From Halorubrum sp. F4 (GTDB taxonomy: Archaea > Halobacteriota > Halobacteria > Halobacteriales > Haloferacaceae), in the NCBI RefSeq assembly GCF_027257195.1, contig NZ_JAPDFS010000001.1:827099-891098 (forward strand): 64,000 bases of DNA, written 5' to 3'. The translations under genes and the position numbers were made by a program. Numbering within the stretch: the first letter of the stretch is position 1; each line of letters begins with the position of its first letter. Positions 1 to 64,000 of the stretch are shown here, piece by piece. The notes under the pieces were generated by a model. The model was not told the DNA's origin and ran no database searches. It worked only from the letters and a program-made list of their open reading frames with translations.

Positions 1-173
1 GTGCGTCGGCCACGGTCGGGATCGGTGGATAGCGTTTCATGTCGGGTGGGCGTGAGCGACGTCGACCGGAGGCGGTCGATCTCGGTATCGTCTCCGCGGC
101 CGACCCGGATGGTTCTTGTGGCATCACGGCGACCCCGGCCGATGAGGAAACACTCATGGCATCGGTCTGACTA

Positions 174-2855
174 GTGTTCGACATGACGGGAGCCGGCGGA
201 TCGGGGGCGAGTCGCGATCGGAACGGTGCCGGGACGGCGACGAACCGGTATCGGCCCGCCAGGCGGTCCGTGCTCCGCGGGACGGCCGGCGTGTTGTCGG
301 CGGCCGGCGTCTCGACGTGGGGGCTCACCGAGGGGCCGACGACCGCGGCGGCGACGAACCACGTCCCGGACCGGGCGGTCTACGTCGGCTCCGACGACGG
401 CTCGCTGTACGCGGTCGACGCCGAGACCGGCGAGGCGGTCTGGCGCTTCGACGATCCGAGCGACGCGGTCTCCTCCTCGCCGACGGTCGTCGACGGAACC
501 GTCTACGTCGGGTCGATCGACGGGACGCTGTACGCGGTGGACGCGACCGACGGGTCGTCCGTGTGGTCGTTCGAGATCGGTGACGGCGAGGACGGGGGGA
601 TCGTCTCCTCGCCGACCGTGGTCAACGACAGGGCGTTCGTCGGAGCCAGCTCCGGTTCGATCGTCGCGCTCGATCGCACGGGGGGAACCGAGGCGTGGCG
701 CGTCGAGGAGTCCGTGAGCGCAGTCGTCTCCTCGCCCGCCGTGGACGGCGAGACGCTCTACGCCGGGACCGAGGGCGGCGACGTCCTCGCGCTCTCGACG
801 GATGACGGGACCGAGCGGTGGCGCGCGTCGGCCCCCGAGGACGGGATCTCCTCGTCGCCAACGGTCGTCGACGGCGCCGTCTACGTCGGCTCGTTCGACA
901 ACCGGGTGTACGCGTTCGACGCCGTGGACGGGGAGCCGGCGTGGAACGCGGACCTCGAGGACATCGTCTTCTCCTCGCCGACGGTCGTCGACGGAACCGT
1001 CTACGTCGGCAGCGTCGGGGCCACCGTCGGGCTCCACGCCCTCGACGCGGGGACGGGCGACCGGCAGTGGGCCACCGACGGGATCCCCGGCGTGGTCTCC
1101 TCGCCGACGGTCGTCGACGGAACCGTCTACGTCGGCAGCGTCGACGGGTCGCTGTACGCGGTCGACGCCGAGACCGGCGACGTGGAGTGGGCTGCGGGGG
1201 CGAGCGACCAGGTGAACTCCTCGCCGACCGTCTCCGACGGGACGGCCTTCGTGGGGGACGCCGCCGGCACGCTGTACGGGTTCGACGTCGAGACCGCCGA
1301 GGAGCGGTGGCGATTCGACGATCCCGGGGACGCGATATTCTCCTCGCCCACCGTCGTCGACCTCGTGGGAGAGGGACACGGCGTCGGCTCGCGGACGACG
1401 CTCGGGACGCTCGGGCACCATCACTCGGCTGCGGGCGTCGAGTTCGAGGGTGGAAGCGGCTCGACCGGTTCGGACGACTCGACCGATCCGACCGGCTCGG
1501 ACGACTCATCCGTCGACGGGTCCGGGTCGTCGGACGGCGGTGCCGACGAGTCGGGAGCCGGCTCGATCGACGGCTCCACGGCCGGTTCGGGCTCGTCGGG
1601 ATGGGCGAGTCGAGTTCCGGCGGTCGGGCTTCTCGGCGCGGCGGGCGGACTCACGGTCGGCGCGCTCGCCGCGTATCGGTTCCTCGGCGGGGACTCGGAC
1701 GAAACGTCCTCGGGAGCGGGATCGGAGGCCGGCTCCCCGGCGGGGCGGCCGTCGACGACGGATGCCGCGGGTTCGGCGACTGTGACGGAAGCCACCGGAA
1801 CCGACGAGTCGGATACGGGCACCGCCGGGACTGAATCCGCGCAGGCCACCGTCGACGAGGGTACGGCGTCGTCGTCGGCATCGCCGGCGTCGACGAACGA
1901 CACCTCGGGGGCATCGACGATCGACTCCTCGGGCGCGTCATCCGGGAGTTCTTCGGCCGAATCGGCCGACTCGACCGACTCGATCGATTCGACGGCCGAT
2001 CCGGAAACGGCTCAACTCGGCGAGGACGCGCCTCGATCCGACGTCGAAACTGCCGACTCGATCGGCGGCCCGGACGAGGACGCGTTGCTCGCGGCGGTGG
2101 ACGAACTCACGTCGATCGAGACGGTCGGTTCCACCGGGGCGCTCGTCGCGTACGCCGTCACGGACGAGCGGATCGACGGGGGTGACGGACGGGTTCTCGC
2201 GCTGCCGGACGCGGAGCCGGCGGTCGCCGACCGGTTCGAATCGGTCGCGACCGACTGGGGCAGCGTCAGCCACTACGACGGGATCGCCACGGTATACGGG
2301 TCGGGTACCGAGCCGTACCCGTGGGTGCTCACCGACCCGCTCCAGGGAGTTCCGACGCTCGCGGCGCATCTCGACGACCCGCCCGAGAACCCCGCAGACC
2401 GGCTCTCGCCCGTCGTCGACGCCGCCGAGGCGTTGTCACAGGCCAGCCGGTACACGGTCAGACATTACTACCTCTCGCCGGAGACGGTCCGGGTCGTCGG
2501 TTCGGGGACGGAGCCGACCGGGATCGTCGACGACTGGGGGATCGAGTCGGTGACCGAAACGGCCGAACACGGAACGCGCGCGTCCTCGCCGTACACCGCG
2601 CCGGAACAGCTCCCCGACTCCGACGAGCCCCTCTGGCGGGGAAAACCCGACACGTACGCGCTCGGGGCACTCGCGTACCACGCCGCGACGGGGAGCCCGC
2701 CCGCGGACCACCGTCCCGCGAAGCCGAGCGAACACGCCGGCGTCCCCTCCGAACTCGACCGACCGATAACCCGCGCCATCGACCCGGACCCGGACGAACG
2801 GTACGACTCGATCGGCGAGTTCGCGCGAGTGCTCAGGTTGGCCGTCTTCGATTGA
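174..2855 (+). CDS. Tat-exported PQQ beta-propeller protein with TM helix and kinase-like C-terminal domain
   Basis: 893 aa, starting at GTG 174 (an in-frame ATG at 183 is equally possible). A twin-arginine motif (R30-R31, RRSVLRG) precedes a hydrophobic stretch. Residues about 65-440 contain many copies of a PQQ/WD-like strand motif (VYVGS.DG.LYAVDA..G, alternating with SSPTVVDG), a typical beta-propeller. A Ser/Asp/Gly-rich linker leads to one TM helix at about 482-507, then a second Ser/Thr/Asp-rich linker. Residues about 640-893 resemble a protein kinase: a Y807-TAPE activation-segment end, D-W-G at 787-789 in the DFG place, and an HRDLKPEN-like stretch in which the catalytic Asp is Tyr766. 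The predicted topology is propeller outside and kinase-like domain inside. The missing catalytic Asp suggests a pseudokinase. It faces the tubulin-like operon. No clear promoter was seen in bases 1-173. Confidence 0.8.
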   Translation: MFDMTGAGGSGASRDRNGAGTATNRYRPARRSVLRGTAGVLSAAGVSTWGLTEGPTTAAATNHVPDRAVYVGSDDGSLYAVDAETGEAVWRFDDPSDAVSSSPTVVDGTVYVGSIDGTLYAVDATDGSSVWSFEIGDGEDGGIVSSPTVVNDRAFVGASSGSIVALDRTGGTEAWRVEESVSAVVSSPAVDGETLYAGTEGGDVLALSTDDGTERWRASAPEDGISSSPTVVDGAVYVGSFDNRVYAFDAVDGEPAWNADLEDIVFSSPTVVDGTVYVGSVGATVGLHALDAGTGDRQWATDGIPGVVSSPTVVDGTVYVGSVDGSLYAVDAETGDVEWAAGASDQVNSSPTVSDGTAFVGDAAGTLYGFDVETAEERWRFDDPGDAIFSSPTVVDLVGEGHGVGSRTTLGTLGHHHSAAGVEFEGGSGSTGSDDSTDPTGSDDSSVDGSGSSDGGADESGAGSIDGSTAGSGSSGWASRVPAVGLLGAAGGLTVGALAAYRFLGGDSDETSSGAGSEAGSPAGRPSTTDAAGSATVTEATGTDESDTGTAGTESAQATVDEGTASSSASPASTNDTSGASTIDSSGASSGSSSAESADSTDSIDSTADPETAQLGEDAPRSDVETADSIGGPDEDALLAAVDELTSIETVGSTGALVAYAVTDERIDGGDGRVLALPDAEPAVADRFESVATDWGSVSHYDGIATVYGSGTEPYPWVLTDPLQGVPTLAAHLDDPPENPADRLSPVVDAAEALSQASRYTVRHYYLSPETVRVVGSGTEPTGIVDDWGIESVTETAEHGTRASSPYTAPEQLPDSDEPLWRGKPDTYALGALAYHAATGSPPADHRPAKPSEHAGVPSELDRPITRAIDPDPDERYDSIGEFARVLRLAVFD

Positions 2856-2978
2856 ACCCGTCGACCGTGCGACCGGACGTCGGCGGATCGGGACCCGTGT
2901 ACCCCGATCGACGTCGGTACCGACCCGATCCAAACCCGACATTGGTTCGATATCGATCTCGAGAATAGATGGACAAGT

Positions 2979-2986
2979 GATATATC
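2979..2986 (+). promoter_or_regulatory. TATA-box-like element for the 3011 lipoprotein
   Basis: GATATATC lies about 28 bp before the ATG at 3011, the spacing expected for a leaderless haloarchaeal transcript. Confidence 0.5.
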
Positions 2987-3010
2987 TGGCGACGAGGAAC
3001 GTGTCAGCGT

Positions 3011-3688
3011 ATGCCATCACGTCGTCGAGTCCTGGTTGCGGGGGCCACGGCAGGAACGATCGCCCTTAGCGGGTGTACCGACGCCGTCGAGATCGCGACA
3101 CAGGAGGAGATCGAGCGCTCGGCGGAACCGGCCGAACCGAACGAGACGAGCGTCGAGGAGACCGGCTTCGAGCAGGTTCGAAGCGAGACCGTCGTCGTCG
3201 AGGAGGAGTTCGAGGAGTTCGGACAGCGCCGGGAGTTCACGGCCCGGACGGAGGTCCGCGCGTACATCCGGGAGATCGAGTCGGAGCTGACCGGCCAGGA
3301 GGAGTCGGTGTTCGCCGTCGTGAGCACGCCCGGCGTCGACGCCGCCGGCCAGCAGCTCAGCCCGCTCGCGAACATGGACGAGGAGGAACTGATCGAGGAG
3401 GCGCGCGGCGAGATAAGCGGGGAGTTCGACGGCGAGATCGAGGACCCGGAGCTGGACGAGACGATCGAACAGGAGATCTACGGCGAGACGAGGGAGGTGA
3501 GCGTCTACGAGGTGACCGTGATACTGCCCGACGGCACCGAAGAGCAGGGGTACCTCCACCTCACGATCGTCGAGCGCGGCGAGGACGTCGTACTCGTCGC
3601 CGGCGCGTATCCCGCGGACGTCGAGGGCGAACGCGAGCGCATCGAGCGGCTGTTCGAATCGCTGGAGGGCGGGGAAAACGAGTCGTGA
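3011..3688 (+). CDS. Haloarchaeal lipoprotein, DUF6517-like
   Basis: 225 aa. The N-terminus has RRR followed by a short hydrophobic stretch ending in a lipobox (LSGC at about 19-22), so it is probably exported by Tat and lipid-anchored on the outside. The mature part is very acidic (Glu-rich) with no enzymatic motif that I recognise. Layout and composition recall the haloarchaeal DUF6517 family, which is an assignment from memory. It lies between the propeller/kinase-like gene, on the same strand, and the convergent tubulin-like operon, so it could be an envelope partner of either. The ATG is supported by the TATA-like element 28 bp upstream. Confidence 0.7.
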   Translation: MPSRRRVLVAGATAGTIALSGCTDAVEIATQEEIERSAEPAEPNETSVEETGFEQVRSETVVVEEEFEEFGQRREFTARTEVRAYIREIESELTGQEESVFAVVSTPGVDAAGQQLSPLANMDEEELIEEARGEISGEFDGEIEDPELDETIEQEIYGETREVSVYEVTVILPDGTEEQGYLHLTIVERGEDVVLVAGAYPADVEGERERIERLFESLEGGENES

Positions 3689-3719
3689 GTCGTGAGAAAG
3701 AGAGCGATGATTAGCGGCG

Positions 3720-3738
3720 ATCGACGGGGAGCGTCGAT
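3720..3738. terminator. Hairpin between convergent genes
   Basis: ATCGACG and CGTCGAT form a 7-bp inverted repeat with a 5-nt loop between the lipoprotein stop at 3688 and the convergent operon end at 3747. There is no T-tract, so a terminator role is only possible. Confidence 0.3.
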
Positions 3739-3746
3739 GCCGAGTC

Positions 3747-5699
3747 TCAGCCAGTGACGGTCATCCGGATGTCCTGTTCCACCGTTTCTCCGGGTTCAAC
3801 CGTGACGTCGACGGAGGTATCCTCGGTACCGCCTCGCTCCGCCTCGATGGTGTAGTCGCCGGGTGCGACGGAGTCGAACGCGTAGTTTCCGTTGCTGTCC
3901 GAGGTGACGGTTTCGACGGTCTCATCGTCGGAGTTCACGAGCGTGAGATCAGCGCCGTTGAGTTCGGATCCGTCGTCGGCGTCGCGTACGACGCCCTCGA
4001 TCGAGCCGAACTGTGCGAGCTCGAAGTTCTCCTCAACGTCGTCGTCGCCGGTAACGGTGGCCGTATCGGTCGTGTATCCGTCCAGGCTGGCTTCGACCTC
4101 GTACTCACCCGCCGGGATGTCATCGATCTCGTAGGCTCCGCCTGCGGGAGTCGTATCCGAGAACCCGTCCGCGGTCGTCAGCGTGACCTCCGCACCGTCA
4201 AGCCCTTGATCGTTCGTGTCCGTCACCGTTCCGGAGAGCGTGAACGAACTCTCCTCGAGCGTGATCTCGCCCTGTTCGCCGAAGGACTCGACCGACTGGT
4301 TGACGGGCTCGTATCCCGGGGCCGCCGCGTGGACCGTGTAGCTCCCGTCGGGATCGACGCTGAACTGGTAGCTTCCGCCCTCCGTCGAGTCCGAGACCTC
4401 GTCGCTCCCGTCGAGGAGTTCGACCGTCGCGTTGAGCTCGTCACCGTTCGCGTCGACGACGGTTCCGCTCACGGTCGCGCTCGTCGGTGCGAGCTCGACC
4501 TCGTTGGTCCCGTTCTCGGTGACGTCGACCTCCTCGGTTCCGTACTCGAATACGTCGGTCGAGCCGGCTGTGACCTCGTAGGTCCCGGTCGACACGTTCT
4601 CCAAGGTGAAGGTCCCGCCGTCCGTCATCGTCGTGTTCGTCGGCCCGTCAGTTTCGTTCCCGTTTCCGTCCGCTATCCGTTCCGCGGTCACGTCCACGTC
4701 CGTCCCGATCGCCTCGCCGTCGGCGTCGACGACGGTCCCGCTCATCGACGCGAGGGCGGCGCCCGTGCCGTTCGCGGTCCCGTTCCCGGTGGCTCCGCCG
4801 TCGTCGCCGCCGATCAATCCGAGCGCGGAGGCCCCGAAGAAGCCGCCGATCAACACGATCAACACGACGGCCGCGATGGCGACGTACTTGCCGATCTCCG
4901 CCATGTCGAATCGGCTCGAGGAGCCCGCACTCGAGAGCCGGTCGGTCGTCGATCCGCCGGAACTCGGCGCGCTCAACGCCGGGACGCGTTGGCTGACCCG
5001 CCGGCGTATCTCCGAGCTCGAGAGACCGTGCTCCCGAGAGAGCGTCTGAACCGACTCGTTGATCGAGGCGATCTCCTCGTCGATGAGCCGGCTCCGGATC
5101 GACTCCTTCGTCGACTCCCACCGTTCCTCGGTACCGCCGACCGGAACGATGCCGCTCGATCCGTTCGGGGCGACGACCAGGTCGAAGTCCGACAGCGCGT
5201 TCGACTCCGGCGAGTCGGCGACGGCGGCACGGTTGTACGTACCCATGAACTCGTTGACGAGTCCGAGCGCGCCCTCGGCGTCGCGTACGCCGACGGTCCC
5301 GCCCTGCCGCGAGCCGATCAGCTCCTCGAGTATCGCACGGTCCTGGGTGCTTCCCGGCAGCGAGGTCTGGCCGGCGTCGAGCGCCCGGAAGACGCTCATG
5401 TCGTCGGCGGAGTCGTCTATCGTGTACCCCCACTCGCTTTCGATCCGGTCGCGGAGCGCGTCGATGAACTCCCGCATCGAGCCGTCCCGCGTGGTGTACA
5501 CCGCGTAGAACTGCTCGGTGCGCGCGTTTCGGGTCTCCCGTGCTCGGAAGAACATCGTGAACTTTCGCTCACGGCCCGTCTCGATCGCGAGTCTGACCCC
5601 GTCGTAAAACAGGTCCTTCACCCGCTCGTTCGACCGCCCGGCCTCGCCCGTCGGCGAGTGTTCGTTCCCTTTCGTGTCGTATACGCGTAGTGATGGCAT
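3747..5699 (-). CDS. Single-pass membrane protein with four carboxypeptidase-regulatory-like repeats
   Basis: 650 aa and last gene of the tubulin-like operon, starting 6 nt after the GTPase stop. Residues 1-265 form a predicted cytoplasmic domain that I do not recognise, ending in an acidic/Ser-rich linker. One TM helix follows at about 268-297, then a Gly/Thr linker. Four beta-sandwich repeats of the carboxypeptidase-D regulatory/CNA-B type fill about 310-650, each opening with SG(T/V)V.D or EGVV.D and carrying conserved G.Y.F and Y.(V/I).A elements. The predicted topology is inside-helix-outside. It could be the surface-facing adhesin or receptor of a complex whose cytoplasmic parts are the two upstream genes, which is an inference from operon order. 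No enzymatic motif is visible. Confidence 0.8.
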   Translation of the reverse strand: MPSLRVYDTKGNEHSPTGEAGRSNERVKDLFYDGVRLAIETGRERKFTMFFRARETRNARTEQFYAVYTTRDGSMREFIDALRDRIESEWGYTIDDSADDMSVFRALDAGQTSLPGSTQDRAILEELIGSRQGGTVGVRDAEGALGLVNEFMGTYNRAAVADSPESNALSDFDLVVAPNGSSGIVPVGGTEERWESTKESIRSRLIDEEIASINESVQTLSREHGLSSSEIRRRVSQRVPALSAPSSGGSTTDRLSSAGSSSRFDMAEIGKYVAIAAVVLIVLIGGFFGASALGLIGGDDGGATGNGTANGTGAALASMSGTVVDADGEAIGTDVDVTAERIADGNGNETDGPTNTTMTDGGTFTLENVSTGTYEVTAGSTDVFEYGTEEVDVTENGTNEVELAPTSATVSGTVVDANGDELNATVELLDGSDEVSDSTEGGSYQFSVDPDGSYTVHAAAPGYEPVNQSVESFGEQGEITLEESSFTLSGTVTDTNDQGLDGAEVTLTTADGFSDTTPAGGAYEIDDIPAGEYEVEASLDGYTTDTATVTGDDDVEENFELAQFGSIEGVVRDADDGSELNGADLTLVNSDDETVETVTSDSNGNYAFDSVAPGDYTIEAERGGTEDTSVDVTVEPGETVEQDIRMTVTG

Positions 5700-5705
5700 C
5701 CGTGT

Positions 5706-7148
5706 TCACCCCATCTTCTCGAGGAGTTCGTCGAATCCGACGGTCATCACGTTCCCGTTGCGGTCGCGCATCGGAACGCGTTCCCCGTTCTCGTCGGTCG
5801 TCGTCTGGTAGTACACCGGGTGGATGTCCGACCCGGAGGTGTCCTGTACGAGCGTCCGAACCGTCTGGTTGTTCTCGATCAGCGTCTCGCTGACGAACTC
5901 CCGGAACTCGTCGAAGTACTGGTGTGCCTCGAGCGCCTGCTTGTCGCGGAACTCCTCGGCGAGGATGTCACACTTCGTCGCGACGAGAAGCACGTCCTTG
6001 TTCGAGGCGACGTCCAGGATGTCGAAGTACGGCTCGATCTCCAGCGGCTCGTTGTTTTGGTATCGTTCAACGTCGATGATCAAGATCAGCGTGTTGGCGT
6101 CGCGAACCCGCTGGGCGAGCAGCCGGAGCGTCGAGTTGTCTATCTCGTCGTCCGGACTCATCAACGCGTTCGGCAGGCGTTCGAGGTACTCGCCCGCGTA
6201 GTCGAGGCTCGACAGCTGGATGTTCTTCGGGAACACCCGGCCGTCGACGAAGTTGAAGTTCAGGTCCTCGACGTCGGTCTGGCCCGTCGCGTCGAGCTTC
6301 CAGCCGGTGTCCTTCGACGCCGCGTCGAGCGACCCGACCAGCTCCATGAGGTCGCTGCTCGGGTTCAACGGCGTGTCCGCCTCGCGACCGACCGCGTCGT
6401 CGAGCGCGGCCAGGTACTTGCCGACGAGGAAGAGCGACTTCCCCGATCCCTGCGGGCCCAACACGAAGAAGTTCTCGGAGGCGTCGTACGTCACGAAGCG
6501 GCGCAACGTGACCACGAACACCGCCGCCATGAGCGTGTTCACGCCGATGCCGGACCACTCGACGCTCACCTCCGGAGTCGGCGGCACGATCCGGACCGTC
6601 TCGGCGGAGACCTGGAGTATCTGCGGCAGGTTGAGGTGGAACTCGACCAGCCCGCCGACCACGATCGCGCTGATCAGATAGAACAGGAGCGTCGCCGACT
6701 GCCGGAACTCGAGGGCGCTCGCGGTCCGAACCTCGAGGAGCTTGGGACCGCCGCCGACGAGTCCGCCGGCGACGAAGCCGCCGAGGATCCAGACGATGTT
6801 GTCCGCGAAGTCGATGTTGGGGATGAAAAGCCCGATCGACAGCAGGGCGACGAGCGCGGAGACGGTACCCAGACACAACAGGATCCCCTGGACTCGTTTC
6901 TTCGGGTCGAGGGTCACGAGGACCAACAGCCCGAGATAGAGCCCGAACATCAGCGCGGAGAACTGTTCGAGGGTGACGCCCAAAAGCGGGTTCAACGCGA
7001 GGATCGCCGGCCGGACGATGTCCGACGCCTGCCACGCCTCCCCGAGCGAGAGGAAGAGCGGGCCGGCGACGATCACCATCACGGCGAAGTACACGACGAG
7101 AAAGACCTTCTCGCCGTTGTCTTCGAGGAACTCACCGATCGTCGTCAT
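5706..7148 (-). CDS. Membrane-anchored P-loop GTPase-like protein
   Basis: 480 aa. The N-terminal half (about 14-215) has four to six hydrophobic helices. The C-terminal half is a cytoplasmic P-loop domain with a Walker A/G1 motif GPQGSGKS at 231-238, a DYAG sequence at 316-319 in the G3 (DxxG) place, a hydrophobic strand ending in D at about 353-359, and TKCD at 391-394 matching the G4 (T/N)KxD guanine motif. This points to a TRAFAC-type GTPase rather than a general ATPase. It starts 5 nt after the tubulin-like stop and is followed within 6 nt by the surface protein. Comparative genomics has linked a family of FtsZ/tubulin relatives to a distinct GTPase in a proposed membrane-remodelling system, and this pairing fits that pattern. 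The nucleotide specificity is inferred. Confidence 0.8.
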   Translation of the reverse strand: MTTIGEFLEDNGEKVFLVVYFAVMVIVAGPLFLSLGEAWQASDIVRPAILALNPLLGVTLEQFSALMFGLYLGLLVLVTLDPKKRVQGILLCLGTVSALVALLSIGLFIPNIDFADNIVWILGGFVAGGLVGGGPKLLEVRTASALEFRQSATLLFYLISAIVVGGLVEFHLNLPQILQVSAETVRIVPPTPEVSVEWSGIGVNTLMAAVFVVTLRRFVTYDASENFFVLGPQGSGKSLFLVGKYLAALDDAVGREADTPLNPSSDLMELVGSLDAASKDTGWKLDATGQTDVEDLNFNFVDGRVFPKNIQLSSLDYAGEYLERLPNALMSPDDEIDNSTLRLLAQRVRDANTLILIIDVERYQNNEPLEIEPYFDILDVASNKDVLLVATKCDILAEEFRDKQALEAHQYFDEFREFVSETLIENNQTVRTLVQDTSGSDIHPVYYQTTTDENGERVPMRDRNGNVMTVGFDELLEKMG

Positions 7149-7153
7149 CTATC

Positions 7154-10100
7154 TCACTCGCCCCCGTCGAGCGTTTCGGAGGGCGCATCCGCCTGCTTCG
7201 CCCCGTCCGTGAACGGGACGCGCTCGATGTGTTCCCCCAAGAGGTCGCGTTTGATCTCTCCCTCGTTCCGGAGGAAGAACTGCGTGTCGTTGGGGTTCTC
7301 GAGGTTCAACACCTCGTTCCGACGGACGTAGTACCCCTCGTCGAGGCCGTGGGTGTGGTGAACCAGGATGTCGGTGTCGTCGGACGCCTCCTTGGCCTGG
7401 TACCCGGTCTGGTACCCGTCGGCTTCGACCTCCGCGCGGAGGTTGTCCAGGAAGATCCCGTCGATGAAGATCCCGAGCCCGATGTCCCAGCTTCCGCCTG
7501 CCTCGACCGGGAACGAGGCGAAGTTCTCGCTACCGGCACCCAGGTTGTACGCGCCCTGGAAGACGGGTTTGAGGTCGGCCACGTCGCCGATCTGGTTTAT
7601 CGCCCGGCTCATCACGCCGACGACGATGTTCATGTCGTTGTATCGGGAGCGGTCGCCGCTGATCCGGCGTTTCCGGATCCCGGTGTACTTGGGGTTGTGT
7701 GCGTTCTTCGCGAGCTCCTCTAAGGAGCCGCGGAGCCGCTGTTTCTCCGTCTCGTCGTCGAACAGTTTGCTCTCGGCGATGTCGGCGTCGTCGCGGAGCT
7801 GGAGGATGTCGTGGGGTTTGACCGTCTTGACGTAGTGATACTCCTCGTCCTCGGTCGAGACGGACGTCTCCCGGCTCTCGTTGTAGTTCTCCCGGAGGTT
7901 GCGGTACTTGCTCTGTGAGTTGATGAACACGTCGCGCGGACCGTTGAGCTCCTCGAAGAGGCTGACCGTGCCCTCGTACAGATCGGCTTTGTGTTCCGCG
8001 TCCTCGAGCTCCGACTGGAGCTCGTCGCGGCGACGCTCGATGTCGTCGGTCTCGACGACCTCGTCTTTGATCAGCTCCTCGAACTCGCGCGCGAGCTCGG
8101 AGAAGCTCGCGCCCGAGTCGAGCTGACGTTCGATCTCGTCGAGCGCCCGCGGACTGTCGGTCTCGAGTTCGGCACGGGTCTCGGTGACGATGTCCCGGCG
8201 GCGGTCCTCGAGCTCCTCCTCTATCGTCCGCTGGAGGCTGTCGACGGAGAACTCCAGCTCGATCGACAACGAGTCCCCGGCACGGGAGATCGCGAAGACC
8301 TCGTTGTCGTCGAGCTGGTTGCGTTTCATCCGGTAGTTCTTCTGTGCCTGCTTGCGCTCCTCCTCGCCTGAGGTGTCCCACGGGAGGATGGATTCGATGG
8401 TGCCCTCCTCCTGGTTCATCAGGAGGAACGCCTCCTTCGCGTCGGCCAGGTCGGCGAGCGAGCCGTTTATCCGTCGTTCGGTGTCGGAGACGTTGATCCC
8501 GACGCGGTCGAGCTCCTCGGAGAGCTCGTTGAGCGTGCTCCGTACCTGTCCGTCGCTCACCGCCTCGAGCTGGTCCTCGGTCTCCGCGTTCTTCACCTCG
8601 CGGGCGTACGTCTCGAGCGCCATCTCGAGTTCGTCACCCATCCGCTCGGCGTCGATCGACCGGCAGTCCTCGTACTCCTCGTAGATGGGCTGAACCGACC
8701 GCTCCCACTCGTCGACGCGACGGTCGACCTCGTCCTGTTGGGACCGCCGTCGCTCCTCGAGCTCCTCGTCCGCGTCCTCGAGGTCCGCCTGGAGCCGGTC
8801 GCGGCGATCGGTCGCCTCCTCGAGTTTGGCCTCGAGCTGGTTGAGCCGGACGCCGGCGTTTATCGCCTCGTCCTCCAGAGCGAGGAGGTAGCTGATCGTG
8901 CTCTCGACGCGGTTATCGTCGACGGCGCGGAGCCGCACGAGCAGGTCCTTCCGATGTGCGAGGCGGTTCAGCTCGTCGCGGATCACGTCGCCGAGCTGTT
9001 TGTCGATGCTGTCGACGAACTGCTCGCCGTCGGTGCTCACCTCGGCGGTCCCGGCGCGGATGGAGCCGCCGATCACTTCGATGAGCTCGACGATGTCGTC
9101 CGTCTCCATCTCGGCCTCCGAGACGATCTCGCGGTAGATCGAGACCGACTCGTAGTCGAGCTCGGTGAAGAGATCGAGGTCGAGCAGCGATTTCACGTTG
9201 TTGAGCCGCGTCTCGAGGTCGGTCCGGTCGGAGTCGTGAAGCTCGCCGTTCATTCCGTCGGGGCTCCACTCGCGTGAGAGGAACCGGTCGACGCCCGCGT
9301 AGATGTCCGCCTCCGCCTCGAGGGCGTCCTGTTTGGCGTTCAGGATGTCCTTCGTGACGGTTTTCGCGTCCTGGATCGCGTCGACGTTGTACCGGAGTAC
9401 CTGCGGGATCCCGATGATGAACGGCGCGTGGGAGGGCGTGTCCGCGAACGGGTCCTCCATGTCCATCATGTTGTAGTAGGTGGCGATCAGGTAGATCGCC
9501 GCCCGGTCGAACTCCAGGAGTGCGTCGGAGCTCTGGAGGATGTTCGCCTTCTTTCCCCCGAACCCGGTGGGGTCGATCGGGATGAGGACCCGGTCCTTGA
9601 ACAGGTCCTCGTCCTGAAGGCTCAGATACTCGAGCTCGGAGAGCGCGGCGTGTGCGTTCGCGTTCTCCGCGTCGCCCTCGTCGTCGTTCGGCAACACGCC
9701 GAACAGCGTGATCTCCGCGGTCCGCTGCGTGCGCTTGAGGTGTTTGACGAGGTCGATGAAGATCCCCGAACCGGACCCGCCGCCGAGTCCGGCGATGACC
9801 GCGACCTTCCCGCGGCCCGGGAGGTCGATGGCCGTCCGGACGTCGTCGTCCTCGGCGTACGCCTTGTAGTAGAGCCCCTTCCCCAGACCGCGCTTCCGGA
9901 CGACGCCGGTGGCGAAGTCGAGGTTCTCGTTGATGAACTCCGGCTGGAGCCACCAGTTCTCCTCCTCCATCCCGACGCCCGAGGCGATCCGCGGCACCGC
10001 CTCCTCGCCGATGAGGTCGTTCTGGTCGTGGAGCTGGATGTTCCGGGTGAGCGGGAGGTACTCGATGGTGATCTCTCCCGGTCGGCCGGTGTGTTCCGAA

Positions 10101-10324
10101 CGGAGCCGGTCTTTGGTCTCCTGGATCTGCTGTTCGATCTCCTTGATTCGTTCGAGGTCACGGTTCTCCTCCTCCTCCGCCGTGTCGATCACGGTCACGG
10201 TCAACGTCTCGGGGTTCGGGCGGGGCCGCAGGACCGCCTCCTGGACCCAATCGGCTTTCAGAAGTTCGTACGTAATGGCCTTCCCAGCACCCCCGATCGC
10301 AAATATCCTGCTTGGGAGATTCAT
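7154..10324 (-). CDS. Large tubulin/FtsZ-superfamily protein with coiled coils
   Basis: 1056 aa from ATG 10324. A TTG at 10336 lies too close to the TATA box to be a likely start. The N-terminus has a nucleotide-fold GGAGK loop at 11-15 and a tubulin signature GGGSGSG at 181-187, followed by a hydrophobic helix and NDD (T5-like). This matches the Tubulin-like (Tubulin_2) group more than FtsZ or CetZ, which are about 350-400 aa. Residues about 470-570 and 640-830 are charged heptad-rich coiled coils. A globular C-terminal domain at about 900-1040 is conserved-looking but unknown to me. The role is probably nucleotide-dependent polymerisation at the membrane. It heads an operon with the GTPase and the beta-sandwich membrane protein at 5- and 6-nt gaps, which argues for one complex. 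Confidence 0.85.
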   Translation of the reverse strand: MNLPSRIFAIGGAGKAITYELLKADWVQEAVLRPRPNPETLTVTVIDTAEEEENRDLERIKEIEQQIQETKDRLRSEHTGRPGEITIEYLPLTRNIQLHDQNDLIGEEAVPRIASGVGMEEENWWLQPEFINENLDFATGVVRKRGLGKGLYYKAYAEDDDVRTAIDLPGRGKVAVIAGLGGGSGSGIFIDLVKHLKRTQRTAEITLFGVLPNDDEGDAENANAHAALSELEYLSLQDEDLFKDRVLIPIDPTGFGGKKANILQSSDALLEFDRAAIYLIATYYNMMDMEDPFADTPSHAPFIIGIPQVLRYNVDAIQDAKTVTKDILNAKQDALEAEADIYAGVDRFLSREWSPDGMNGELHDSDRTDLETRLNNVKSLLDLDLFTELDYESVSIYREIVSEAEMETDDIVELIEVIGGSIRAGTAEVSTDGEQFVDSIDKQLGDVIRDELNRLAHRKDLLVRLRAVDDNRVESTISYLLALEDEAINAGVRLNQLEAKLEEATDRRDRLQADLEDADEELEERRRSQQDEVDRRVDEWERSVQPIYEEYEDCRSIDAERMGDELEMALETYAREVKNAETEDQLEAVSDGQVRSTLNELSEELDRVGINVSDTERRINGSLADLADAKEAFLLMNQEEGTIESILPWDTSGEEERKQAQKNYRMKRNQLDDNEVFAISRAGDSLSIELEFSVDSLQRTIEEELEDRRRDIVTETRAELETDSPRALDEIERQLDSGASFSELAREFEELIKDEVVETDDIERRRDELQSELEDAEHKADLYEGTVSLFEELNGPRDVFINSQSKYRNLRENYNESRETSVSTEDEEYHYVKTVKPHDILQLRDDADIAESKLFDDETEKQRLRGSLEELAKNAHNPKYTGIRKRRISGDRSRYNDMNIVVGVMSRAINQIGDVADLKPVFQGAYNLGAGSENFASFPVEAGGSWDIGLGIFIDGIFLDNLRAEVEADGYQTGYQAKEASDDTDILVHHTHGLDEGYYVRRNEVLNLENPNDTQFFLRNEGEIKRDLLGEHIERVPFTDGAKQADAPSETLDGGE

Positions 10325-10351
10325 GCTGACATCCAACGATCCTTACAACTA

Positions 10352-10361
10352 TCTATAAATT
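10352..10361 (-). promoter_or_regulatory. TATA box of the tubulin-like operon
   Basis: Read on the minus strand this is TAATTTATAG. Its centre is about 32 bp from ATG 10324, giving a near-leaderless transcript. It is only about 20 bp from TTG 10336, which argues for the ATG as start. Confidence 0.65.
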
Positions 10362-10520
10362 ATTCGATGGCTGGACGTTTTGTTGACAGATCTCGGAAAC
10401 GAATCCGGGTGGATCGACGGCTCTCGATCGTCCATTATCCACTATCGGCTCGTTCGTTTCCCAGTCTTCGGCTCGTCCGTTCCCCACAGCTACAAACCGG
10501 CCCGCGTGGTACGGGTGGGC

Positions 10521-11720
10521 ATGTTGCCGATCGCGGACCGATTCGACTCGGCGTACGACGGCTGTGACGTGTTGTACGGACGCGGACGTGCCGCCGACCT
10601 CGAGGACTACCTCGCCGATCGGGGGATCCACGGCGCGCTCGTCGTCTGCGGCTCGAACGTCGGGGCGAACGACGCCCTCATGGACCCGATCCGGGAAGGT
10701 CTCGGCGACCGACACGCGGGGACCTTCGACGGAACGACCCCCGAGAAGCGGGCCGAGACCGCCTTCGATCTGCTCGAGGCGGCGTCGACGGCGGACGCCG
10801 ACGCCCTCGTCGCCGTCGGCGGCGGGAGCAGCCTCGACGTCGCGAGACAGGCGTCCGTCCTCGCGGCCGACGGGCGCGACCTGCCGACCCTCGAAGCGGA
10901 GGCCCGCGAGGGATCGATCGAATCGCCGACCACCGATCCGGCGTTTCCGGTCGTCGCGATCCCGACCACGTTCGCGGGGGCGGACCTCTCTGCCGGCGGA
11001 TCGCTCGAGGTGCTCTCCGCCGACGCGTCGCCGACGGGCCAACCGATCACCGTGAGCGGCTCCGCCATGCCGGTCGCCGACCTGCTCGATCCGGACCTCT
11101 TCGAGACGACGCCGCGATCCGTCCTCGCCGGCTCGGCGATGAACGGCTTCGATAAGGGGATCGAGACGGTGTACGCCCGCGACGCCTCGCCCGTCAGCGA
11201 CGCGACCGCCGTCCATGGGATCCGGCTCCTCTCCGGGTCGCTCCCGGTCGTCGCGGGCGATCACGCCGGCGACACGGCCGCCGCGATGGACCGGGCGGTC
11301 GCCGGGACGCTGCTCGTCCAGATCGACCGGAAGATAAGCGTCGTCCACGCGTTCGGTCACGGGTTCGCCCGCCGATACGACGTCCAGCAGGGCGCGATAC
11401 ACGCGGTCGTCGTCCCGCACGTCCTCGCGTACCTCTTCGAGGAGGTCGAGGCCGGCCGCCGGGCGCTCGCCGCCGGGTTCGGGATCGACGCCGAGGGTCG
11501 CGACGACGACGCGGTCGCCGAGGCGGTCGTCGACGCGGTCGCGGGCGTCCGCGACGCGCTTCCCGTTCCGAACCGCCTCCGCGACGTCGACGTCGTCCGC
11601 GAGGACGACCTCCCCGCGATCGCCGAGTTCATCGCCGAGGACCCGCCGATGGAGCGTGCACCGGCCGGGATCGACGCCTCGCCGGAACGGATCGAGGGCG
11701 TGCTCCGCGGGGCGTGGTAG
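10521..11720 (+). CDS. Iron-containing (group III) alcohol dehydrogenase
   Basis: 399 aa from ATG 10521. A longer reading from 10380 has no support, and a TATA-like CTACAAAC sits about 27 bp before this ATG. The N-terminal Rossmann-like part carries the nucleotide motif VGGGSSLD at about 99-106. The C-terminal helical part has the metal ligands expected for the family: D211, H276 and H280 (HAFGH) and H294. It oxidises or reduces an alcohol/aldehyde pair with NAD(P); the substrate cannot be read from sequence. It stands alone, divergent from the tubulin-like operon and convergent with the MATE gene. Confidence 0.85.
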   Translation: MLPIADRFDSAYDGCDVLYGRGRAADLEDYLADRGIHGALVVCGSNVGANDALMDPIREGLGDRHAGTFDGTTPEKRAETAFDLLEAASTADADALVAVGGGSSLDVARQASVLAADGRDLPTLEAEAREGSIESPTTDPAFPVVAIPTTFAGADLSAGGSLEVLSADASPTGQPITVSGSAMPVADLLDPDLFETTPRSVLAGSAMNGFDKGIETVYARDASPVSDATAVHGIRLLSGSLPVVAGDHAGDTAAAMDRAVAGTLLVQIDRKISVVHAFGHGFARRYDVQQGAIHAVVVPHVLAYLFEEVEAGRRALAAGFGIDAEGRDDDAVAEAVVDAVAGVRDALPVPNRLRDVDVVREDDLPAIAEFIAEDPPMERAPAGIDASPERIEGVLRGAW

Positions 11721-11753
11721 GACGGCCACCCGTCGACCACGTCGGGGCGCGAT

Positions 11754-11810
11754 CAGTCGTCCGCGACCGCCGCGTCGTGACGCAGTCAGTCGTCCGCGAC
11801 CGCCGCGTCG
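11754..11810. repeat. 24-bp direct repeat at the 3' end of the MATE gene
   Basis: Two identical 24-bp copies at 11754-11777 and 11787-11810 (period 33) begin with CAGTCGTCCGCG. The second copy is the last codons plus stop of the MATE gene, so the first is a downstream duplicate of the gene end, in the same frame. Confidence 0.85.
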
Positions 11811-13288
11811 GGGCGATACGCCTGGCTGATGGCCTTCCACTTGCCCGAGCGGAACCGCCAGTAGTTGATCGCCGCGGGGATCGTCGTCTCGGCGAGGAAG
11901 GCTAAGTAGAGTCCCCACAGGCCCAGTTGGGTCGTCGCTCCGACGTACGCCAGCGGGATAGACACGAGGAACATCCCGACGAACTGGCTGGCGAAGGGGA
12001 TCTTCGTGTCGCCGGCGGCGTCGAGCGGTCCCGCGGCCCCGCCGGAGATCCCCTGGAAGACGACCGCGACACAGGCGGCGTACACGAGGTTCACGGCGAT
12101 GGGGACCTCCGGGCTCGCCGCGCTGTCGGCGAAGAGGACCACGATGTCGCCCGCGAACGTCGCGATGAGCGCCGCGCTCACGAGGTACGCCCCCACCGAA
12201 AAGCGGATGATGTCACGGGCGTACGCCTCCGCCTCCGCGGGGTCGTCGCCGCCGAGCTCCTGGCCGACGAGACTCGAGGAGGCGAGCCCGAAGCCCCACC
12301 CGGGCGTGTTCATGATCCCCCAGATCCGGCGGGCGATCACGAACGCCGCCACCGTGTTCTCGCCGAAGATGTCGAGCACGAAGAGCATGGGGAACTCCGC
12401 GGCGGTCCACACGAGGTTCCGGGCTCCGACCGGGAGACCGATCTCGACGAGGTCGCGGAGCATGTCCGGGTTGAGATACGACCCGAACGGGTCGATCGCG
12501 ACGGGGAACGCGCCGAGGAGCGGGAGCCGACCCCACGCGATCCCGGCGGCGAACGCCGCGGTGACGACGACGTTCGAGAGGACGGTCCCGAGCGCGGCGC
12601 CCTCGACGCCCCAGCGGAGCCCGAAGATGAACCACGCGTTCAACACGACGTTCACGATCGCTCCGCCGGCGCGTAGCTGCATCGCGGTGTACGAGTCGTC
12701 ACAGCCGACGAGTGCGCGCCCTCCGACCAGGTTCAAACCCGCGAACGGCACGCCGATCCCGACGATCCGCAGGTAGTCCGAACCGTACGCGATCGCCGTC
12801 TGATTACTGCTGATGAGCGAGATGAGTTCGGTCGGATACGTCCAGAAGACGACCGTGACGGGGGTGCTTATCAGCACCACGAGCAGGGTGCTGGCACGGA
12901 CGGCGTCGCCGAGTTCCCCGAAGGCCTCGGCACCGTACCGCTGTGAGACCAGCGCGATCGTCCCGCCGGCGACGCCGCCGCCGATGGCGAACGCGAGTCC
13001 CCAGAAGGGGCCGGCGAAGCCGACGCCGGCGACCGCGCTCGTACCGAGTGCGGCACCGACCATCGCCACGTCGACCGCGTTCTTCGACATGCGGGCGATC
13101 CCAGTGACGATCCGCGGCCACGCCAGATCGGTGGTACGGACCACGCGGTGGCGGTCGATGAGCCCCAGACGCGCGAGCGCGAAGCCGATGTAGAGGATCA
13201 ACAGCCGGAAGGGGTTCGGAGGGTCGGAGACGAGGTCACGGAGGGACGAGCGGAGAGACACGGCGAACACACATCCTTCCCAGTCCAC
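11786..13288 (-). CDS. MATE-family multidrug/toxin exporter
   Basis: 500 aa and about 12 hydrophobic helices arranged as two six-helix halves, the length and layout usual for MATE/NorM-type cation-coupled exporters. Family-like features include the helix-1 region KNAVDVAMVGAALG and the matching second-half stretch VPAGARNLVWTAAEFP-like region around 290-310. The start is a GTG at 13288 with two further in-frame GTGs within 30 bases, so the exact N-terminus is uncertain. It acts in the cytoplasmic membrane and the substrate is unknown. It is convergent with the iron-type alcohol dehydrogenase and its 3' end is duplicated downstream. Confidence 0.88.
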   Translation of the reverse strand: MDWEGCVFAVSLRSSLRDLVSDPPNPFRLLILYIGFALARLGLIDRHRVVRTTDLAWPRIVTGIARMSKNAVDVAMVGAALGTSAVAGVGFAGPFWGLAFAIGGGVAGGTIALVSQRYGAEAFGELGDAVRASTLLVVLISTPVTVVFWTYPTELISLISSNQTAIAYGSDYLRIVGIGVPFAGLNLVGGRALVGCDDSYTAMQLRAGGAIVNVVLNAWFIFGLRWGVEGAALGTVLSNVVVTAAFAAGIAWGRLPLLGAFPVAIDPFGSYLNPDMLRDLVEIGLPVGARNLVWTAAEFPMLFVLDIFGENTVAAFVIARRIWGIMNTPGWGFGLASSSLVGQELGGDDPAEAEAYARDIIRFSVGAYLVSAALIATFAGDIVVLFADSAASPEVPIAVNLVYAACVAVVFQGISGGAAGPLDAAGDTKIPFASQFVGMFLVSIPLAYVGATTQLGLWGLYLAFLAETTIPAAINYWRFRSGKWKAISQAYRPDAAVADD

Positions 13289-13345
13289 AGCAAAGGAGTT
13301 TCGTCACCCGGCAGGCGTCTCCGGGTGAGACGTGTGGACGCGTCC

Positions 13346-13828
13346 CTACTCGCGGCGCGACCGCTCCGGCTTCGACTCGACTTCGAGGCCGGCGGCGGGC
13401 GGTTCGCCGAGCGGTTCCAGCGTGTCGGGATCGACGCACTCCGGACAGTAGGCGTTGGTCCCCCAGGCCATCGTGTAGAGGGGAACGCCGCCGAGCACCC
13501 ACTGACGCCGGTAGCGGCGCTCGATCCCTCGACGAGTCGAGGACTCACAGCGGGCGCAGGCGTGGAGTTCGTCCCGGAACGTCCGGACGTCGACGCGCTC
13601 GGTCGCGCCGATGTCCGTGAGGTCGTACGCGCCGTCAACACGGCGGAGGGCGTACGCGGCCGCGAGAACCACCAGACCGACCGCGGAGACGACGATCCAC
13701 CACGGGCTGGGATGGCCGAGGCCGGCCATGATCGCCGGAAGGAGGAACACGACGAGCGTGGCGGCGAGCCAGCCGACCGCGACGGCGGCGCTGGCGAGGT
13801 AGCTCGCGAGGGAGGGCGGTCGGCTCAC
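13346..13828 (-). CDS. Two-helix membrane protein with zinc-ribbon-like C-terminus
   Basis: 160 aa from GTG 13828. Two hydrophobic helices (about 10-35 and 42-63) are followed by a soluble tail with CARC at about 92-95 and CPEC at about 128-131, which could bind one zinc ion. Loop residues between the pairs are Arg-rich (RRGIERRYRRQW). I do not recognise a named family. A perfect 12-bp palindrome sits 4 bp before the start codon. It is a single gene between the MATE gene and the coupled wHTH/membrane-protein pair on the same strand. Confidence 0.65.
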   Translation of the reverse strand: MSRPPSLASYLASAAVAVGWLAATLVVFLLPAIMAGLGHPSPWWIVVSAVGLVVLAAAYALRRVDGAYDLTDIGATERVDVRTFRDELHACARCESSTRRGIERRYRRQWVLGGVPLYTMAWGTNAYCPECVDPDTLEPLGEPPAAGLEVESKPERSRRE

Positions 13829-13831
13829 GCT

Positions 13832-13843
13832 CCCACTAGTGGG
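13832..13843. promoter_or_regulatory. 12-bp perfect palindrome upstream of the 13828 gene
   Basis: CCCACTAGTGGG lies immediately before the GTG start, where a leaderless transcript would begin. It could be an operator; no TATA box was confidently seen. Confidence 0.35.
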
Positions 13844-13916
13844 CAGACCGAGGTAGCCGTTTCGGTCGATGATCGCGAGATGGCCAGGAATCGCGAGACG
13901 GCCGGGAGCGCCGGAC

Positions 13917-14270
13917 TCACTTCAGTGTCGCGTACGTCAGGAGGCTCACGGCGACGAGCTCCAACAGCCGCATCCCCAGTACGACGCTCCCGACGAGCGG
14001 ATCCATGCTGTACAGCGTCCGCATGCTGTTGAAAAAGAACGCGAGCGCGATCAGGTTCTCAACGAAGAGAACGCTCGCGAACCCGAGCAGGCCGAGAACC
14101 ATGGGGGTCCGGAACTGTCGGTAGTTCGACAGCCAGACGCTCACGAGGACGGCGAGCAACACGCTGTTGATCGCGGTAACGGCCATCGCTAGGGTGGTCG
14201 GTAGACCCATCGGCAGGGCGGTCGGCAAGCCCATCGCGAGGGTGATCTGAAGGCCCATCGGCACGGTCAC
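13917..14270 (-). CDS. Small membrane protein coupled to a winged-helix regulator
   Basis: 117 aa from GTG 14270, whose GTG overlaps the TGA of the regulator by 4 bp; the coupling decides this start. Three or four hydrophobic helices cover most of the protein. The first 25 residues repeat an MGL...L.M unit three times, an odd Met-rich pattern. No enzymatic motif is present. Pairs of a winged-helix DNA-binding protein and a small multi-helix membrane protein are common in haloarchaea and may pass an envelope signal to the regulator, but that role is an inference. Confidence 0.65.
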   Translation of the reverse strand: MTVPMGLQITLAMGLPTALPMGLPTTLAMAVTAINSVLLAVLVSVWLSNYRQFRTPMVLGLLGFASVLFVENLIALAFFFNSMRTLYSMDPLVGSVVLGMRLLELVAVSLLTYATLK

Positions 14271-14542
14271 TCCACCTCCTCGGCGATCGTCTCGAACGTC
14301 TGCTCGTGCCGTTCGAACCGGTCGGTCAGGAAGTAGAGTTTCCCGTATTCGTGGTCGCTGGGTTCGACGACGTCGTGTTCGTGTAGCATATCCAGATGGT
14401 GTGTGATCGTGTTGTAGTCGACGTCGAGTTCGTCCGCGAGCTCGTTCGCGTTCCGCGGGCGCCGTCCGAGTTCCCGAACGATCCGGACCCTGTTTGGCCC
14501 GCCGCGACTCCCGGCAAAGAGGTACCACAGGGCCTTTTCCAT
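14267..14542 (-). CDS. Winged-helix (ArsR-type) transcriptional regulator
   Basis: 91 aa, covering most of a single winged-helix domain. Helix-turn-helix residues about 28-58 read NANELADELDVDYNTITHHL, the recognition helix typical of haloarchaeal ArsR-like regulators. The wing (GKLYFLT) follows at about 66-72. There is no cysteine metal site, so it is not a classic metal sensor. It is coupled by a 4-bp overlap to the downstream membrane protein and lies downstream of the molybdenum oxidoreductase gene on the same strand. The target is unknown; self-regulation is likely for such small regulators. Confidence 0.85.
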   Translation of the reverse strand: MEKALWYLFAGSRGGPNRVRIVRELGRRPRNANELADELDVDYNTITHHLDMLHEHDVVEPSDHEYGKLYFLTDRFERHEQTFETIAEEVE

Positions 14543-14629
14543 GTCACGTCTCTCCCTGTCACGGGAACGGGATAGTCGTTTCGTCGTCGCGGGACGAGGG
14601 CTGCCGGAGGCCGGTCGAGAGAGCCCGGA

Positions 14630-16108
14630 TCACCCCGAGATCGTCCGCCGGACCCAGCCCGTCGCTCCCGACGGCATTCGATCGGACTCCTCGCCGGACT
14701 GTCGAGTTCCCTCGCCGTCGACCGTCCTGACGACGATCTCGTGGTCGCCGTCGGGAACGAAGACGTGTCGCCACTGCCGCCAGACGTCCGCGTCAGGCAG
14801 CGGGTCGGACAGCGCCGCGTCCGTCCACGTCACGCCGCCGTCGATGGAGACCTCGACGCGCTCGATCCCTCGAATTCCGGCGTAAGCGTGTCCCGCGAGC
14901 TCCACCCGGCCGTCGTCGAGCTCAGTGATACCCTCGTCCCAGAGCTTGGCGACGGCGTTGACCGAGCCGGTTCCCTGCCAGCCGCGTTCCTCCCAGTAGC
15001 CGTCCTCGGCGGTCTCCAGTAGCTCGATCTCCGTCAGCCACTTGACGTTCGTCTCGCCCCAGTGGCCCGGGATCAGAACGCGTACCGGATGGCCGTGTTG
15101 GGGCGGGAGCGTCCGGCCGTTCATCCCCCACGCGAGGAAGCCGTCGGCGAGCACGTCGACCGGGAACTGGACGTAGTAGCCGTCTTCCCCGCGGAGCATC
15201 GCGCAGTCACAGTCGCCCTCCGGATCGACCGATTCCAGCAGGGGGCGGATCGGCGTGCCGGTCCAGACCGCGGTGTCGAGTTTCCGTCCGTTCAGCGACT
15301 CGCCCACGCAGCGGAGCGAGACGGCGCGCTGTTCGGTCGGCCGGTCGGTCAGGTCGCCGTAGTCGACGGTCACGTCCGCGCCGGTTTCGCCGGTGAACGT
15401 CAGCGACCACTCCCCGGCTGCGACCTCCGGATCGAACTCCGCGATGTCGACGTTGTAGAACTCCTCGATCGGACTCACCAACCCGACGAGATCGTCGCTC
15501 TCGACGTCGAGCGCCGCGGACTCAAGCTCACGGAGCCGCGTCTCCGCACCCTCGGCGTTCGGCGCGACATGGAGCGGATCGTCGTCCCGACGACCGCCCG
15601 CGAGGACGGCCGCGCCCGATGCGCCGGCCACGCCGAGAGCCGCCGCGATCGTTCGCCTTCGGGCCGGATCTATCGCCCCGGGATCGGTCCCGAGCGTCCC
15701 GGCCGCGGTGACGACACCCGTCACGAGGGCAGGCCCGGCGGCCGGCAGCGGCTCGGCGGTCAGCCCGACCGCGAGGAGCCAGGCGATACCGCCGGCCAGG
15801 AGACCGGCCGTAACCGGACTGTCGGTCGAATCTCCGACCCGGAGACCGACCAGCGCGACGAGTCCGAACAGGCCGACCGCGACCGCGACCGCCGCACTGA
15901 GGTGGAGCAAATGGCCCGCCTCACCGACGGTCTCGATGGTGACGGCGATGACCGTCCCGGGGGTCGCGTCGACTATCACCCGGTCGATCGGCGACACGAC
16001 GAACGACGGGGCGGCTCCGGCGACGGCGAACGAAGCGGCCACGGCGAGCACGCCGGCGACGAGCGACACCGCAGCGTCTCGAGGGGTCGGAAGCGACGAC
16101 ATCGTCAC
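14630..16108 (-). CDS. Membrane-anchored sulfite-oxidase-family molybdopterin oxidoreductase
   Basis: 492 aa. Four or five N-terminal hydrophobic helices (about 10-165) precede a sulfite-oxidase-type molybdopterin domain (about 200-390). A cysteine at 267 (SLRCVGE) is in the expected place of the molybdenum ligand, and the family motif GHPVRVLIPGHWG-like region is present at about 335-350. The C-terminal 95 residues look like the Mo-cofactor oxidoreductase dimerisation domain (VEVSIDGGVTW). It probably oxidises or reduces a small oxyanion or sulfoxide at the membrane; the substrate is unknown. GTG 16108 overlaps the TGA of the upstream lipoprotein gene by 4 bp (ATG 16102 is an alternative), so the two are translated together. 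Confidence 0.85.
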   Translation of the reverse strand: MTMSSLPTPRDAAVSLVAGVLAVAASFAVAGAAPSFVVSPIDRVIVDATPGTVIAVTIETVGEAGHLLHLSAAVAVAVGLFGLVALVGLRVGDSTDSPVTAGLLAGGIAWLLAVGLTAEPLPAAGPALVTGVVTAAGTLGTDPGAIDPARRRTIAAALGVAGASGAAVLAGGRRDDDPLHVAPNAEGAETRLRELESAALDVESDDLVGLVSPIEEFYNVDIAEFDPEVAAGEWSLTFTGETGADVTVDYGDLTDRPTEQRAVSLRCVGESLNGRKLDTAVWTGTPIRPLLESVDPEGDCDCAMLRGEDGYYVQFPVDVLADGFLAWGMNGRTLPPQHGHPVRVLIPGHWGETNVKWLTEIELLETAEDGYWEERGWQGTGSVNAVAKLWDEGITELDDGRVELAGHAYAGIRGIERVEVSIDGGVTWTDAALSDPLPDADVWRQWRHVFVPDGDHEIVVRTVDGEGTRQSGEESDRMPSGATGWVRRTISG

Positions 16109-17034
16109 TGTGGCGCGAGCGTCACCCGAACGACGTCCTCGACGGCCGGGTAGTCGTATCCGTCGTCGACGTCAGCCAGTCGCCGGACGACGCCGCCCTC
16201 GTCGTCACCTTGAGTCGGGTCGTCCTGGGCCGGAGCCTGGTCGGGACCGAACCCGGGCTCGGCGTTGGGCTCGGTGCCGGCGTCGAACAGTGCGATCCCG
16301 TCCGTCACGTCGCCCTCGGCGGGGTCGCCGCCTTCGGGCCACAGCTCGATCCCGTCAGCGGGCGAGAGGTAGACGTCGTTCGAGGGAACGAACATCGACG
16401 CGAACGAGAGCCGACAACCGGGTTCGGTCTCGACCTCGAACTCGAACGCGCCGCCGGGTGCGATGGGGGGCGCACCGGGAGCCTCGCCGGTCGGGTCGTT
16501 GGGGTCCGCGACCGTGTCCTCCGGCGTGTACGTGCCGGCGTGAGAGACCGCCATCGCGCCATCCAACTCGTCGACGAGTCCCGGTTCGCCGTCGAAGCCG
16601 TCCGGCGGACCGGCCTCCGCCAGCGCCTCCAACCCGATCGAGGCCGCCTCGCCCGGCTCATGGATCGGGTTCGCGTCCTCGTGGACCGCGTACGCGCCGG
16701 GGGAGATCCAGACCGCGCCGCCCGTCGACGCGTCCGAGGGGTAGACGTCGGTCGCGGAGACGTTCTCGATCCGGACGGCGATCGTCGTCGTCTCGCCCAT
16801 CATTCCGTCGCCCTCCTCGTCCATGCCGTCGCCCTCCTCGTTCATACCGCCCTCCTCGTTCGTGCCGTTCGCTTCGTCCATGCTGTCGCCGTCGTCCATG
16901 CCCTCGCCGTCGTTCATGCCGTCTTCCTCGTCCATGCCGCTGCCGCCCTCGTCGCCGGTACAGCCGGCGAGTGCGAGCAGCGCGACGGTTCCGGTTCCCT
17001 GGAGGACGCGTCGTCGAGTCTCGTGATCGGACAT
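16105..17034 (-). CDS. Lipoprotein with spondin_N-like domain and Met/acidic linker
   Basis: 309 aa from ATG 17034. The reading from 17130 adds 32 residues with no signal character. A Tat-like RRR and a lipobox LAGC (about 22-25) predict a lipid-anchored exported protein. Residues about 30-80 repeat a GM(D/N)(E/D)(E/G)DG unit, an unusual methionine/acid linker that might bind metal. The rest matches bacterial and archaeal spondin_N-domain proteins (SPGAYAVHEDANP, ASIGLEALAEAG). It is coupled by a 4-bp overlap to the membrane molybdenum enzyme, so it may be an extracytoplasmic partner or redox helper. A TATA-like CTTACG is about 27 bp upstream. Confidence 0.78.
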   Translation of the reverse strand: MSDHETRRRVLQGTGTVALLALAGCTGDEGGSGMDEEDGMNDGEGMDDGDSMDEANGTNEEGGMNEEGDGMDEEGDGMMGETTTIAVRIENVSATDVYPSDASTGGAVWISPGAYAVHEDANPIHEPGEAASIGLEALAEAGPPDGFDGEPGLVDELDGAMAVSHAGTYTPEDTVADPNDPTGEAPGAPPIAPGGAFEFEVETEPGCRLSFASMFVPSNDVYLSPADGIELWPEGGDPAEGDVTDGIALFDAGTEPNAEPGFGPDQAPAQDDPTQGDDEGGVVRRLADVDDGYDYPAVEDVVRVTLAPQ

Positions 17035-17210
17035 ACACACGGAGGTCGGAGGGGCCACGTAAGGCGATTTTTCAAGGTTCGGACGAACTCGGTCCGGGAT
17101 CGGTTCGGGATCGGTTCGAAGTGCGTTCAAATTTCGGCCGAAGTTCGATCACGGCTCGATCGCGGCTCGAGGACAACACGTCACGCCGGACGGCCCGGCA
17201 GCCAGGACTC
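17035..17210. other. Intergenic stretch with short imperfect repeats
   Basis: No gene is seen. It holds GATCGGTTCG twice and CGGCTCGA twice in close succession, short degenerate repeats like those at 36111-36182. Confidence 0.4.
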
Positions 17211-18023
17211 TCAGGCTCCCGAGACGAGATAGACCGAGGCGACGGCGAAGGCGATCCCGAGTGCCTTCCGCGCCGAGAACGACTCGCCGAGGAGGACGAC
17301 CCCGATCAGCGAGGAGAACACGAGGAACATGGCGAATATCGGCGTCACGACGCTGACCGGGCCGAGCGAGAGCGCCCGATACAGCGCGAGGATGCCGATA
17401 CCGAGGAAGACGCCGGCGCCGAGCACGTGGAGCAGCTTGGGAGAGGCGAGATGCGACGAGAACCCCTGTCCGGTGTACCAGACGATTCCGGCCGCCATCG
17501 AGACCAACAGGACGTTCGAGACGATGACGGCGACGTCGCTGGGGATCGCGTCGGGCCCGGTGGTCGCGACCCGCATGAGCGGCGAGACGAACGTGTACGC
17601 ACCCATCGCGAGGAGCGCATAGGGGAGGTAGGTTGCGTCCATACGCTCCTCGTGGAAGGCGATCGGCAAGTCCCTGCCGACTCGTGGCGGGGCACCGTCC
17701 CGTGATCCACCGTTCCGTGATCCACCGTCACCGGTCCCGGCAGTCACCCGTCCCGGACGCCCCGACTCGTCCCGGATCCGCCACTCGCTCCGGTCGGGCT
17801 CGTACGCGTGCCCGACGAGCAGGACGACGACGTTGGCGACGAGGAGGGCGAGGACCGCCGCACCGAACGCGGGGATCCGGTCGCGGAGAACCGCGAGCCC
17901 GACGTAGACGACGGGAAACGCGACCGCCGTCCAGAACGCGAGACGCACCGCGGCCGCCGAGACGCCGGCGGATCCGGAGCGAGCGAGCGTCCGAACGCGT
18001 GCGGATTCCGTATCCCGACTCAT
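17211..18023 (-). CDS. EamA-family (drug/metabolite) transporter
   Basis: 270 aa. Two hydrophobic helices at about 30-70 are followed by a hydrophilic insert (75-125), then five or six helices ending in the EamA signature-like VVTPIFAMFLVFSSLIGVVLLGE. The family normally has ten helices in two repeats; here the second repeat is intact while the first looks shortened and interrupted. The insert contains a short tandem repeat (GGSRNGGSRDG, encoded by duplicated DNA near 17700-17730). It probably exports or imports a small metabolite in the cytoplasmic membrane, with unknown substrate. A TATA-like TATTTG read on this strand is about 28 bp before the ATG. Confidence 0.78.
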   Translation of the reverse strand: MSRDTESARVRTLARSGSAGVSAAAVRLAFWTAVAFPVVYVGLAVLRDRIPAFGAAVLALLVANVVVLLVGHAYEPDRSEWRIRDESGRPGRVTAGTGDGGSRNGGSRDGAPPRVGRDLPIAFHEERMDATYLPYALLAMGAYTFVSPLMRVATTGPDAIPSDVAVIVSNVLLVSMAAGIVWYTGQGFSSHLASPKLLHVLGAGVFLGIGILALYRALSLGPVSVVTPIFAMFLVFSSLIGVVLLGESFSARKALGIAFAVASVYLVSGA

Positions 18024-18203
18024 TCCGTGTTGGGATCACGGGGGAAGACGGCAAATACGAAACGAAGGCACACACGGCGTTTTTCGTTACCTCTCCCGGA
18101 CCGGGAGGGCGGTCTCCGATCGAATCCCGAGAACGGTCCCTGATCGCTTCCCGCGAGTTATCGGTTCAGTACGTTTTTGCACCGAGCGGCCGAACGGTCG
18201 GGT

Positions 18204-18971
18204 ATGGAGACCACGTTCGATCACGTGATGATCCGCGTCGAGGACTTAGAGGAGAGTCTCGACTGGTATCAAACGCACCTGAACTACGAGGAGAAGGGTC
18301 GTTGGGAGGCCGACACGTTCACGAACGTGTTCCTCGGTCCCGAGGACGTCCACGAGGCCGGTGCGCTCTTAGAGCTCACCTACAACCACGACGACCGCAC
18401 CTACGAGATGGGCGACGCGTGGGGACACATCGCGGTGCGCGTGCCCGAGGACGAACTCCAGGAGTCGTACGACGGGCTGATGGAGGGGGGCGTCGAGGAC
18501 TACCGCGACCCCGAGTCCTGCGGGAACCGCTACGCGTTCGTGAAGGACCCGGACGGCCACGAGGTCGAGATCGTCAAGCGCGACCACGGCGCGAAGTGGA
18601 GCCTCGACCACACGATGATCCGCGTCGAGGACGCCGACGAGGCGTTGGGTTACTGGACGCGAAAGTTCGAATACGTCGAGCCTCGGGGACGCTGGGAGGC
18701 CGACACGTTCGCGAACTACTTCGTCGGGCCCGAGGACGCCCCGAAAGAGGCGATGACGCTCGAACTCACCTACAACTACGACGGCCGGAGCTACACGATG
18801 GGCGACGCGTGGGGCCACCTCGCGATCGAGGTCGACGACCTCGACGACGCCTGGGAACGGTTGATGGTTCGCGAGTCCGCCGACTATCGGGATCCCGAGT
18901 CGTGTGACAACCGCTACGCGTTCACGAAGGACCAGGACGGCCACGAGGTCGAACTGGTCACTGAAGACTGA
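18204..18971 (+). CDS. Two-module VOC (glyoxalase-fold) protein
   Basis: 255 aa from ATG 18204, supported by a TATA-like GTTTTTG about 30 bp upstream. It is two VOC modules in tandem (about 1-128 and 130-255) that are strikingly alike: each has (F/L)DH.MIRVED, GRWEADTF.N.F.GPED, LELTYN.D.R.Y.MGDAWGH and DPESC.NRYAF.KD.DGHEVE(I/L)V. His and Glu of each module are in the glyoxalase/dioxygenase metal-ligand places. The family includes lactoylglutathione lyases, dioxygenases and antibiotic-binding proteins, so the substrate is open; a methylglyoxal-type lyase is one possibility, since methylglyoxal synthase is encoded in this window. Confidence 0.85.
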   Translation: METTFDHVMIRVEDLEESLDWYQTHLNYEEKGRWEADTFTNVFLGPEDVHEAGALLELTYNHDDRTYEMGDAWGHIAVRVPEDELQESYDGLMEGGVEDYRDPESCGNRYAFVKDPDGHEVEIVKRDHGAKWSLDHTMIRVEDADEALGYWTRKFEYVEPRGRWEADTFANYFVGPEDAPKEAMTLELTYNYDGRSYTMGDAWGHLAIEVDDLDDAWERLMVRESADYRDPESCDNRYAFTKDQDGHEVELVTED

Positions 18972-19081
18972 CGAACCGGTCACCGCGGACCGACGAACCG
19001 AGAGCGATCCGAACCGGCGGATCGGCCGCTCCTCCGTCGACGCTCGCTTCTGGACGCGCTGACGTCTCGATGTGCCGACGT

Positions 19082-19543
19082 CTACGTCTCGACCGGCCGG
19101 AACGCGACGATCCGCCCGCCGTCAGTCTCGCGCTCCCCCACGCCGACCTCGACCGTGGTGCCGACTTCGACCGCCTCGTCGTCCGCGTCACTCCCCGCCC
19201 TCTCCTCGTCGCCGCCGGACTCGGGGTCGACGCCGCGGACGATCCCGGTCAACCGGACCGGTCCGAACCGGGCGACCGCGGTGACGTACGGGGCGTCGTC
19301 GGCGAACCGCGGGGACGGGACGTGGACGACGGTGAACGTCTCGATCTCCCCCCGATCCGGGAGCGCCTCCTCCGAGAGCGACGACGACCCGCACTCCGGA
19401 CACACCCGCCGCGGCGGCAGCGAGCCGTGTCCGTCCGGACAGACGAGCGCGTAGCCCGCACCCTCCGCGAGCGCGTCGATCCACTCGTCGTAGCCGGCGT
19501 TCACGGTCGACGCGCCCCCGTCGGTCGCGATCTCGTCGGTCAT
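19082..19543 (-). CDS. Zn-ribbon/OB-fold DUF35 acyl-CoA partner protein
   Basis: 153 aa. Residues about 35-53 hold a rubredoxin-like zinc ribbon (CPDGHG...CPECG), followed by an OB fold at about 65-150 containing an acidic low-complexity insert. In archaea DUF35 proteins bind thiolases and channel acetoacetyl-CoA, for example in the thiolase/HMG-CoA synthase complex. Here its ATG overlaps the thiolase TGA by 4 bp (ATGA at 19540-19543), so the two are made together. No HMG-CoA synthase is next to it, so the pathway may be beta-oxidation-like or another acyl-CoA route. Confidence 0.88.
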   Translation of the reverse strand: MTDEIATDGGASTVNAGYDEWIDALAEGAGYALVCPDGHGSLPPRRVCPECGSSSLSEEALPDRGEIETFTVVHVPSPRFADDAPYVTAVARFGPVRLTGIVRGVDPESGGDEERAGSDADDEAVEVGTTVEVGVGERETDGGRIVAFRPVET

Positions 19544-20706
19544 TCCGCCACCTCCAGGACGTGGACGACGGCGCTCGCGACCGTTCCACCCGCGTTGTGC
19601 GCGACGCCCACGTCGGCGTCGGCGACGTGATCACTGTTCGGGTGATCGCCGCGCAACAGCCGCGTCACCTCGGCGATCTGCGAGCCGCCGGTCGCGCCGA
19701 CCGGGTGCCCCTTCGCCTTGAGGCCGCCCGAGAGGTTCACCGGGAGGTCGCCGTCGGCGGTCGTGAGTCCGTCGCGGGCGGCGGCGATCCCGTCGCCCGG
19801 CTCGGCGAACCCGAGCGACTCGATCGCGAGCACCTCCGCGATCGTGAAGCAGTCGTGGACCTCCGCGAGATCGACGTCGGCCGGGCCGATCCCGGCGTCG
19901 TCGTAGGCGGCGGCCGCGGCGTCGTCGGCCGCGGGCGTCGACGCGAGGTCCGCTCGGTCAGCGAGGGCCATCCGGTCGGTTCCTTGTCCCGTACCGGTCA
20001 CGGCGACGGGCGCGTCGAGGTCGTTGTCCGCGGCGTACTCCTCGGAGACGAACACGAGCGCGCTCGCGCCGTCGGTGATCGGACAGGCGTCGTAGAGGTG
20101 CAGCGGCTCCGCGACCGGCGGGGCGGCGAGCGCCTCCTCGACGGAGACCGCCTTTCGGAACTGTGCGTACTCGTTCGGGAGGGCGTTCTCGTGGTTCTTC
20201 GACGCGACGTGCGCGAGCTCCTCCCGCCCCCCGCCGTGGGCCTCGAAGTAGGCGTTCGCCATCAGCGCGTACGCGCCGGGGAACGTGACCCCCGCCCGCA
20301 CCTCGAAGAGGTCGTCCGCGGCGATCGCCAACCCCTCGGTCGCTCCCTCGGTATCGAGGTTCGTCATGCGCTCCATCCCCCCGGCGAGGACGACGTCGGC
20401 GTCGCCCGCCGCCACCGTGCGGACCGCCTCGCGGACCGCGACGCCCGCGGACGCACACGCGGACTCGTAGCGGGTGGCCGGACACCGGACCCCGGCCGCC
20501 TCCGCCATCAGCGGCGCCTGGTGGCCCTGGTGCTCCGCGAGCGCGCCCATGAAGTTGCCGTAGTTCAGCTCCTCGACGGCGTCCCGGTCGACGCCGGCGT
20601 CCGTGAACGCGCGTTCCGAAGCCTCCGCGAACAGGTCCCGGCCCGTCCGCTCGGGATGGCTCCCGAACCGCGTGAGTCCGACGCCGGCGACGCGTACCCC
20701 AGTCAT
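19540..20706 (-). CDS. Thiolase (acetyl-CoA acetyltransferase, SCP-x type)
   Basis: 388 aa from ATG 20706; the longer reading to 21042 is an upstream extension without support. It has the thiolase fold with an active-site Cys in YESACASAG (about 88), HDCFTIAE (His) and GG.KAKGHPVGATG near the C-terminus. It belongs to the archaeal non-decarboxylating thiolase group that works with a DUF35 partner, which is encoded immediately downstream with a 4-bp overlap. It joins or splits acyl-CoA units in the cytoplasm. Substrate length cannot be told from sequence. Confidence 0.9.
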   Translation of the reverse strand: MTGVRVAGVGLTRFGSHPERTGRDLFAEASERAFTDAGVDRDAVEELNYGNFMGALAEHQGHQAPLMAEAAGVRCPATRYESACASAGVAVREAVRTVAAGDADVVLAGGMERMTNLDTEGATEGLAIAADDLFEVRAGVTFPGAYALMANAYFEAHGGGREELAHVASKNHENALPNEYAQFRKAVSVEEALAAPPVAEPLHLYDACPITDGASALVFVSEEYAADNDLDAPVAVTGTGQGTDRMALADRADLASTPAADDAAAAAYDDAGIGPADVDLAEVHDCFTIAEVLAIESLGFAEPGDGIAAARDGLTTADGDLPVNLSGGLKAKGHPVGATGGSQIAEVTRLLRGDHPNSDHVADADVGVAHNAGGTVASAVVHVLEVAE

Positions 20707-20739
20707 ACACGATCGATGGTCCCGGACCGTGTTTAGCTC

Positions 20740-20825
20740 TGCCGGAACGGGGGATCGGATCCGGAACGGAAACGCGACGAGAACGGAACGGGACGGGGAC
20801 GGAGGAACGGAACGAAACGGGACGG
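20740..20825. repeat. Short purine-rich (GGAACG-type) repeat in intergenic DNA
   Basis: About 13 loosely spaced copies of (C)GGAACG / ACGGGACGG fill the gap between the thiolase start and the PAC2 gene stop. It looks like a low-complexity expansion. No gene or promoter is seen in it. Confidence 0.6.
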
Positions 20826-20834
20826 AGTCGACGA

Positions 20835-21590
20835 CTACCCGATGTAACGTAAGTCGTCGTCGGGGACGGCCGGACCGTCCTGCATCTCGCGGATCTTGCC
20901 GACGACCTCCTCCATCTCCTCGGCGCGGTCCTCGAGGGAGTCGTAGCCGAGCTCGAAGTCGAGGAGGTCCTCGAGAACCTCGAGGACCGCGCGCGCGCTC
21001 TTCGGATCGACGAGGTAACCGCTGGTCTCGCCCATCAGACACGCCGCCTCCAGTCCGCGGCGACCGCCGAGCCCGAGCACGAGCCCCGAGACGCCGACGA
21101 TCCCGCCGGCCGGCTCGTCCGGCCGGAACTCGACGTTCGCCTCACGGAGGTCGTCCGCGAGCGCGGCCTCGGAGACCGCGCCGAGCACCGTGTACTCCTC
21201 GACGAGTTCGCCCGTGGGCACGCCGCCCAGCGCGAACGCGCGCTCCGCGCCGAACGACTCGGCGACGTCGAGGAACGTCGAGGTGAGCGTGTAGTGGCCC
21301 GCGTTCGATCCCGCCTGGTGGTCGCCGGTCAACACGAGCAGGTCGGAACCGTCGGTCTCGACGGCGTGAAACTCCGCGCAAGTGAGCTCCGCGACGCCGT
21401 CCTCGCCGTCGACGCTCACCTGTGGCGGGAACTCCGTCGCGTACACCCGCCGAACGAGCTCGCCGTCGAACTCCTCGAGGAGGTGTTCGGCCGCGAGCTT
21501 TCCCACGTGGCCGACGCCGGGAAGCCCCTCGATCAGCACCGGCTCGTCGAGCTCCGGCGTCGCCACCTCGTCGATCTCGATGTCGTCCAT
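20835..21590 (-). CDS. PAC2-family proteasome assembly chaperone homologue
   Basis: 251 aa. The N-terminal motif PVLIEGLPGVGHVGKLAAEHL and the central (A)LGGVPTGE and LVLGLGG.RGLEAACLMGET stretches are typical of archaeal PAC2 proteins, relatives of the eukaryotic proteasome-assembling chaperone 2. The C-terminus has a charged helical segment. It is the last gene of the L44e-S27e-aIF2alpha-Nop10 run, an order I recognise from other haloarchaea. Its function in archaea is not firmly shown; a link to proteasome assembly is plausible. The gap to nop10 is 113 nt. Confidence 0.88.
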   Translation of the reverse strand: MDDIEIDEVATPELDEPVLIEGLPGVGHVGKLAAEHLLEEFDGELVRRVYATEFPPQVSVDGEDGVAELTCAEFHAVETDGSDLLVLTGDHQAGSNAGHYTLTSTFLDVAESFGAERAFALGGVPTGELVEEYTVLGAVSEAALADDLREANVEFRPDEPAGGIVGVSGLVLGLGGRRGLEAACLMGETSGYLVDPKSARAVLEVLEDLLDFELGYDSLEDRAEEMEEVVGKIREMQDGPAVPDDDLRYIG

Positions 21591-21703
21591 GTCGTGTCCG
21601 TCCGGGCGGCGGTCACAAGAGGGTGGCTATTCCGCGGGCAGCGATCAGAGACGCCGGGGCGGTGCCGTCGGAAGCGCTCAGTCGGGACGTGCGTCGGGAG
21701 CGT

Positions 21704-21883
21704 TCAGGGCCGATCCCGCCGCGCACGCCGGCGGTACTCGCCGTACCGGTCCGTCGGGTCGAACGGAGCCGGCGCGCTGTTCTCGGCCGGCGCGTCACAG
21801 ACCGGACAGCGGTCGCCGAGCGTGTACACCGGACGGTCGTGAACGTTCTCCGGATCCGAACAGACGTGAATATCGGAGCGCAC
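21704..21883 (-). CDS. nop10: H/ACA ribonucleoprotein protein Nop10
   Basis: 59 aa, found by reading the gap between aIF2-alpha and PAC2. GTG 21883 is the only start; the stop is TGA at 21704. The protein begins with IHVCSD and has a zinc-ribbon CPVCD, a conserved HDRPVYTLG segment and the invariant Nop10 motif AENSAPAPFDP followed by DRYGEYRRR. It binds Cbf5 and helps guide-RNA-directed pseudouridylation of rRNA. In archaeal Nop10 the ribbon is made of two Cys pairs; here the first pair is reduced to one visible Cys (C8) with D/S around it, as in some haloarchaea. It sits 33 nt after the aIF2-alpha stop. Confidence 0.92.
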   Translation of the reverse strand: MRSDIHVCSDPENVHDRPVYTLGDRCPVCDAPAENSAPAPFDPTDRYGEYRRRARRDRP

Positions 21884-21916
21884 GGGCGGTGAAGATGAAA
21901 CGTAGGGCGGTCGTGA

Positions 21917-22717
21917 TTACTCGTCGTCCTCGCGTCGTTCGCGGTGGAACGACCCGACGCCGCCGGCGGACTCGATCGCCTCGCGGGCGCGTTTCGCGGC
22001 GGCCTCGAGCTGGTCCTCCGCAGTCTTATAGTCGGGCGCGCGCACCTTGATCCGGTACTCGGGCGAGCCGACGTAGCCCACGTCGAGCTCGACGCCGTCC
22101 GGGATCTCGCCGTTCCCCTCGGCGGCCTCCAGGGCGCTCTTGACGTCGTCGACGCCGTCGGACGCGGTCGACTCGAGGTCGACGTAGCCGGTGACGTCGA
22201 CGTACGGGACCGAGACGTTCTCCCGGGCCGCGTCGACGATCGACTCCGCCGACTCGTCGTCGATCTCCACGTCCTCGAGCGCCTCGAGTCCGCGGATCGC
22301 CGACGCCTCGAAGGCGTCGTACAGCGAGTCGTACTCGCGGAGGAGGGCGTTGGCGACCGAGGTGTAGCGGTCGTCGCCGACGTCCTCGCCGAGCGCGATG
22401 AGCATCCAGTTGTCCGCCTTGCGCTCGTTCTTCCAGTCCTGGATCGTCTCCTTCCGCTGGTGTTCGTTGACGTCCTTGATCGAGAGGTCGATCTGGTTGG
22501 AGGACGTATCGACCTCGAGTACCTTCGCGACGACCGTCTGTCCCTCGCGGACGTGGTCGCGGACGTTCTTGATCCAGCCGGAGGCGACCTCGCTGATGTG
22601 ACACAGGCCCCGCTTCTCCTCGTACTGGTCGAGATCGACGAAGACGCCGAAGTCGGCGATCTCGTCGATCTCGCCGACGACGAGCTCACCGGGTTCGGGC
22701 CAGCCGCTGTACTTCAT
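21917..22717 (-). CDS. eif2a: Translation initiation factor aIF2 alpha subunit
   Basis: 266 aa, the usual length. The N-terminal S1/OB domain (about 10-85) contains [20 protein letters not shown] and the CHISEV segment, followed by the helical domain ([10 protein letters not shown]...) and the C-terminal alpha-beta domain that binds the gamma subunit. It is part of the ternary complex that brings initiator tRNA to the ribosome. Operon position: after S27e (18-nt gap) and before nop10 (33-nt gap). Confidence 0.95.
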
Positions 22718-22734
22718 GATGGGGGGTGAGGCGG

Positions 22735-22908
22735 TTACCGCGCCTCAACGGTTTCCACGACGTCGCCGTACAGCTCGGCCTCCCCGCCGGTCGGGGTCGC
22801 GAGCGTGGTGCCGCAGACGGCACACGACACGACCGAGGAGGCCTTGCCGAAGACGACCTGTTCGTTCTCACAGTCCGCACAGACCACGCGGTGGAAGCTT
22901 CCCGCCAT
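22735..22908 (-). CDS. rps27e: 30S ribosomal protein S27e
   Basis: 57 aa from ATG 22908, 2 nt after the L44e stop; a longer reading overlaps L44e and is not needed. It is a four-cysteine zinc ribbon with C.DC at about 10-13 and C.VCG at about 29-32, followed by a short conserved GG.A.LYGDVVE.V tail. It is a small-subunit protein specific to archaea and eukaryotes. The L44e-S27e-aIF2alpha order is standard in archaea. Confidence 0.95.
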
Positions 22909-22910
22909 GG

Positions 22911-23192
22911 TTACTCCTGGAACGTGAGTCGGCCCGCGCGCCATCCCTCGCGCATGTGGGCCTTCCCGCAGTCGCTGCAGCGGTACTTCAGGTGGGTCTT
23001 CTTGGTGGGCTTGTCGCCACCGGGCACCTTCGAGTATCCGCCGGCGTTGCCGATCGTCGCGAGCGCGCGGCGTCGCTGACGCGCGTCGCGTTTCATGCCG
23101 GTCGCACGGCCCGATCGGACCTTCTCTACCTCGTGCTCCTGATGGGAGTCACAGTGAGGGCAGTACGTATTGAAGCGGCGTGGCATTTCCAT
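22911..23192 (-). CDS. rpl44e: 50S ribosomal protein L44e
   Basis: 93 aa. It starts [14 protein letters not shown], with the first zinc pair CPHC at about 11-14 and the second CSDCG at about 72-76. The basic stretch [11 protein letters not shown] and a GG.SKVPGG.KPTKK segment are family hallmarks. The protein lies near the E site of the large subunit. It is the first gene of the operon; a TATA-like TTTTAA read on this strand (23229-23234) is about 38 bp before ATG 23192, or slightly more if ATG 23186 is used. Confidence 0.95.
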
Positions 23193-23303
23193 GGATATCT
23201 ACCTTGGAAGCCGGTTCGACGCCGACGCTTAAAACGGGTTTGGTCTGGCGTGGACGGCGGACGCGGCGTCCGTCGGGGGCGAATCGCGCCCTCGGACCGC
23301 GGC

Positions 23304-24407
23304 CTACAGCGTGTAGTCGTGCTCGCCCGTCTCCGACTCCAGGAAAGCCGTCAGCAGGTCGATCGTCGCCGCGACGTCCCGCACGTCCGCGGTCTCGGTC
23401 ACCGTGTGGAGGTACCGCGTGGGGATCGAGATCGCTCCGACCGGCTTCGCGCCGCCCGGCGTTTGGAAGCCGGCGGTGTCGGTGCCGCCCGCCGGCAACA
23501 CCTCGTGTTGGTGGTCGATGTCGTTCGACTCGGCGACGCCGGTCAGACGCCGATGGACCTTCGGGCTCGTGATCACCGAGGAGTCCTTAAGCTTGATCGC
23601 CGCGCCCTCGCCGAGGCTCGTCACCGCGTCGGCCGCCTCGCCGATCTGCGGGACGTCGTTGGCGACGGTGACGTCGAGCGCGACCGCGAGGTCCGGGTCG
23701 ATATCGACGCCGAGCGCGTGCGCGCCACGGAGCCCGACCTCCTCCTGGACCGTCGCGGCGAAGTGGACCGTGACGTCGGGGTCGTCGATCCGCCGAGCGG
23801 CCTCGAGCATCGCGAAGAGGCAGACGCGGTCGTCGAGCGCCTTCCCGGTCACGCAGTCGCCCATCCGGGTCGTCGTCTGTTCGAGCGTGACGAGGTCGCC
23901 GACGCTCACCAGCTCGTCGACCGCCTCGGCGTCTCGGCCGAGGTCGATGAAGACGTCCGAGACCTCCTCGTCGGCCTCCTTCTGCTCGTCGGTGAGCGTG
24001 TGCGGCGGGACGGAGCCGATGACGCCCGTGAGGTCCTCCTCGCCGTGGACGGTCACGCGCTGGGCGCGGAGTACGCGCGGATCGAATCCGCCGAGGGCGT
24101 CCACTCGAACGAACCCCTCGTCGTCGACGTGGCGGACCATGAACCCGATCTCGTCCATGTGGGCCGCCACCGCGACGGCGTAGTCGGCGTCGCCCGCTAT
24201 CGTCCCGACCACGTTCCCCATCGCGTCGGTGCGAACGCGGTCGACTGTGTCGGCGAACTCCCGACGAACGATCTCCCGAACGCGGTCCTCGTATCCCGGA
24301 ACCCCCCGAGCCTCCGTCAACTCGTACAGCAGGTCGTCGTCGACCGGATCGTCGGCGTTCAGCGGATCGTCATCGTCGAACGGGTCGTCGTCGGACGTGG
24401 CGGTCAT
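23304..24407 (-). CDS. M42-family metallo-aminopeptidase/glutamyl peptidase
   Basis: 367 aa from ATG 24407 (a much longer open frame upstream is a shadow of the genes on the other strand). It has the dinuclear-metal ligands of M42/M28 peptidases: AAHMDE (His, Asp), a central Asp in KALDDRVCL, the catalytic QEEVGLRG (Glu pair), ALDVTVAND (Asp), and a C-terminal His in TRYLHTVTE. The first 20 residues are an acidic low-complexity extension (DDDPFDDDDP). M42 enzymes form dodecameric TET particles that trim peptides released by the proteasome. Monocistronic. Confidence 0.92.
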   Translation of the reverse strand: MTATSDDDPFDDDDPLNADDPVDDDLLYELTEARGVPGYEDRVREIVRREFADTVDRVRTDAMGNVVGTIAGDADYAVAVAAHMDEIGFMVRHVDDEGFVRVDALGGFDPRVLRAQRVTVHGEEDLTGVIGSVPPHTLTDEQKEADEEVSDVFIDLGRDAEAVDELVSVGDLVTLEQTTTRMGDCVTGKALDDRVCLFAMLEAARRIDDPDVTVHFAATVQEEVGLRGAHALGVDIDPDLAVALDVTVANDVPQIGEAADAVTSLGEGAAIKLKDSSVITSPKVHRRLTGVAESNDIDHQHEVLPAGGTDTAGFQTPGGAKPVGAISIPTRYLHTVTETADVRDVAATIDLLTAFLESETGEHDYTL

Positions 24408-24521
24408 GCGCGGATCCAACGCCGCCACACGCAAAGTACCGTGGGGTCCGACTTCGAGAACGGTAAACTGATTCATCGTGGTTCCACAACGCTTTTGCGG
24501 TCCCTCCGGAGAGGTGGGGGC

Positions 24522-24779
24522 ATGACCGACGTCAAAGCGGAACTCCGCGAACAGTTCATGGACGCCTTCGGCGGCGCGGACTTTCCCGTCAAGAACCAGA
24601 TGGACCTCGTCCCGGCGCTGCCGAACGGCCCGGCGACGAAGTTCGAGGCGGGTGACGTGAGCTTCACCGCGATGGAGCTCGCCGCCAAGCTCGGAAGCGA
24701 CCAGGACTTCCCCTACGACAGCGCCGAGGAACTCGTCGACGACGTCCTCGAGGCGCTCGAATCGAAGGACCTGATCTGA
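24522..24779 (+). CDS. MTH865-like family protein
   Basis: 85 aa from ATG 24522, leaderless, with a TATA-like GCTTTTGC about 28 bp upstream. It is a small EF-hand-like helical protein matching the MTH865 family (QFMDAFGGADFPVKNQ, ELAAKLG, YDSAEELVDDVL). The family is common in methanogens and haloarchaea and has no known function; its fold resembles EF-hand modules but the calcium loop is not obvious here. Single gene, divergent from the M42 peptidase. Confidence 0.85.
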   Translation: MTDVKAELREQFMDAFGGADFPVKNQMDLVPALPNGPATKFEAGDVSFTAMELAAKLGSDQDFPYDSAEELVDDVLEALESKDLI

Positions 24780-24854
24780 ACGGTTACCCACCGGCGAGGA
24801 TCCGAGAGGGGACGCCGGCGAGGGGTTGATGGTCACGCAGCCGTTAGACCGCCC

Positions 24855-25568
24855 GTGACCGTGGCCGCCATCGATATCGTCCCGGCCGCTACCGACGTCG
24901 TCCCGCCGTGGGTCCTCGCGGGGGTCGCACTCGGCGTCGCCGCGAGCGTCGTCGTCGCCGTCGTCTTCTACCTCGGCCAGCGGCTGTTCCCGGAGAAAGC
25001 GTCCTCCGTCGAGGGGACGCCGAGCGGCGACGCGCGCCGCCGCGGCGAGATCCGCGCGTACCTCACGGCGATCGGCGAGCGCTTCCTCGAGGACCACGCG
25101 GTCGGCGGCGTCGTCGTTCCCTTCTACCTCCCGGCACGCGGGGTCGCCGTCACCTTCGACGCGCACGATTACTTCCGGCTCGAGGGCGAGAGCGTCCACG
25201 CCGTGTTGTGCGAACACGAGATGCCCGGACGCGGGCTCGGTCGACGCCTCCCGTTCGACGTGACCGAACCCGACTGGGGCGGCGGTCCCGATCGACGGCG
25301 GGGAAACGACCGCGTCGCGGACGCCTTCACGGAGCTCGGGCTCGCGCCCGACGCCGACGCCGACGAGGTGAAGCGGGCCTACCGCGAACGGGTGAAGGAG
25401 ACGCACCCGGACCGCGGCGGCGACGAGGCGGCGTTTCGCCGCGTCCAGGAGGCGTACGCGACCGCCAGCGACCACGCCGACGAGAACACGGCCGTATCCG
25501 ACCGGGCAGGCCGAGGTGGCCGATCCGGGCGGGACGGCCGCCGGAGCGGACACGGGTTCGGGCGCTGA
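24855..25568 (+). CDS. Membrane-anchored J-domain protein
   Basis: 237 aa from GTG 24855. One TM helix at about 18-42, a soluble middle domain of unknown fold, then a J domain at about 155-205 with the HPD motif at 184-186 (KETHPDRGGDEAAF) and the usual helices II and III. The C-terminal tail is Gly/Arg-rich. J domains stimulate DnaK ATPase, so it may bring DnaK to the membrane, but it has no zinc-finger or substrate domain of classic DnaJ. Widespread as a single gene in haloarchaea. Confidence 0.88.
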   Translation: MTVAAIDIVPAATDVVPPWVLAGVALGVAASVVVAVVFYLGQRLFPEKASSVEGTPSGDARRRGEIRAYLTAIGERFLEDHAVGGVVVPFYLPARGVAVTFDAHDYFRLEGESVHAVLCEHEMPGRGLGRRLPFDVTEPDWGGGPDRRRGNDRVADAFTELGLAPDADADEVKRAYRERVKETHPDRGGDEAAFRRVQEAYATASDHADENTAVSDRAGRGGRSGRDGRRSGHGFGR

Positions 25569-25630
25569 CACGACCACTCCGTCGGTATCCACCCGTTCTT
25601 TCGGACCCGCCGATCCCTTCCGAACGAACG

Positions 25631-25636
25631 TTTATG
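25631..25636 (+). promoter_or_regulatory. TATA box of the zinc alcohol dehydrogenase gene
   Basis: TTTATG about 29 bp before ATG 25663; it selects the shorter, leaderless start over the longer open frame from 25516. Confidence 0.55.
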
Positions 25637-25662
25637 TCGATAGATACGTCATCACATGTCAC

Positions 25663-26703
25663 ATGCGCGCAGCCAGACTCCACGAGTACACGGACGACAT
25701 GACCGAGGGGCTCACGATCGACGAGGTCGACCGTCCGGAGGCGACGGGCGCGAGCGACGTGATCGTCGAGGTCGAGGGGGCGGGGTGGTGTCAGACAGAC
25801 AACCACATAATCGAGGGGATGTGGGAGGAGTACGTCCCCCAGGATCTCCCGATGACGCTCGGCCACGAGAACGCCGGGACGGTCGTCGAGACGGGCGAGG
25901 ACGTCGGGATCGTCTCCGAGGGCGACCCGGTCATCTGTCATCCGGTTCAGACCTGTGGCACCTGTCGACCCTGTCGGCTCGGCGAGACGATGTACTGCGA
26001 GAACGACGCGTTCAACGGACTCACCACCGACGGCGGCTTCGCCGACTACCTCCACACGAGCGAGCGCTCGGTGATCCCGCTGCCGACCGGCGTCGAGCCG
26101 GTCGACATCGCCCCGCACGCGGACGCTGGGATCACGGCGTATCACGCAGCAAAGAAGGCGGTAAGCGAGTTGAACCCCGGCGACCACGCGGTCGTCATCG
26201 GGGTCGGCGGGCTGGGCCACATCGGTCTCCAGTGTCTCGATGCGATGAGCGCGGCCCGGATCACCGCGGTCGACCTCAAGGAGTCCGCGCTCGACCTCGC
26301 GGAGGGGTACGGCGCCGACCACGTGGTCAACCCGGGCGAGGCGGACGTGCGCGAGGAGCTCGACGGGATCACCGACGGGACGGGCGCGACACAGGTCCTC
26401 GACTTCGTCGGCGAGGACGTGACCACGGCGTACGCCCCGGACATCACCGCCGCCGGTGGCGACCACCACGTCATCGGCTACGGCGGCCACGTCCACGAAC
26501 CGGCCCAGGCACTCGTGAACGGCGAGTTCTCGTTCGTCGGTAACATCGTCGGCCGCTACGCTGAGCTCCAGGAACTCGTCGCGCTCGTGGAGCAGGGCGA
26601 CGTCGACCTCCACACGAGCCGGTACGATCTCGGCGAGGTCAACGCGGTCGCCGAGAAGCTCGAACACGGGGAGATCGACGGCCGAGCCGTCATCACGCCC
26701 TGA
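25663..26703 (+). CDS. Zinc-dependent NAD(P) alcohol dehydrogenase
   Basis: 346 aa from ATG 25663, a start chosen because a TATA box lies 29 bp before it and upstream residues are not family-like. Medium-chain dehydrogenase: catalytic zinc ligands C43 (GWCQTDNH) and H68-E69 (GHEN), structural zinc cysteines in CGTCRPCRLGETMYC at about 98-112, and a Rossmann motif GVGGLGHIG at about 180-188. It interconverts an alcohol and an aldehyde or ketone in the cytoplasm; the substrate is unknown. Monocistronic. Confidence 0.93.
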   Translation: MRAARLHEYTDDMTEGLTIDEVDRPEATGASDVIVEVEGAGWCQTDNHIIEGMWEEYVPQDLPMTLGHENAGTVVETGEDVGIVSEGDPVICHPVQTCGTCRPCRLGETMYCENDAFNGLTTDGGFADYLHTSERSVIPLPTGVEPVDIAPHADAGITAYHAAKKAVSELNPGDHAVVIGVGGLGHIGLQCLDAMSAARITAVDLKESALDLAEGYGADHVVNPGEADVREELDGITDGTGATQVLDFVGEDVTTAYAPDITAAGGDHHVIGYGGHVHEPAQALVNGEFSFVGNIVGRYAELQELVALVEQGDVDLHTSRYDLGEVNAVAEKLEHGEIDGRAVITP

Positions 26704-26775
26704 GCGGGAACGGGAGACTCAAGTCGGCGTTTCACCCTCGAGAAGAGCTATACGGTGCGTCGTTCACATTCGAGC

Positions 26776-27258
26776 ATGGACACGATCCCCGCCCGTTGGT
26801 CCGACCTCTCGGCGTCCGGACGCTGGTCGATTCTTGCGGGCGGCTACACGTTCGCCTGTGCCACGTTCACGGCGGTCCTGCTCTCCGACATGCTCGGGCT
26901 CTTCGCCGAAGTGATCGGCCTCCCGGCGGCTCTCTCGATGGCCATCCTCGCGAGTCCCGCGCTCGTCGCGGGCGCGGGATTCTGGTGGCTGCTCGTCGAA
27001 CGATCGGGGACCTACGCGTACCATCGTGGAGCCGCGTTCGGGCTGCTCACCGCGCTCGCCACCGGAACCGTGTGGACGGGTCGTTTCGTGGTCGTCTGGG
27101 GCGTCGAGATGCTCACGGCGGGCCCCGTCCCGCTGTTGGTCGGGTTCACGCTCGGCGTGACCGCCGTCGCGGGGGCACTCGTCGGTCTCCCGATCACGTA
27201 CGCCCGCCGCCGGAACGAGGCACGCCCCGACGCCGCCGCGACCGCTAACTCCTTGTGA
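26776..27258 (+). CDS. Four-helix membrane protein of unknown function
   Basis: 160 aa from ATG 26776, supported by a TATA-like CTATAC about 27 bp upstream (a GTG at 26755 would precede the transcript). Four hydrophobic helices at about 18-42, 48-75, 82-104 and 110-135, with an Arg-rich cytoplasmic tail. No motif is recognised. It lies 22 nt before the pyruvate dehydrogenase E1-alpha gene, so the two may be co-transcribed by chance or function. Confidence 0.7.
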   Translation: MDTIPARWSDLSASGRWSILAGGYTFACATFTAVLLSDMLGLFAEVIGLPAALSMAILASPALVAGAGFWWLLVERSGTYAYHRGAAFGLLTALATGTVWTGRFVVVWGVEMLTAGPVPLLVGFTLGVTAVAGALVGLPITYARRRNEARPDAAATANSL

Positions 27259-27280
27259 CTGCGGACCACACCGGTGGCGC

Positions 27281-28438
27281 ATGGACGAGACCGGCGACGA
27301 CGCCGTCGATCCCCTCGCCGACGAGGACGTCTACCGGGTGCTCGGGCCGAACGGGATCCCCCTCCCGGACGCGACCGTTCCGGACCTGTCGGACGAGACG
27401 TTTCTGGCGATCTACCGCGACATGGTCACGACCCGGCGGTTCGACGAGCGCGCGGTCAGCCTCCAGCGGCAGGGACGAATGGGGACGTACGCGCCGTGCG
27501 CGGGCCAGGAGGGGTCGGCGGTCGGCTCCACCCACGCGCTCCGCGACCGCGACCTGGTAAGCTACCAGTACCGCGAGCACGGGGCGATCGTCGTCCGCGA
27601 CCTCCTCGCCGAGTACCTCCCCTACTGGATGGGCCACGAGGCCGGGACGGCGGCGATCGCCGAGGGGAACGTCTTCCCGCTGAACATCGGGATCGCGGCG
27701 CACCTCCCGCACGCGGTCGGGGCGTCGTGGGCGTTCGACTACCGCGACGAGGACCGCGTGGTCGCCTGCCACTTCGGCGACGGCGCGACGAGCGAGGGGG
27801 ACTTCCACGAGGCGATGAACTTCGCCGGCGTCTTCGACACGCCGACCCTGTTCTGTTGTCACAACAACGGCTGGGCGATCTCGGTCCCGCGCGAGCGCCA
27901 GACCGCGAGCGCGACGTTCGCCGCGAAGGCGAGCGCCTACGGCTTCGAGGGCGTCCGCGTCGACGGGATGGATCCCCTCGCGAGCTACGCCGTCACCCGG
28001 GCGGCGGCAGAGCGCGCGCGGAACGCGGACGGGGAGGGGGACGGAGGGGAGACACCCTCCGACGGCCCGCCGGCCCGTCCGACGCTCGTCGAGTTCGTCG
28101 AGTACCGGTACGGAGCACACACCACCGCCGACGACCCCACCGCCTACCGCGCCGACGACGCGGTCGATCCCTGGCGGGCGATCGACCCGATCGACCGCAT
28201 GGAGACGTTCCTCCGGGAGACCGGACGGATCGACGACGAGGGCGTCGCGGCGGCCCGCGACCGCGCCGACGACGTCGTCGCCGACGCGATCGATGCGGCG
28301 GAGGCGGTCGAGCCCGATCCGGCCGCGATGTTCGATCACGCCTACGCCGACCCCCCGCCCGAGCTCCGTCGCCAGCGCGACGAACTGCTCGCGGCGGTCG
28401 AGGAACACGGCGAGGAGGCGTTCGACCTCGGGGAGTAG
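27281..28438 (+). CDS. Thiamine-diphosphate dehydrogenase E1 alpha subunit (pyruvate/2-oxoacid type)
   Basis: 385 aa. The thiamine diphosphate-binding motif GDG...NN is present at about 166-197 (GDGATSEGDFHEA ... HNN), with the E1-alpha stretches YQYREHG and GSNVF-like EGNVFPLNIGIAAHLPHA. The C-terminus contains the acidic heterodimer helix region. E1-alpha needs a beta subunit and E2/E3 partners, but none is adjacent. Haloarchaea carry several 2-oxoacid dehydrogenase-like clusters of unclear substrate, so this orphan copy may pair with subunits elsewhere. A pyruvate substrate is a guess from overall similarity. Confidence 0.85.
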   Translation: MDETGDDAVDPLADEDVYRVLGPNGIPLPDATVPDLSDETFLAIYRDMVTTRRFDERAVSLQRQGRMGTYAPCAGQEGSAVGSTHALRDRDLVSYQYREHGAIVVRDLLAEYLPYWMGHEAGTAAIAEGNVFPLNIGIAAHLPHAVGASWAFDYRDEDRVVACHFGDGATSEGDFHEAMNFAGVFDTPTLFCCHNNGWAISVPRERQTASATFAAKASAYGFEGVRVDGMDPLASYAVTRAAAERARNADGEGDGGETPSDGPPARPTLVEFVEYRYGAHTTADDPTAYRADDAVDPWRAIDPIDRMETFLRETGRIDDEGVAAARDRADDVVADAIDAAEAVEPDPAAMFDHAYADPPPELRRQRDELLAAVEEHGEEAFDLGE

Positions 28439-28532
28439 CTTCCGGGAACCCCGCCACCGACCCGGTCGTCACCCGGTATCGATTCGCCCGCCTCCCGCGG
28501 GGTTTTTGCCCGCCGGTCTCCCGGTAGCGGAT

Positions 28533-29294
28533 ATGCGCATCGAGAACAGCTTCATTCCGGTCGAGGGGGTCGGCGAGACCACGGAGCGCCGGCTCTGGGA
28601 GCGGGGCGTCCACACGTGGGACGAGTTCGATCCCGCCGTCGACGTCGCGGGCGTCGGCTCGACCACCGCCGACCGGATCGAGTCGTTCATCGCGGAGGCA
28701 CGGACCCGCCTCGACGACGGCGACGCGGCGTACTTCGACCGACGGTTCCCGAGCGGGGAGCGCTGGCGCCTCTACGAGGACTTCCGTGAGGGTACCTGCT
28801 TCTTCGACATCGAGACCACCGGCCTCGACGAGCACCGCGACCGGGTCACGACCGTCAGCTTCCATCAGGACGGCGAGACGACGACGCTCGTGGCCGGCGA
28901 CGACCTCACCGCCGCCCGGCTCCGCAAGCGGTTCCGCGAGGCCGACCTCCTGGCGACGTTCAACGGGGCGCGCTTCGACGTGCCGTTCCTCGAGACCTCC
29001 TTCGGGATCGAGGTCGACACGCCGCACCTGGACCTGATGTACCCCTGTAAGCGGATCGGGCTCTCGGGCGGGCTGAAGCCGATCGAAAAGCAGCTCGGCA
29101 TCGACCGCGACCGCCCGGACATCTCCGGCCGCGACGCGGTCCGGCTGTGGCACCAGTACGAGCGCGGCGACGAGGACGCCCTGGACACCCTCGTCTCGTA
29201 CAATCGGGAGGACACGGAGAACCTTCGGACGCTCGCCGACACGGTCTGTGAGTCGCTTCACCGCGACGTGTTCTCGCCGGCCGTCGGCGAGTAA
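28533..29294 (+). CDS. HhH plus DEDD-type RNase H-fold exonuclease
   Basis: 253 aa from ATG 28533; a TATA-like GTTTTTG lies about 30 bp upstream. Residues 5-55 form helix-hairpin-helix-like elements (VEGVGETTERRLWERG and VAGVGSTTADRIE). The exonuclease domain has motif I FFDIETTGLD (D92, E94), motif II with D149 (NGARFD), and motif III Y223-N-R-E-D227, a DEDDy arrangement. It resembles the YprB/RNase_H_2 family, probably a 3'-5' nuclease acting on DNA or RNA in repair or processing. The substrate is not known. It is convergent with the bactofilin-like gene, with 1 nt between stops. Confidence 0.85.
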   Translation: MRIENSFIPVEGVGETTERRLWERGVHTWDEFDPAVDVAGVGSTTADRIESFIAEARTRLDDGDAAYFDRRFPSGERWRLYEDFREGTCFFDIETTGLDEHRDRVTTVSFHQDGETTTLVAGDDLTAARLRKRFREADLLATFNGARFDVPFLETSFGIEVDTPHLDLMYPCKRIGLSGGLKPIEKQLGIDRDRPDISGRDAVRLWHQYERGDEDALDTLVSYNREDTENLRTLADTVCESLHRDVFSPAVGE

Positions 29295-29295
29295 G

Positions 29296-30591
29296 TCAGG
29301 CCGTCTCGTTCGGGAGGTTCTCGGCGGTGCTCTCGTCGTCCGTCCCGGTCTCCGCGTTCTCGTCGTCCGGCTCGGTTCGCTCTCCGTCCGTCCCGTCCGA
29401 CTCCGCGTCCGTGATCGTCGCGTGGAGCGGGCCCACGCCCTGCTCGGGGCTGTCGGCGTCGTCGTCGGACGCCCCGTCGACGGGTTCCGAACCGTCGCCC
29501 CCGGTTTCGTCAGGGTCCTCGCCGTCGGTGTCGTCTCCATCGTTACTCGCGTCGTCCCCGTCGCTACTCGCGTCGTCCCCGCCCGAGTCGTCAGTATCGG
29601 CGGCGTCCGAATCGTCGTCGGTGTCGATGCCCGTGGCGCCGTCGGCGTCGGCACTGTCGTCGGTTTCGTCGTCCGCCGTGGTCGCTCCGTGGTCTTCGTC
29701 GTCCGCCGTGGTCGCTTCATGGTTCGCGACCGACTGGACCAACTTCATCTCGCCGCGGGCACGCAGCGAGCCGTCGATCTCCGCGCCGTCGTGGATCACG
29801 AGGTCGCCGGCGGAGACGTCGCCGCGGACGTGCGCGCCCGCCTCGATCGTGACCGTACCGCCCCGGGTGGTCACGTCGCCGTGGATCGTGGTGTCGGCAC
29901 CGACCGCGACGTCCTCGCGGGCGCGCAGCGAGCCGAACACCTCGTTGCGCTCGCCGACCGTGACCGACTCCGCGCGGAGGTTGCCGTGGAGTCGGCAGTC
30001 GTCGCCGACGACGGCGGGCGTCGAGACGCGCCAGGCGTCGTCGGAGACCTCGGCTCCGCGGGGGACGAGAAGCGGGTCTCGAACGTCGTCGCCGTCCGCG
30101 AGCGCCTCCGCGAGCTCGTCGGCCGCGTCGGTCTCGCCGACCCGAAACAGCTGGGAGAGCACGATGAAGTAGAAGACGAGCGCGGGGACGGGGTTCCGGA
30201 TGACGATCCAGCCGTTGGCCTCGAACCCCTCCTCGATGTCCACGTCGTCGCCGATGTCGAGGTCGCCGGAGACCATGAGTCGGCCGGTGACGGTCACGCG
30301 CTCGCCGAGGTAGGCGTCCTCGCCCACGAGGACGTTGCCGTCGACGGAACACCAGGTGTCGAGCCGGCAGTCGCCGTCCGCCTCGATGTCGTCGCCGACG
30401 TCGACGCGCTCGCCGACCGCGACGTTGCGGCCGCGGATCCCGAACTCGACGGTCGACTGGCCGCCCACGAGCACGTCGCCGTCGACGACCACGTCGTGCT
30501 CCTCGACGGTGGTCCCCGACGGAACCGAGAGCTCGTCTATCGGACCGTTCCCCCTCAGTGACACACCCGTGGGAAGTCCCCCGGGAGACAT
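29296..30591 (-). CDS. Bactofilin-like polymer-forming protein with long acidic tail
   Basis: 431 aa. Residues about 20-110 and 185-300 are rows of short beta repeats (V.V.GDV.VG......I.G) typical of polymer-forming cytoskeletal (bactofilin) beta-helices. They are interrupted by a hydrophobic segment around 130-150 that could touch the membrane. Residues about 305-431 are an almost purely acidic Asp/Ser/Thr/Gly tail, likely unfolded. Bactofilins polymerise without nucleotide and place envelope enzymes. Whether this one works with the tubulin-like operon of the same window is unknown. Confidence 0.78.
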   Translation of the reverse strand: MSPGGLPTGVSLRGNGPIDELSVPSGTTVEEHDVVVDGDVLVGGQSTVEFGIRGRNVAVGERVDVGDDIEADGDCRLDTWCSVDGNVLVGEDAYLGERVTVTGRLMVSGDLDIGDDVDIEEGFEANGWIVIRNPVPALVFYFIVLSQLFRVGETDAADELAEALADGDDVRDPLLVPRGAEVSDDAWRVSTPAVVGDDCRLHGNLRAESVTVGERNEVFGSLRAREDVAVGADTTIHGDVTTRGGTVTIEAGAHVRGDVSAGDLVIHDGAEIDGSLRARGEMKLVQSVANHEATTADDEDHGATTADDETDDSADADGATGIDTDDDSDAADTDDSGGDDASSDGDDASNDGDDTDGEDPDETGGDGSEPVDGASDDDADSPEQGVGPLHATITDAESDGTDGERTEPDDENAETGTDDESTAENLPNETA

Positions 30592-30740
30592 AAACGATAG
30601 GGGGGCGTCGGACGCTCGTCGGACGGACCTCGGTCCCTCCCGGACGGAGATCCGCTCGAACTCGAACCGATGCGTGTGGATCGCTCCCGATGCGGCCCAC
30701 GGTCACCGACCTTTTCAACGCCGGTCCCGAATCCGGCGCC

Positions 30741-30917
30741 ATGGGATTCGGATCGTACGACGAGAGCGAACAGGGGAGCCAGGACGTCGACACGGACGAA
30801 GACGGGGCGGTGAACGTCCACGAGCACGACCACGACGGCGACGTCTCCGTGGAGGGCGACGCCGACACCGACGAACTGGTCGATCGGCTCGGCGCGATGA
30901 AGAACGACGACGAGTGA
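30741..30917 (+). CDS. Small haloarchaeal protein, DUF5786-like
   Basis: 58 aa from ATG 30741; a TATA-like CTTTTC lies about 29 bp upstream. It begins MGFGSYDESEQ, a stretch I recognise as a hallmark of the haloarchaeal DUF5786 family, followed by a His/Asp cluster (HEHDHDGD) and a short helix (TDELVDRLGAMK). The His/Asp cluster might bind a metal. The function is unknown. Its 3' end, including the stop, is duplicated just downstream. Confidence 0.82.
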   Translation: MGFGSYDESEQGSQDVDTDEDGAVNVHEHDHDGDVSVEGDADTDELVDRLGAMKNDDE

Positions 30918-30965
30918 CGAGGACGGCGACGCGGAGTACGGGGACGACGAGTGACGAGGACGGCG
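30906..30965. repeat. 23-bp direct repeat at the 3' end of the DUF5786-like gene
   Basis: Copies at 30906-30928 and 30943-30965 (period 37) begin with GACGACGAGTGACGAGG. The first contains the TGA stop of the gene, as in the MATE-gene repeat at 11754. Confidence 0.8.
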
Positions 30966-31014
30966 GCGAGGTGCGGGTCACGTCCCTTTTATCGGTCGAC
31001 GGGCTACACCGACC

Positions 31015-31212
31015 ATGAGCACGGAGCTGACGTTCAACGAGGACGGCGTCGACGTCGTCTACGAGGGGACCGAGTTCGAACTCGAGAAGACGCTGATAGA
31101 GGAGGCCACGGGGAAGGGGTACCGCGACGTGACCGACCACGAGGTCCTCCAGATCGTCGCCGAGGAGCCGGACATCGACGGCGAGCCGGTCCGGATCGGC
31201 GACGTGTTGTAG
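31015..31212 (+). CDS. Small haloarchaeal protein, DUF5800-like
   Basis: 65 aa; a strong TATA box (CCCTTTTA, 30984-30991) lies about 28 bp before the ATG, so the mRNA is leaderless. Sequence features VDVVYEGTEFELEK and ATGKGY.DVTDHEVL are typical of the DUF5800 family as I recall it. No known function. It directly precedes the RNase P p30 gene by 47 nt and may be transcribed into it. Confidence 0.82.
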   Translation: MSTELTFNEDGVDVVYEGTEFELEKTLIEEATGKGYRDVTDHEVLQIVAEEPDIDGEPVRIGDVL

Positions 31213-31259
31213 CCGTCCAAAGCGCAACGCCGATACCGCGGGCCCCCGAATCGCCGGGC

Positions 31260-32000
31260 ATGTACGAGGCGGTCCACGCGTATCCCGACGGCGACGCCAC
31301 CGTCGCGAGACAGGCCATGACCGCGGCGCGATACGGCTACGACGGGATCGTCGTCCGGACGCGGGCCGCACTGGAGTCGGGCGATGGGGATGAAACTGGA
31401 GACGAAAACGCCCCGATGACCGATCCCGCCGCGATCGCCGACGAGTACGGGGTCGACGTCGTCGATGCGGTCGAGATCGACGCCGACGGACCGACCGCCG
31501 CGTCGGGGGCCGTCGGAAACCGTCGCGCCGACCACGCCGTCGTCTGCGTCGTCGGGGGCGACGATCGCCTGAACCGGTACGCGGTCGAGGAGCCGCGCGT
31601 CGACGTGCTCGCGAGACCGAACGCCGGCGGCGGCGGGTTCAACCACGTCCTCGCGAAGGCCGCCCGCGACAACGAGGTCCACGTCGAGTTCGACCTCGGG
31701 CCGGTCCTCCGGGAGACGGGGGGAGACCGCGTCCGGGCGCTCGCCGACCTCCGGAAGCTCCGCGAGATCGTGACCTACTACGACGCCCCACACGTCGTCA
31801 GCACGAACGCCGGCTCCCACCTCGAACTGCGCGCGCCTCGCGAGCTCGTCGCCGTCGCCGCGGAGGCGGGGTTCGACCCCGAATGGATCCGCGAGGGCCT
31901 TCGCGCGTGGGGATCGATCGCGGCGCGGAACCGCGAGCGGCTCTCCGGGGACTTCATAGAGCCGGGGGTCCGACGTGGACGGTATGAAACGGAGCGTTGA
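31260..32000 (+). CDS. rnp3: RNase P protein component 3 (Rpp30)
   Basis: 246 aa from ATG 31260. It has the TIM-barrel PHP-like fold of p30, with the stretches VDVLARP (about 116-122), HVEFDLG.VLR and HVVSTNAGSHLELRAPREL that mark archaeal Rnp3. It pairs with Pop5 (rnp2, also here) to activate the RNase P RNA in tRNA 5' maturation. It overlaps the following methyltransferase start by 17 nt, in the run rnp3-methyltransferase-rnp2-psmA seen in other archaea. Confidence 0.93.
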   Translation: MYEAVHAYPDGDATVARQAMTAARYGYDGIVVRTRAALESGDGDETGDENAPMTDPAAIADEYGVDVVDAVEIDADGPTAASGAVGNRRADHAVVCVVGGDDRLNRYAVEEPRVDVLARPNAGGGGFNHVLAKAARDNEVHVEFDLGPVLRETGGDRVRALADLRKLREIVTYYDAPHVVSTNAGSHLELRAPRELVAVAAEAGFDPEWIREGLRAWGSIAARNRERLSGDFIEPGVRRGRYETER

Positions 32001-32628
32001 GGATCACGCGGCCCGCTTCTCGGAGAAGGCCGCGGAGTACGACGACTCGAAGAGCGACGAGTACCACGCCTGTGCGGACCTCGTCGTCGACTACGCCGAC
32101 CCCGGCCCCGACGACGTGGTGGCCGACCTCGGCGCGGGGACGGGGGCGATCGCGCTCGCGCTCGCGCCGAACGCGAAGTACGTCCTCGCCCGGGACATCA
32201 GCGAGGGGATGATGGAGGAGGCCCGCCGCAAGGCCTCGGAGGCCCGGATCACGAACGTCGAGTTCGCCTACGGCGAGTTCCGCGATCCCAACCTGAACGG
32301 CTCGGACCGGCCATCGGTCGACGTCGTCACCTCGAACTTCGCGCTCCACCACCTCGCCGACGACGAGAAACGCGAGGCGATCCGGGTCATGGCCGACACG
32401 GGCGCGCGGCGGGTCGTCCTCGGCGACGTGATGTTCTTCGAGGAGCCGGACCCCGACGAGCCGTTCTACAGCCCCGAGGTCGACGACCCGGCGACCGTCG
32501 GGACCCTCGCCGAGGCGTTCACGTCGGTCGGCTTCGCGGTCGTCGCGGTCGAGCGCGTCCACGACCAGGTCGGCGTGATCGTCGCCGAGCGCATCGGGTC
32601 GGGCGACGAGGTGCCCGGTGCCGAGTGA
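31984..32628 (+). CDS. Class I SAM-dependent methyltransferase between RNase P genes
   Basis: 214 aa from ATG 31984, overlapping the rnp3 end by 17 nt. SAM-binding motif I is VADLGAGTGAIAL (about 44-56), followed by the acidic loop (ARDISEGMMEEARRKA) and a motif IV-like VVTSNFALHHL. It belongs to a small-molecule or RNA methyltransferase group; its fixed place between the RNase P proteins suggests an RNA or translation-related substrate, but nothing in the sequence proves this. The next gene starts 33 nt later. Confidence 0.85.
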   Translation: MKRSVEDHAARFSEKAAEYDDSKSDEYHACADLVVDYADPGPDDVVADLGAGTGAIALALAPNAKYVLARDISEGMMEEARRKASEARITNVEFAYGEFRDPNLNGSDRPSVDVVTSNFALHHLADDEKREAIRVMADTGARRVVLGDVMFFEEPDPDEPFYSPEVDDPATVGTLAEAFTSVGFAVVAVERVHDQVGVIVAERIGSGDEVPGAE

Positions 32629-32661
32629 TCGCGAGGATCTCGCGGACGACGGGGGTAAGCC

Positions 32662-33141
32662 GTGAAACACCTCCCGAAGCACCTTCGACCGCGCTGGCGA
32701 TACCTCGCCGTGGGGATCGAGACGTGGCCGGACGTCGACCTCGGCCGCCGCGCGTTCCAGCGCGCGCTCTGGTACAGCGCCGGCAACCTCCTCGGCGACG
32801 CGGGCAGCGCCGACGCCGGTCTGAAACTGCTCTCCTTCTCGTGTTCGGGCGGTTCGGGCGAGGCGGTGGTCCGGGTTCGTCGCGGCCACGTGGAGGAGGC
32901 GCGGGCGGCGATCGCCTGCGTGGGCGCGATCGAGGGCGACCCCGTCGGGATCCGCATCCGAGGGATCTCCGGGACGGTGCGTGCCTGTGAGGAAAGATAT
33001 ATGCGTCGCGCGGCCGGCAGTTCGACACAGCGAGACGTCGCGTTCGGGGACGCCGAGCGGCCCGCGGTCGTGCGCGAGGATGCGTACGACGTGCGGGCCG
33101 GGTCGGAGTACGTCGGCGCGGCGGCGTTCGACATCGAGTGA
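32662..33141 (+). CDS. rnp2: RNase P protein component 2 (Pop5)
   Basis: 159 aa from GTG 32662. It starts with KHLPKHLRPRWRYLAVGIE, the Pop5 N-terminal signature, followed by the RRM-like fold (LWYSAGNLLGDAGSADAGLKLL, GEAVVRVRRGHVEEARAA) and a haloarchaeal C-terminal extension with an acidic end. With Rnp3 it stabilises the catalytic site of the RNase P RNA. The next gene, psmA, starts 4 nt after its stop. Confidence 0.93.
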   Translation: MKHLPKHLRPRWRYLAVGIETWPDVDLGRRAFQRALWYSAGNLLGDAGSADAGLKLLSFSCSGGSGEAVVRVRRGHVEEARAAIACVGAIEGDPVGIRIRGISGTVRACEERYMRRAAGSSTQRDVAFGDAERPAVVREDAYDVRAGSEYVGAAAFDIE

Positions 33142-33145
33142 TATC

Positions 33146-33919
33146 ATGCAGGGCCAATCCCAACAACAGGCGTACGACCGAGGAATCACCATCTTCTCTC
33201 CCGACGGCAGACTCTACCAGGTCGAGTACGCGCGGGAGGCGGTCAAACGCGGCACGGCGAGCGTCGGCATCCGCGCCGAGGACGGGGTCGTCCTCGCGGC
33301 CGACAAGCGCGCCCGCTCGCCGCTCATGGAACCGGCGAGCATCGAGAAGCTCCACAAGGCCGACGACCACGTCGGCGTCGCCAGCGCGGGGCACGTCGCC
33401 GACGCCCGCCAGCTCATCGACTTCGCGCGCCGACAGGCGCAGGTGAACCGGCTGCGCTACGGCGAGGCGATGGGGATCGAGACGCTGACGAAGACGATCA
33501 CCGACCACATCCAGCAGTACACCCAGATCGGCGGCGCACGCCCCTTCGGCGTCGCGCTCATCGTCGGCGGGATCGAGGGCGGCGAGCCTCGCCTCTTCGA
33601 GACCGATCCCTCCGGGACGCCCTACGAGTGGCAGGCGCTCTCCATCGGATCCGACCGGAGCGACCTCCGCGAGTACCTCGAGGCAGAGTACGAGGAGGGG
33701 ATCTCCACCGACGAGGCGGTCGGGCTCGCGCTCGACACCCTCGCACGGACCAACGACGACGGGCTTACGCCCGAGGGCGTCGGCGTCGCCACGATCACCG
33801 TCGACGACGAGCAGTACGCCGAGGTGCCCGCCGAGGAGCTCGAGGCGATCCTCGCCGATCGCGACCTGCTCGCGACGGACGAGGAGGACGACGAATCGAC
33901 GGACGCGGACGAGGAGTAA
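33146..33919 (+). CDS. psmA: 20S proteasome alpha subunit
   Basis: 257 aa from ATG 33146. The N-terminal alpha-type signature YDRGITIFSPDGRLYQVEYA is intact and is the gate region, followed by the Ntn-fold core with DHVGVASAGHVADARQL. The last 35 residues are an acidic tail (EEDDESTDADEE) typical of haloarchaea. It forms the outer rings of the 20S particle that the PAN ATPases dock onto. It is transcribed with RNase P genes, a linkage long noted in archaea, and a PAC2 homologue lies 11 kb away in this window. Confidence 0.96.
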   Translation: MQGQSQQQAYDRGITIFSPDGRLYQVEYAREAVKRGTASVGIRAEDGVVLAADKRARSPLMEPASIEKLHKADDHVGVASAGHVADARQLIDFARRQAQVNRLRYGEAMGIETLTKTITDHIQQYTQIGGARPFGVALIVGGIEGGEPRLFETDPSGTPYEWQALSIGSDRSDLREYLEAEYEEGISTDEAVGLALDTLARTNDDGLTPEGVGVATITVDDEQYAEVPAEELEAILADRDLLATDEEDDESTDADEE

Positions 33920-33999
33920 CGTCGGGCCGACGCGGACGGCGAGTGGTGCCGGGTGGACCCGGCCGAAACGACCATTCTTCGGGGTGCGAAAGGGGACGC

Positions 34000-34461
34000 A
34001 TGAGCGACGACGAGGCCGCACGAGACCGTGGTGGATCGAGGCTTCCGACCGGATACGAACTGCGGGAGACGACGCCGTCGGTCGACGATTTCCTCCGCCT
34101 CCGCCGGGAAGCGGGCATGAGCGACCGCTCGCGCGAGGCGATCGAGCGGGGGCTCCCGAACACGACCTACGGCGTTCACGTCGTCGAGACTGAGAGCGGA
34201 GCGGCGGTCGGGATGGCGCGGATCGTCGGTGACGGCGGGTCGGTCTTCCACGTCTCGGACATGGCCGTCGCGGAGCCCCACCAGGGACGGGGGATCGGGA
34301 CGGCGATGATGGACGCGCTCGTCGCCTGGCTCCGTGGGAACGCGCCGGACGGGACGTACGTCGATCTCCTCGCGGACGTCGACGGCTTCTACGAGCGCTG
34401 GGGGTTCGAGCCGACTGCACCCGCGTCGAGGGCGATGGAGGTCCGTACCGAGGAGCTCTGA
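34000..34461 (+). CDS. GNAT-family N-acetyltransferase
   Basis: 153 aa from ATG 34000; longer readings overlap psmA and were not used. The acetyl-CoA motif A is HQGRGIGTAMMDAL (about 91-104) after the beta-4 strand VFHVSDMAV, and the C-terminus has the FYERWGF element common in GNAT enzymes. The acceptor (amine, antibiotic or protein) is not indicated. It stands alone downstream of psmA with a 80-nt gap. Confidence 0.88.
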   Translation: MSDDEAARDRGGSRLPTGYELRETTPSVDDFLRLRREAGMSDRSREAIERGLPNTTYGVHVVETESGAAVGMARIVGDGGSVFHVSDMAVAEPHQGRGIGTAMMDALVAWLRGNAPDGTYVDLLADVDGFYERWGFEPTAPASRAMEVRTEEL

Positions 34462-34541
34462 TCGGCGTCCGAAGCGGGGAACGGTGACGAGGACCCGAAC
34501 CGGGAACCCGTGAGTCCGTTCGCGCTCGGGTCGGGAGAGTT

Positions 34542-35408
34542 ATGCCGGCGGGGGCCGACCGACGACGCGTGCAGAAGACGGTACTCATCACCGGGTGTTC
34601 CTCGGGCATCGGTCGTGCGACGGCACACGCGTTCAACGACGAAGGGTGGACCGTGTATGCCACCGCGCGGAACCCCGCGGACGTCGAGACGCTCGGCGAG
34701 GCGGGCTGCGAGCTGGCGACGCTCGACGTCACCGACGAGGACGACGTCGACCGCGTCGTCGACCGGATCCTCGACGAGGAGGGCGCGATCGACGCCCTGA
34801 TCAACAACGCCGGCTACGGTCAGTTCGGGCCGATCGAGGACGTCACGACCGACACGGTCCACGAGCAGTTCGACGTCAACGTGTACGGCCCCCATCGCCT
34901 GGTTCGGGCCGTGTTGCCGGCGATGCGCCGCGAGCGCGACGGGACGATCGTCAACGTCTCCTCGGTCGCGGGACGGGTGTCGTTCCCGGGCGGCGGCGTC
35001 TACGCCGGATCGAAGTTCGCGCTCGAGGCGATGTCGGACGCCCTCCGCAACGAGGTCCGCGAGTTCGGCGTCGACGTCGTCGTGATCGAGCCCGGTCCGG
35101 TCCGGACGGGCTTCTCCGACCGCGTCGCGCGCGAGAGCGACCCCGCGGAGAACGGCGGGATCGAGCGATCCGGCGCGTACGACGACTTCTACGCGCTGTT
35201 CGAGGACACGAAGCTGATCGGCGGAGACGGGCCGGGCGCCGTCGAGCCCGAGCTCGTCGCCGCGGAGATATTCGACGCCGCGAGCGCGACGAGACCCCCC
35301 GCCCGGGTCCAGCCCGGGACGCCGGCGCGCGTCGGCGTGCTCGCCCGGTTCCTCCCCGACGCGCTCCGTGACAAGGGGTTCGAGCTGCTCCGGAAGTTCA
35401 CCTCGTAG
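34542..35408 (+). CDS. Short-chain dehydrogenase/reductase
   Basis: 288 aa. Classical SDR motifs are TGCSSGIG (nucleotide loop, about 15-22), NNAGYG, the catalytic Ser in NVSSVAG, and YAGSK (Tyr and Lys) at about 163-167. An in-frame GTG at 34569 would remove the first nine residues and start just before the Rossmann fold, so the start is uncertain. The 17-beta-hydroxysteroid-dehydrogenase-like subgroup is suggested by the C-terminal extension. The 3' end overlaps the convergent 35398 gene by 11 nt. Confidence 0.9.
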   Translation: MPAGADRRRVQKTVLITGCSSGIGRATAHAFNDEGWTVYATARNPADVETLGEAGCELATLDVTDEDDVDRVVDRILDEEGAIDALINNAGYGQFGPIEDVTTDTVHEQFDVNVYGPHRLVRAVLPAMRRERDGTIVNVSSVAGRVSFPGGGVYAGSKFALEAMSDALRNEVREFGVDVVVIEPGPVRTGFSDRVARESDPAENGGIERSGAYDDFYALFEDTKLIGGDGPGAVEPELVAAEIFDAASATRPPARVQPGTPARVGVLARFLPDALRDKGFELLRKFTS

Positions 35409-35931
35409 GAGGGGATCGGTCGTCGAAATCGACCGCGAACCGGTTCTCCCCCTCGCGCCACGCCCAGCCGGGGAGCCGCGTCTGGAAGCCCGCGGCGAGC
35501 GCGGCGTCGAGGTCGTCCGCGCCCGCGGTTCCGGCACCCGCCTCGTCCAGGTCGGCGGTCGCGTCGCGGTCGACGTGGACGTCCGCGAAGTGGAACGTCG
35601 CCTGTGCGAGGAGCGAGAGCGGCTGGCCCCCGGCGATCGTCGCCGCGAGCTCCCGGCCGAGGACCTCGTCGACGACGAAGCCGGGGTAGTCGTCGGCGAC
35701 GTCGAGGTCGCGAAGGACGGCCGCGTAGCCGGCCACGTTGACGCCGACCTCCCCGTCCGCGAAGACGGCGTCGACCTCGCGCCGGTAGGTCCCCTCGTCG
35801 ACGCCGTCGACCTCGGTGCCGAACAGCTCTCCGAGCCGATCGCGGGTGTCGTTGAGGATCGGGACGACGACGGGAGCACGGTCGCGGATACGGGCGTGCT
35901 CGTCGCGGACGGTCTCCGGGGTGACGCGCAT
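35398..35931 (-). CDS. Haloarchaeal protein of unknown function
   Basis: 177 aa from ATG 35931; a longer reading to 36039 runs across the TATA region and lacks protein-like content. It is soluble, acidic and mixed alpha/beta, with segments VVVPILNDTRDRLGELFG and QPLSLLAQATFHFADVHVDRD. I do not recognise a domain. It is convergent with the SDR gene (11-nt overlap) and divergent from fttA. Codon use matches its neighbours, so it is likely a real gene. Confidence 0.7.
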   Translation of the reverse strand: MRVTPETVRDEHARIRDRAPVVVPILNDTRDRLGELFGTEVDGVDEGTYRREVDAVFADGEVGVNVAGYAAVLRDLDVADDYPGFVVDEVLGRELAATIAGGQPLSLLAQATFHFADVHVDRDATADLDEAGAGTAGADDLDAALAAGFQTRLPGWAWREGENRFAVDFDDRSPPTR

Positions 35932-35971
35932 GGGCGGACCACGGCGGCAAGCGGTATCGGTTTTGCGAAGT

Positions 35972-35980
35972 CTTTTATAA
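35972..35980. promoter_or_regulatory. Strong TATA box in the fttA upstream region
   Basis: CTTTTATAA is among the best TATA matches in the window. On the plus strand it gives a leader of about 210 nt before fttA ATG 36215. Being nearly symmetric, it could also serve the divergent 35931 gene (about 45 bp away). Confidence 0.55.
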
Positions 35981-36110
35981 CGAAGGGGGTCTACTTCGAG
36001 GCAAGCGGGTTTTCGCTGGCTGTTCCCGCAACGGTACATACGGACAGTACTTCCACTATGCCTACCCCGTCACGGTCCGTGCATTCGGCGACGCGTCGTG
36101 TATCGATACC

Positions 36111-36182
36111 GGTTCGACCCGGTTCGATCCGACCCGGTTCGACCCGGTCCGATCCGATCGGACCCGATCCGGCACGACCCGA
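36111..36182. repeat. Degenerate GGTTCGACCC-type repeat in the fttA leader
   Basis: About six loosely repeated 10- to 15-bp units (GGTTCGACCC, GGTTCGATCC, GGTCCGATCC) lie 33 bp before the fttA start. Similar but shorter repeats occur at 17085-17165. Confidence 0.65.
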
Positions 36183-36214
36183 CGGCGGCGGCGATCTACG
36201 GCCCGCGGTGAGCT

Positions 36215-38140
36215 ATGAGCCAAGTCGATAAGCAACTCGAGAATCTGAAGTCGACGATAGAACAGGAGGTCCCGAACGACGTGAGCGTCACGGACGTCAA
36301 ATACGAGGGACCGGAGCTAGTCGTGTACACCCGAGACCCCAAGCGGTTCGCGGGCGACGGAGACCTGATCCGGCGACTCGCCTCGAAGCTCCGAAAGCGT
36401 ATCACGGTCCGTCCGGACCCGTCGGTGTTGTCCCCCCCGAAACGGGCCGAAGGGGAGGTCAGAGACGTCATCCCCGAGGACGCGGGAGTGACGTCCCTCG
36501 ACTTCCACGAGGACACCGGAGAGGTGATGATCGAGGCCGAGAAACCCGGGATGGTGATCGGCCGGCGGGGCTCCACGCTTCGGGAGATCACCCAGGAGAT
36601 CGGCTGGACCCCGGAAGTCGTCCGGACGCCGCCGATCGAGTCCTCGACCGTCTCGAACGTCCGGAACTTCCTGAAGAACGAACGCGAGGAGCGTCGAGAC
36701 ATCCTCGAACGCGTCGGTCGACAGATCCACCGCGAGGAGATGGCGGACGACGAGTGGGTCCGGATCACGACGCTCGGCTGCTGTCGCGAGGTCGGCCGCG
36801 CCGCGTTCGTGCTCTCGACGCCCGAGACCCGGATCCTGATAGACTGTGGGGACAAACCCGGCGCGGAAGGCGAGGTCCCCTACCTCCAGGTTCCGGAGGC
36901 GCTCGGCGCGGGCGCGGCGACGATCGACGCGGTCGTGTTGACCCACGCCCACCTCGACCACTCCGCGCTCCTGCCGCTCCTCTTCAAGTACGGCTACGAC
37001 GGTCCGGTGTACACCACGGAGCCGACCCGCGACCTGATGGGATTGCTCCAGCTGGACTATCTCGACGTGGCGGCCAAGGAGGGTCGGACCCCGCCGTACG
37101 AGTCCGCGCAGGTCCGCGAGACGATCAAACACACGATCCCGCTGGAGTTCGGCGACGTGACGGACATCGCGCCCGACGTCAAGCTCACCTTCCACAACGC
37201 GGGTCACATCCTCGGCAGCGCGGTGACGCACTTCCACATCGGCGACGGCCTCTACAACGTCGCCTTCTCCGGGGACATCCACTACGAGGACACCCGCCTG
37301 TTCAACGGCGCGGTCAACGACTTCCCCCGGGTCGAGACGCTCGTGCTGGAGTCGACGTACGGCGGCCGCAACGACTACCAGACCGATCAGGCGGACTCCG
37401 AGGAGGCGCTCAAACGCGTCATCAACGAGACGTACGAGCAGGGCGGCAAGGTCGTCATCCCGGCGTTCGCGGTCGGCCGTTCCCAGGAGATCATGCTCGT
37501 CCTGGAGGAGGCGATGCGCGAGGGGGACATCCCCTCGATGCCGGTCCACCTCGACGGGATGATCTGGGAGGCGACCGCCATCCACACCACCTACCCCGAG
37601 TACCTCCGCGACGACCTCCGGAACCGGATCTTCCACGAGGACGAGAACCCGTTCCTCGCCGAGGAGTTCAACCACATCGACGGCGGCGAGGACGAGCGCC
37701 AGGACGTCGCGGACGGCGAGGAGTGTATCATCCTCTCGACGTCGGGGATGATCGAGGGCGGACCGATCATGTCGTGGCTCCGTCACATTGGCCCCGAACC
37801 GGACTCGAACCTCGTGTTCGTCGGCTACCAGGCACAGGGGACGCTGGGCCGTCGGATCCAGAACGGCTGGGACGAGATCCCGGTCTCCGACTGGGGCAAC
37901 GGCGGCCGCGGCGACACCCTCTCGCTCGAGATGGGCGTCGAGACCGTCGACGGGTTCTCGGGCCACGCCGACCGGCAGGGCCTGGAGAACTTCGTGAAGA
38001 CGATGAACCCCCGTCCCGAGAAGGTGCTCTGCGTCCACGGCGACGAACGCTCCGTCCAGGACCTCTCGTCGGCGCTGTATCACGACTACAACATGCGGAC
38101 GTTCGCGCCGAAGAACCTGGAGACGTTCCGGTTCAAGTAG
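36215..38140 (+). CDS. fttA: aCPSF1/FttA transcription termination ribonuclease
   Basis: 641 aa, the usual length. N-terminal KH-like domains (about 1-150, with GMVIGRRGSTL as the KH loop), then a metallo-beta-lactamase domain with HAHLDH at 244-249 and a beta-CASP domain with HxxxH and GFSGHAD motifs toward the C-terminus (about 580-590). The whole chain matches archaeal aCPSF1, now shown to terminate transcription by cutting nascent RNA (FttA). The 5' region carries a strong TATA box 240 bp away and a repeat, so an unusually long leader is possible. Confidence 0.95.
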   Translation: MSQVDKQLENLKSTIEQEVPNDVSVTDVKYEGPELVVYTRDPKRFAGDGDLIRRLASKLRKRITVRPDPSVLSPPKRAEGEVRDVIPEDAGVTSLDFHEDTGEVMIEAEKPGMVIGRRGSTLREITQEIGWTPEVVRTPPIESSTVSNVRNFLKNEREERRDILERVGRQIHREEMADDEWVRITTLGCCREVGRAAFVLSTPETRILIDCGDKPGAEGEVPYLQVPEALGAGAATIDAVVLTHAHLDHSALLPLLFKYGYDGPVYTTEPTRDLMGLLQLDYLDVAAKEGRTPPYESAQVRETIKHTIPLEFGDVTDIAPDVKLTFHNAGHILGSAVTHFHIGDGLYNVAFSGDIHYEDTRLFNGAVNDFPRVETLVLESTYGGRNDYQTDQADSEEALKRVINETYEQGGKVVIPAFAVGRSQEIMLVLEEAMREGDIPSMPVHLDGMIWEATAIHTTYPEYLRDDLRNRIFHEDENPFLAEEFNHIDGGEDERQDVADGEECIILSTSGMIEGGPIMSWLRHIGPEPDSNLVFVGYQAQGTLGRRIQNGWDEIPVSDWGNGGRGDTLSLEMGVETVDGFSGHADRQGLENFVKTMNPRPEKVLCVHGDERSVQDLSSALYHDYNMRTFAPKNLETFRFK

Positions 38141-38208
38141 GCGTCCGGACGTTCGGCGGCCCCAACCACGCCGTCGCGGCCGACGTTTCGAGCCCCACCG
38201 CGGCTGAT

Positions 38209-38215
38209 CCTTTAA
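38209..38215 (+). promoter_or_regulatory. TATA box of mgsA
   Basis: CTTTAAG about 28 bp before ATG 38240, typical leaderless spacing. Confidence 0.55.
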
Positions 38216-38239
38216 GCCTCGTCGCGGCGATACCGATCC

Positions 38240-38665
38240 ATGCGCATCGCGCTCATCGCTCACGACGAACTCAAAAACGAGATGGTGGCGTTCGCGGAGG
38301 CCCACGCGGAGGTCCTCGGCGAGTGCGAACTGGTGACGACCGGAACGACGGGGAAACGCATCGCCGAGGAGACCGGACTGGCGGTGAATCGGCAGGCCTC
38401 GGGGCCGCTCGGCGGCGACCTCCAGATCGGGGCGATGGTCGCGAACGGCGAGATAGACGGACTGATCTTCCTCCGTGACCCCCTCACCGCACAGCCGCAC
38501 GAGCCGGACATCTCCGCGCTGTTGCGCGTCTGTGACGTGAAGGACGTCCCGGTGGCCACCAACCTCGCATCGGCGGAGCTGCTCGTTCGAGGCCTGCTCG
38601 GCACGGAGGGGCCGATAGCCGAGGAACTCCTCGACGAGCGGTCGCCGCTCCGCGACGACGACTGA
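38240..38665 (+). CDS. mgsA: Methylglyoxal synthase
   Basis: 141 aa. Family motifs present: [13 protein letters not shown] (start of the fold), TTGTTGKRI (phosphate loop), [11 protein letters not shown] and [15 protein letters not shown] (active-site Asp and His). The enzyme turns dihydroxyacetone phosphate into methylglyoxal, a bypass that relieves phosphate limitation in glycolysis. The archaeal copy is a little shorter than the E. coli protein but no motif is lost. Single gene with its own TATA box. A two-module VOC protein that could act on methylglyoxal is encoded at 18204, but no link is shown. Confidence 0.93.
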
Positions 38666-38724
38666 TCTCAGCGTCGATAATCGGCTCGGCGGGGTTTATG
38701 TCCGGGTCGTCGTAGGCCGACCCG

Positions 38725-39288
38725 ATGGGGAGGGAGTCGGATCCGAGACCGGGAGACGATCGTGACGAGGAGCCAGCGGAAGGGACGGACGCCGCCGCGT
38801 CGGGTCGATCCCTGATCACCGCTTGCCTCTGTCTCCTCGTCGTGACCGCGGTCGTTCCCGGCGTCGTCACCGGGGGTCCCGCGGGATCGTCCGAAGGTAC
38901 CACGGAAGCGACAGGGGCCACGGACCGCGAGGTCGGACCGCTGACCGAGTGTTTCGCCGGCGAGGGATACCCGCTGGCGATCGGCGACCCACCGGCGACG
39001 ATCGACGCGCTGGTCCACGTCTCGGTGCTCACCGATCCCGCCGCCGGCGACGAGTTCGGCGTCGAACTCGCGGGGACGCTCGACGGCGAGGCGCTCGTCA
39101 CGCTCGCGGCGGGCGTCCGGCTGGACGCGCCCGGGCTCGTCGCCACCGGGATCGACCCCTTCGCGGCGTTCGACCTGTTGTACGCCTACGAGCTTCGGCT
39201 CCCGATGTTCGACGGCACGATCGGCGATACGACCTACGAGGAGGACCGGCCGCCGGTCGGATCTTCCGCCGATGCGGTTCCCTGCTGA
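38725..39288 (+). CDS. Signal-anchored haloarchaeal protein of unknown function
   Basis: 187 aa from ATG 38725; a TATA-like TTTATG (38695-38700) is about 28 bp upstream. A hydrophilic, acidic N-terminus (about 28 residues) precedes one hydrophobic helix at 29-52, then an extracytoplasmic domain with a single Cys at about 75 and a final Cys at the C-terminus. Short segments such as HVSVLTDP and DPFAAFDLLYAYELRLPMFDG are not known to me. It might be a secreted or membrane-tethered protein; the two cysteines could form a disulfide. Confidence 0.65.
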   Translation: MGRESDPRPGDDRDEEPAEGTDAAASGRSLITACLCLLVVTAVVPGVVTGGPAGSSEGTTEATGATDREVGPLTECFAGEGYPLAIGDPPATIDALVHVSVLTDPAAGDEFGVELAGTLDGEALVTLAAGVRLDAPGLVATGIDPFAAFDLLYAYELRLPMFDGTIGDTTYEEDRPPVGSSADAVPC

Positions 39289-39383
39289 CGACTGGCGGCT
39301 CGACCCCGAGCCGTCGGTGACCTTATCGATCCCGAGCCGGCAGTGACCTTATCCCCGTGGCTCCGGGAACGTGCGGACGAAGC

Positions 39384-39683
39384 ATGTCCGATGGAGAGCT
39401 GGAGGACTTCACGATCCTGCGCGAGTTGGACGAACCGATCTCCGAGGACGAACTGGACGCCGCGGGCGAGAAGTCGGGGGAGGTTCTCGAACGGCTCCGC
39501 GAGGAGGGCGTCGGCATCGAGTGGGTCGACTCCGAGGTCATGACCGACGAGGACGGCGACGTGACCGGAACGTTCTGTCACTATCGCGCCGAGGACGAGG
39601 AGGCGATCCGTGAACACGCCGACCGGGCCGGGCTCCCGGCGACGCGCATCGACCGACGCGGCGACCCGCTCGAGGGCGAGTGA
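39384..39683 (+). CDS. DUF4242 (SCO4226-type) nickel-binding-like protein
   Basis: 99 aa from ATG 39384. A ferredoxin-fold barrel of the DUF4242 type: RELDEPISEDELDAAGEKS, VGIEWVDSEV and CHYRAEDEEAIREHADRAGLP match the family, whose Streptomyces member binds nickel. The cysteine and His in the FCHY and EHAD segments are plausible metal contacts. Biological role unknown. Single gene, followed 51 nt later by a convergent gene. Confidence 0.82.
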   Translation: MSDGELEDFTILRELDEPISEDELDAAGEKSGEVLERLREEGVGIEWVDSEVMTDEDGDVTGTFCHYRAEDEEAIREHADRAGLPATRIDRRGDPLEGE

Positions 39684-39734
39684 GGACCCGGCGGTCGAGA
39701 CCTCCGGACCGGGATCGGGAGTTCCGCTCGCTCG

Positions 39735-40247
39735 TCACTCGGGACGTACCGCGCGAACGAGCGAGAGCAGTTCCCGTCGCGCGTCGTTCGCGTCCTCGTC
39801 GAGCCGGTACGCGCCGCCCGCGAGCAGGTACTGGCCGACCTCCCACACCGCGAGCAGGGCCTCGACCGGGACCCTCTCCCCGTCGAGCGTACAGCGACCG
39901 CGGAAGGTGGCGAGCGTCGCCTCGGTGGCGTCGGGATCGTCGACCGCGATCGTCCGCTCGCCGCGGGACTCTACCCCACCGATGTCGCGCTCCGTGAGCC
40001 GGTCGCGAAACCCCGCACGCGCTCGGTTCTCGACGAACCGTGTGAGCGCCGCGTTCGGCGGCGTTTCGGGCCGTATCCGGAGCCGGGTCGCGAAGAAGAA
40101 GGGGCGCGGATCCGGGCGGTCGGCCCGCTCGTATCGGACCGTGCTCGCGGTCACCGAGACGGGACCCGCGGCGAACGGACGGTCGGCCGTGTCGTCGACG
40201 TGCCGCCAGCCGTCGAGACGTTCGGCGGGGACGACCGGGGGTTCCAT
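39735..40247 (-). CDS. Haloarchaeal protein of unknown function
   Basis: 170 aa from ATG 40247 (the longer open frame overlaps tfs). It is a soluble, Arg- and Asp-rich protein with segments FFFATRLRIRPETPP and NRARAGFRDRLTERD and a C-terminal helix (YLLAGGAYRLDEDANDARRELLSLV). There are no TM helices and no recognisable domain. Codon use is like that of the neighbours. It lies downstream of tfs on the same strand (52-nt gap), so it may be co-transcribed with it. Confidence 0.65.
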   Translation of the reverse strand: MEPPVVPAERLDGWRHVDDTADRPFAAGPVSVTASTVRYERADRPDPRPFFFATRLRIRPETPPNAALTRFVENRARAGFRDRLTERDIGGVESRGERTIAVDDPDATEATLATFRGRCTLDGERVPVEALLAVWEVGQYLLAGGAYRLDEDANDARRELLSLVRAVRPE

Positions 40248-40299
40248 GCCGCTCCCTTCGACCGGAACGTAAGTAAACGACGGGGGTGGGTCGGGCCGG

Positions 40300-40629
40300 T
40301 CAGTGATCGTCCTCGCGCCACTTGTGCTCGCACTCGGTACAGACGAAGAATCGCGTCTCGGACTCGTCCGCGGAGCGGATCTGTTGCATGTACCAGTACG
40401 CGCGGTCGTTGCCGCACTCCGGACAGTAGGCGGTCGTCTCCGGGAGCCCCTTGTCCTCGGCGTCGCTGACGTCGATGATCTCGGACTCCTCCTGGGACTG
40501 CGTCGTCCAGGCGTCCTCCTCGTCCTCCTCCTCGGCGCGATCGGTCTCGTAGCCGCAGGCGTCACAGACCCAGTGGTCCTCGCCCTCGCCCGACTTCATC
40601 ATCGAGCCGCACTCGTCGCAGAACTTCAT
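40300..40629 (-). CDS. tfs: Transcription factor S (TFS)
   Basis: 109 aa. Two zinc ribbons: N-terminal cysteines C4, C7, C22, C25 and a C-terminal ribbon CPECG...CTECE, joined by an acidic linker. The C-terminal hairpin contains the RSADE acidic pair that enters the RNA polymerase channel to trigger cleavage of backtracked RNA, as in eukaryotic TFIIS. A TATA box read on this strand (TTTATG at 40653-40658) is about 27 bp before the ATG. Confidence 0.95.
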   Translation of the reverse strand: MKFCDECGSMMKSGEGEDHWVCDACGYETDRAEEEDEEDAWTTQSQEESEIIDVSDAEDKGLPETTAYCPECGNDRAYWYMQQIRSADESETRFFVCTECEHKWREDDH

Positions 40630-40727
40630 GCACGAACCAACGAGGGGTCACACATAAACGGCGGGATCCCGCGCCGGAGACCGGCCGGTCCGACGGGACG
40701 GTCCGGCGGGACGGTGGCCGTCGGATC

Positions 40728-41561
40728 TCACGCGACGTGGTCGGCGAGGGCGAAACGGACCCGCTCCTCCTCGCTCCCCTTCGTCTCGCGGCCGGTAACG
40801 ACGATCGTACCGATCTCGCCCGTGGATCCGACGTGCGTCCCCGCGCAGGCCGTGCGGTCGTAGGGGTCGGGAGTGGAGTCGGGATCGTCGCCGGCCGCGG
40901 GCGGATCGTCGCTCCCGCCGTCACTATCGGTCTCGCCGCCGATCTCGACGATCCGCAACTCGGTGATCGAGTCGGGGAGGAGGTCGATCCGGGTCCGGTC
41001 GGTGTCGAGGGTCGCCTCCGCGTCCGCGCGGTCCATCGTGTAGCTCGTGACCGGGCGGTCGTCGTCGACGAGCTCGTTGAGCCGCGTCTCGATCCGTGCG
41101 AGGTCGTCGTCGTCGAACCGGTCGTAGGCCGCGTCGAGGTGGGCGTGGTCGGCGTACAGCTGGTTTCCGGTCGTGCGGGCGTCGAACTCCTCGAGGAGCA
41201 GCGCCGACAGCAGGTGCTGTGCGGTGTGGTACCGCGCGTGTTCCCGACGTCGGTCCCAGTCGATCTCGCCGATCACGGCGGTTCCGGGTTCGGGGAGCGC
41301 GGTGGGAGTGGCATGGCCGCCGCGGTCGGCGTCGACGGGCGCGAGCGTGTGGTATACCGTGTCCGTCTTCTCGACGTCGACGACGCGCCAGTGGCGGTCG
41401 GGATCGTCCGCGACGCGGAGGACGCCGGTGTCGTGGGGCTGGCCGCCGCCGGTCGGGTAGAAGTGCGTGCCGTCGAGGACGACCCGCTCTTCGAGGGTCC
41501 GCTCGACGGTCGCCTCGAACCGCTGAACCGTGTCGTCGGCGAGGTAGCGTTGCTCGGTCAC
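40728..41561 (-). CDS. alaX: AlaX-type alanyl-tRNA editing protein
   Basis: 277 aa from GTG 41561; a TATA-like TTTAAT read on this strand (41585-41591) lies about 27 bp before it. The N-terminal barrel holds TPTGGGQPHDTG-like THFYPTGGGQP. The editing domain has the zinc motifs HTAQHLL (about 110-116) and CAGTHV (about 238-243), which clear Ser or Gly from mischarged tRNA-Ala. A low-complexity Asp/Ser/Pro insert separates the two zinc motifs. This is the stand-alone editing factor, separate from AlaRS. It is convergent with no gene and followed by the non-coding stretch. Confidence 0.92.
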   Translation of the reverse strand: MTEQRYLADDTVQRFEATVERTLEERVVLDGTHFYPTGGGQPHDTGVLRVADDPDRHWRVVDVEKTDTVYHTLAPVDADRGGHATPTALPEPGTAVIGEIDWDRRREHARYHTAQHLLSALLLEEFDARTTGNQLYADHAHLDAAYDRFDDDDLARIETRLNELVDDDRPVTSYTMDRADAEATLDTDRTRIDLLPDSITELRIVEIGGETDSDGGSDDPPAAGDDPDSTPDPYDRTACAGTHVGSTGEIGTIVVTGRETKGSEEERVRFALADHVA

Positions 41562-41832
41562 GTGACCCGGAAGGTGGTCGGCGATATTAAACTCCCGCGA
41601 GCGCGACGGACGTCGGAGTGACGACGCGTACGACGGCGGGAGCCATCGGATCGGACTCGATTGCCGTCGAGGATGTCGGCGTCGAGGAGGCCGCTAACGG
41701 TCCAGTCGATCGATCCCGCGAAGCAGGGAGCACGGTTGTAGAACACGCGTCCAAAGTCCCTTTGAGTCCCGCCCCGCACGGTACCACCCCCACACCACAC
41801 GGTACCGCACCTCACGCCTCCCCAGCCTCGGC

Positions 41833-41875
41833 GGCGGGCCGGCGCGGGACCGCACCACGCTCGCGCCGGCCCGCC
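41833..41875. repeat. Perfect 14-bp inverted repeat with 15-nt loop
   Basis: GGCGGGCCGGCGCG at 41833-41846 pairs with CGCGCCGGCCCGCC at 41862-41875. It is entirely G/C, so it would fold as RNA of either strand or extrude as a cruciform. Confidence 0.85.
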
Positions 41876-41889
41876 ACCTCCCTCGCGGG

Positions 41890-41917
41890 CTCCTCGCGCC
41901 CGACCGGGCGCTCGGAG
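41890..41917. repeat. Hairpin with GACC tetraloop
   Basis: CTCC-TC-GCGCCC, loop GACC, GGGCGC-TC-GGAG: a 6-bp inner stem, a 2x2 internal mismatch, then a 4-bp outer stem, 15 nt after the 14-bp inverted repeat. Confidence 0.75.
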
Positions 41918-42143
41918 GCGCGCCAGGGCACCGCGAGCCGGGGTACCGCGCGCCTCCGGCAGCCGTCGGCCGTGCGCGGCGTTGCCGCCGACCACGGACG
42001 GCGGGTCGGTCGTTCCGTCCCCCTCGCGGGCGTCGTACGCGTTCGTCGTGGCGGGGCAGGACCCGTTCTGCGCCCCTCGTCGTAACGACTAAGAACGGAA
42101 CGCCCCTCGGTTACGGCAATGAATCACGAGTTTTTCGCCCGAG

Positions 42144-42845
42144 GTGGTCCCCGTGGGCGTCGAGATTAAGGAGACGGAGGTGGACGAGGCGGACTTCGAG
42201 GAGATGAAGCGGTTCGTGCGGGACTACCTCGCGGCCAGCGTCGAGAGCGAGGAGGACGGCGGCCGGATGCGGTGGTACCCATGGCATTCGGCGGAGTACC
42301 GCTTCAACCACATCCTCAACGTGGTCGACCTCGCCGAGGAGATCGCCGAGGCGGAGGGCGCGGACGTCGACGTGGTCCGCGTGGCGGCGGTCTTCCACGA
42401 CGTGGCCAAACTGGAAGTCGACCAGGACGTCCACGCCGAGGCCGGCGCGCGCGTCGCCCGCGAGTACCTCCGGAGCCGCGGAAACTACCCCGAGTCGTTC
42501 ATCGAGGAGGTGTGCGGCGCGGTCGTCGACCACTCCTACACCGGCGACCTCGCGGACGTTCCCCTCGAGAGCCGGTGTCTGATCGAGGCCGACGTGCTCG
42601 ACAAGGTCGGGGCGAACGGCGCGGTGTTGATGCTGTTGCGGATGGGATACGAGTCCCGCACCCACATGGACGCCGCGAAGATGGTCGACCGGGTCCTCGA
42701 CCGCGGCCGCGACCACACCGACCGCGTCGTCTCCGACACCGCCGAGAGCATCGCCCACCAACGGATCAAACGGGTCCAGTGGATCCGCGAGTGGCTCGAG
42801 GAGGAGGTCAGCCGGATGAACGCCGAGGGCGTCGTCGAACCGTAA
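42144..42845 (+). CDS. HD-domain phosphohydrolase
   Basis: 233 aa from GTG 42144 (GTG 42153 is an alternative; no ATG fits). It is an HD metal-dependent phosphohydrolase: first His at 56 (FNHILNVVDLA), HD pair at 85-86 (VFHDVAKLE), a further His in VVDHSYTGD and a distal Asp in EADVLDKVGANG. Such enzymes cut nucleotides or cyclic dinucleotides; the substrate is not evident. It stands alone after the non-coding stretch. The coordination pattern resembles archaeal HD proteins of the YfbR/MesH-like size class, but I cannot assign a subfamily. Confidence 0.85.
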   Translation: MVPVGVEIKETEVDEADFEEMKRFVRDYLAASVESEEDGGRMRWYPWHSAEYRFNHILNVVDLAEEIAEAEGADVDVVRVAAVFHDVAKLEVDQDVHAEAGARVAREYLRSRGNYPESFIEEVCGAVVDHSYTGDLADVPLESRCLIEADVLDKVGANGAVLMLLRMGYESRTHMDAAKMVDRVLDRGRDHTDRVVSDTAESIAHQRIKRVQWIREWLEEEVSRMNAEGVVEP

Positions 42846-42886
42846 CGAGTCGGAGAACGGCTCCGTTTCCCCTCGGGTCCGGCCAG

Positions 42887-43540
42887 CTACGCGTCCGGGT
42901 CCACCGCGGGCAGCGTCCGCGAGAGGTACTGCCTCGACTCCTCGCGGACCGCCTCGGTCCACTCGCGGTCGGTCGTCGTCGCCCAGCGCAACATCGCGCC
43001 AGTGGCGAGCGTCTGGAGCGTCTCCGCGACCGCCGCCGGGTCGACGTCGTCGTCCCGCTCCGGCGGGGTCCCCGCGTCCACGACCGGCTCGGCGGCCGCC
43101 TCGCGGACCGATCGTTCGAGGAACCGCCTGAACACCCGGTCGCTCCGGTCGAAGTGTTCGCGGTACGCCTCGTCGGTCGCCGCCTGTGCGCGGAGCTCGA
43201 CCATCGCGACGAGGAACCGCCCGTCCGGAGCGTACTCGTCGTCGACGCCGCCGGGGTCGGTCATCGCGGCCACGTAGGCGTCGAGTCGCGCCCGCGGCGG
43301 GAGGTCGAAGGCGTTCCCCGAGACGGCCGTCTCGAAGCCGTCGAGCAGGTACTCGAGGAGGTCGACCAACAGCTCGTCCTTCCCGTCGTAGTGGTGGTAC
43401 ACGAGCGAGGGGCTCTTCTCGAACGCCTCGCCGATCCGCTTTATCGTGAGGTCCGCGTACCCGTGTTCACAGAGCGCGCGGAACGCCGCGCCGAGGATGG
43501 CCTCGCGGGTGTTCGCCGGCTCCGTGAACGGGTCATCCAT
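42887..43540 (-). CDS. TetR/AcrR-family transcriptional repressor
   Basis: 217 aa from ATG 43540; an ATG at 43558 is too close to the TATA box (43561-43570, TATATA) to be used, while 43540 fits leaderless spacing. The N-terminal helix-turn-helix (IKRIGEAFEKSPSLVYHHYDGKDELL, about 30-55) is the TetR signature; the rest is a helical ligand-binding domain. It is divergent from a COG1361/MMPL export pair and an operator-like palindrome lies between the two start sites, so it most likely represses that exporter and itself until a ligand binds. Confidence 0.9.
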   Translation of the reverse strand: MDDPFTEPANTREAILGAAFRALCEHGYADLTIKRIGEAFEKSPSLVYHHYDGKDELLVDLLEYLLDGFETAVSGNAFDLPPRARLDAYVAAMTDPGGVDDEYAPDGRFLVAMVELRAQAATDEAYREHFDRSDRVFRRFLERSVREAAAEPVVDAGTPPERDDDVDPAAVAETLQTLATGAMLRWATTTDREWTEAVREESRQYLSRTLPAVDPDA

Positions 43541-43560
43541 AGGGTGTGTACCCGGCATGG

Positions 43561-43570
43561 GTATATATCG
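43561..43570 (-). promoter_or_regulatory. TATA box of the TetR gene
   Basis: GTATATATCG on the plus strand (TATATA on the minus strand), about 26 bp before ATG 43540. Confidence 0.6.
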
Positions 43571-43577
43571 ACCCTGA

Positions 43578-43593
43578 TTGAACGTTCATTCAA
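43578..43593. promoter_or_regulatory. TetR-type operator
   Basis: TTGAACGTTCATTCAA: a perfect 10-bp palindrome TGAACGTTCA inside an inverted TTGAA/TTCAA pair. It sits between the divergent TetR and exporter promoters and has the look of TetR-family operators. Confidence 0.65.
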
Positions 43594-43596
43594 CAC

Positions 43597-43603
43597 GCTT
43601 ATG
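43597..43603 (+). promoter_or_regulatory. TATA-like element for the exporter side
   Basis: GCTTATG, about 27 bp before ATG 43627 and directly beside the operator. Confidence 0.45.
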
Positions 43604-43626
43604 ACGCGGGCGGGAGAGACGAACCC

Positions 43627-43800
43627 ATGACTCGACAACCGGCGCTCGGAGGGTCGCCCCTCCGGAGTCGCGACGTCACGCTCGCGGTTCCCGCTTCCGG
43701 CCCCGCTCTCCCACTCCGGCCGCGTACGACCCTCGCGTTTCGGGACTCCGTTCCCCGGAGCTCTTCTCACCGATGTTCCGACGTCGGAGGTGAGCGGTGA
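43627..43800 (+). CDS. Possible small leader ORF before the exporter genes
   Basis: 57 codons from ATG 43627, placed 27 bp after a TATA-like element, ending TGA at 43798-43800. Its TGA overlaps the GTG of the next gene by 4 bp (GTGA), the coupling arrangement common in haloarchaea. The product would be Arg/Ser/Pro-rich with no known domain, and its codon use is only partly typical. It may be a translated leader that makes the downstream gene translation-coupled, or an accident of GC-rich DNA. Confidence 0.35.
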   Translation: MTRQPALGGSPLRSRDVTLAVPASGPALPLRPRTTLAFRDSVPRSSSHRCSDVGGER

Positions 43801-45848
43801 CGCCGCCGAGCGGGCGAACGGCCGTCGCCGTCGTCGTTTCCGTCGCGCTCCTCGTCGCCGCCGGGAGTTTCGCCGGCGTCGCCGCGGAGACGGAGACCAC
43901 GAGCACGGGTTCTCCCGACGATCCGACTCCGGCGACCGCGCTCGCGGTCGGAAGTCCCGGCGGCGCGGGCCTCGACGATGACGCGGTCGGGCAGGCGCGC
44001 GGACAGGTCCGTGGCGAACCCGATCTCGAGGCGTATCTCTCGCAGCCGACGGTTCCGACCGGCGGGGAGTCGACGATCACCGTCGACCTCCTCAACACGG
44101 GCGAGATGGAGATGGGTAGCGAGCTCGACCCGCGCGTGACGACCGCACGGAGCCTCCGACTGGAGGCGGAAGCCGAGGACGAGGACGATCCGATCGAGGT
44201 GACGACCGGCGAGATCGCCGTCGGCGACGTGCCGACCGGCACGCCCAGATCGGTCCCGATCGACGTCGCGGTCCCCGACGATGCGGCGGACGGCGAGTAC
44301 GACCTCGAGGTGACCGTCCGGTACCGGTACACCAGGACGATCGTGCCCAACGGGACCAACCACTACGACTCCTCCCGAACCGAGGAGTTCCACGTCACCG
44401 TCGTGGTCGACGACGGGGCGCGGTTCGCGATCGTCGAGGCCGACACCGACGCGCAGGTCGGCGGGACCGGCGAGGTGAACGCGACGCTGCGGAACGTCGG
44501 CGACGAGACCGCCCGCGACGCGATCGTCACGGGAAGCACGTCGGGAAGCGGCGTCACGCTGGGCGCGAACGGCCCGCCGAACGTGTTCGTCGGCGACTGG
44601 GAGCCCGGCGAGAACCGAACCGTGGCGTTCGACTCGTCGGTCGCGTCCGATTTCGCGGGCGAAACGTACGTCCTCCGCTCGGCCGTCGAGTACCGCGACG
44701 GCGACGGAGCGGAGGTCACCTCGCCGTCCTCGCGGGTCGGGGTGACGCCGATCGCCGAACAGCGGTTCGCGGTCGACGGCGTCGGCGGCAGCCTGGAGGT
44801 GGGCCACTCGGGGAACGTCACCGGAACGGTGGCCAACGACGGGCCGTTGGCGGTCGACGACGCCGTCCTCGTCGCCGAGTCGACGAGTCCCGGCGTGACG
44901 TTCCCCGAGAGCCGGTACGCGCTCCCGGACCTCGCGCCCGGGGAGTCCACGGACTTCTCGTTCGACGCCGACGTGACCCCCGAGGCCGACCCCGGCCCGC
45001 GACAGCTCCGGTTCACCGTCGAACACGGGAGCGGGGACCGCACGGCGACCGACGAGTCGACCGCACGGATCGAGGTGGGTCCCGGACAGTCGTTCGCGGT
45101 CGACGGCGTCGACTCGACCCTCGAGGTCGGGTACGCCGGATCGATAGACGGGACGCTCACCAACGACGGTCCGCGGACCGTCGACGAGGCGGTGATCGTG
45201 GCCGAACCGCAGAGCACCCGAGTGACGCTCGGCGAGAACCGGTACGCGCTCCCGGAACTCGCACCCGGGGAGTCCACGGACTTCTCGTTCGACGCCGACG
45301 TGAGCGGTCAGGCCGATCCGGGTCCGCGGCAGGTCCGGTTCACCGTGGAGTACGCGGGCGACGACGCGACGCTGACCGACGAGTCGACCGCACGGATCGA
45401 GGTCGCTCCGCGTCGACCGGAGTTCGCCATCGAGGCCGACGACCCGGTCGTGCCGGCCGGCGAGACGCGGCGGATCACCTTCGAGATCACCAACCAGCGT
45501 CCCGAGACGCTCTCGTCGATCAACGCCGGCCTCTACGCCGACGACCCGATCTCGGCGGTCGAGGACGAGGCGTTCGTGGACGAGCTCGAGCCCGGCGAGT
45601 CGACCGAGATCCGGTTCGAAGTGTCGGCCGCCGCGAGCGCGAGCGAGCGGACGTATCCGCTCGAGTTGGACTTCCGGTACGACGACGAGCGCGGAAACGA
45701 CCGGATCTCCGACGTGACGCAGTACCCGCTCGACGTGTCCGAACCCGTCGACGACGGCGGCGGCCCCCCGATCGCCACGATCGTTCTCGGCGTCCTGGTC
45801 CTCGTCGTGCTCGCCGGCGGGGCGGTCTGGTACCGCGGGCGACAGTGA
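43797..45848 (+). CDS. COG1361-type extracellular adhesin/NEW3-like protein with C-terminal TM helix
   Basis: 683 aa from GTG 43797. Signal peptide at about 8-32, then several Ig-like NEW3/CARDB-type beta-sandwich domains. Two of them (about 324-432 and 433-541) are nearly identical tandem copies with a period of 109 residues, including an exact APGESTDFSFDADV stretch, so a recent duplication is likely. One TM helix at about 656-676 anchors the C-terminus. Such proteins are often encoded next to MMPL or ABC exporters and may form an outer-face partner. It precedes the MMPL gene by 60 nt and is probably controlled by the divergent TetR. Confidence 0.85.
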   Translation: MTPPSGRTAVAVVVSVALLVAAGSFAGVAAETETTSTGSPDDPTPATALAVGSPGGAGLDDDAVGQARGQVRGEPDLEAYLSQPTVPTGGESTITVDLLNTGEMEMGSELDPRVTTARSLRLEAEAEDEDDPIEVTTGEIAVGDVPTGTPRSVPIDVAVPDDAADGEYDLEVTVRYRYTRTIVPNGTNHYDSSRTEEFHVTVVVDDGARFAIVEADTDAQVGGTGEVNATLRNVGDETARDAIVTGSTSGSGVTLGANGPPNVFVGDWEPGENRTVAFDSSVASDFAGETYVLRSAVEYRDGDGAEVTSPSSRVGVTPIAEQRFAVDGVGGSLEVGHSGNVTGTVANDGPLAVDDAVLVAESTSPGVTFPESRYALPDLAPGESTDFSFDADVTPEADPGPRQLRFTVEHGSGDRTATDESTARIEVGPGQSFAVDGVDSTLEVGYAGSIDGTLTNDGPRTVDEAVIVAEPQSTRVTLGENRYALPELAPGESTDFSFDADVSGQADPGPRQVRFTVEYAGDDATLTDESTARIEVAPRRPEFAIEADDPVVPAGETRRITFEITNQRPETLSSINAGLYADDPISAVEDEAFVDELEPGESTEIRFEVSAAASASERTYPLELDFRYDDERGNDRISDVTQYPLDVSEPVDDGGGPPIATIVLGVLVLVVLAGGAVWYRGRQ

Positions 45849-45908
45849 CCCGATGACCGGACCCGGAACGCGAGCCGCCGAACGATCCGAGCCGAGCCGG
45901 AGGCGACC

Positions 45909-48425
45909 GTGACCGCCGCCGATCGGGCGGTGGAGCGGATCGACGAGCTCGCGACGAACCGGCCGGTGGCCGTCATCGTCGCGTTCCTGCTCGTGAGCGT
46001 CGTCGCGCTCGGCGGCGTCACGGCGATCTCGACGTCCGCGGGGGCCGACCAGTTCACCCAGGACATCCCGGCCCAGCAGGCGCTCGACGAGATCGACGAG
46101 GAGTTCGAGTCCTCGATCGGCGGATCGGCCACCTCCGCACAGGTGATCGTCACGGGGGACGACGTCCTCTCGCGGGACGCGCTCGTGCGGATCCTCGAGA
46201 CGCAGGACAGACTGGAGTCCCGCTCGACGCTGCGGGTCGCGTCGACGACGAGCCACGCGAACGCGATCGCGAGACGGCTCGATCCGTCGGCCGAGACGCC
46301 CGGCGAACAGCGCGACGCGGTCGCGGAGGCGACGCCGCGGGAGCTGGCGGCGGCGATCGAGGCCGCGGACGAGTCCGGCGCGGTGGCCGCACAGGTGTCG
46401 ACGGACTACAACCCGACCGCACAGCGGGCCGGGGCCGCGATCGTCGGCGTCACCTACGACGTGCCCGACGCCGCGACGACCGCTCGGGTCGAGACCCTCC
46501 AGGTCCGAAGCGTCGAGGTCGTCGACTCGGTTCCGGGCATGGAGGCCGGCGAGAACGCGATCCTGTTCGGCGACGGGATCCTCCAGAGCGAGATCAACGC
46601 GCTTCTGACCGACACCGCGATCATCGTCTTCCCCGCGGCGCTCGTGTTGATCCTGCTGTTCCTGCTCTTCGCCTATCGCGACCCGATCGACATGGCGCTC
46701 GGGCTCTCCGCGCTCGGGATGTCGGTGCTGTGGACGTTCGGGTTCATGGGGTACGCCGGGATCCCCTTCTCCGACTCGCTCATCACCGTCTTCCCGCTTC
46801 TCGTCGCGGTCGGGATCGACTTCGGGATACACATCATCAACCGCTATCGCGAGGAGCGGCTGGACGGTGGGGGGATCGGCGACTCGATGCGGACGACGAC
46901 GGACCAGCTGTTCATCGCGTTCCTGCTCGTGACGATCACGACCGTGGTCAGCCTGATCGCCAACGTCGTGAGCCCGTTCGACCCGAACCGGGACTTCGGG
47001 ATCGTCGCCGCCGTGGGGATGGTGTTCACGCTCATGGTTTTCGGCGTCTACCTCCCCGCCGCGAAGGTGCTCGTCGACCGGGTTCGCGACCGGCTGCCGA
47101 TCCCCGAGTTCGGGTCCACGCCGCTCGGGACCGGCGGGTCACGGCTCGGAACTCTCCTCCACGTCGGCGTCGATCTCTCCCGGATCGCGCCGGTCCTCGT
47201 CGTGGTCGTCGTGCTCCTCGGCGGGGCGCTCGGCGGCGCGTACGGGACGGGCGTCGACACCGAGTTCTCCGAGGAGGCGTTCTTCCCGGACGAAGGGCGT
47301 CTGGAGACGTACAGCCAACTCCCCGAACCGCTCGCGCCGACCGACTACACGTTCCTCGACGTGCTCACCCTCTTCGAGGAGGAGTTCGACCAGAGCTTCG
47401 TCGGCTCCGTGACGCTGTACGTCGATCAGTCGGTCCGTGACGACGACTCGCTCGAACTCATCGACCGGACCACGCGGAACCCGCCGGACACCTTCGCGAC
47501 GACCGACGAGCGGCGGGCCTCCGCGACGAGCATCGTCACCGTGATCGAGGACCACGCCGAGAACGATCCCGAGTTCCGTCGGACCGTCGAGCGCAACGAC
47601 CGGCTCGGCACGGGCGTCCCGGACCGCAACGTCGACGAGGTGTACGACGAACTGCTCGACTCCTCGGCGGAGGGGCAAGCGCGCGGATACATCGCCGCCG
47701 ACCGTGGAAGCGCCCGGATCGACTACACGATCCGGCCCGGCGTCGACGACGCGGAGGCGGTCGCGGACGTCCGTGAACTCGCCGAACGCACCCCGCTCAC
47801 GGCGGTCGCGACGGGGCAGCTCGTGGTCAACGAGGCCGTGATCGAGCTGCTTCTCGACTCGGCCGTTCGGAGCCTGATCGCCGCGTTCGTCCTCACCGCG
47901 GCGTTCCTGATGCTTTCGTACCGGTATCTGGAAGGGAAGGCGGTGTACGGCGCGTTGAACCTCGTTCCCGTGCTGGCGACCGTCGGGCTGTTGGCCGGGT
48001 CGATGTACGTCCTCGACATCCCGCTGACGCCGATCAACGCGCCGATCCTCTCCGTCTCGATCGGGCTCGGGGTCGACTACACCGTTCACTTCGTCCACCG
48101 GTTCGTCGACGAGTACAAGGCCGGCATGCCGATCCAGGAGGCGCTCGACGTCACCATCGGCGGGACCGGCGGCGCGCTCACCGGGAGCATGCTCACGACC
48201 GTCACCGGCCTCGGCGTCCTCTGGCTCGCCGTGATCCCGCTGATCCAGGAGTTCGGGGCGCTCCTCGCGCTCGGCGTGTTCTACGCGTACCTCTGTTCCA
48301 TCGTGTTGGTGCCGTCGCTGGTGGTCGTCTGGGACCGCTACGGATCCCGCGTCGGACTCGGGCTGGAGGCGACGCTCGGGGAGGAGGACGAGGCGGCACG
48401 CGACGTGGAACGCGGCGGAAGGTAG
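45909..48425 (+). CDS. MMPL/RND-superfamily exporter
   Basis: 838 aa from GTG 45909. Twelve TM helices in two sets of six, each set preceded by a large extracytoplasmic loop (about 50-230 and 440-620). The RND helix-4 region contains PLLVAVGIDFGIHIINR in the first half and SIGLGVDYTVHFVHR in the second; the Asp residues there are the usual proton-relay sites. It could export lipids or small lipophilic compounds. It is transcribed with the COG1361 partner under a divergent TetR regulator; the substrate is unknown. Confidence 0.92.
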   Translation: MTAADRAVERIDELATNRPVAVIVAFLLVSVVALGGVTAISTSAGADQFTQDIPAQQALDEIDEEFESSIGGSATSAQVIVTGDDVLSRDALVRILETQDRLESRSTLRVASTTSHANAIARRLDPSAETPGEQRDAVAEATPRELAAAIEAADESGAVAAQVSTDYNPTAQRAGAAIVGVTYDVPDAATTARVETLQVRSVEVVDSVPGMEAGENAILFGDGILQSEINALLTDTAIIVFPAALVLILLFLLFAYRDPIDMALGLSALGMSVLWTFGFMGYAGIPFSDSLITVFPLLVAVGIDFGIHIINRYREERLDGGGIGDSMRTTTDQLFIAFLLVTITTVVSLIANVVSPFDPNRDFGIVAAVGMVFTLMVFGVYLPAAKVLVDRVRDRLPIPEFGSTPLGTGGSRLGTLLHVGVDLSRIAPVLVVVVVLLGGALGGAYGTGVDTEFSEEAFFPDEGRLETYSQLPEPLAPTDYTFLDVLTLFEEEFDQSFVGSVTLYVDQSVRDDDSLELIDRTTRNPPDTFATTDERRASATSIVTVIEDHAENDPEFRRTVERNDRLGTGVPDRNVDEVYDELLDSSAEGQARGYIAADRGSARIDYTIRPGVDDAEAVADVRELAERTPLTAVATGQLVVNEAVIELLLDSAVRSLIAAFVLTAAFLMLSYRYLEGKAVYGALNLVPVLATVGLLAGSMYVLDIPLTPINAPILSVSIGLGVDYTVHFVHRFVDEYKAGMPIQEALDVTIGGTGGALTGSMLTTVTGLGVLWLAVIPLIQEFGALLALGVFYAYLCSIVLVPSLVVVWDRYGSRVGLGLEATLGEEDEAARDVERGGR

Positions 48426-48519
48426 GATCGGAGAGATCCGCTGAAATCCGGCCGTTCGGAGACGATACGGAGTGAACCCGTCGATCACTAACGATCGCGT
48501 GTCGAGCGGAAAAACCCGT

Positions 48520-48532
48520 TTGAGCCACTCAA
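48520..48532. promoter_or_regulatory. Inverted repeat before the toxin-antitoxin pair
   Basis: TTGAG-CCA-CTCAA, followed 5 bp later by a weak TATA-like TTTCAAG that is about 28 bp from ATG 48570. A likely autoregulatory operator. Confidence 0.45.
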
Positions 48533-48569
48533 CCACGCGTTTCAAGTCAGTGTACGGTCAATCCGTGGT

Positions 48570-48800
48570 ATGGGAATCGTCCGGGACTCCGAACACAGCA
48601 ACGGTGCGCCGACGATCGAGGGGACGGGGATCCGTGTAAAAGACGTCGCCTCGGCATACGAGCACAGCGGCTACGGTCCCGACGAGATCACGCAACTGTA
48701 TCCCGACCTCAGTCTCGGGGACGTCCATCGGGCACTCGCGTACTACTACGACCACATCGACGACTTCCGATCGGCATCGTCCGAACCAGCATCCGCATGA
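48570..48800 (+). CDS. DUF433-type antitoxin
   Basis: 76 aa. A short winged-helix-like DUF433 protein with the family segments APTIEGTGIRVKDVASAYEHSG and GDVHRALAYYYDHIDDF. DUF433 proteins act as antitoxins and DNA-binding autoregulators of PIN-like toxins. The ATG of the downstream toxin overlaps its TGA by 4 bp (ATGA at 48797-48800). The pair is less GC-rich than its neighbours, consistent with transfer. Confidence 0.88.
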   Translation: MGIVRDSEHSNGAPTIEGTGIRVKDVASAYEHSGYGPDEITQLYPDLSLGDVHRALAYYYDHIDDFRSASSEPASA

Positions 48801-49123
48801 CGCGGCCGTTGTACTGTGACGAGAGCATCTGGATCCCGGTTGCTGACGGGCTCACCAGACGCGGGTGGACGGTTCACACCGCACGAAACGAGGGTACGCT
48901 CGGTGACGCGGACCGCGAGCAGTTGCGGTATGCGGTCGAAAACGACTGGCTTCTACTGACGTTCGACGACGATTTTCTCACGCTTGTCGAAGGTCAAGGA
49001 CTGGAGCATCGGGACCTGATCTACGTACAACAGGCCGGACGGCAGATCGGTGACGTCGTGAAAGTCGTCGATGAACATCTACAGAACCGATCCGACGGCG
49101 ATCCGTCGATTCAGTACTTATAA
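48797..49123 (+). CDS. DUF5615 PIN-like toxin
   Basis: 108 aa. It has the PIN-like DUF5615 features: an N-terminal CDESIWIPVADGLTRRGW stretch (Asp near residue 8), a DADREQLRYAVEN segment and WLLLTFDDDFL (acidic cluster at about 57-60). These acidic residues would hold Mg2+ for RNA cleavage. Overlap with the DUF433 gene supports a toxin-antitoxin pair, likely related to VapBC in action. Low GC relative to flanks. Confidence 0.88.
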   Translation: MTRPLYCDESIWIPVADGLTRRGWTVHTARNEGTLGDADREQLRYAVENDWLLLTFDDDFLTLVEGQGLEHRDLIYVQQAGRQIGDVVKVVDEHLQNRSDGDPSIQYL

Positions 49124-49165
49124 TCCATCACGGAGATCCTCGCCGGATCCGATCCAGGACCCCGC

Positions 49166-50197
49166 TCAGTCGTCGGCGCGCGGCGTCGGCGGCGACCCGG
49201 CGAGCCGGTCACGATCGTGCGGGGCCTCCCAGTCGAGGTCGGGGCCGCGAGCGATGATCCCGCTCGGAGTGACGTCCGGGTGGGTCGTGTAGTAGTGCTC
49301 CTTGATGTGGGCCATGTCCACCGTGTCGGCGACGCCCGGGGTGGTGTACAGGTCGCGCAGGTACGGCCAGAGGTGCTCGTACTGGTGGACGTACTGCCGG
49401 TTACACATGAAGTGCGTGTGGTACACCTGGTCGAACCGGACCAGCGTCGTGAACAGACAGAGGTCGGCCTCGGTGAGCGAGTCGCCGACGAGGTAGCGGT
49501 CGTCGGCGAGGTGCTCGTCCCACCGGTCGAGCGCGCCGAAGAGGTCGTCGACGGCGTCGTCGTAGGCGGCCTGCGAGGTCGCGAAGCCGGCGCGGTAGAC
49601 GCCGTTGTTGACGGGCTCGTAGATCTCGGTGATGACCTCGTCGACGTCCGCGACGGTCGCGTCGTCGTCGGGGCCGGGAAGCAGCGAGACGTCGTTGCCG
49701 AGGTCGTCGAAGGCGGTGGTCAACGTCCGCAGGACCTCGCGGGACTCGTTGTTGACGATCGTGTCCTCCTTCGTGTCCCAGAGGACGGGGACGGTCACCC
49801 GGCAGGTCGCGTCGGGGTCGGCCTCGACGTACAGCTCGCGGAGGTAATCGCTCCCGTGGATCCGGTCGGGGGTACATCCCTCCTTCTCCGGGGAGAACTG
49901 CCACCCGTCCTCGCCACGCCACGGGTCGACGACGCTGACGCCGATCGCGTCCTCCAAGCCGAGCAACGACCGCGCCAGCAACGTGCGATGCGCCCACGGA
50001 CAGGCGTACGAGACGTACAGGTGATACCGGCCCGCCTCCGGCTGGAACCGCTCGTCGGGCTCGGCGTCGACGTGACCGGGCACGTCGCTGCCGGCGATCC
50101 AGTTCCGGAAGGTGGTTTCCCCCCGCTGGAACGCCCCTTCCTCGTCGGTCGATTCGTACGCGCCGGTCCGCCACTCGCCGTCGACGAGCTGGTTCAT
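49166..50197 (-). CDS. Glutathionyl-hydroquinone reductase-like GST-fold enzyme
   Basis: 343 aa. The N-terminal thioredoxin-fold domain carries YACPWAHRT (active-site Cys at about 66), and the C-terminal helical domain has DEHLADDRYLVGD.LTEADLCLFTT. This pattern is typical of ECM4/YqjG glutathionyl-hydroquinone reductases. Haloarchaea use gamma-glutamylcysteine rather than glutathione, so the thiol partner here is probably that compound (inference). It may clear chlorinated or plain quinones. A TATA-like GTTATC read on this strand lies about 27 bp before the ATG. Confidence 0.92.
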   Translation of the reverse strand: MNQLVDGEWRTGAYESTDEEGAFQRGETTFRNWIAGSDVPGHVDAEPDERFQPEAGRYHLYVSYACPWAHRTLLARSLLGLEDAIGVSVVDPWRGEDGWQFSPEKEGCTPDRIHGSDYLRELYVEADPDATCRVTVPVLWDTKEDTIVNNESREVLRTLTTAFDDLGNDVSLLPGPDDDATVADVDEVITEIYEPVNNGVYRAGFATSQAAYDDAVDDLFGALDRWDEHLADDRYLVGDSLTEADLCLFTTLVRFDQVYHTHFMCNRQYVHQYEHLWPYLRDLYTTPGVADTVDMAHIKEHYYTTHPDVTPSGIIARGPDLDWEAPHDRDRLAGSPPTPRADD

Positions 50198-50300
50198 GGG
50201 CGTACAACGGTCTCGAGACGGATAACCGGGCCGGGGACACGGGCGTCACCGGGTCGAGTCCTCCGATCCTCGAGCGCGATCGTTGCCGCATGCCGACGGC

Positions 50301-50447
50301 TTTAACTCGGCCGACGCGGTACGTGTCTCCGTCATGGCCGCACAGGCGATGGATCGCGTTCCGCGATCGTAACGAGGAGTTCTACGTGAGCACGGACAGG
50401 ACAGCGCGGGCGACGGCCGCTCGCCGATCGACGTGGGGTGTAACGGG
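50301..50447 (+). other. Leader with TATA box and micro-ORFs before the 50448 gene
   Basis: A TATA-like TTTAAC (50301-50306) gives a transcript starting near 50330, about 118 nt before the next start codon. A 12-codon ORF begins at ATG 50334 where a leaderless start would sit. A second frame, from GTG 50323 to TGA 50452-50454, would encode a 43-aa Arg-rich peptide. Neither can be called a gene from sequence alone. Confidence 0.35.
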
Positions 50448-51326
50448 ATGTTGACCGGTAGCGAGAGCGAGGCGACCGAGCCGAACCGCGAGGCGTCGGA
50501 CCACGGGACGTCCGACCGGGAGTTCCCCGAGGACGCGGGCCCGATGGTCCGTGCCGGCATCGACGCGGCCGCGTTGAAGCCGGCCGAGTGTGACGTCTCG
50601 CGAGCGGTCGAGCTGCCGGTCGACCGCGTGGCGATCGATTACGAGGGTCGAGCGCACTTCCCGGACGCCGCGACGCTCGAGGCGATCGCCGACGAGAAGT
50701 CGCTGTACGTCACCACGCCGGTCCGCGCCGACGGCTTCGACCCGCTCGGCGACGACTCGCTGCTCGACCGGATCCCCGACCGGGCGCGTCGACTGCTCGT
50801 CGCCGGGCACGGCGCGTACCTCGACGAGTCGGAGGCGTCCCGGGCGATCGCCCCGCGGTTCGGGGCCGCCCGGGAGGTCGCGCCGGACGCCTGGATCGGA
50901 ACTGAAGGCGTCGAGCGGCTCGCGCTCGCGGCCGGCGGAACGCAGTACGAGCTGCTCTCGCGGTCGACCGATCGGGACGCCCGTGCGCTCCGCGCCGCCG
51001 GGTTCGACGGCGAGATAGCCGTCTACGCGCCGACCGTGCTGACCGACGACGAGGACGCAGTGCTGGAGGCGGTCGGGGCGTACGTCTCCCGGCGACGCCC
51101 GGTCTCCCGCGCGCTGCCCGATGGAGGCGATACGGACGACGGGACCCCGCCGACGGACGCGACCGCCACGGGACGGACCCGCGAGGTCCTCTCGGCGGCC
51201 GCGCGCGACTTCGCGCTCGTCGGATCGCCGACCACGGTCCGCGAGCGCGTCGAGGAGCTCCGGGAGGCCGGCGTCGATCGCGTCGTCGGCTATCCCGCCC
51301 GCGGGATCGACGAGTTCCTGTCGTAG
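50448..51326 (+). CDS. Luciferase-like haloarchaeal protein (DUF7388-like)
   Basis: 292 aa from ATG 50448 (GTG 50433 possible). It is a soluble alpha/beta protein rich in Asp and Ala. The C-terminus, with a FALVGSPTTVRERVEELREAGVDRVVGYPARG-like region, resembles the end of F420-dependent luciferase-like monooxygenases, and the rest could be a reduced TIM barrel. The central acidic insert (GGDTDDGTPPTDAT) is low complexity. I recall a haloarchaeal DUF7388 family of this kind. Function unknown; the flavin or F420 link is an inference. Confidence 0.68.
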   Translation: MLTGSESEATEPNREASDHGTSDREFPEDAGPMVRAGIDAAALKPAECDVSRAVELPVDRVAIDYEGRAHFPDAATLEAIADEKSLYVTTPVRADGFDPLGDDSLLDRIPDRARRLLVAGHGAYLDESEASRAIAPRFGAAREVAPDAWIGTEGVERLALAAGGTQYELLSRSTDRDARALRAAGFDGEIAVYAPTVLTDDEDAVLEAVGAYVSRRRPVSRALPDGGDTDDGTPPTDATATGRTREVLSAAARDFALVGSPTTVRERVEELREAGVDRVVGYPARGIDEFLS

Positions 51327-51376
51327 GGGCCGCGGCGTTCCCGTCGGCGGCGACACGAACGCCCCGTCGCCGGACC

Positions 51377-51385
51377 GTTTTTATC
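51377..51385 (+). promoter_or_regulatory. TATA box of the FAD oxidoreductase gene
   Basis: GTTTTTATC about 27 bp before ATG 51408, a clear leaderless arrangement. Confidence 0.65.
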
Positions 51386-51407
51386 ACCGCTTCGAGAAGG
51401 GCCGCCG

Positions 51408-52592
51408 ATGACGGACTCGAACCCTTCGAACGGCGTGGAGCCCTCGGATCCCGCGGTGGCGGTCGTCGGCGGCGGCGCGGTCGGCGTCACCGCCGCCCAT
51501 GACCTGGCCGCGCGCGGCGCAAGCGTGACTCTCTTCGAGCGCGACGACCTCGCGAGCGGCGCGTCCGGCCGGGCGGCCGGCGTGCTATACGACGCCTACG
51601 CCGAGGACGTCGACGCGGCGATCGGCGCGCGCGCGATGGAGCGGTTCCGCGGGTTCGATCGGACGCTGCCCGGATTCGAGTTCACACCCTGTCCGTACGT
51701 CATCGCGATCCGCGAGGGCGACGAGGACGCCGAGGCGGTGCCGGAAACGGTCGCGCGGATGCGCGAGCACGGCCGGGAGGTCTCGGTCGTCGAGCCCGAC
51801 GCCCTCGGCGAGCGGTTCCCGCTCTCGACGGACGACCTCGCGGTCGCCGCGGTCGGCGAGGGGGCAGGGTGGGCCGATCCCGGGAGCTACGTCGTCGCGC
51901 TCGGCGAGCGCGCGGCACGCGAGGGCGTGACGATCGAGACCGACGCCGAGGTCGAACTCGTCGCTGACGCGGGCGCGACCATCAGGATCGACGGGGAGGA
52001 GCGGGCGTACGACGCCGTCGTCGTCGCGGTCGGCGCACACACCGAGCGCTTCCTCGAGTCAGCCGGGATCGCGGTGCCGGTGAAACCGTATCGCGTCCAG
52101 GCGTTGACGAGCCGAGTCGCCTACGACGGGCCGATGACGTACGACGCGACCGCCGGGGTCTACTTCCGGCCGCACCCGACCGGACTGCTGGCCGGCGACG
52201 GCACCGAGCCGTTCGAGGCCGATCCCGACGCGTACGACCGCGAGGGCGACGACTGGTTCGTCGAGAACGTCTCGGCGGCGCTCCGTGAGCGCGCCGACCA
52301 CGACCCCGAAGTGGAGCGTGCGTGGGCCGGCGTGTGCACGGCCACGCCCGACGGCGACCCGCTTCTCGGCCCCGTCGCCGAGGACGTCTTCGTCGCCGCC
52401 GGCTGGCAGGGCCACGGGTTCATGCGCGCCCCCGCGACCGGGGAGATCCTCGCCGAGGGCGTCCTCGCGTCGCTGTCGGGCGCGGCGGTCGGCGACGACG
52501 ACTCGCCGTGGGTCGGGGCGTTCGATCCGGGCCGATTCGAGGGCGACGAGACGTTCGAGATCGAGGAAGGGATGTCGGTACGGAACCGCTGA
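51408..52592 (+). CDS. FAD-dependent amine/amino-acid oxidoreductase (DAO family)
   Basis: 394 aa. The N-terminal FAD-binding motif is VVGGGAVGVTAAHDLAARGASVTLFE (GxGxxG at about 21-26), followed by the DAO-type substrate domain; the C-terminal ADP-ribose-side segment is VAAGWQGHGFMRAPATGE. It belongs with glycine oxidase/sarcosine oxidase-like enzymes; the amine substrate is unknown. The mRNA is leaderless. It sits between a luciferase-like gene and the Hsp20 gene without coupling. Confidence 0.9.
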   Translation: MTDSNPSNGVEPSDPAVAVVGGGAVGVTAAHDLAARGASVTLFERDDLASGASGRAAGVLYDAYAEDVDAAIGARAMERFRGFDRTLPGFEFTPCPYVIAIREGDEDAEAVPETVARMREHGREVSVVEPDALGERFPLSTDDLAVAAVGEGAGWADPGSYVVALGERAAREGVTIETDAEVELVADAGATIRIDGEERAYDAVVVAVGAHTERFLESAGIAVPVKPYRVQALTSRVAYDGPMTYDATAGVYFRPHPTGLLAGDGTEPFEADPDAYDREGDDWFVENVSAALRERADHDPEVERAWAGVCTATPDGDPLLGPVAEDVFVAAGWQGHGFMRAPATGEILAEGVLASLSGAAVGDDDSPWVGAFDPGRFEGDETFEIEEGMSVRNR

Positions 52593-52624
52593 TATCGAGA
52601 GGGAAGGACCGCCGTCCGGCCGAA

Positions 52625-53074
52625 CTATGCGTCGTTGGAGTCGGCGTCGACGGCGGGTCCCTCGCCCTCCTCGACGACGTCGACCGCCTCCGCCGCGCCG
52701 TCCTTCGGGATCTCGACCTGTAGCGTGCCGTTCCGGGTGAGCGTCGCGTTCGCGCCGTGAGGGGTCACGTCGGCGTCGGCGGGAAGCTCGGCGCTGCCCG
52801 AGAGGGTGAGCCCGCGGCCGGGGAACACCACGTCGAAGCCGTCGTAGAAGTCGCGGAAGCGGTCGAGCCGGACCTCGACGGTGTGGTCGAGGAACGTCAC
52901 GTCCACGTCCTCGCCGTGGACGCCGGGCGCGTCGAAGACGACGAGGTAGGCGTCGTCGCTCTCGAGGAGGTCCGAGGAGAGCGGGCGGCGCTCCTGCATC
53001 TTGCTCCAGCCGCGGCCGACACGCTCGAGGGTGCGGCGGACGATCGAACGCCCGGTGTCGACGATGCGGGTCAC
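52625..53074 (-). CDS. Hsp20/alpha-crystallin-family small heat shock protein
   Basis: 149 aa from GTG 53074, 4 nt after the stop of a 51-aa zinc-ribbon gene, so the two form an operon. The alpha-crystallin domain at about 38-122 has YLVVFDAPGV, LDHTVEVRLDR and the conserved GTLQVEIPK near its end. The N-terminus is basic (TRIVDTGRSIVRRTLERVG). It would prevent aggregation of unfolded proteins by forming oligomers. The alternative internal ATG at residue 26 would remove the basic part. Confidence 0.88.
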   Translation of the reverse strand: MTRIVDTGRSIVRRTLERVGRGWSKMQERRPLSSDLLESDDAYLVVFDAPGVHGEDVDVTFLDHTVEVRLDRFRDFYDGFDVVFPGRGLTLSGSAELPADADVTPHGANATLTRNGTLQVEIPKDGAAEAVDVVEEGEGPAVDADSNDA

Positions 53075-53078
53075 GGGG

Positions 53079-53234
53079 CTACACCTCGATCTCGGACAGG
53101 TCGTCCCCCCCGCAGTACGGACACGTCAGGTCCGTGACGGCGTGGTCGTCGGGAAGGTCGTAGGTGTAGTGGTTCTCGAACATGTCGAGTTCGCAGTCGT
53201 CGCTCTCGCATTTGACCTCCATCGTGGATGGCAT
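53079..53234 (-). CDS. 51-residue zinc-ribbon protein (DUF7559-like)
   Basis: 51 aa from ATG 53234, read from the gap upstream of Hsp20; TATA TTTAAG (read on this strand, 53261-53266) lies about 29 bp before it. Cysteines pair as KCESDDC (about C9, C14) and CPYCGG (about C38, C41), a four-Cys ribbon, with the stretch MFENHYTYDLPDD between. It resembles haloarchaeal DUF7559 proteins, a match from memory. Its stop precedes the Hsp20 start by 4 nt. A partner role to Hsp20 or DNA/RNA binding is possible but untested. Confidence 0.82.
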   Translation of the reverse strand: MPSTMEVKCESDDCELDMFENHYTYDLPDDHAVTDLTCPYCGGDDLSEIEV

Positions 53235-53260
53235 TACCGGTCCCTTGTGTCGGCGAGGGC

Positions 53261-53266
53261 TTAAAC
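53261..53266 (-). promoter_or_regulatory. TATA box of the zinc-ribbon/Hsp20 operon
   Basis: TTAAAC on the plus strand (GTTTAA read on the minus strand), about 29 bp before ATG 53234. Confidence 0.6.
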
Positions 53267-53317
53267 GACGTGGGGCCGGCGATCCGGACGCCGGTCTCCT
53301 TCGAACCCGAGTCCCCC

Positions 53318-53701
53318 TCAGATTCCGGAGCCCCGGAGCCGCTCCGGAACGACGGTCCGCTCCGCGAGGAGGACGACGGCGGTTCCACAGATCACGCCGA
53401 GGAGAACGCCGTCCGACACGAACAGGAACGGGACGCCGAACGCCAGCGAGACGCCGAGATACAGCGTGAAGAGGGCCGTCCCGCCGAGGAACGCGATCCG
53501 GAAGAGGACCGCGCGTCGCGCCGCCGGGAGTCGATCACGGGCGATCCAGGCGACCGGACCCGCGAGCACGGCGACGGCGAGCGCGGAGGCGGCGACGAGG
53601 AGCCACGGGACCGAGCCGGACTCGACGACCCGGGCGAGGGCGAGCGCGGCGAACAGCCCGAGCGAGACGTACAGGAGGAGGGTCGCACGGCGGGGGAACA
53701 T
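53318..53701 (-). CDS. Four-helix membrane protein of unknown function
   Basis: 127 aa from ATG 53701; TATA TTTATG read on this strand (53727-53732) lies 28 bp before it, while ATG 53728 overlaps the TATA box. Four hydrophobic helices with short loops: about 8-30, 33-55, 68-88 and 92-115. No motif is recognised. Single gene between the small zinc-ribbon operon and a divergent wHTH gene. Confidence 0.65.
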   Translation of the reverse strand: MFPRRATLLLYVSLGLFAALALARVVESGSVPWLLVAASALAVAVLAGPVAWIARDRLPAARRAVLFRIAFLGGTALFTLYLGVSLAFGVPFLFVSDGVLLGVICGTAVVLLAERTVVPERLRGSGI

Positions 53702-53785
53702 ACGCGATCGTTCGCCCCGATCGGTCATAAACGGTCGGAGGGATCCGACGAAATAGATACACTAGTACAAGAATACAGACATACA

Positions 53786-53791
53786 TTTATA
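53786..53791 (+). promoter_or_regulatory. TATA box of the winged-helix gene
   Basis: TTTATA in an AT-rich stretch (53755-53800), about 28 bp before ATG 53816. The upstream sequence also holds GAATAC and ACTAGT (a 6-bp palindrome). Confidence 0.7.
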
Positions 53792-53815
53792 TATTGAACC
53801 GACGATCCTCGAAGC

Positions 53816-54166
53816 ATGCCCATCGGTATCGACGAGTTCGACTCACACGATCCGGACGAGCGGGAGACGAACGCGGAACGGGTGATCGGGTTCCTGATCC
53901 ACAATCGTGACAAGGCGTACAAGGCGGTCGAGATCGCCGAGGCGACCGGGATCAACGAGAACTCGATCCATCCGGTGTTGAAACGGCTCGCGGACCGCGA
54001 TCTGGTTCGACACCGGGAGCCCTACTGGGCCATCGGCGACCTCGACGCGGTTCGGAACGCGATGACGTTCGCCTCGACTGCGGGATTCCTCGACGAGGAA
54101 CTCGGTTCCGAGAGCCGGGAGGAGTGGTTGGCCGCAGCACGAGACGGGGCGGGGAACGACGAGTGA
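53816..54166 (+). CDS. MarR-like winged-helix regulator
   Basis: 116 aa. The helix-turn-helix region (KAVEIAEATGINENSIHPVLKRL, about 42-62) and wing (RHREPYWAIGD) fit the MarR-like haloarchaeal antitoxin/regulator family. Homologues I recall are often followed by a MazF/PemK-type toxin, but here no toxin follows within 118 nt (the next gene is a radical SAM protein). It could be an orphan antitoxin or a plain regulator. The mRNA is leaderless from a clear TATA box. Confidence 0.75.
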   Translation: MPIGIDEFDSHDPDERETNAERVIGFLIHNRDKAYKAVEIAEATGINENSIHPVLKRLADRDLVRHREPYWAIGDLDAVRNAMTFASTAGFLDEELGSESREEWLAAARDGAGNDE

Positions 54167-54284
54167 GCGGTCGAAGCGCTCTCCGAATATCTGTGACACG
54201 ATCCGTTTCGGAGATCGATCCTGAGGATCGCCGGCCCCACGTTCCGCACGCGTTTTCCGTCTCGGCCGTCTACGACGGGCCAAC

Positions 54285-56117
54285 ATGACCGACCCGGCCG
54301 ATCTCTCCGTCACCATCGTCGACGGGTACGTCGACGAGCCGGCGCACTTCGGCGTGCCGCCGTACGTCTCGACGTACCCGCGGTACACGGCCGGCGCGCT
54401 CATCGACGCGGGCGTCCCCGAGGGTTCGATCACCTACCACACCATCGACGAGTTGCGCGACGACCGGCGCAAACACGCCGACGTCGCCGACGCGGACCTC
54501 TTCGTCTACGTCGGGGGCATGACCGTCCCCGGCAGCTACGTCGGCGGGACGCCCGCCGAGCCGGACGAGGTCCGCGAGCTCGGCTGGACCGCGGACGGCG
54601 TCACGCTGCTCGGCGGGCCGGTCCGCTTCGGCGTCGGCGAGGAGAACGCCGGCGCACAGGACATGGAGCGCGACGACCTCGACTACGACTTCGTCGCGAA
54701 AGGCGACGTCGAGGCCGCCGCCCACGACCTGGTCGCGAACGGGCTCGAGGGGTTCGGAAACCGGATGCGCGACAACGACGAGGTCGATCGGTGGGCGGCG
54801 AAGGGCGCGTTCGTCGTCGAGCAACACCCCAACCACCCCGACTACCTCATCTGCGAGATGGAGACCTCCCGCGGCTGCGCCTACCGCTGTTCGTTCTGTA
54901 CGGAGCCGCTGTACGGCAACCCGGCGTTCCGCGAGGCGCGTTCCGTCGTCGAGGAGGTGGACGCGCTCTCGGACAGGGGGGTCAAACACTTCCGGCTGGG
55001 CCGCCAGGCGGACATCCTCGCGTTCGGCGGCGACGGCGAGGCCCCGAACCCCGACGCGCTGCGGGAGCTGTACGGCGGGATCCGCGCGGTCGCGCCCGAC
55101 CTGGAGACGCTCCACCTCGACAACATGAACCCCGTGACGATCGTGGAGTATCCGGAGGCGTCCCGCGAGGCGATCCGGGTCATCGCCGAGCACAACACGC
55201 CCGGCGACACGGCCGCGTTCGGCCTCGAGTCCGCGGATCCAGTCGTTCAGGAGCAGAACAACCTGCTCGTCACCGCCGACGAGTGTCTGGAAGCGGTCCG
55301 CGTCGTCAACGAGGAGGGCGGCTGGCGGCCGGGCGACCCGCTCGCCGGCGACTCCGGAGGCGTCCCCGGTCCGGACGACGACCGGCGGTACGGCCCCTCC
55401 ACCGGCCCCGACGCGAGCCCGCGGCTCCCGAAGCTCCTGCCCGGGATCAACCTCGTTCACGGACTGAAGGGCGAGCGCCCGGAGACGTACGAGCACAACA
55501 AGCGGTTCCTCGGGCGCGTCTACGACGAGGGGCTCATGCTCCGACGGATCAACGTCCGGCAGGTGATGGCCTTCGCCGGCACCGAGATGGCCGAGACCGG
55601 CGCGGACATCGCCCAGGAGCACAAGGACCAGTTCGCTTCCTACAAACGCGAGGTCCGTGAGACGATCGACAACCCGATGCTCGACCGGGTGGTTCCGCCC
55701 GGCACCGTCCTCCCGGACGTCCACCTCGAGTACCACCAGGACGGGAAGACGTTCGGCCGACAGCTCGGCACCTACGCCCTGCTCGTCGCGGTTCCCGGCG
55801 AGCGCGAGCTCGGCACCGCGATCGACGTGGCGATCACGGACCACGGCTACCGCTCCGTGACGGGCGTTCCCTACCCGCTCGACGTCAACGCGGCCTCGAT
55901 GGACGAGCTGACCGCGATCCCCGGGATCAACCGGAACACGGCGGGCGACGTCGTCGTGGGGAGACCGTACGACGACGTCGGCGAGGTCGACGCCGGCGTC
56001 GCCGACCTCTCGCGGTTCGCGGTTGCCGGCGACGCGAGGGTCCCGATCCCCGGCCGCGACCGTCCCGGGTCCGGGCCCGGCCCGGCGTCCCGATCGTCGC
56101 TCGGTCGAGGGGACTGA
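54285..56117 (+). CDS. Radical SAM protein with HhH C-terminus
   Basis: 610 aa. The N-terminal 170 residues resemble a B12-binding-like Rossmann region that many radical SAM families carry. The radical SAM motif CAYRCSFC has cysteines at 198, 202 and 205. The C-terminus at about 525-575 contains helix-hairpin-helix elements (NAASMDELTAIPGINRNTAGDVV), known for DNA or RNA contact. It is a haloarchaeal/archaeal family of unknown reaction. The downstream MBL gene starts inside its TGA (TGATG), so they are translated together. Confidence 0.9.
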   Translation: MTDPADLSVTIVDGYVDEPAHFGVPPYVSTYPRYTAGALIDAGVPEGSITYHTIDELRDDRRKHADVADADLFVYVGGMTVPGSYVGGTPAEPDEVRELGWTADGVTLLGGPVRFGVGEENAGAQDMERDDLDYDFVAKGDVEAAAHDLVANGLEGFGNRMRDNDEVDRWAAKGAFVVEQHPNHPDYLICEMETSRGCAYRCSFCTEPLYGNPAFREARSVVEEVDALSDRGVKHFRLGRQADILAFGGDGEAPNPDALRELYGGIRAVAPDLETLHLDNMNPVTIVEYPEASREAIRVIAEHNTPGDTAAFGLESADPVVQEQNNLLVTADECLEAVRVVNEEGGWRPGDPLAGDSGGVPGPDDDRRYGPSTGPDASPRLPKLLPGINLVHGLKGERPETYEHNKRFLGRVYDEGLMLRRINVRQVMAFAGTEMAETGADIAQEHKDQFASYKREVRETIDNPMLDRVVPPGTVLPDVHLEYHQDGKTFGRQLGTYALLVAVPGERELGTAIDVAITDHGYRSVTGVPYPLDVNAASMDELTAIPGINRNTAGDVVVGRPYDDVGEVDAGVADLSRFAVAGDARVPIPGRDRPGSGPGPASRSSLGRGD

Positions 56118-56944
56118 TGGCATCGCCAGGAACCGGCGGGAGCGGTCCCCCGTCGCCGACGGTCACCCGCGTCGAACTCCCGGTCGACACCCGCGCGACG
56201 ACGGGAACGACGAACGCCTACCTCGCGAACGGTCTCCTCGTCGACCCCGCGGTCCGGACGGACGACCTCGACGAGGCCGCGGCGTCACACGGATCGGCGG
56301 ACGGATCCGGGATCGAGGCGGTCGCCGTCACGCACACCCACCCGGACCACGTCGGCGCGGTCGCCGACTACGCGGACCGGACGGACGCGACCGTTCACGC
56401 GCACGCGGACCACGTCGAACGGTTTCGCGACGCGACCGGTACCGAGCCGGACGAGACGTTCCGCGACGGCGACACGCTCGGGACGACCGGCGTCCGCGCG
56501 CTCGACACCCCGGGACACGCGCCCGACCACGTCGCGTTCGTTGTCGAGGAGGAGGACGACCCCGCCACCGCGGCCCTCGTCGGCGACCTCGCCGTCGCCG
56601 AGGGAAGCGTCGTCGTCGGGGCGCCCGAGGGGAACCTCCGGGAGTACCTCGCGAGTCTCGAACGAGTGCGCGACTCCGGCTTCGACCGGCTGTACCCCGG
56701 CCACGGCCCGACGATCGAGGACCCGACCACGACCTGCGAGCGCCTGATCGACCACCGGCTCGCCCGCGAGGAGCGGGTGCTCGCGGCGGTCGAGGCCGGC
56801 GCGGCCGACGTCGACGCGGTCCTCGAGGCGGCCTACGACAAGGACCTGACCGGCGTGGCGGACCTCGCGCGGGCGACGGTTCGTACACACCTCGAGAAGC
56901 TGGCCGCCGAGGGGCGGATCGACGCGGCGTGGGACGACGGGTAG
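56117..56944 (+). CDS. MBL-fold hydrolase (LACTB2-like)
   Basis: 275 aa, ATG 56117 overlapping the radical SAM stop by 1 nt. Metallo-beta-lactamase motifs: THTHPDHVG (His-rich metal motif, about 73-81), DTPGHAPDH (about 131-139), a metal Asp in LVGDLAV and the distal His in YPGHGPT. A C-terminal helical part (VLAAVEAGAADVDAVLEAAYDK, TVRTHLEKLAAEGRI) resembles the winged-helix-like end of LACTB2-type RNases. It may be an RNase or glyoxalase-II-like hydrolase; the radical SAM partner suggests a shared substrate. Confidence 0.88.
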   Translation: MASPGTGGSGPPSPTVTRVELPVDTRATTGTTNAYLANGLLVDPAVRTDDLDEAAASHGSADGSGIEAVAVTHTHPDHVGAVADYADRTDATVHAHADHVERFRDATGTEPDETFRDGDTLGTTGVRALDTPGHAPDHVAFVVEEEDDPATAALVGDLAVAEGSVVVGAPEGNLREYLASLERVRDSGFDRLYPGHGPTIEDPTTTCERLIDHRLAREERVLAAVEAGAADVDAVLEAAYDKDLTGVADLARATVRTHLEKLAAEGRIDAAWDDG

Positions 56945-56970
56945 CCGGGGGTCGTTCCCGACGACGGGTC

Positions 56971-57879
56971 CTACCCGCCGGTCGACTCCGTGCCGTCGAT
57001 CGGGATCGAGACGGTCGCCGACCGATCGGTCACGACGCCGTACTTCGCGGTCGCGACCGACTGCGGAGCCCCCTCGAGCCCCGGCCCGTACCGCGAGACG
57101 AGCGAGGCGCGGACCGCGTCGCGGACGCAGGCCCTGACTGCCGACCCGATCGGGGTAGCCGAGCCGGAGAACTCGCCCGTCGTGTCGGGACTCTCTCCGT
57201 CGACCGCGTCGCGTTCCGGCGGACAGCCGACCACGACCGCGTCGCTCGTCGTGCCGGGAAACCCGACCGTCGCGAGCAGCGTCGCCGCCTTCGCCTCGGC
57301 GGCGACCGCGACGAGGTTCGCGAGCGCGCCGGATGCCAGGGAGCGGTCCGCGCCGACGAGAAGGTTGACGGTGCCGGCGGGGGGCGTCGCGTCCGGATCG
57401 ACGTCGGATCGGACGTCGTCCTCGGGGGTGCCGGCGGGGGGCGTCGCGTCCGGATCGACGTCGGATCGGACGTCGACCTCGGGGGTGCCGGCGGCGTCGA
57501 CCTCCTCGTTCGGGAGCGGGAGCGCGGCGGGGTTCGACACCCCCGCGGTGGCGAGGACCGTCGCCTCGTCGATCCGGGCGATCCGGGCGTGTTCCTGATC
57601 GACGCCGGTGAGGAGCGCGGGGGCGGCGTGTTCGTCGTCCCCGTCGCTTACGACATCGGCGAATCCCGCGGTCTCGACTCGTCCGTTGACGTACTCGCGG
57701 AGGTCCCGTCCGCCGGCGTCGTCCCAACCCTCCGGAACCGTCACGTTGTGGGCGGCGTCGGCGACGCGGACCCCGCCGTCGAACCCGGTCGAGAGGAACC
57801 GCGTCGGGCCGCCGCTCCGACGGAACCGACAGACTCCGTCGGCGACGTCGACGCTGAACGCGGGACGTCGACCGTTCAT
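56971..57879 (-). CDS. cbiZ: Adenosylcobinamide amidohydrolase CbiZ
   Basis: 302 aa, last gene of the cobamide operon; its ATG overlaps the CobD TGA (57876-57879). It shows the archaeal CbiZ pattern (GFDGGVRVADAAHNVTVP, ATAGVSNPA, TVNLLVGADRSLASGALANLV, EAKAATL, DAVVVGCP). The enzyme cuts salvaged cobinamide to cobyric acid, letting CbiB rejoin the correct arm. Residues about 130-170 contain an inserted low-complexity stretch that is a 19-residue unit in two copies (57-bp DNA repeat). It lies between conserved strands and so should be a surface loop. Otherwise full length. Confidence 0.92.
   Translation of the reverse strand: MNGRRPAFSVDVADGVCRFRRSGGPTRFLSTGFDGGVRVADAAHNVTVPEGWDDAGGRDLREYVNGRVETAGFADVVSDGDDEHAAPALLTGVDQEHARIARIDEATVLATAGVSNPAALPLPNEEVDAAGTPEVDVRSDVDPDATPPAGTPEDDVRSDVDPDATPPAGTVNLLVGADRSLASGALANLVAVAAEAKAATLLATVGFPGTTSDAVVVGCPPERDAVDGESPDTTGEFSGSATPIGSAVRACVRDAVRASLVSRYGPGLEGAPQSVATAKYGVVTDRSATVSIPIDGTESTGG
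57371..57484. repeat. 57-bp tandem repeat inside cbiZ
   Basis: Two copies (57371-57427 and 57428-57484) differing by a few bases, each beginning GTGCCGGCGGGG; a partial third copy starts at 57485. In frame (19 codons), so CbiZ stays intact. Confidence 0.9.
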
Positions 57880-58931
57880 ACGCCGAGCGCGTCGAGGAGC
57901 CGGTCGTTCTCCCGCGGTCGACGGATCGCGGTACGCAGGTGGTTGTCGAGACGCGGGAACGACCGGGCGTCCCGGAGGACGATCCCTTGCTCCCTCGCGA
58001 CCTCCAGGATCGCGTCGGGATCGTCCCTCCCTGTATCGAAGAGGAGGAACGGCGCGTCGGAGGGGTACACCTCCCACTCGGTCGCGAGGCGTTCCCGGAC
58101 GCGCTCGCGTTCGGCGGCGACGCGGTCGCGCGTTCGCTCGACGAACTCCGTCCGCCGCAGACAGTGCGTGCCGACCGCGGCGGCCGGCGTCGACAACCCC
58201 CAGGGGAGTCGCCCGCGGTCGAGCCGGTCACGGATCCGTCCCGTCGTGACGAGGAATCCGGCGCGCAGTCCCGGAAGGCCGAACATCTTCGTGAGCGATC
58301 GCGCGACGACGACGCCGGGTTCGCCCGCGAGCGAGGGCTGGGACGTGAAATCGAGGAACGCCTCGTCGACGAACAGCGTGGTCCCGGCCTCCCGACAGCG
58401 CGCCGCGAGCCGGAGTAACCCGTCCCGGTCGACGAGCTCCCCCGTCGGGTTGTTCGGCGTACAGACGACGACGAGCGCGTGCTCGGCCGGGTCGACGTCG
58501 AGGACCGCGTCGTGAGCGACGGGCATCGGGCGGCCGCCCTGGAGCCGGACCTCGCGGGCGTACTCGCCGAAGGACGGCTCGGGTATCACCGCGGAGTCGC
58601 CGTCGTCGAGCGCGACCGCGAAGAGCAGTCGCATCCCGGCCATCGCGCCCGCGGCCGGGATCACCTCGGCGGGAGCGCAGTCGACGTAGTCCGCGGCGGC
58701 GGCACGGAAGGACACGTAGTCGTCCGCGGGGTACCTCCCCGACGCCGAGAGCGCCGAATCGTACACGGCCGTCACTCCCGAGGGGGTCTCCGGGTTCGTG
58801 TTCGCGCTGAAGTCGATCACGCCGGGGTCCGTGGCCCCGCCGTGGGGCACGCGATCGACGTCGTCCAGCGCTTGCGCGTCCATGTCATCGATCCCGGCGC
58901 GATCCTCAAAAAGCCACCTCCGCTCGGTCAC
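57876..58931 (-). CDS. cobD: CobD-type L-threonine-O-3-phosphate decarboxylase
   Basis: 351 aa from GTG 58931, whose GTG overlaps the CobY TGA (58928-58931); ATG 58883 is an alternative start nearer the conserved region. PLP-dependent fold-type I aminotransferase: DFSANTNPETP at the N-terminus, CTPNNPTG, FVDEAFLDF and the PLP-lysine SLTKMFGLPGLRAGF (about 216). It would supply aminopropanol phosphate to CbiB. Histidinol-phosphate aminotransferase is the main relative; the operon decides for CobD. Confidence 0.92.
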   Translation of the reverse strand: MTERRWLFEDRAGIDDMDAQALDDVDRVPHGGATDPGVIDFSANTNPETPSGVTAVYDSALSASGRYPADDYVSFRAAAADYVDCAPAEVIPAAGAMAGMRLLFAVALDDGDSAVIPEPSFGEYAREVRLQGGRPMPVAHDAVLDVDPAEHALVVVCTPNNPTGELVDRDGLLRLAARCREAGTTLFVDEAFLDFTSQPSLAGEPGVVVARSLTKMFGLPGLRAGFLVTTGRIRDRLDRGRLPWGLSTPAAAVGTHCLRRTEFVERTRDRVAAERERVRERLATEWEVYPSDAPFLLFDTGRDDPDAILEVAREQGIVLRDARSFPRLDNHLRTAIRRPRENDRLLDALGV

Positions 58932-59632
58932 GACCGGAGAATCCGGCGCGCCAGCTCGAGGTCCCCCGGCCGGTTGACGTTGATCGCGACGGAGTCACGC
59001 TCGCGGAGGACGACCCGATCCGATCCCTCTCCGACGACGTTCAGGCCGGTCGGCGCGACCGCGGTCCCGTCGTGTTCGAACGACGAGTCGACGCTCGCGC
59101 CGAGCTCGCGTTTGTACGCGACCGGCACGCAGACCGTTACCGACCGGACGGGGTCGTCGGGCGGGGCGGTCGTCTCGTCGCGGGCGGAGATCGTCCCGTC
59201 GGGCGGAGGGCCGACCTCGTCGGGAGCACTCCCGGCGGGAACCGCCTCGCCGATCGCGGCCTCGACGTCGCGCCCCCGGAGCAGAGGGAGGTCGGCCGCG
59301 ACGGTGACGGCCGGGCCGTCGACCGCCGAGAGTCCCACCTCGAGGTCGGCGACGTAGCCCTCTCCGCTCCCGTCGAGGACGGTACACGGCACCGCCGCCT
59401 CCTCGGCGAGCCCCGACACGAGTGCGCGCCGGGTGTCGGGTGCGTGTGGCGACGCGACGGCGGCGACGCGGGAGACGCCGGCGTCCGCCAACGCGTCGAG
59501 TACCCTGGCGATCATCGGTCGGCCGCCGACCTCGACGAGGGGCTTTTCGACGTCGCCGCCGAGACGCGTCCCGCGCCCGCCACAGAGGAGCACGGCCGGG
59601 AGGGTCCGGCCCTCGCGATCGTCACCGGTCAC
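58928..59632 (-). CDS. cobY: Adenosylcobinamide-phosphate guanylyltransferase CobY
   Basis: 234 aa from GTG 59632 (GTGA overlap with CobS stop). The nucleotidyltransferase motif is LLCGGRGTRLGGDVEKPL (about 15-32), with GRPMIARVL after it and a metal Asp in VAADLPLLRG. Archaea use CobY in place of the bacterial bifunctional CobU to activate adenosylcobinamide phosphate with GTP. A loop of about 25 residues (PAGSAPDEVGPPP...) is inserted near 150. The open frame extends far upstream, but only as a shadow of cobS. Confidence 0.92.
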   Translation of the reverse strand: MTGDDREGRTLPAVLLCGGRGTRLGGDVEKPLVEVGGRPMIARVLDALADAGVSRVAAVASPHAPDTRRALVSGLAEEAAVPCTVLDGSGEGYVADLEVGLSAVDGPAVTVAADLPLLRGRDVEAAIGEAVPAGSAPDEVGPPPDGTISARDETTAPPDDPVRSVTVCVPVAYKRELGASVDSSFEHDGTAVAPTGLNVVGEGSDRVVLRERDSVAINVNRPGDLELARRILRS

Positions 59633-60537
59633 GCGATCGTCCACGCCACCACCCCCGCGTGGAGCGCGACCGCCCGCCCGAGCTCGTTCGCCGCGCCGAG
59701 GACATCGCCGCTCACCCCGCCGAGCCACGAACGGACGCGAGCCAGGAGCACGAGGGAGACGACGGGACCCGCGAGCAACGCGGCCGCAAGCGCCGGGAAC
59801 GCGCCGGGCGGCGGCACGAGCAGGACGAGGACGGACGCGACCGCGACCGGCACCAGCGACCGCGGCCCGACCTCGCCGACCACCGCGGATCCGAGCCCCT
59901 CGTGTGCCGGCGTCCCGAGACAGGCGAGAAGCGCCATCCCCGCCTTCGCGCCGACCTCGGCGGCGAGGACGACCCTGAACGCGACGGTTCCGACGAGCAC
60001 GCTGCCGCCCGCGCCACTGACTCCACCGCCCGTGCCGCCACCGCCGACCAAGCCGGTGGCGAGCGCCAGCGCACCGAGGGTCGTGGCGAGCAGCGTGACG
60101 CCGAGCGCGAGCGCGCCGCCGACGCCGAGGTCGGCGTCCTTTAGGACCGCCAGCCGGCGGTCGGGGTCGTGGGCGGCGACCGCGTCGCCGAGGTCCGCGA
60201 GCCCGTCGGCGTGGGTGACGCCGGTGAGGAGATGGAGCGCGACGAGGTAGCCGGCCGCGGCGGTCCACGGCGATGGAGCGAGAAACGCGAGCCCCGCGAC
60301 CGATCCGACCCCCGCGCCGACCACCGGAAACGTCCAGGGGGACCGTCGGAACGCGTGCCAATCCGCGGGAGCGGCACCCGGCATCGGTACCCGCGTCAGG
60401 AACGTGAACGCGCCGCGAAGCGCGGGGATCGGGCGGACCGGTGGGACGACCCCGTCCCGGTCGTCTCCGGTCCCCTCCACGTCTCCGTCGCCTCCGTCGT
60501 CTCCGAAGCCCTCGGTATCCTCATCGCTCCCGGTCAC
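59629..60537 (-). CDS. cobS: Adenosylcobinamide-GDP ribazoletransferase CobS
   Basis: 302 aa from GTG 60537 (GTGA overlap with cbiB stop). Membrane protein with six or so helices; the CobS core motif FLTRVPMP near residue 50, THADGLADLGDAVAAHD (acidic metal motif, about 106-122) and LKDADLGVGGALALG are present. It joins adenosylcobinamide-GDP and alpha-ribazole phosphate at the membrane. The N-terminal 35 residues are an acidic low-complexity extension (EDTEGFGDDGGDGDVEG), not part of the fold. Confidence 0.92.
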   Translation of the reverse strand: MTGSDEDTEGFGDDGGDGDVEGTGDDRDGVVPPVRPIPALRGAFTFLTRVPMPGAAPADWHAFRRSPWTFPVVGAGVGSVAGLAFLAPSPWTAAAGYLVALHLLTGVTHADGLADLGDAVAAHDPDRRLAVLKDADLGVGGALALGVTLLATTLGALALATGLVGGGGTGGGVSGAGGSVLVGTVAFRVVLAAEVGAKAGMALLACLGTPAHEGLGSAVVGEVGPRSLVPVAVASVLVLLVPPPGAFPALAAALLAGPVVSLVLLARVRSWLGGVSGDVLGAANELGRAVALHAGVVAWTIA

Positions 60538-61508
60538 AGCGCCAGCGACACCCCCGCGACGCCGACGCCGAGCCACCCGGCCCGCGACACGATCCGCACG
60601 CCCCGCCGCGCCTCCGGGGTCGTCGGGAGCGCGCGCTCGGCCAACAGCGTGTACGCGTCCGGCTTCGCCAGTCGAACGTCGAGCACCGCCGCGAGCGACC
60701 CCATCGGCCAGCCGGAGTTCGGCGAGTCGGGGACGAGCGCCGCGGACCGCGCGCGTCCGAGCCTCGCGGTCGGATCGGTCGAGGCTGCTCCCCAGCCGAC
60801 CGCGAGGATCAGGAGCGCGGTCGCCCGCGCCGGAAGCCACATGACGGCGTCGTCGAGGCGAGCGGGCGCCCAGCCGGCCCGCCGGTCGCGATACCCGAGC
60901 ATCGAGTCCAGCGTGTTGACGCCCTTGATCCAGGCGGCCGCACCCGCGGCGGCGGCGAGCACGACCGTCGGCGGGAGCCCCGCGTACGAGGCGAGGACCG
61001 CCCCGACGACGAACCCGAAGAGGGGAGCGATCAGGCCGTCGGCGAGGTTCTCCGCCGCGCTCTCGACGGCCGCGGACCGGACGTGAGCGGACGACAGGTC
61101 CGCGGCGTCCCGCCCCGCGAGTGCGCACAGTTCGCGGCGCGCCGCCTCGAGGTCCTCGTCGGCGAGATCGATCACGTCGCCGGCGACGGAAAGCAGCATC
61201 CGACGGCTCGAGCAGACGAAGAGGACGACGCCCGCGGTCCCGGCGGCCGGGACGATGGCGACCGGAGACCCGGCCGCGGGAAACAGGGATCCGACCGCGA
61301 TCACCGGCGTGGCGAGGAGCGCGGCGAAGGCTACGGGAGCGACGACCGCGAGCGCGACGCCGACGGACCGCGAGTCGGGCAGGCGGTCGTCGAGCGCGGC
61401 GACGACCCGCCCGAGCCACGCCACGGGGTGAAGGGAGGACGGCGGCTCCGAGAAGGCCAGGTCGAGGGCGGCGGCGAGCGCGAGCGCGCCGGCCGCCGCG
61501 AGCGTCAC
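60534..61508 (-). CDS. cbiB: Adenosylcobinamide-phosphate synthase CbiB
   Basis: 324 aa, GTG 61508 overlapping the HAD TGA. Membrane protein with the CbiB hallmarks EPPSSLHPVAWLGRVV at the N-terminus, SAAVESAAENLADGLIAPLF, and AWIKGVNTLDSMLGYRD. It amidates cobyric acid with aminopropanol phosphate made through CobD. Helices about 5-24, 54-70, 85-100, 150-180 and 300-322. Operon position between the HAD gene and CobS. Confidence 0.93.
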   Translation of the reverse strand: MTLAAAGALALAAALDLAFSEPPSSLHPVAWLGRVVAALDDRLPDSRSVGVALAVVAPVAFAALLATPVIAVGSLFPAAGSPVAIVPAAGTAGVVLFVCSSRRMLLSVAGDVIDLADEDLEAARRELCALAGRDAADLSSAHVRSAAVESAAENLADGLIAPLFGFVVGAVLASYAGLPPTVVLAAAAGAAAWIKGVNTLDSMLGYRDRRAGWAPARLDDAVMWLPARATALLILAVGWGAASTDPTARLGRARSAALVPDSPNSGWPMGSLAAVLDVRLAKPDAYTLLAERALPTTPEARRGVRIVSRAGWLGVGVAGVSLAL

Positions 61509-62125
61509 GGCTCGGCCTCCAGCTCGCCGCCGATCGCGTCGAGGGGGATCTCCGTCACGTCGAGGAACCGGCCGCCCACCTCGACGACGCCGCCGTCGGT
61601 CGTCGAGTCGTTCCCGACGTGGATCAGGGCCGACGGCGCGACGCCGAGCGCCTCCGCCGCGGCCTCGAACGCCTTCGGATGCGGCTTCCGCCAGCCGCAG
61701 CCGACGCTCGTCGTGACCGCGTCGAACTCCCCGCGGAGGCCCGCACGTATCAGCGTCCGAGCAACCAGCTCAGGGACCGCACAGTTCGAGCAGATCCCGA
61801 CCGGGCCGCGGTCGGCCGCCGTCCGAACCGCCTCCAGCGCGTTCTCACGGCGGGTGACCTCGGGATCGAAGGCGGCGACGACGGCGTGACGAACGACGTT
61901 GTCGGGGGCGTCGACGCCGCGCGAGTCGAGAGCTGCGGCCACGTGCGCCGGGAGGGGGACCTCCGCGCCGTCCGGGGCGTCGACGTGCCGCTCGCCGTAC
62001 GCGACGTGCCAGTCGTCGGGGACGGCGACGTCCCGCGACTCGAGCTCGCGCGCGACGACCTCGGCCGGGTCCGTCGGGTACTCGACGTCCACGAGCGTGC
62101 CGAAGAGATCGAACGTAACTGCCAC
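61505..62125 (-). CDS. HAD-family hydrolase heading the cobamide operon
   Basis: 206 aa from GTG 62125. HAD motifs: motif I FDLFGTLVD (Asp at about 5), motif II GICSNC (Ser/Asn), motif III lysine in GWRKPHPKAF and motif IV VGNDSTTDGG. It is a small phosphatase-type HAD. It is first in a six-gene run in which all five junctions are 4-bp overlaps, and the pathway needs a phosphatase for alpha-ribazole phosphate or adenosylcobalamin phosphate (CobC/CobZ role) that is otherwise missing here. That role is inferred from context only. Confidence 0.85.
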   Translation of the reverse strand: MAVTFDLFGTLVDVEYPTDPAEVVARELESRDVAVPDDWHVAYGERHVDAPDGAEVPLPAHVAAALDSRGVDAPDNVVRHAVVAAFDPEVTRRENALEAVRTAADRGPVGICSNCAVPELVARTLIRAGLRGEFDAVTTSVGCGWRKPHPKAFEAAAEALGVAPSALIHVGNDSTTDGGVVEVGGRFLDVTEIPLDAIGGELEAEP

Positions 62126-62187
62126 GATACCCCCTGTAGGGACAAACCGGGATTGAACCTGTCGGTCGGGTCACGACTCGCGCGGGC

Positions 62188-62670
62188 TCAGAACAGCTGG
62201 CCGAGGTGGAGGTTGTAGAACCGATAGAGCCCGGAGACCCACGCACAGAGCCAGAGAAGCATGAATCCGGCGACACCAACGCGGAGCCGGCCGCGCCACT
62301 TTCCCATGTCCTCGTGGAGCTCGTCGATGTCGACGTCGGGGTCGTCGTAGGCGTCGGCGTCCCGTTTGGCCTGGAAGATCCGGACGATACCGGTGAGCGC
62401 GAACGTCAACAGCGCGTACGCCTGAAGTCCCAGGAAGGCGTGGACGACGGCTCCGCCAGAGAGCTGACCGAGGAGCCGGGGCATCATCCAGGTCACCATC
62501 GGAACCGTCGTCAACAGGAGGCCGACGAGAATGTACCGCAGATGACGCATCAACACGTTCCACGTCACCACCTCGGTGTCGATCATGATCCACGCGCCGT
62601 ACAGAAGGAACGGGAGACTCGCCGTTACGGACAGCCCCACCGCCGCCGCGATCACCGACTCGTCGACCAT
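62188..62670 (-). CDS. Four-helix membrane protein, DUF7321-like
   Basis: 160 aa from ATG 62670. Helices at about 8-30, 42-65, 76-100 and 130-152 with an acidic loop (DAYDDPDVDIDELHEDMGKW) between the third and fourth. It resembles the DUF7321 proteins that I recall near haloarchaeal cytochrome bc/halocyanin genes. Loop His and Arg residues could serve heme or quinone contact, but there is no classical heme motif. It is divergent from a DUF7319-like gene. Confidence 0.7.
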   Translation of the reverse strand: MVDESVIAAAVGLSVTASLPFLLYGAWIMIDTEVVTWNVLMRHLRYILVGLLLTTVPMVTWMMPRLLGQLSGGAVVHAFLGLQAYALLTFALTGIVRIFQAKRDADAYDDPDVDIDELHEDMGKWRGRLRVGVAGFMLLWLCAWVSGLYRFYNLHLGQLF

Positions 62671-62798
62671 GACTCACGCTTCGGTCCCGTGTGCGTAAAG
62701 CTCCACGATCCGCCGACGGGTCGTGGAGTTCCCAGGAGTTCCCGAGGCACGGGATCGGACGAAAAAGAGTTACCGTCCCGAGCGCGTACGTCCGGGCG

Positions 62799-63623
62799 AT
62801 GGAGGACACCTCGACGCGGTCGGAGCCGGACGGTCCCGATGAGGAGGCCGTCGAGGAGGGTTCGGGGGACCCGAACGTCCCGAGCCCGAACGGGGCCGAC
62901 GCCGATGACGACCTCGCCGAGCTCCGCGATCGGGTCGACGACGAGTACGACTTCGACGACTTCGGGCCGGCGGACATGGCCCGAATGAGCGCCGAGGAGT
63001 GGGACGCCGCCTTCGACCCCGACACGTGGATCACCGGGGCGCGCCTGCTCGACCGCGTCGAGGCCGAACTGAAGTCGCGGATCGCCCGACGCGAGGTGTT
63101 CGGGCTTCTCGAGCGCGTGCGCGAGGACGGCGAGGAGCGCGTGCTCGTCTACTCCGACGAGGGGTACGCGATCGTCCGTCCGAGCGGCGAGGTGAGCGGC
63201 CGGGGGACGGTGCTCCGGGACGTCGAGCCGCTCGTCGCGCTCGCGGCGATGGAGGAGCACGACGTGGCCGACCCTCCCGACGACTGGTCGCTCCCCCATC
63301 CCGACACGGTTCCGGAGGGGTCCGGCGAGTTCGGCAACCTGATGATCCAGGTCGTCGCGGCGGTCCAGGTGATCGCGGGCGTCGCCCTGCTCGGCGCGTC
63401 GTTCCTGACGGACCTCGACAGCATCGTCGGCCCCGCGATGGGAGCCGTCTTCCTCCTCGTGGGGCTCTTCCTGTTCGCGATGGTCGCCAACGCCAGGCTC
63501 TCCGATCGGTTCCGTTCCGAGGAGTACCGCGACCGGCTGCGCGCGCTCCGGGAAGCGGAGGAGCGACCGGGGTTCGTCCCGGTCGACGGAGAGGTCCTGA
63601 GCGAGGAGACCGAGGATCGGTGA
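62799..63623 (+). CDS. Two-helix membrane protein, DUF7319-like
   Basis: 274 aa from ATG 62799, with a TATA-like AAAAAGAGTTA about 30 bp upstream. The N-terminal 60 residues are acidic and unfolded-looking. A mixed alpha/beta domain (about 60-165, WDAAFDPDTWITGARLLDRVEAE-like start) is followed by two TM helices (about 185-205 and 212-233) and a charged tail. It matches the DUF7319 type that I recall from haloarchaeal bc1-like loci. Function unknown; probably an assembly or accessory protein for the halocyanin/cytochrome chain. Confidence 0.7.
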   Translation: MEDTSTRSEPDGPDEEAVEEGSGDPNVPSPNGADADDDLAELRDRVDDEYDFDDFGPADMARMSAEEWDAAFDPDTWITGARLLDRVEAELKSRIARREVFGLLERVREDGEERVLVYSDEGYAIVRPSGEVSGRGTVLRDVEPLVALAAMEEHDVADPPDDWSLPHPDTVPEGSGEFGNLMIQVVAAVQVIAGVALLGASFLTDLDSIVGPAMGAVFLLVGLFLFAMVANARLSDRFRSEEYRDRLRALREAEERPGFVPVDGEVLSEETEDR

Positions 63624-63637
63624 AAACGCCGAATTCA

Positions 63638-63651
63638 GGGGTTTCAACCCC
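63638..63651 (+). terminator. Small hairpin after the DUF7319-like gene
   Basis: GGGGT-TTCA-ACCCC, a 5-bp GC-rich stem with a 4-nt loop 15 nt after the stop, followed by CCTTACT. A modest terminator candidate without a T-tract. Confidence 0.35.
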
Positions 63652-63655
63652 CCTT

Positions 63656-63689
63656 ACTATCCGCCCACCGATCGAGGATAGTCGGTGGG
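63656..63689. repeat. Two interleaved inverted repeats upstream of the halocyanin promoter
   Basis: ACTATCC (63656-63662) pairs with GGATAGT (63676-63682), and CCCACCGA (63664-63671) pairs with TCGGTGGG (63682-63689). The order is A-B-A'-B', so the two stems cannot form side by side in the simple way, and one base (63682) is shared. They end directly at the TATA box. Confidence 0.8.
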
Positions 63690-63695
63690 TTTAAG
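63690..63695 (+). promoter_or_regulatory. TATA box of the halocyanin-like gene
   Basis: TTTAAG about 29 bp before ATG 63721 and touching the interleaved inverted repeat on its upstream side. Confidence 0.6.
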
Positions 63696-63720
63696 CGCAC
63701 CCCGTCCTGAGTGAAACTGT

Positions 63721-64000
63721 ATGAAAAGGCGGGAATTCGTGCGAACGGCCGGCGGCACGACCGCCGCGGTCGCGGCCGCTGGCGGGGCGACCGGAACGGC
63801 CGCCGCACAGGAGGTGCAACCGGAGTGGCCGAGCGGGGTCACGAACGGGAACCTCGGGAGCTACAGGGACGCTCGCGGCGAGAGCGAAGTGACGGTCGAG
63901 GTCGGCGGCGGAGACGGCGGTCTCGCGTTCGACCCGACGCAGCTGTGGGTCGACCCGGGAACGACGATCACCTGGGAGTGGACCGGCAACGGCGGCGCAC
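63721..64000 (+). CDS. Halocyanin/plastocyanin-type copper protein, cut by the window end
   Basis: The first 93 codons are present. A Tat signal (KRREFVRTAGG) with an AAAQ cleavage site near 30, then the start of a plastocyanin-like domain (EVTVEVGGGDGGLAFDPTQLWVDPGTTITWEWTGNGGA), the usual N-terminal part of halocyanins; the copper ligands lie beyond the window edge except the region around the first His, which is not yet reached. It would carry electrons on the outer face, next to the bc-type genes expected downstream. The leaderless TATA box supports the ATG. Confidence 0.85.
   Translation, partial: MKRREFVRTAGGTTAAVAAAGGATGTAAAQEVQPEWPSGVTNGNLGSYRDARGESEVTVEVGGGDGGLAFDPTQLWVDPGTTITWEWTGNGGA

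Follow-up and report, generated by a model that had tools for sequence, protein, structure and literature searches.

Three genes on the minus strand of the window (the whole 64,000-nucleotide stretch of Halorubrum sp. F4 DNA analysed here), extending from position 10324 down to 3747 with intergenic gaps of 5 and 6 nt, encode a tubulin-like protein of the FtsZl1 family (P0001), a membrane P-loop GTPase (P0002) and a membrane-anchored protein with extracellular repeats (P0003). The three proteins have 1056, 480 and 650 aa, and the gaps and motifs given by the initial annotation were all recovered in their stated places. Their common strand was not stated there, and two further genes at 174-3688 had been overlooked. 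An alternative TTG start lies 12 nt upstream of the ATG of the first gene; in the alignment, the ATG at 10324 coincides with the start in most relatives. The locus comprises the following features:

5..10473, no strand: block of five genes, all present or all absent (two related genomes carry ~154 bp instead)
174..2855, plus strand: protein with a Tat-type leader (by eye), a PQQ-like beta-propeller, one helix and an apparent C-terminal pseudokinase; start codon uncertain
2091..2852, plus strand: apparent pseudokinase domain, approximate limits (profile relation and by-eye reading)
3011..3688, plus strand: lipoprotein of family DUF6517 (E 2.5e-37), within the variable block
3747..5699, minus strand: P0003, third component, 650 aa, with a cytoplasmic N-domain, one helix and four outside CarboxypepD_reg repeats
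3750..4802, minus strand: P0003 ectodomain, fast-changing, with most N-x-S/T sequons (identity comparison, sequon count)
4803..4910, minus strand: transmembrane segment of P0003, residues 264-299 (hydropathy)
5355..5699, minus strand: conserved cytoplasmic N-domain of P0003, residues 1-115, longin-like (model; relatives with other ectodomains)
5706..7148, minus strand: P0002, membrane P-loop GTPase, 480 aa (motifs, hydropathy, linkage)
6435..6458, minus strand: G1 P-loop GPQGSGKS, P0002 residues 231-238 (motif)
7154..10324, minus strand: P0001, FtsZl1 / Tubulin_2 protein, 1056 aa (Pfam, profile against PDB, model)
7862..9349, minus strand: helical/coiled-coil arm between the two core parts, P0001 residues ~326-821 (short paralogues, model)
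9764..9784, minus strand: T4 GTP-binding loop GGGSGSG, P0001 residues 181-187 (motif, conserved glycines)

The proteins of the three-gene module

The proposed placement of P0001 in the tubulin/FtsZ superfamily is upheld by its match to Pfam Tubulin_2 (PF13809; 38.7 bits against a cut-off of 27, E 9.4e-10), and its profile matched TubZ and FtsZ/CetZ chains in the PDB. The predicted model matched the tubulin fold within residues 2-315, among the matches listed by VIA, where a fold missing from the list is not thereby excluded. The check set beforehand on the N-terminal part thus came out in favour of a tubulin-like domain, by both profile and model matches. A scan of NCBIfam with the first gene gave no match. 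The genome has five further Tubulin-family matches that exceed the cut-off; FtsZ1, FtsZ2 and CetZ share the superfamily and the T4 loop with FtsZl1, but are separate genes.

Two genomes (G008 and G171) also encode shorter FtsZl1 relatives of 560 and 562 aa which, aligned with the long forms, retain residues ~1-325 and 822-1044 (P0001 numbering) and lack the stretch between. Because both keep the two flanking parts and lack exactly that stretch, the predicted coiled coil is, on this alignment, an insertion of ~495 residues within a two-part core and not a tail. The model places long helices between residues 490 and 817 (block pLDDT 80-92 over 501-630), and the C-terminal domain is modelled mostly at pLDDT < 50. 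The model is poor because only 13 close sequences entered the alignment, a scan of viral_contigs with FtsZl1 alignment A1, run for a deeper alignment, giving no relative. Loci L029 and L031, cut by the locus ends, were left out of A1, and L043, where gene 1 is frame-broken with masked bases, was left out of alignments A1, A2 and A5.

For the second gene, the initial call of a membrane P-loop GTPase stands, with the G1, G3 and G4 motifs GPQGSGKS at residue 231, DYAG at 316 and TKCD at 391, together with four segments above the hydropathy threshold. The three motifs are intact in 13 of the 14 aligned sequences, the P-loop being lost in the fourteenth, a divergent paralogue (L025). P0002 matched no Pfam family over any cut-off and, in NCBIfam, only Era below threshold; its profile found no significant relative among solved structures (best E 0.071, a synthetase).

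Four CarboxypepD_reg stretches (Pfam, E 3.6e-49) and a single hydrophobic segment (residues 264-299) bear out the description first given of P0003, in which eight N-x-S/T sequons fall in residues 293-650 against two in residues 1-266. Its N-domain has the predicted order b-b-a-b-b-b-a-a (block pLDDT 79-94 over residues 1-110) and weakly resembles longin domains in Foldseek and VIA-align comparisons of the predicted fold, among the matches listed; at sequence level, the 13 matches obtained at E <=10 include no solved longin or roadblock chain. Longin/roadblock regulators of small GTPases include MglB, Mon1-Ccz1, TRAPP and Ragulator. Like such regulators (covered in part by the available text of PMC10933270), the P0003 N-domain is predicted to have such a strand-helix order and is encoded beside a GTPase, but a membrane helix and surface repeats follow it in the same chain, and the likeness is weak and structural only.

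Compared in 21 pairs, seven close sequences from the window and six named loci have a mean identity of 95% for FtsZl1, 96% for the GTPase and 93% for the P0003 N-domain, against 58% for the ectodomain (minimum 44%, length 273 to 353), a divergence with which selection, low constraint or repeat shuffling could all be compatible. In relatives, the N-domain is retained while the ectodomains are swapped.

The FtsZl1 family was founded in 2010 on Huta_2051 of Halorhabdus (1051 aa), and the available text of that paper (Makarova and Koonin, PMC2875224) counts it with the tubulin superfamily's most divergent members; a 2023 tree paper, in its available part, sets the group apart as divergent. The family plan has an extended coiled coil behind the N-domain and, beyond it, a C-terminal domain that is mostly helical. 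The 2010 text describes three kinase genes around the Halorhabdus locus and a neighbouring distinct GTPase, the archaeal GTPases of the FtsZl1-linked group being membrane-associated. The window presents the same plan, with an N-terminal FtsZ-like domain, a predicted coiled coil, a putative C-terminal domain, a length of ~1050 aa, an adjacent GTPase and a kinase-like domain in the gene at 174-2855, so that the tie first drawn to a published FtsZ/tubulin and GTPase proposal holds. It differs from the published description (PMC2875224, as available) in that the coiled coil is here placed as a core insertion, the limits of the block are mapped, the kinase-like neighbour appears to be a propeller pseudokinase, and none of the five block genes is a vWA or OmpA protein by Pfam. 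P0003 may itself be one of families A1-A2, which a figure legend of that paper links to FtsZl1. The module had been presented as a haloarchaeal version of the system: haloarchaeal it is, but it is not new, because the founding member already comes from Halorhabdus. No experimental study of FtsZl1 function was found in the open-access literature searched.

Linkage across genomes and the five-gene block

Matches at E 1e-10 or better in 243 haloarchaeal genomes were obtained for P0001 in 32, for P0002 in 34 and for P0003 in 26, with both of the first two in 30, P0001 alone in two (G042, G081) and P0002 without a P0001 match in four (G088, G105, G139, G180). Full-length P0001 occurs at 24 places in 23 of these genomes, and each of the 24 is followed within 300 nt, on the same strand, by a P0002 match; this constant adjacency makes the FtsZl1-GTPase pairing more than chance. 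A P0003 match comes next at 20 places, and blastp clustering added G222 and G078, bringing the third gene to 22 of 24; at the remaining two, in G121 and G174, that site holds an open frame for which no relation to P0003 was found. The conserved linkage of the trio, named as a check in the initial annotation, is therefore confirmed across haloarchaea, and the three-gene module is real and well conserved, of a kind already known but uncharacterised. All 13 named loci hold the three genes, gene 1 being frame-broken in L043, which comes from a metagenome assembly. Against linkage, G105 has the GTPase and third gene with no FtsZl1 beside the GTPase, and a Halomicrobium plasmid carries the GTPase without an adjacent FtsZl1. 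Gene calls at these loci come from our own simple script, which may overlook or miscall small genes; it failed to call the GTPase that is present in L034.

Among 196 genomes sampled across the phylum, the GTPase matched in six. Only one of these, G281, does not belong to the genus, and its match has the same coordinates as plasmid pMETEV01 of Methanohalobium evestigatum, which lies outside the haloarchaeal class. On this plasmid, the genes for a tubulin-like protein, the GTPase and a third protein keep the order of the trio; the third protein matches the P0003 N-domain profile at E 2.5e-33, yet is annotated with a PGF-pre-PGF domain.

Two related genomes (L080, L083) lack ~10.5 kb and carry 154 bp in its place, their homology to the window's genome ending near window position 10474-10483 and resuming at about position 4. 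As the missing stretch covers all five genes, these five form the unit. In relatives the order is c14, propeller/pseudokinase gene, DUF6517 lipoprotein gene, third gene, GTPase, FtsZl1, c6 and c5; by eye, c6 resembles an iron alcohol dehydrogenase. Thirteen regions beside core gene c8 were compared for presence of the block: the trio was present in two (L073, L076); L080 and L083 reached both flanks, with no trio and c6 adjoining c14; seven showed c5 and no trio within the stretch covered; and L074 and L075, too short or ending before the site, were uninformative. Two further Halorubrum genomes (G103, G153) carry a trio with FtsZl1 74% identical elsewhere in the genome and none at the c5 site within the stretch covered, a pattern that either movement or separate acquisition would explain. 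The two stretches searched at the block edges contained only short imperfect direct repeats.

Profile comparison relates the C-terminal domain of the propeller protein (PQQ_2, E 1.7e-58; one hydrophobic segment) to the kinase-like N-domain that an additional CarboxypepD_reg protein carries at four Halorubrum loci (Pkinase 28.6 bits against a cut-off of 31.7 in the one scanned), and to a domain at L048 that matches Pfam Pkinase over the cut-off. By eye, the HRD motif in the C-terminal domain of the propeller protein is replaced and catalytic residues are apparently missing. Taken with the profile relation to called domains, this reading suggests that the domain is a pseudokinase. Assignment as a kinase by Pfam alone was rejected, with no Pkinase call at E 0.01. 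Identity is 86% in the pseudokinase domain and 79% in the propeller (six sequences, 15 pairs). Close relatives of the pseudokinase (>=81% identity) occur in seven of the 243 genomes, the same seven that hold the trio at 95-100%, all remaining matches being at most 41% identical; in one of the seven (G108), the gene lies on a different contig. Pkinase matches fall near the trio in three of 18 genomes searched (G050, 3/9; G168, 8/15; G015, 1/4), and none lies close to it in the other 15.

Seven other loci have instead a shared helical domain in a protein near the trio (eight such proteins); of the six scanned, four contain a propeller and another contains CARDB, the sixth having neither. Helical 'MIT' matches stayed below the cut-off and were set aside. 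The DUF6517 lipoprotein is a weak candidate as a specific partner of the trio, because its family is present in 12 of 13 genomes searched (one to three matches each, none in the thirteenth), though in G042 and G180 members of the family do occur close to FtsZl1 or GTPase loci.

Possible functions of the module

Our preferred reading, held tentatively and with somewhat less than even confidence, is that the module forms an accessory surface-to-cytoskeleton switch built round FtsZl1, in which a surface-triggered GTPase would control the assembly of FtsZl1 bound to the membrane. The extracellular repeats of P0003, with the propeller of the pseudokinase neighbour, would sense something outside the cell, and the cytoplasmic longin-like domain and the pseudokinase would govern which nucleotide state the membrane GTPase is in; the GTPase would in turn recruit or release FtsZl1. 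The tubulin-like core of FtsZl1 would then assemble against the cytoplasmic side of the membrane, and the long coiled-coil arm would extend from it for binding or cross-linking, so that the envelope would be locally reshaped or sealed. We infer every interaction in this scheme, as well as the GTPase regulation, FtsZl1 polymerisation and the final effect.

A narrower and distinctly unlikely form of this switch would be a minimal prokaryotic line from surface to cytoskeleton, with a single-pass longin receptor that serves a membrane GTPase as its exchange factor or GAP, this GTPase in turn controlling a tubulin that bears coiled-coil arms, the whole being an exchangeable module with swapped sensors. 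If true, it would provide a non-Asgard archaeal parallel to the longin-regulated GTPases of eukaryotic membranes, and surface-controlled GTPase switches on the cytoskeleton would exist in ordinary euryarchaea.

Beyond this narrower form, the locus makes FtsZl1 testable, with related Halorubrum that have or lack the whole five-gene block. Clear predictions are that FtsZl1 binds GTP, that its localisation depends on the GTPase and that the N-domain and the GTPase bind each other, with the arm-less natural paralogues offering controls. The analysis is most useful in what it adds on the extent of the block (five genes), the insertion of the arm, the fast change of the ectodomain and the possible longin likeness of the N-domain.

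Somewhat unlikely in our view is an anti-invader role, which would make the module a haloarchaeal offshoot of the conflict systems with GTPase and tubulin described by Kaur et al. in 2020. A virus or rival would be sensed by the variable ectodomains or by parts inside the cell, the GTPase would set a threshold, and an FtsZl1 effector assembly would protect or kill the cell. The patchy, block-wise presence of the module and the divergence of the P0003 ectodomain agree with it, and so do neighbouring genes at two of the divergent loci, which pair FtsZl1 with a larger GTPase relative. One of these (L059) has Hsp70 and vWA genes nearby, and at L062 a J-domain (DnaJ) protein with CarboxypepD_reg repeats lies alongside; Hsp70, vWA and J-domain genes are all listed for GTPase-centric systems with tubulin or HSP70 in the available text of Kaur et al. 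(PMC7159879), whose GAP1-N2 systems likewise combine a GTPase, a coiled-coil tubulin and membrane proteins with extracellular beta-sandwich domains. Six divergent loci also hold a second membrane GTPase relative (c11), degenerate in the one examined. The window's own five-gene block includes no vWA or Hsp70 gene by Pfam. However, the tubulin theme is assigned in that text to firmicutes and actinobacteria, and the window module matches neither of its profiles: P0002 scores 11.3 bits against DO-GTPase2, far below the cut-off of 27, and a search of the window's genome (96% complete) at E 1 gave no hit to GAP1-N2 (PF20013). At E 0.01, Pfam matched none of five GTPase relatives taken from divergent loci. 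PADLOC gave no match for the three proteins, nor did FtsZl1 match the phage collection.

It is quite improbable that FtsZl1 is instead a non-polymerising GTP-binding scaffold, whose arm would tether membrane components and leave the GTPase as sole switch. The T6-H7 elements and a known C-terminal domain were not identifiable in the 2010 analysis (PMC2875224, available in part), and the two short paralogues, which have no arm but keep the rest of the core, carry a damaged T4 loop (GLGGAT-SG). In P0001 itself, however, model residues 4-292 overlay tubulin 3-248 (5lxt_B), a span that would include the H7 region, at low confidence there, and none of the five T4-loop glycines varies across an alignment of 22 sequences, P0001 among them; the loop follows the consensus GGG[TS]G[ST]G, with T in many relatives where the window protein has S.

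Least probable of all, an export or surface-display device in which the GTPase and FtsZl1 help to place or secrete the beta-sandwich surface protein would suit the transport or signalling role proposed by a reviewer of the 2010 paper (PMC2875224, in its available part) and the recurrence beside the trio of surface or secreted proteins with propeller, CARDB or PGF-pre-PGF domains, but P0003 is membrane-anchored with a conserved cytoplasmic domain and is not bare cargo.

GTPase and FtsZl1 genes apart from the full trio

Among the loci fetched from other genomes (L-numbers), the membrane P-loop GTPase and FtsZl1, the Tubulin_2 protein, were also encountered in reduced contexts:

L070:337-3010, GTPase and third gene, no adjoining FtsZl1
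L093:7947-9533, GTPase, no adjoining FtsZl1
L057:3931-5613, short FtsZl1 paralogue
L058:6155-7843, short FtsZl1 paralogue

Both short paralogues lack the coiled-coil arm and have a damaged T4 (GTP-binding) loop, with neither GTPase nor third gene among their adjoining called genes.

In L043:10001-12917, from a metagenome assembly, the FtsZl1 reading frame is broken, which may be an assembly error. L041 (NZ_RDQE01000010.1), recorded as Halobellus captivus, has 99% identity to the window protein and the gene order common to Halorubrum records; its name may be wrong.

Kinase-like genes

An extra gene, absent from the window, follows the trio at several loci, its product running from a kinase-like N-terminal domain through a membrane helix to CarboxypepD_reg repeats:

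L032:16370-18394
L034:16659-18917
L036:16537-18885
L039:16590-18776

At about 50-78 kb on contig 42 of sampled genome G168, an FtsZl1 locus is ringed by a cluster of 7 Pkinase matches.

Helical-domain and J-domain proteins

Other proteins have a cytoplasmic helical domain in common, with sub-threshold MIT or helix-hairpin-helix matches in some members, joined to propeller, CARDB or no recognised ectodomains:

L040:16304-18628
L044:16241-19590
L046:6619-8673
L054:13359-15587

Adjoining a divergent FtsZl1 locus, in which FtsZl1 is paired with a larger GTPase relative, L062:13409-15466 encodes a J-domain (sub-threshold DnaJ, E 1.5e-4) fused to CarboxypepD_reg repeats.
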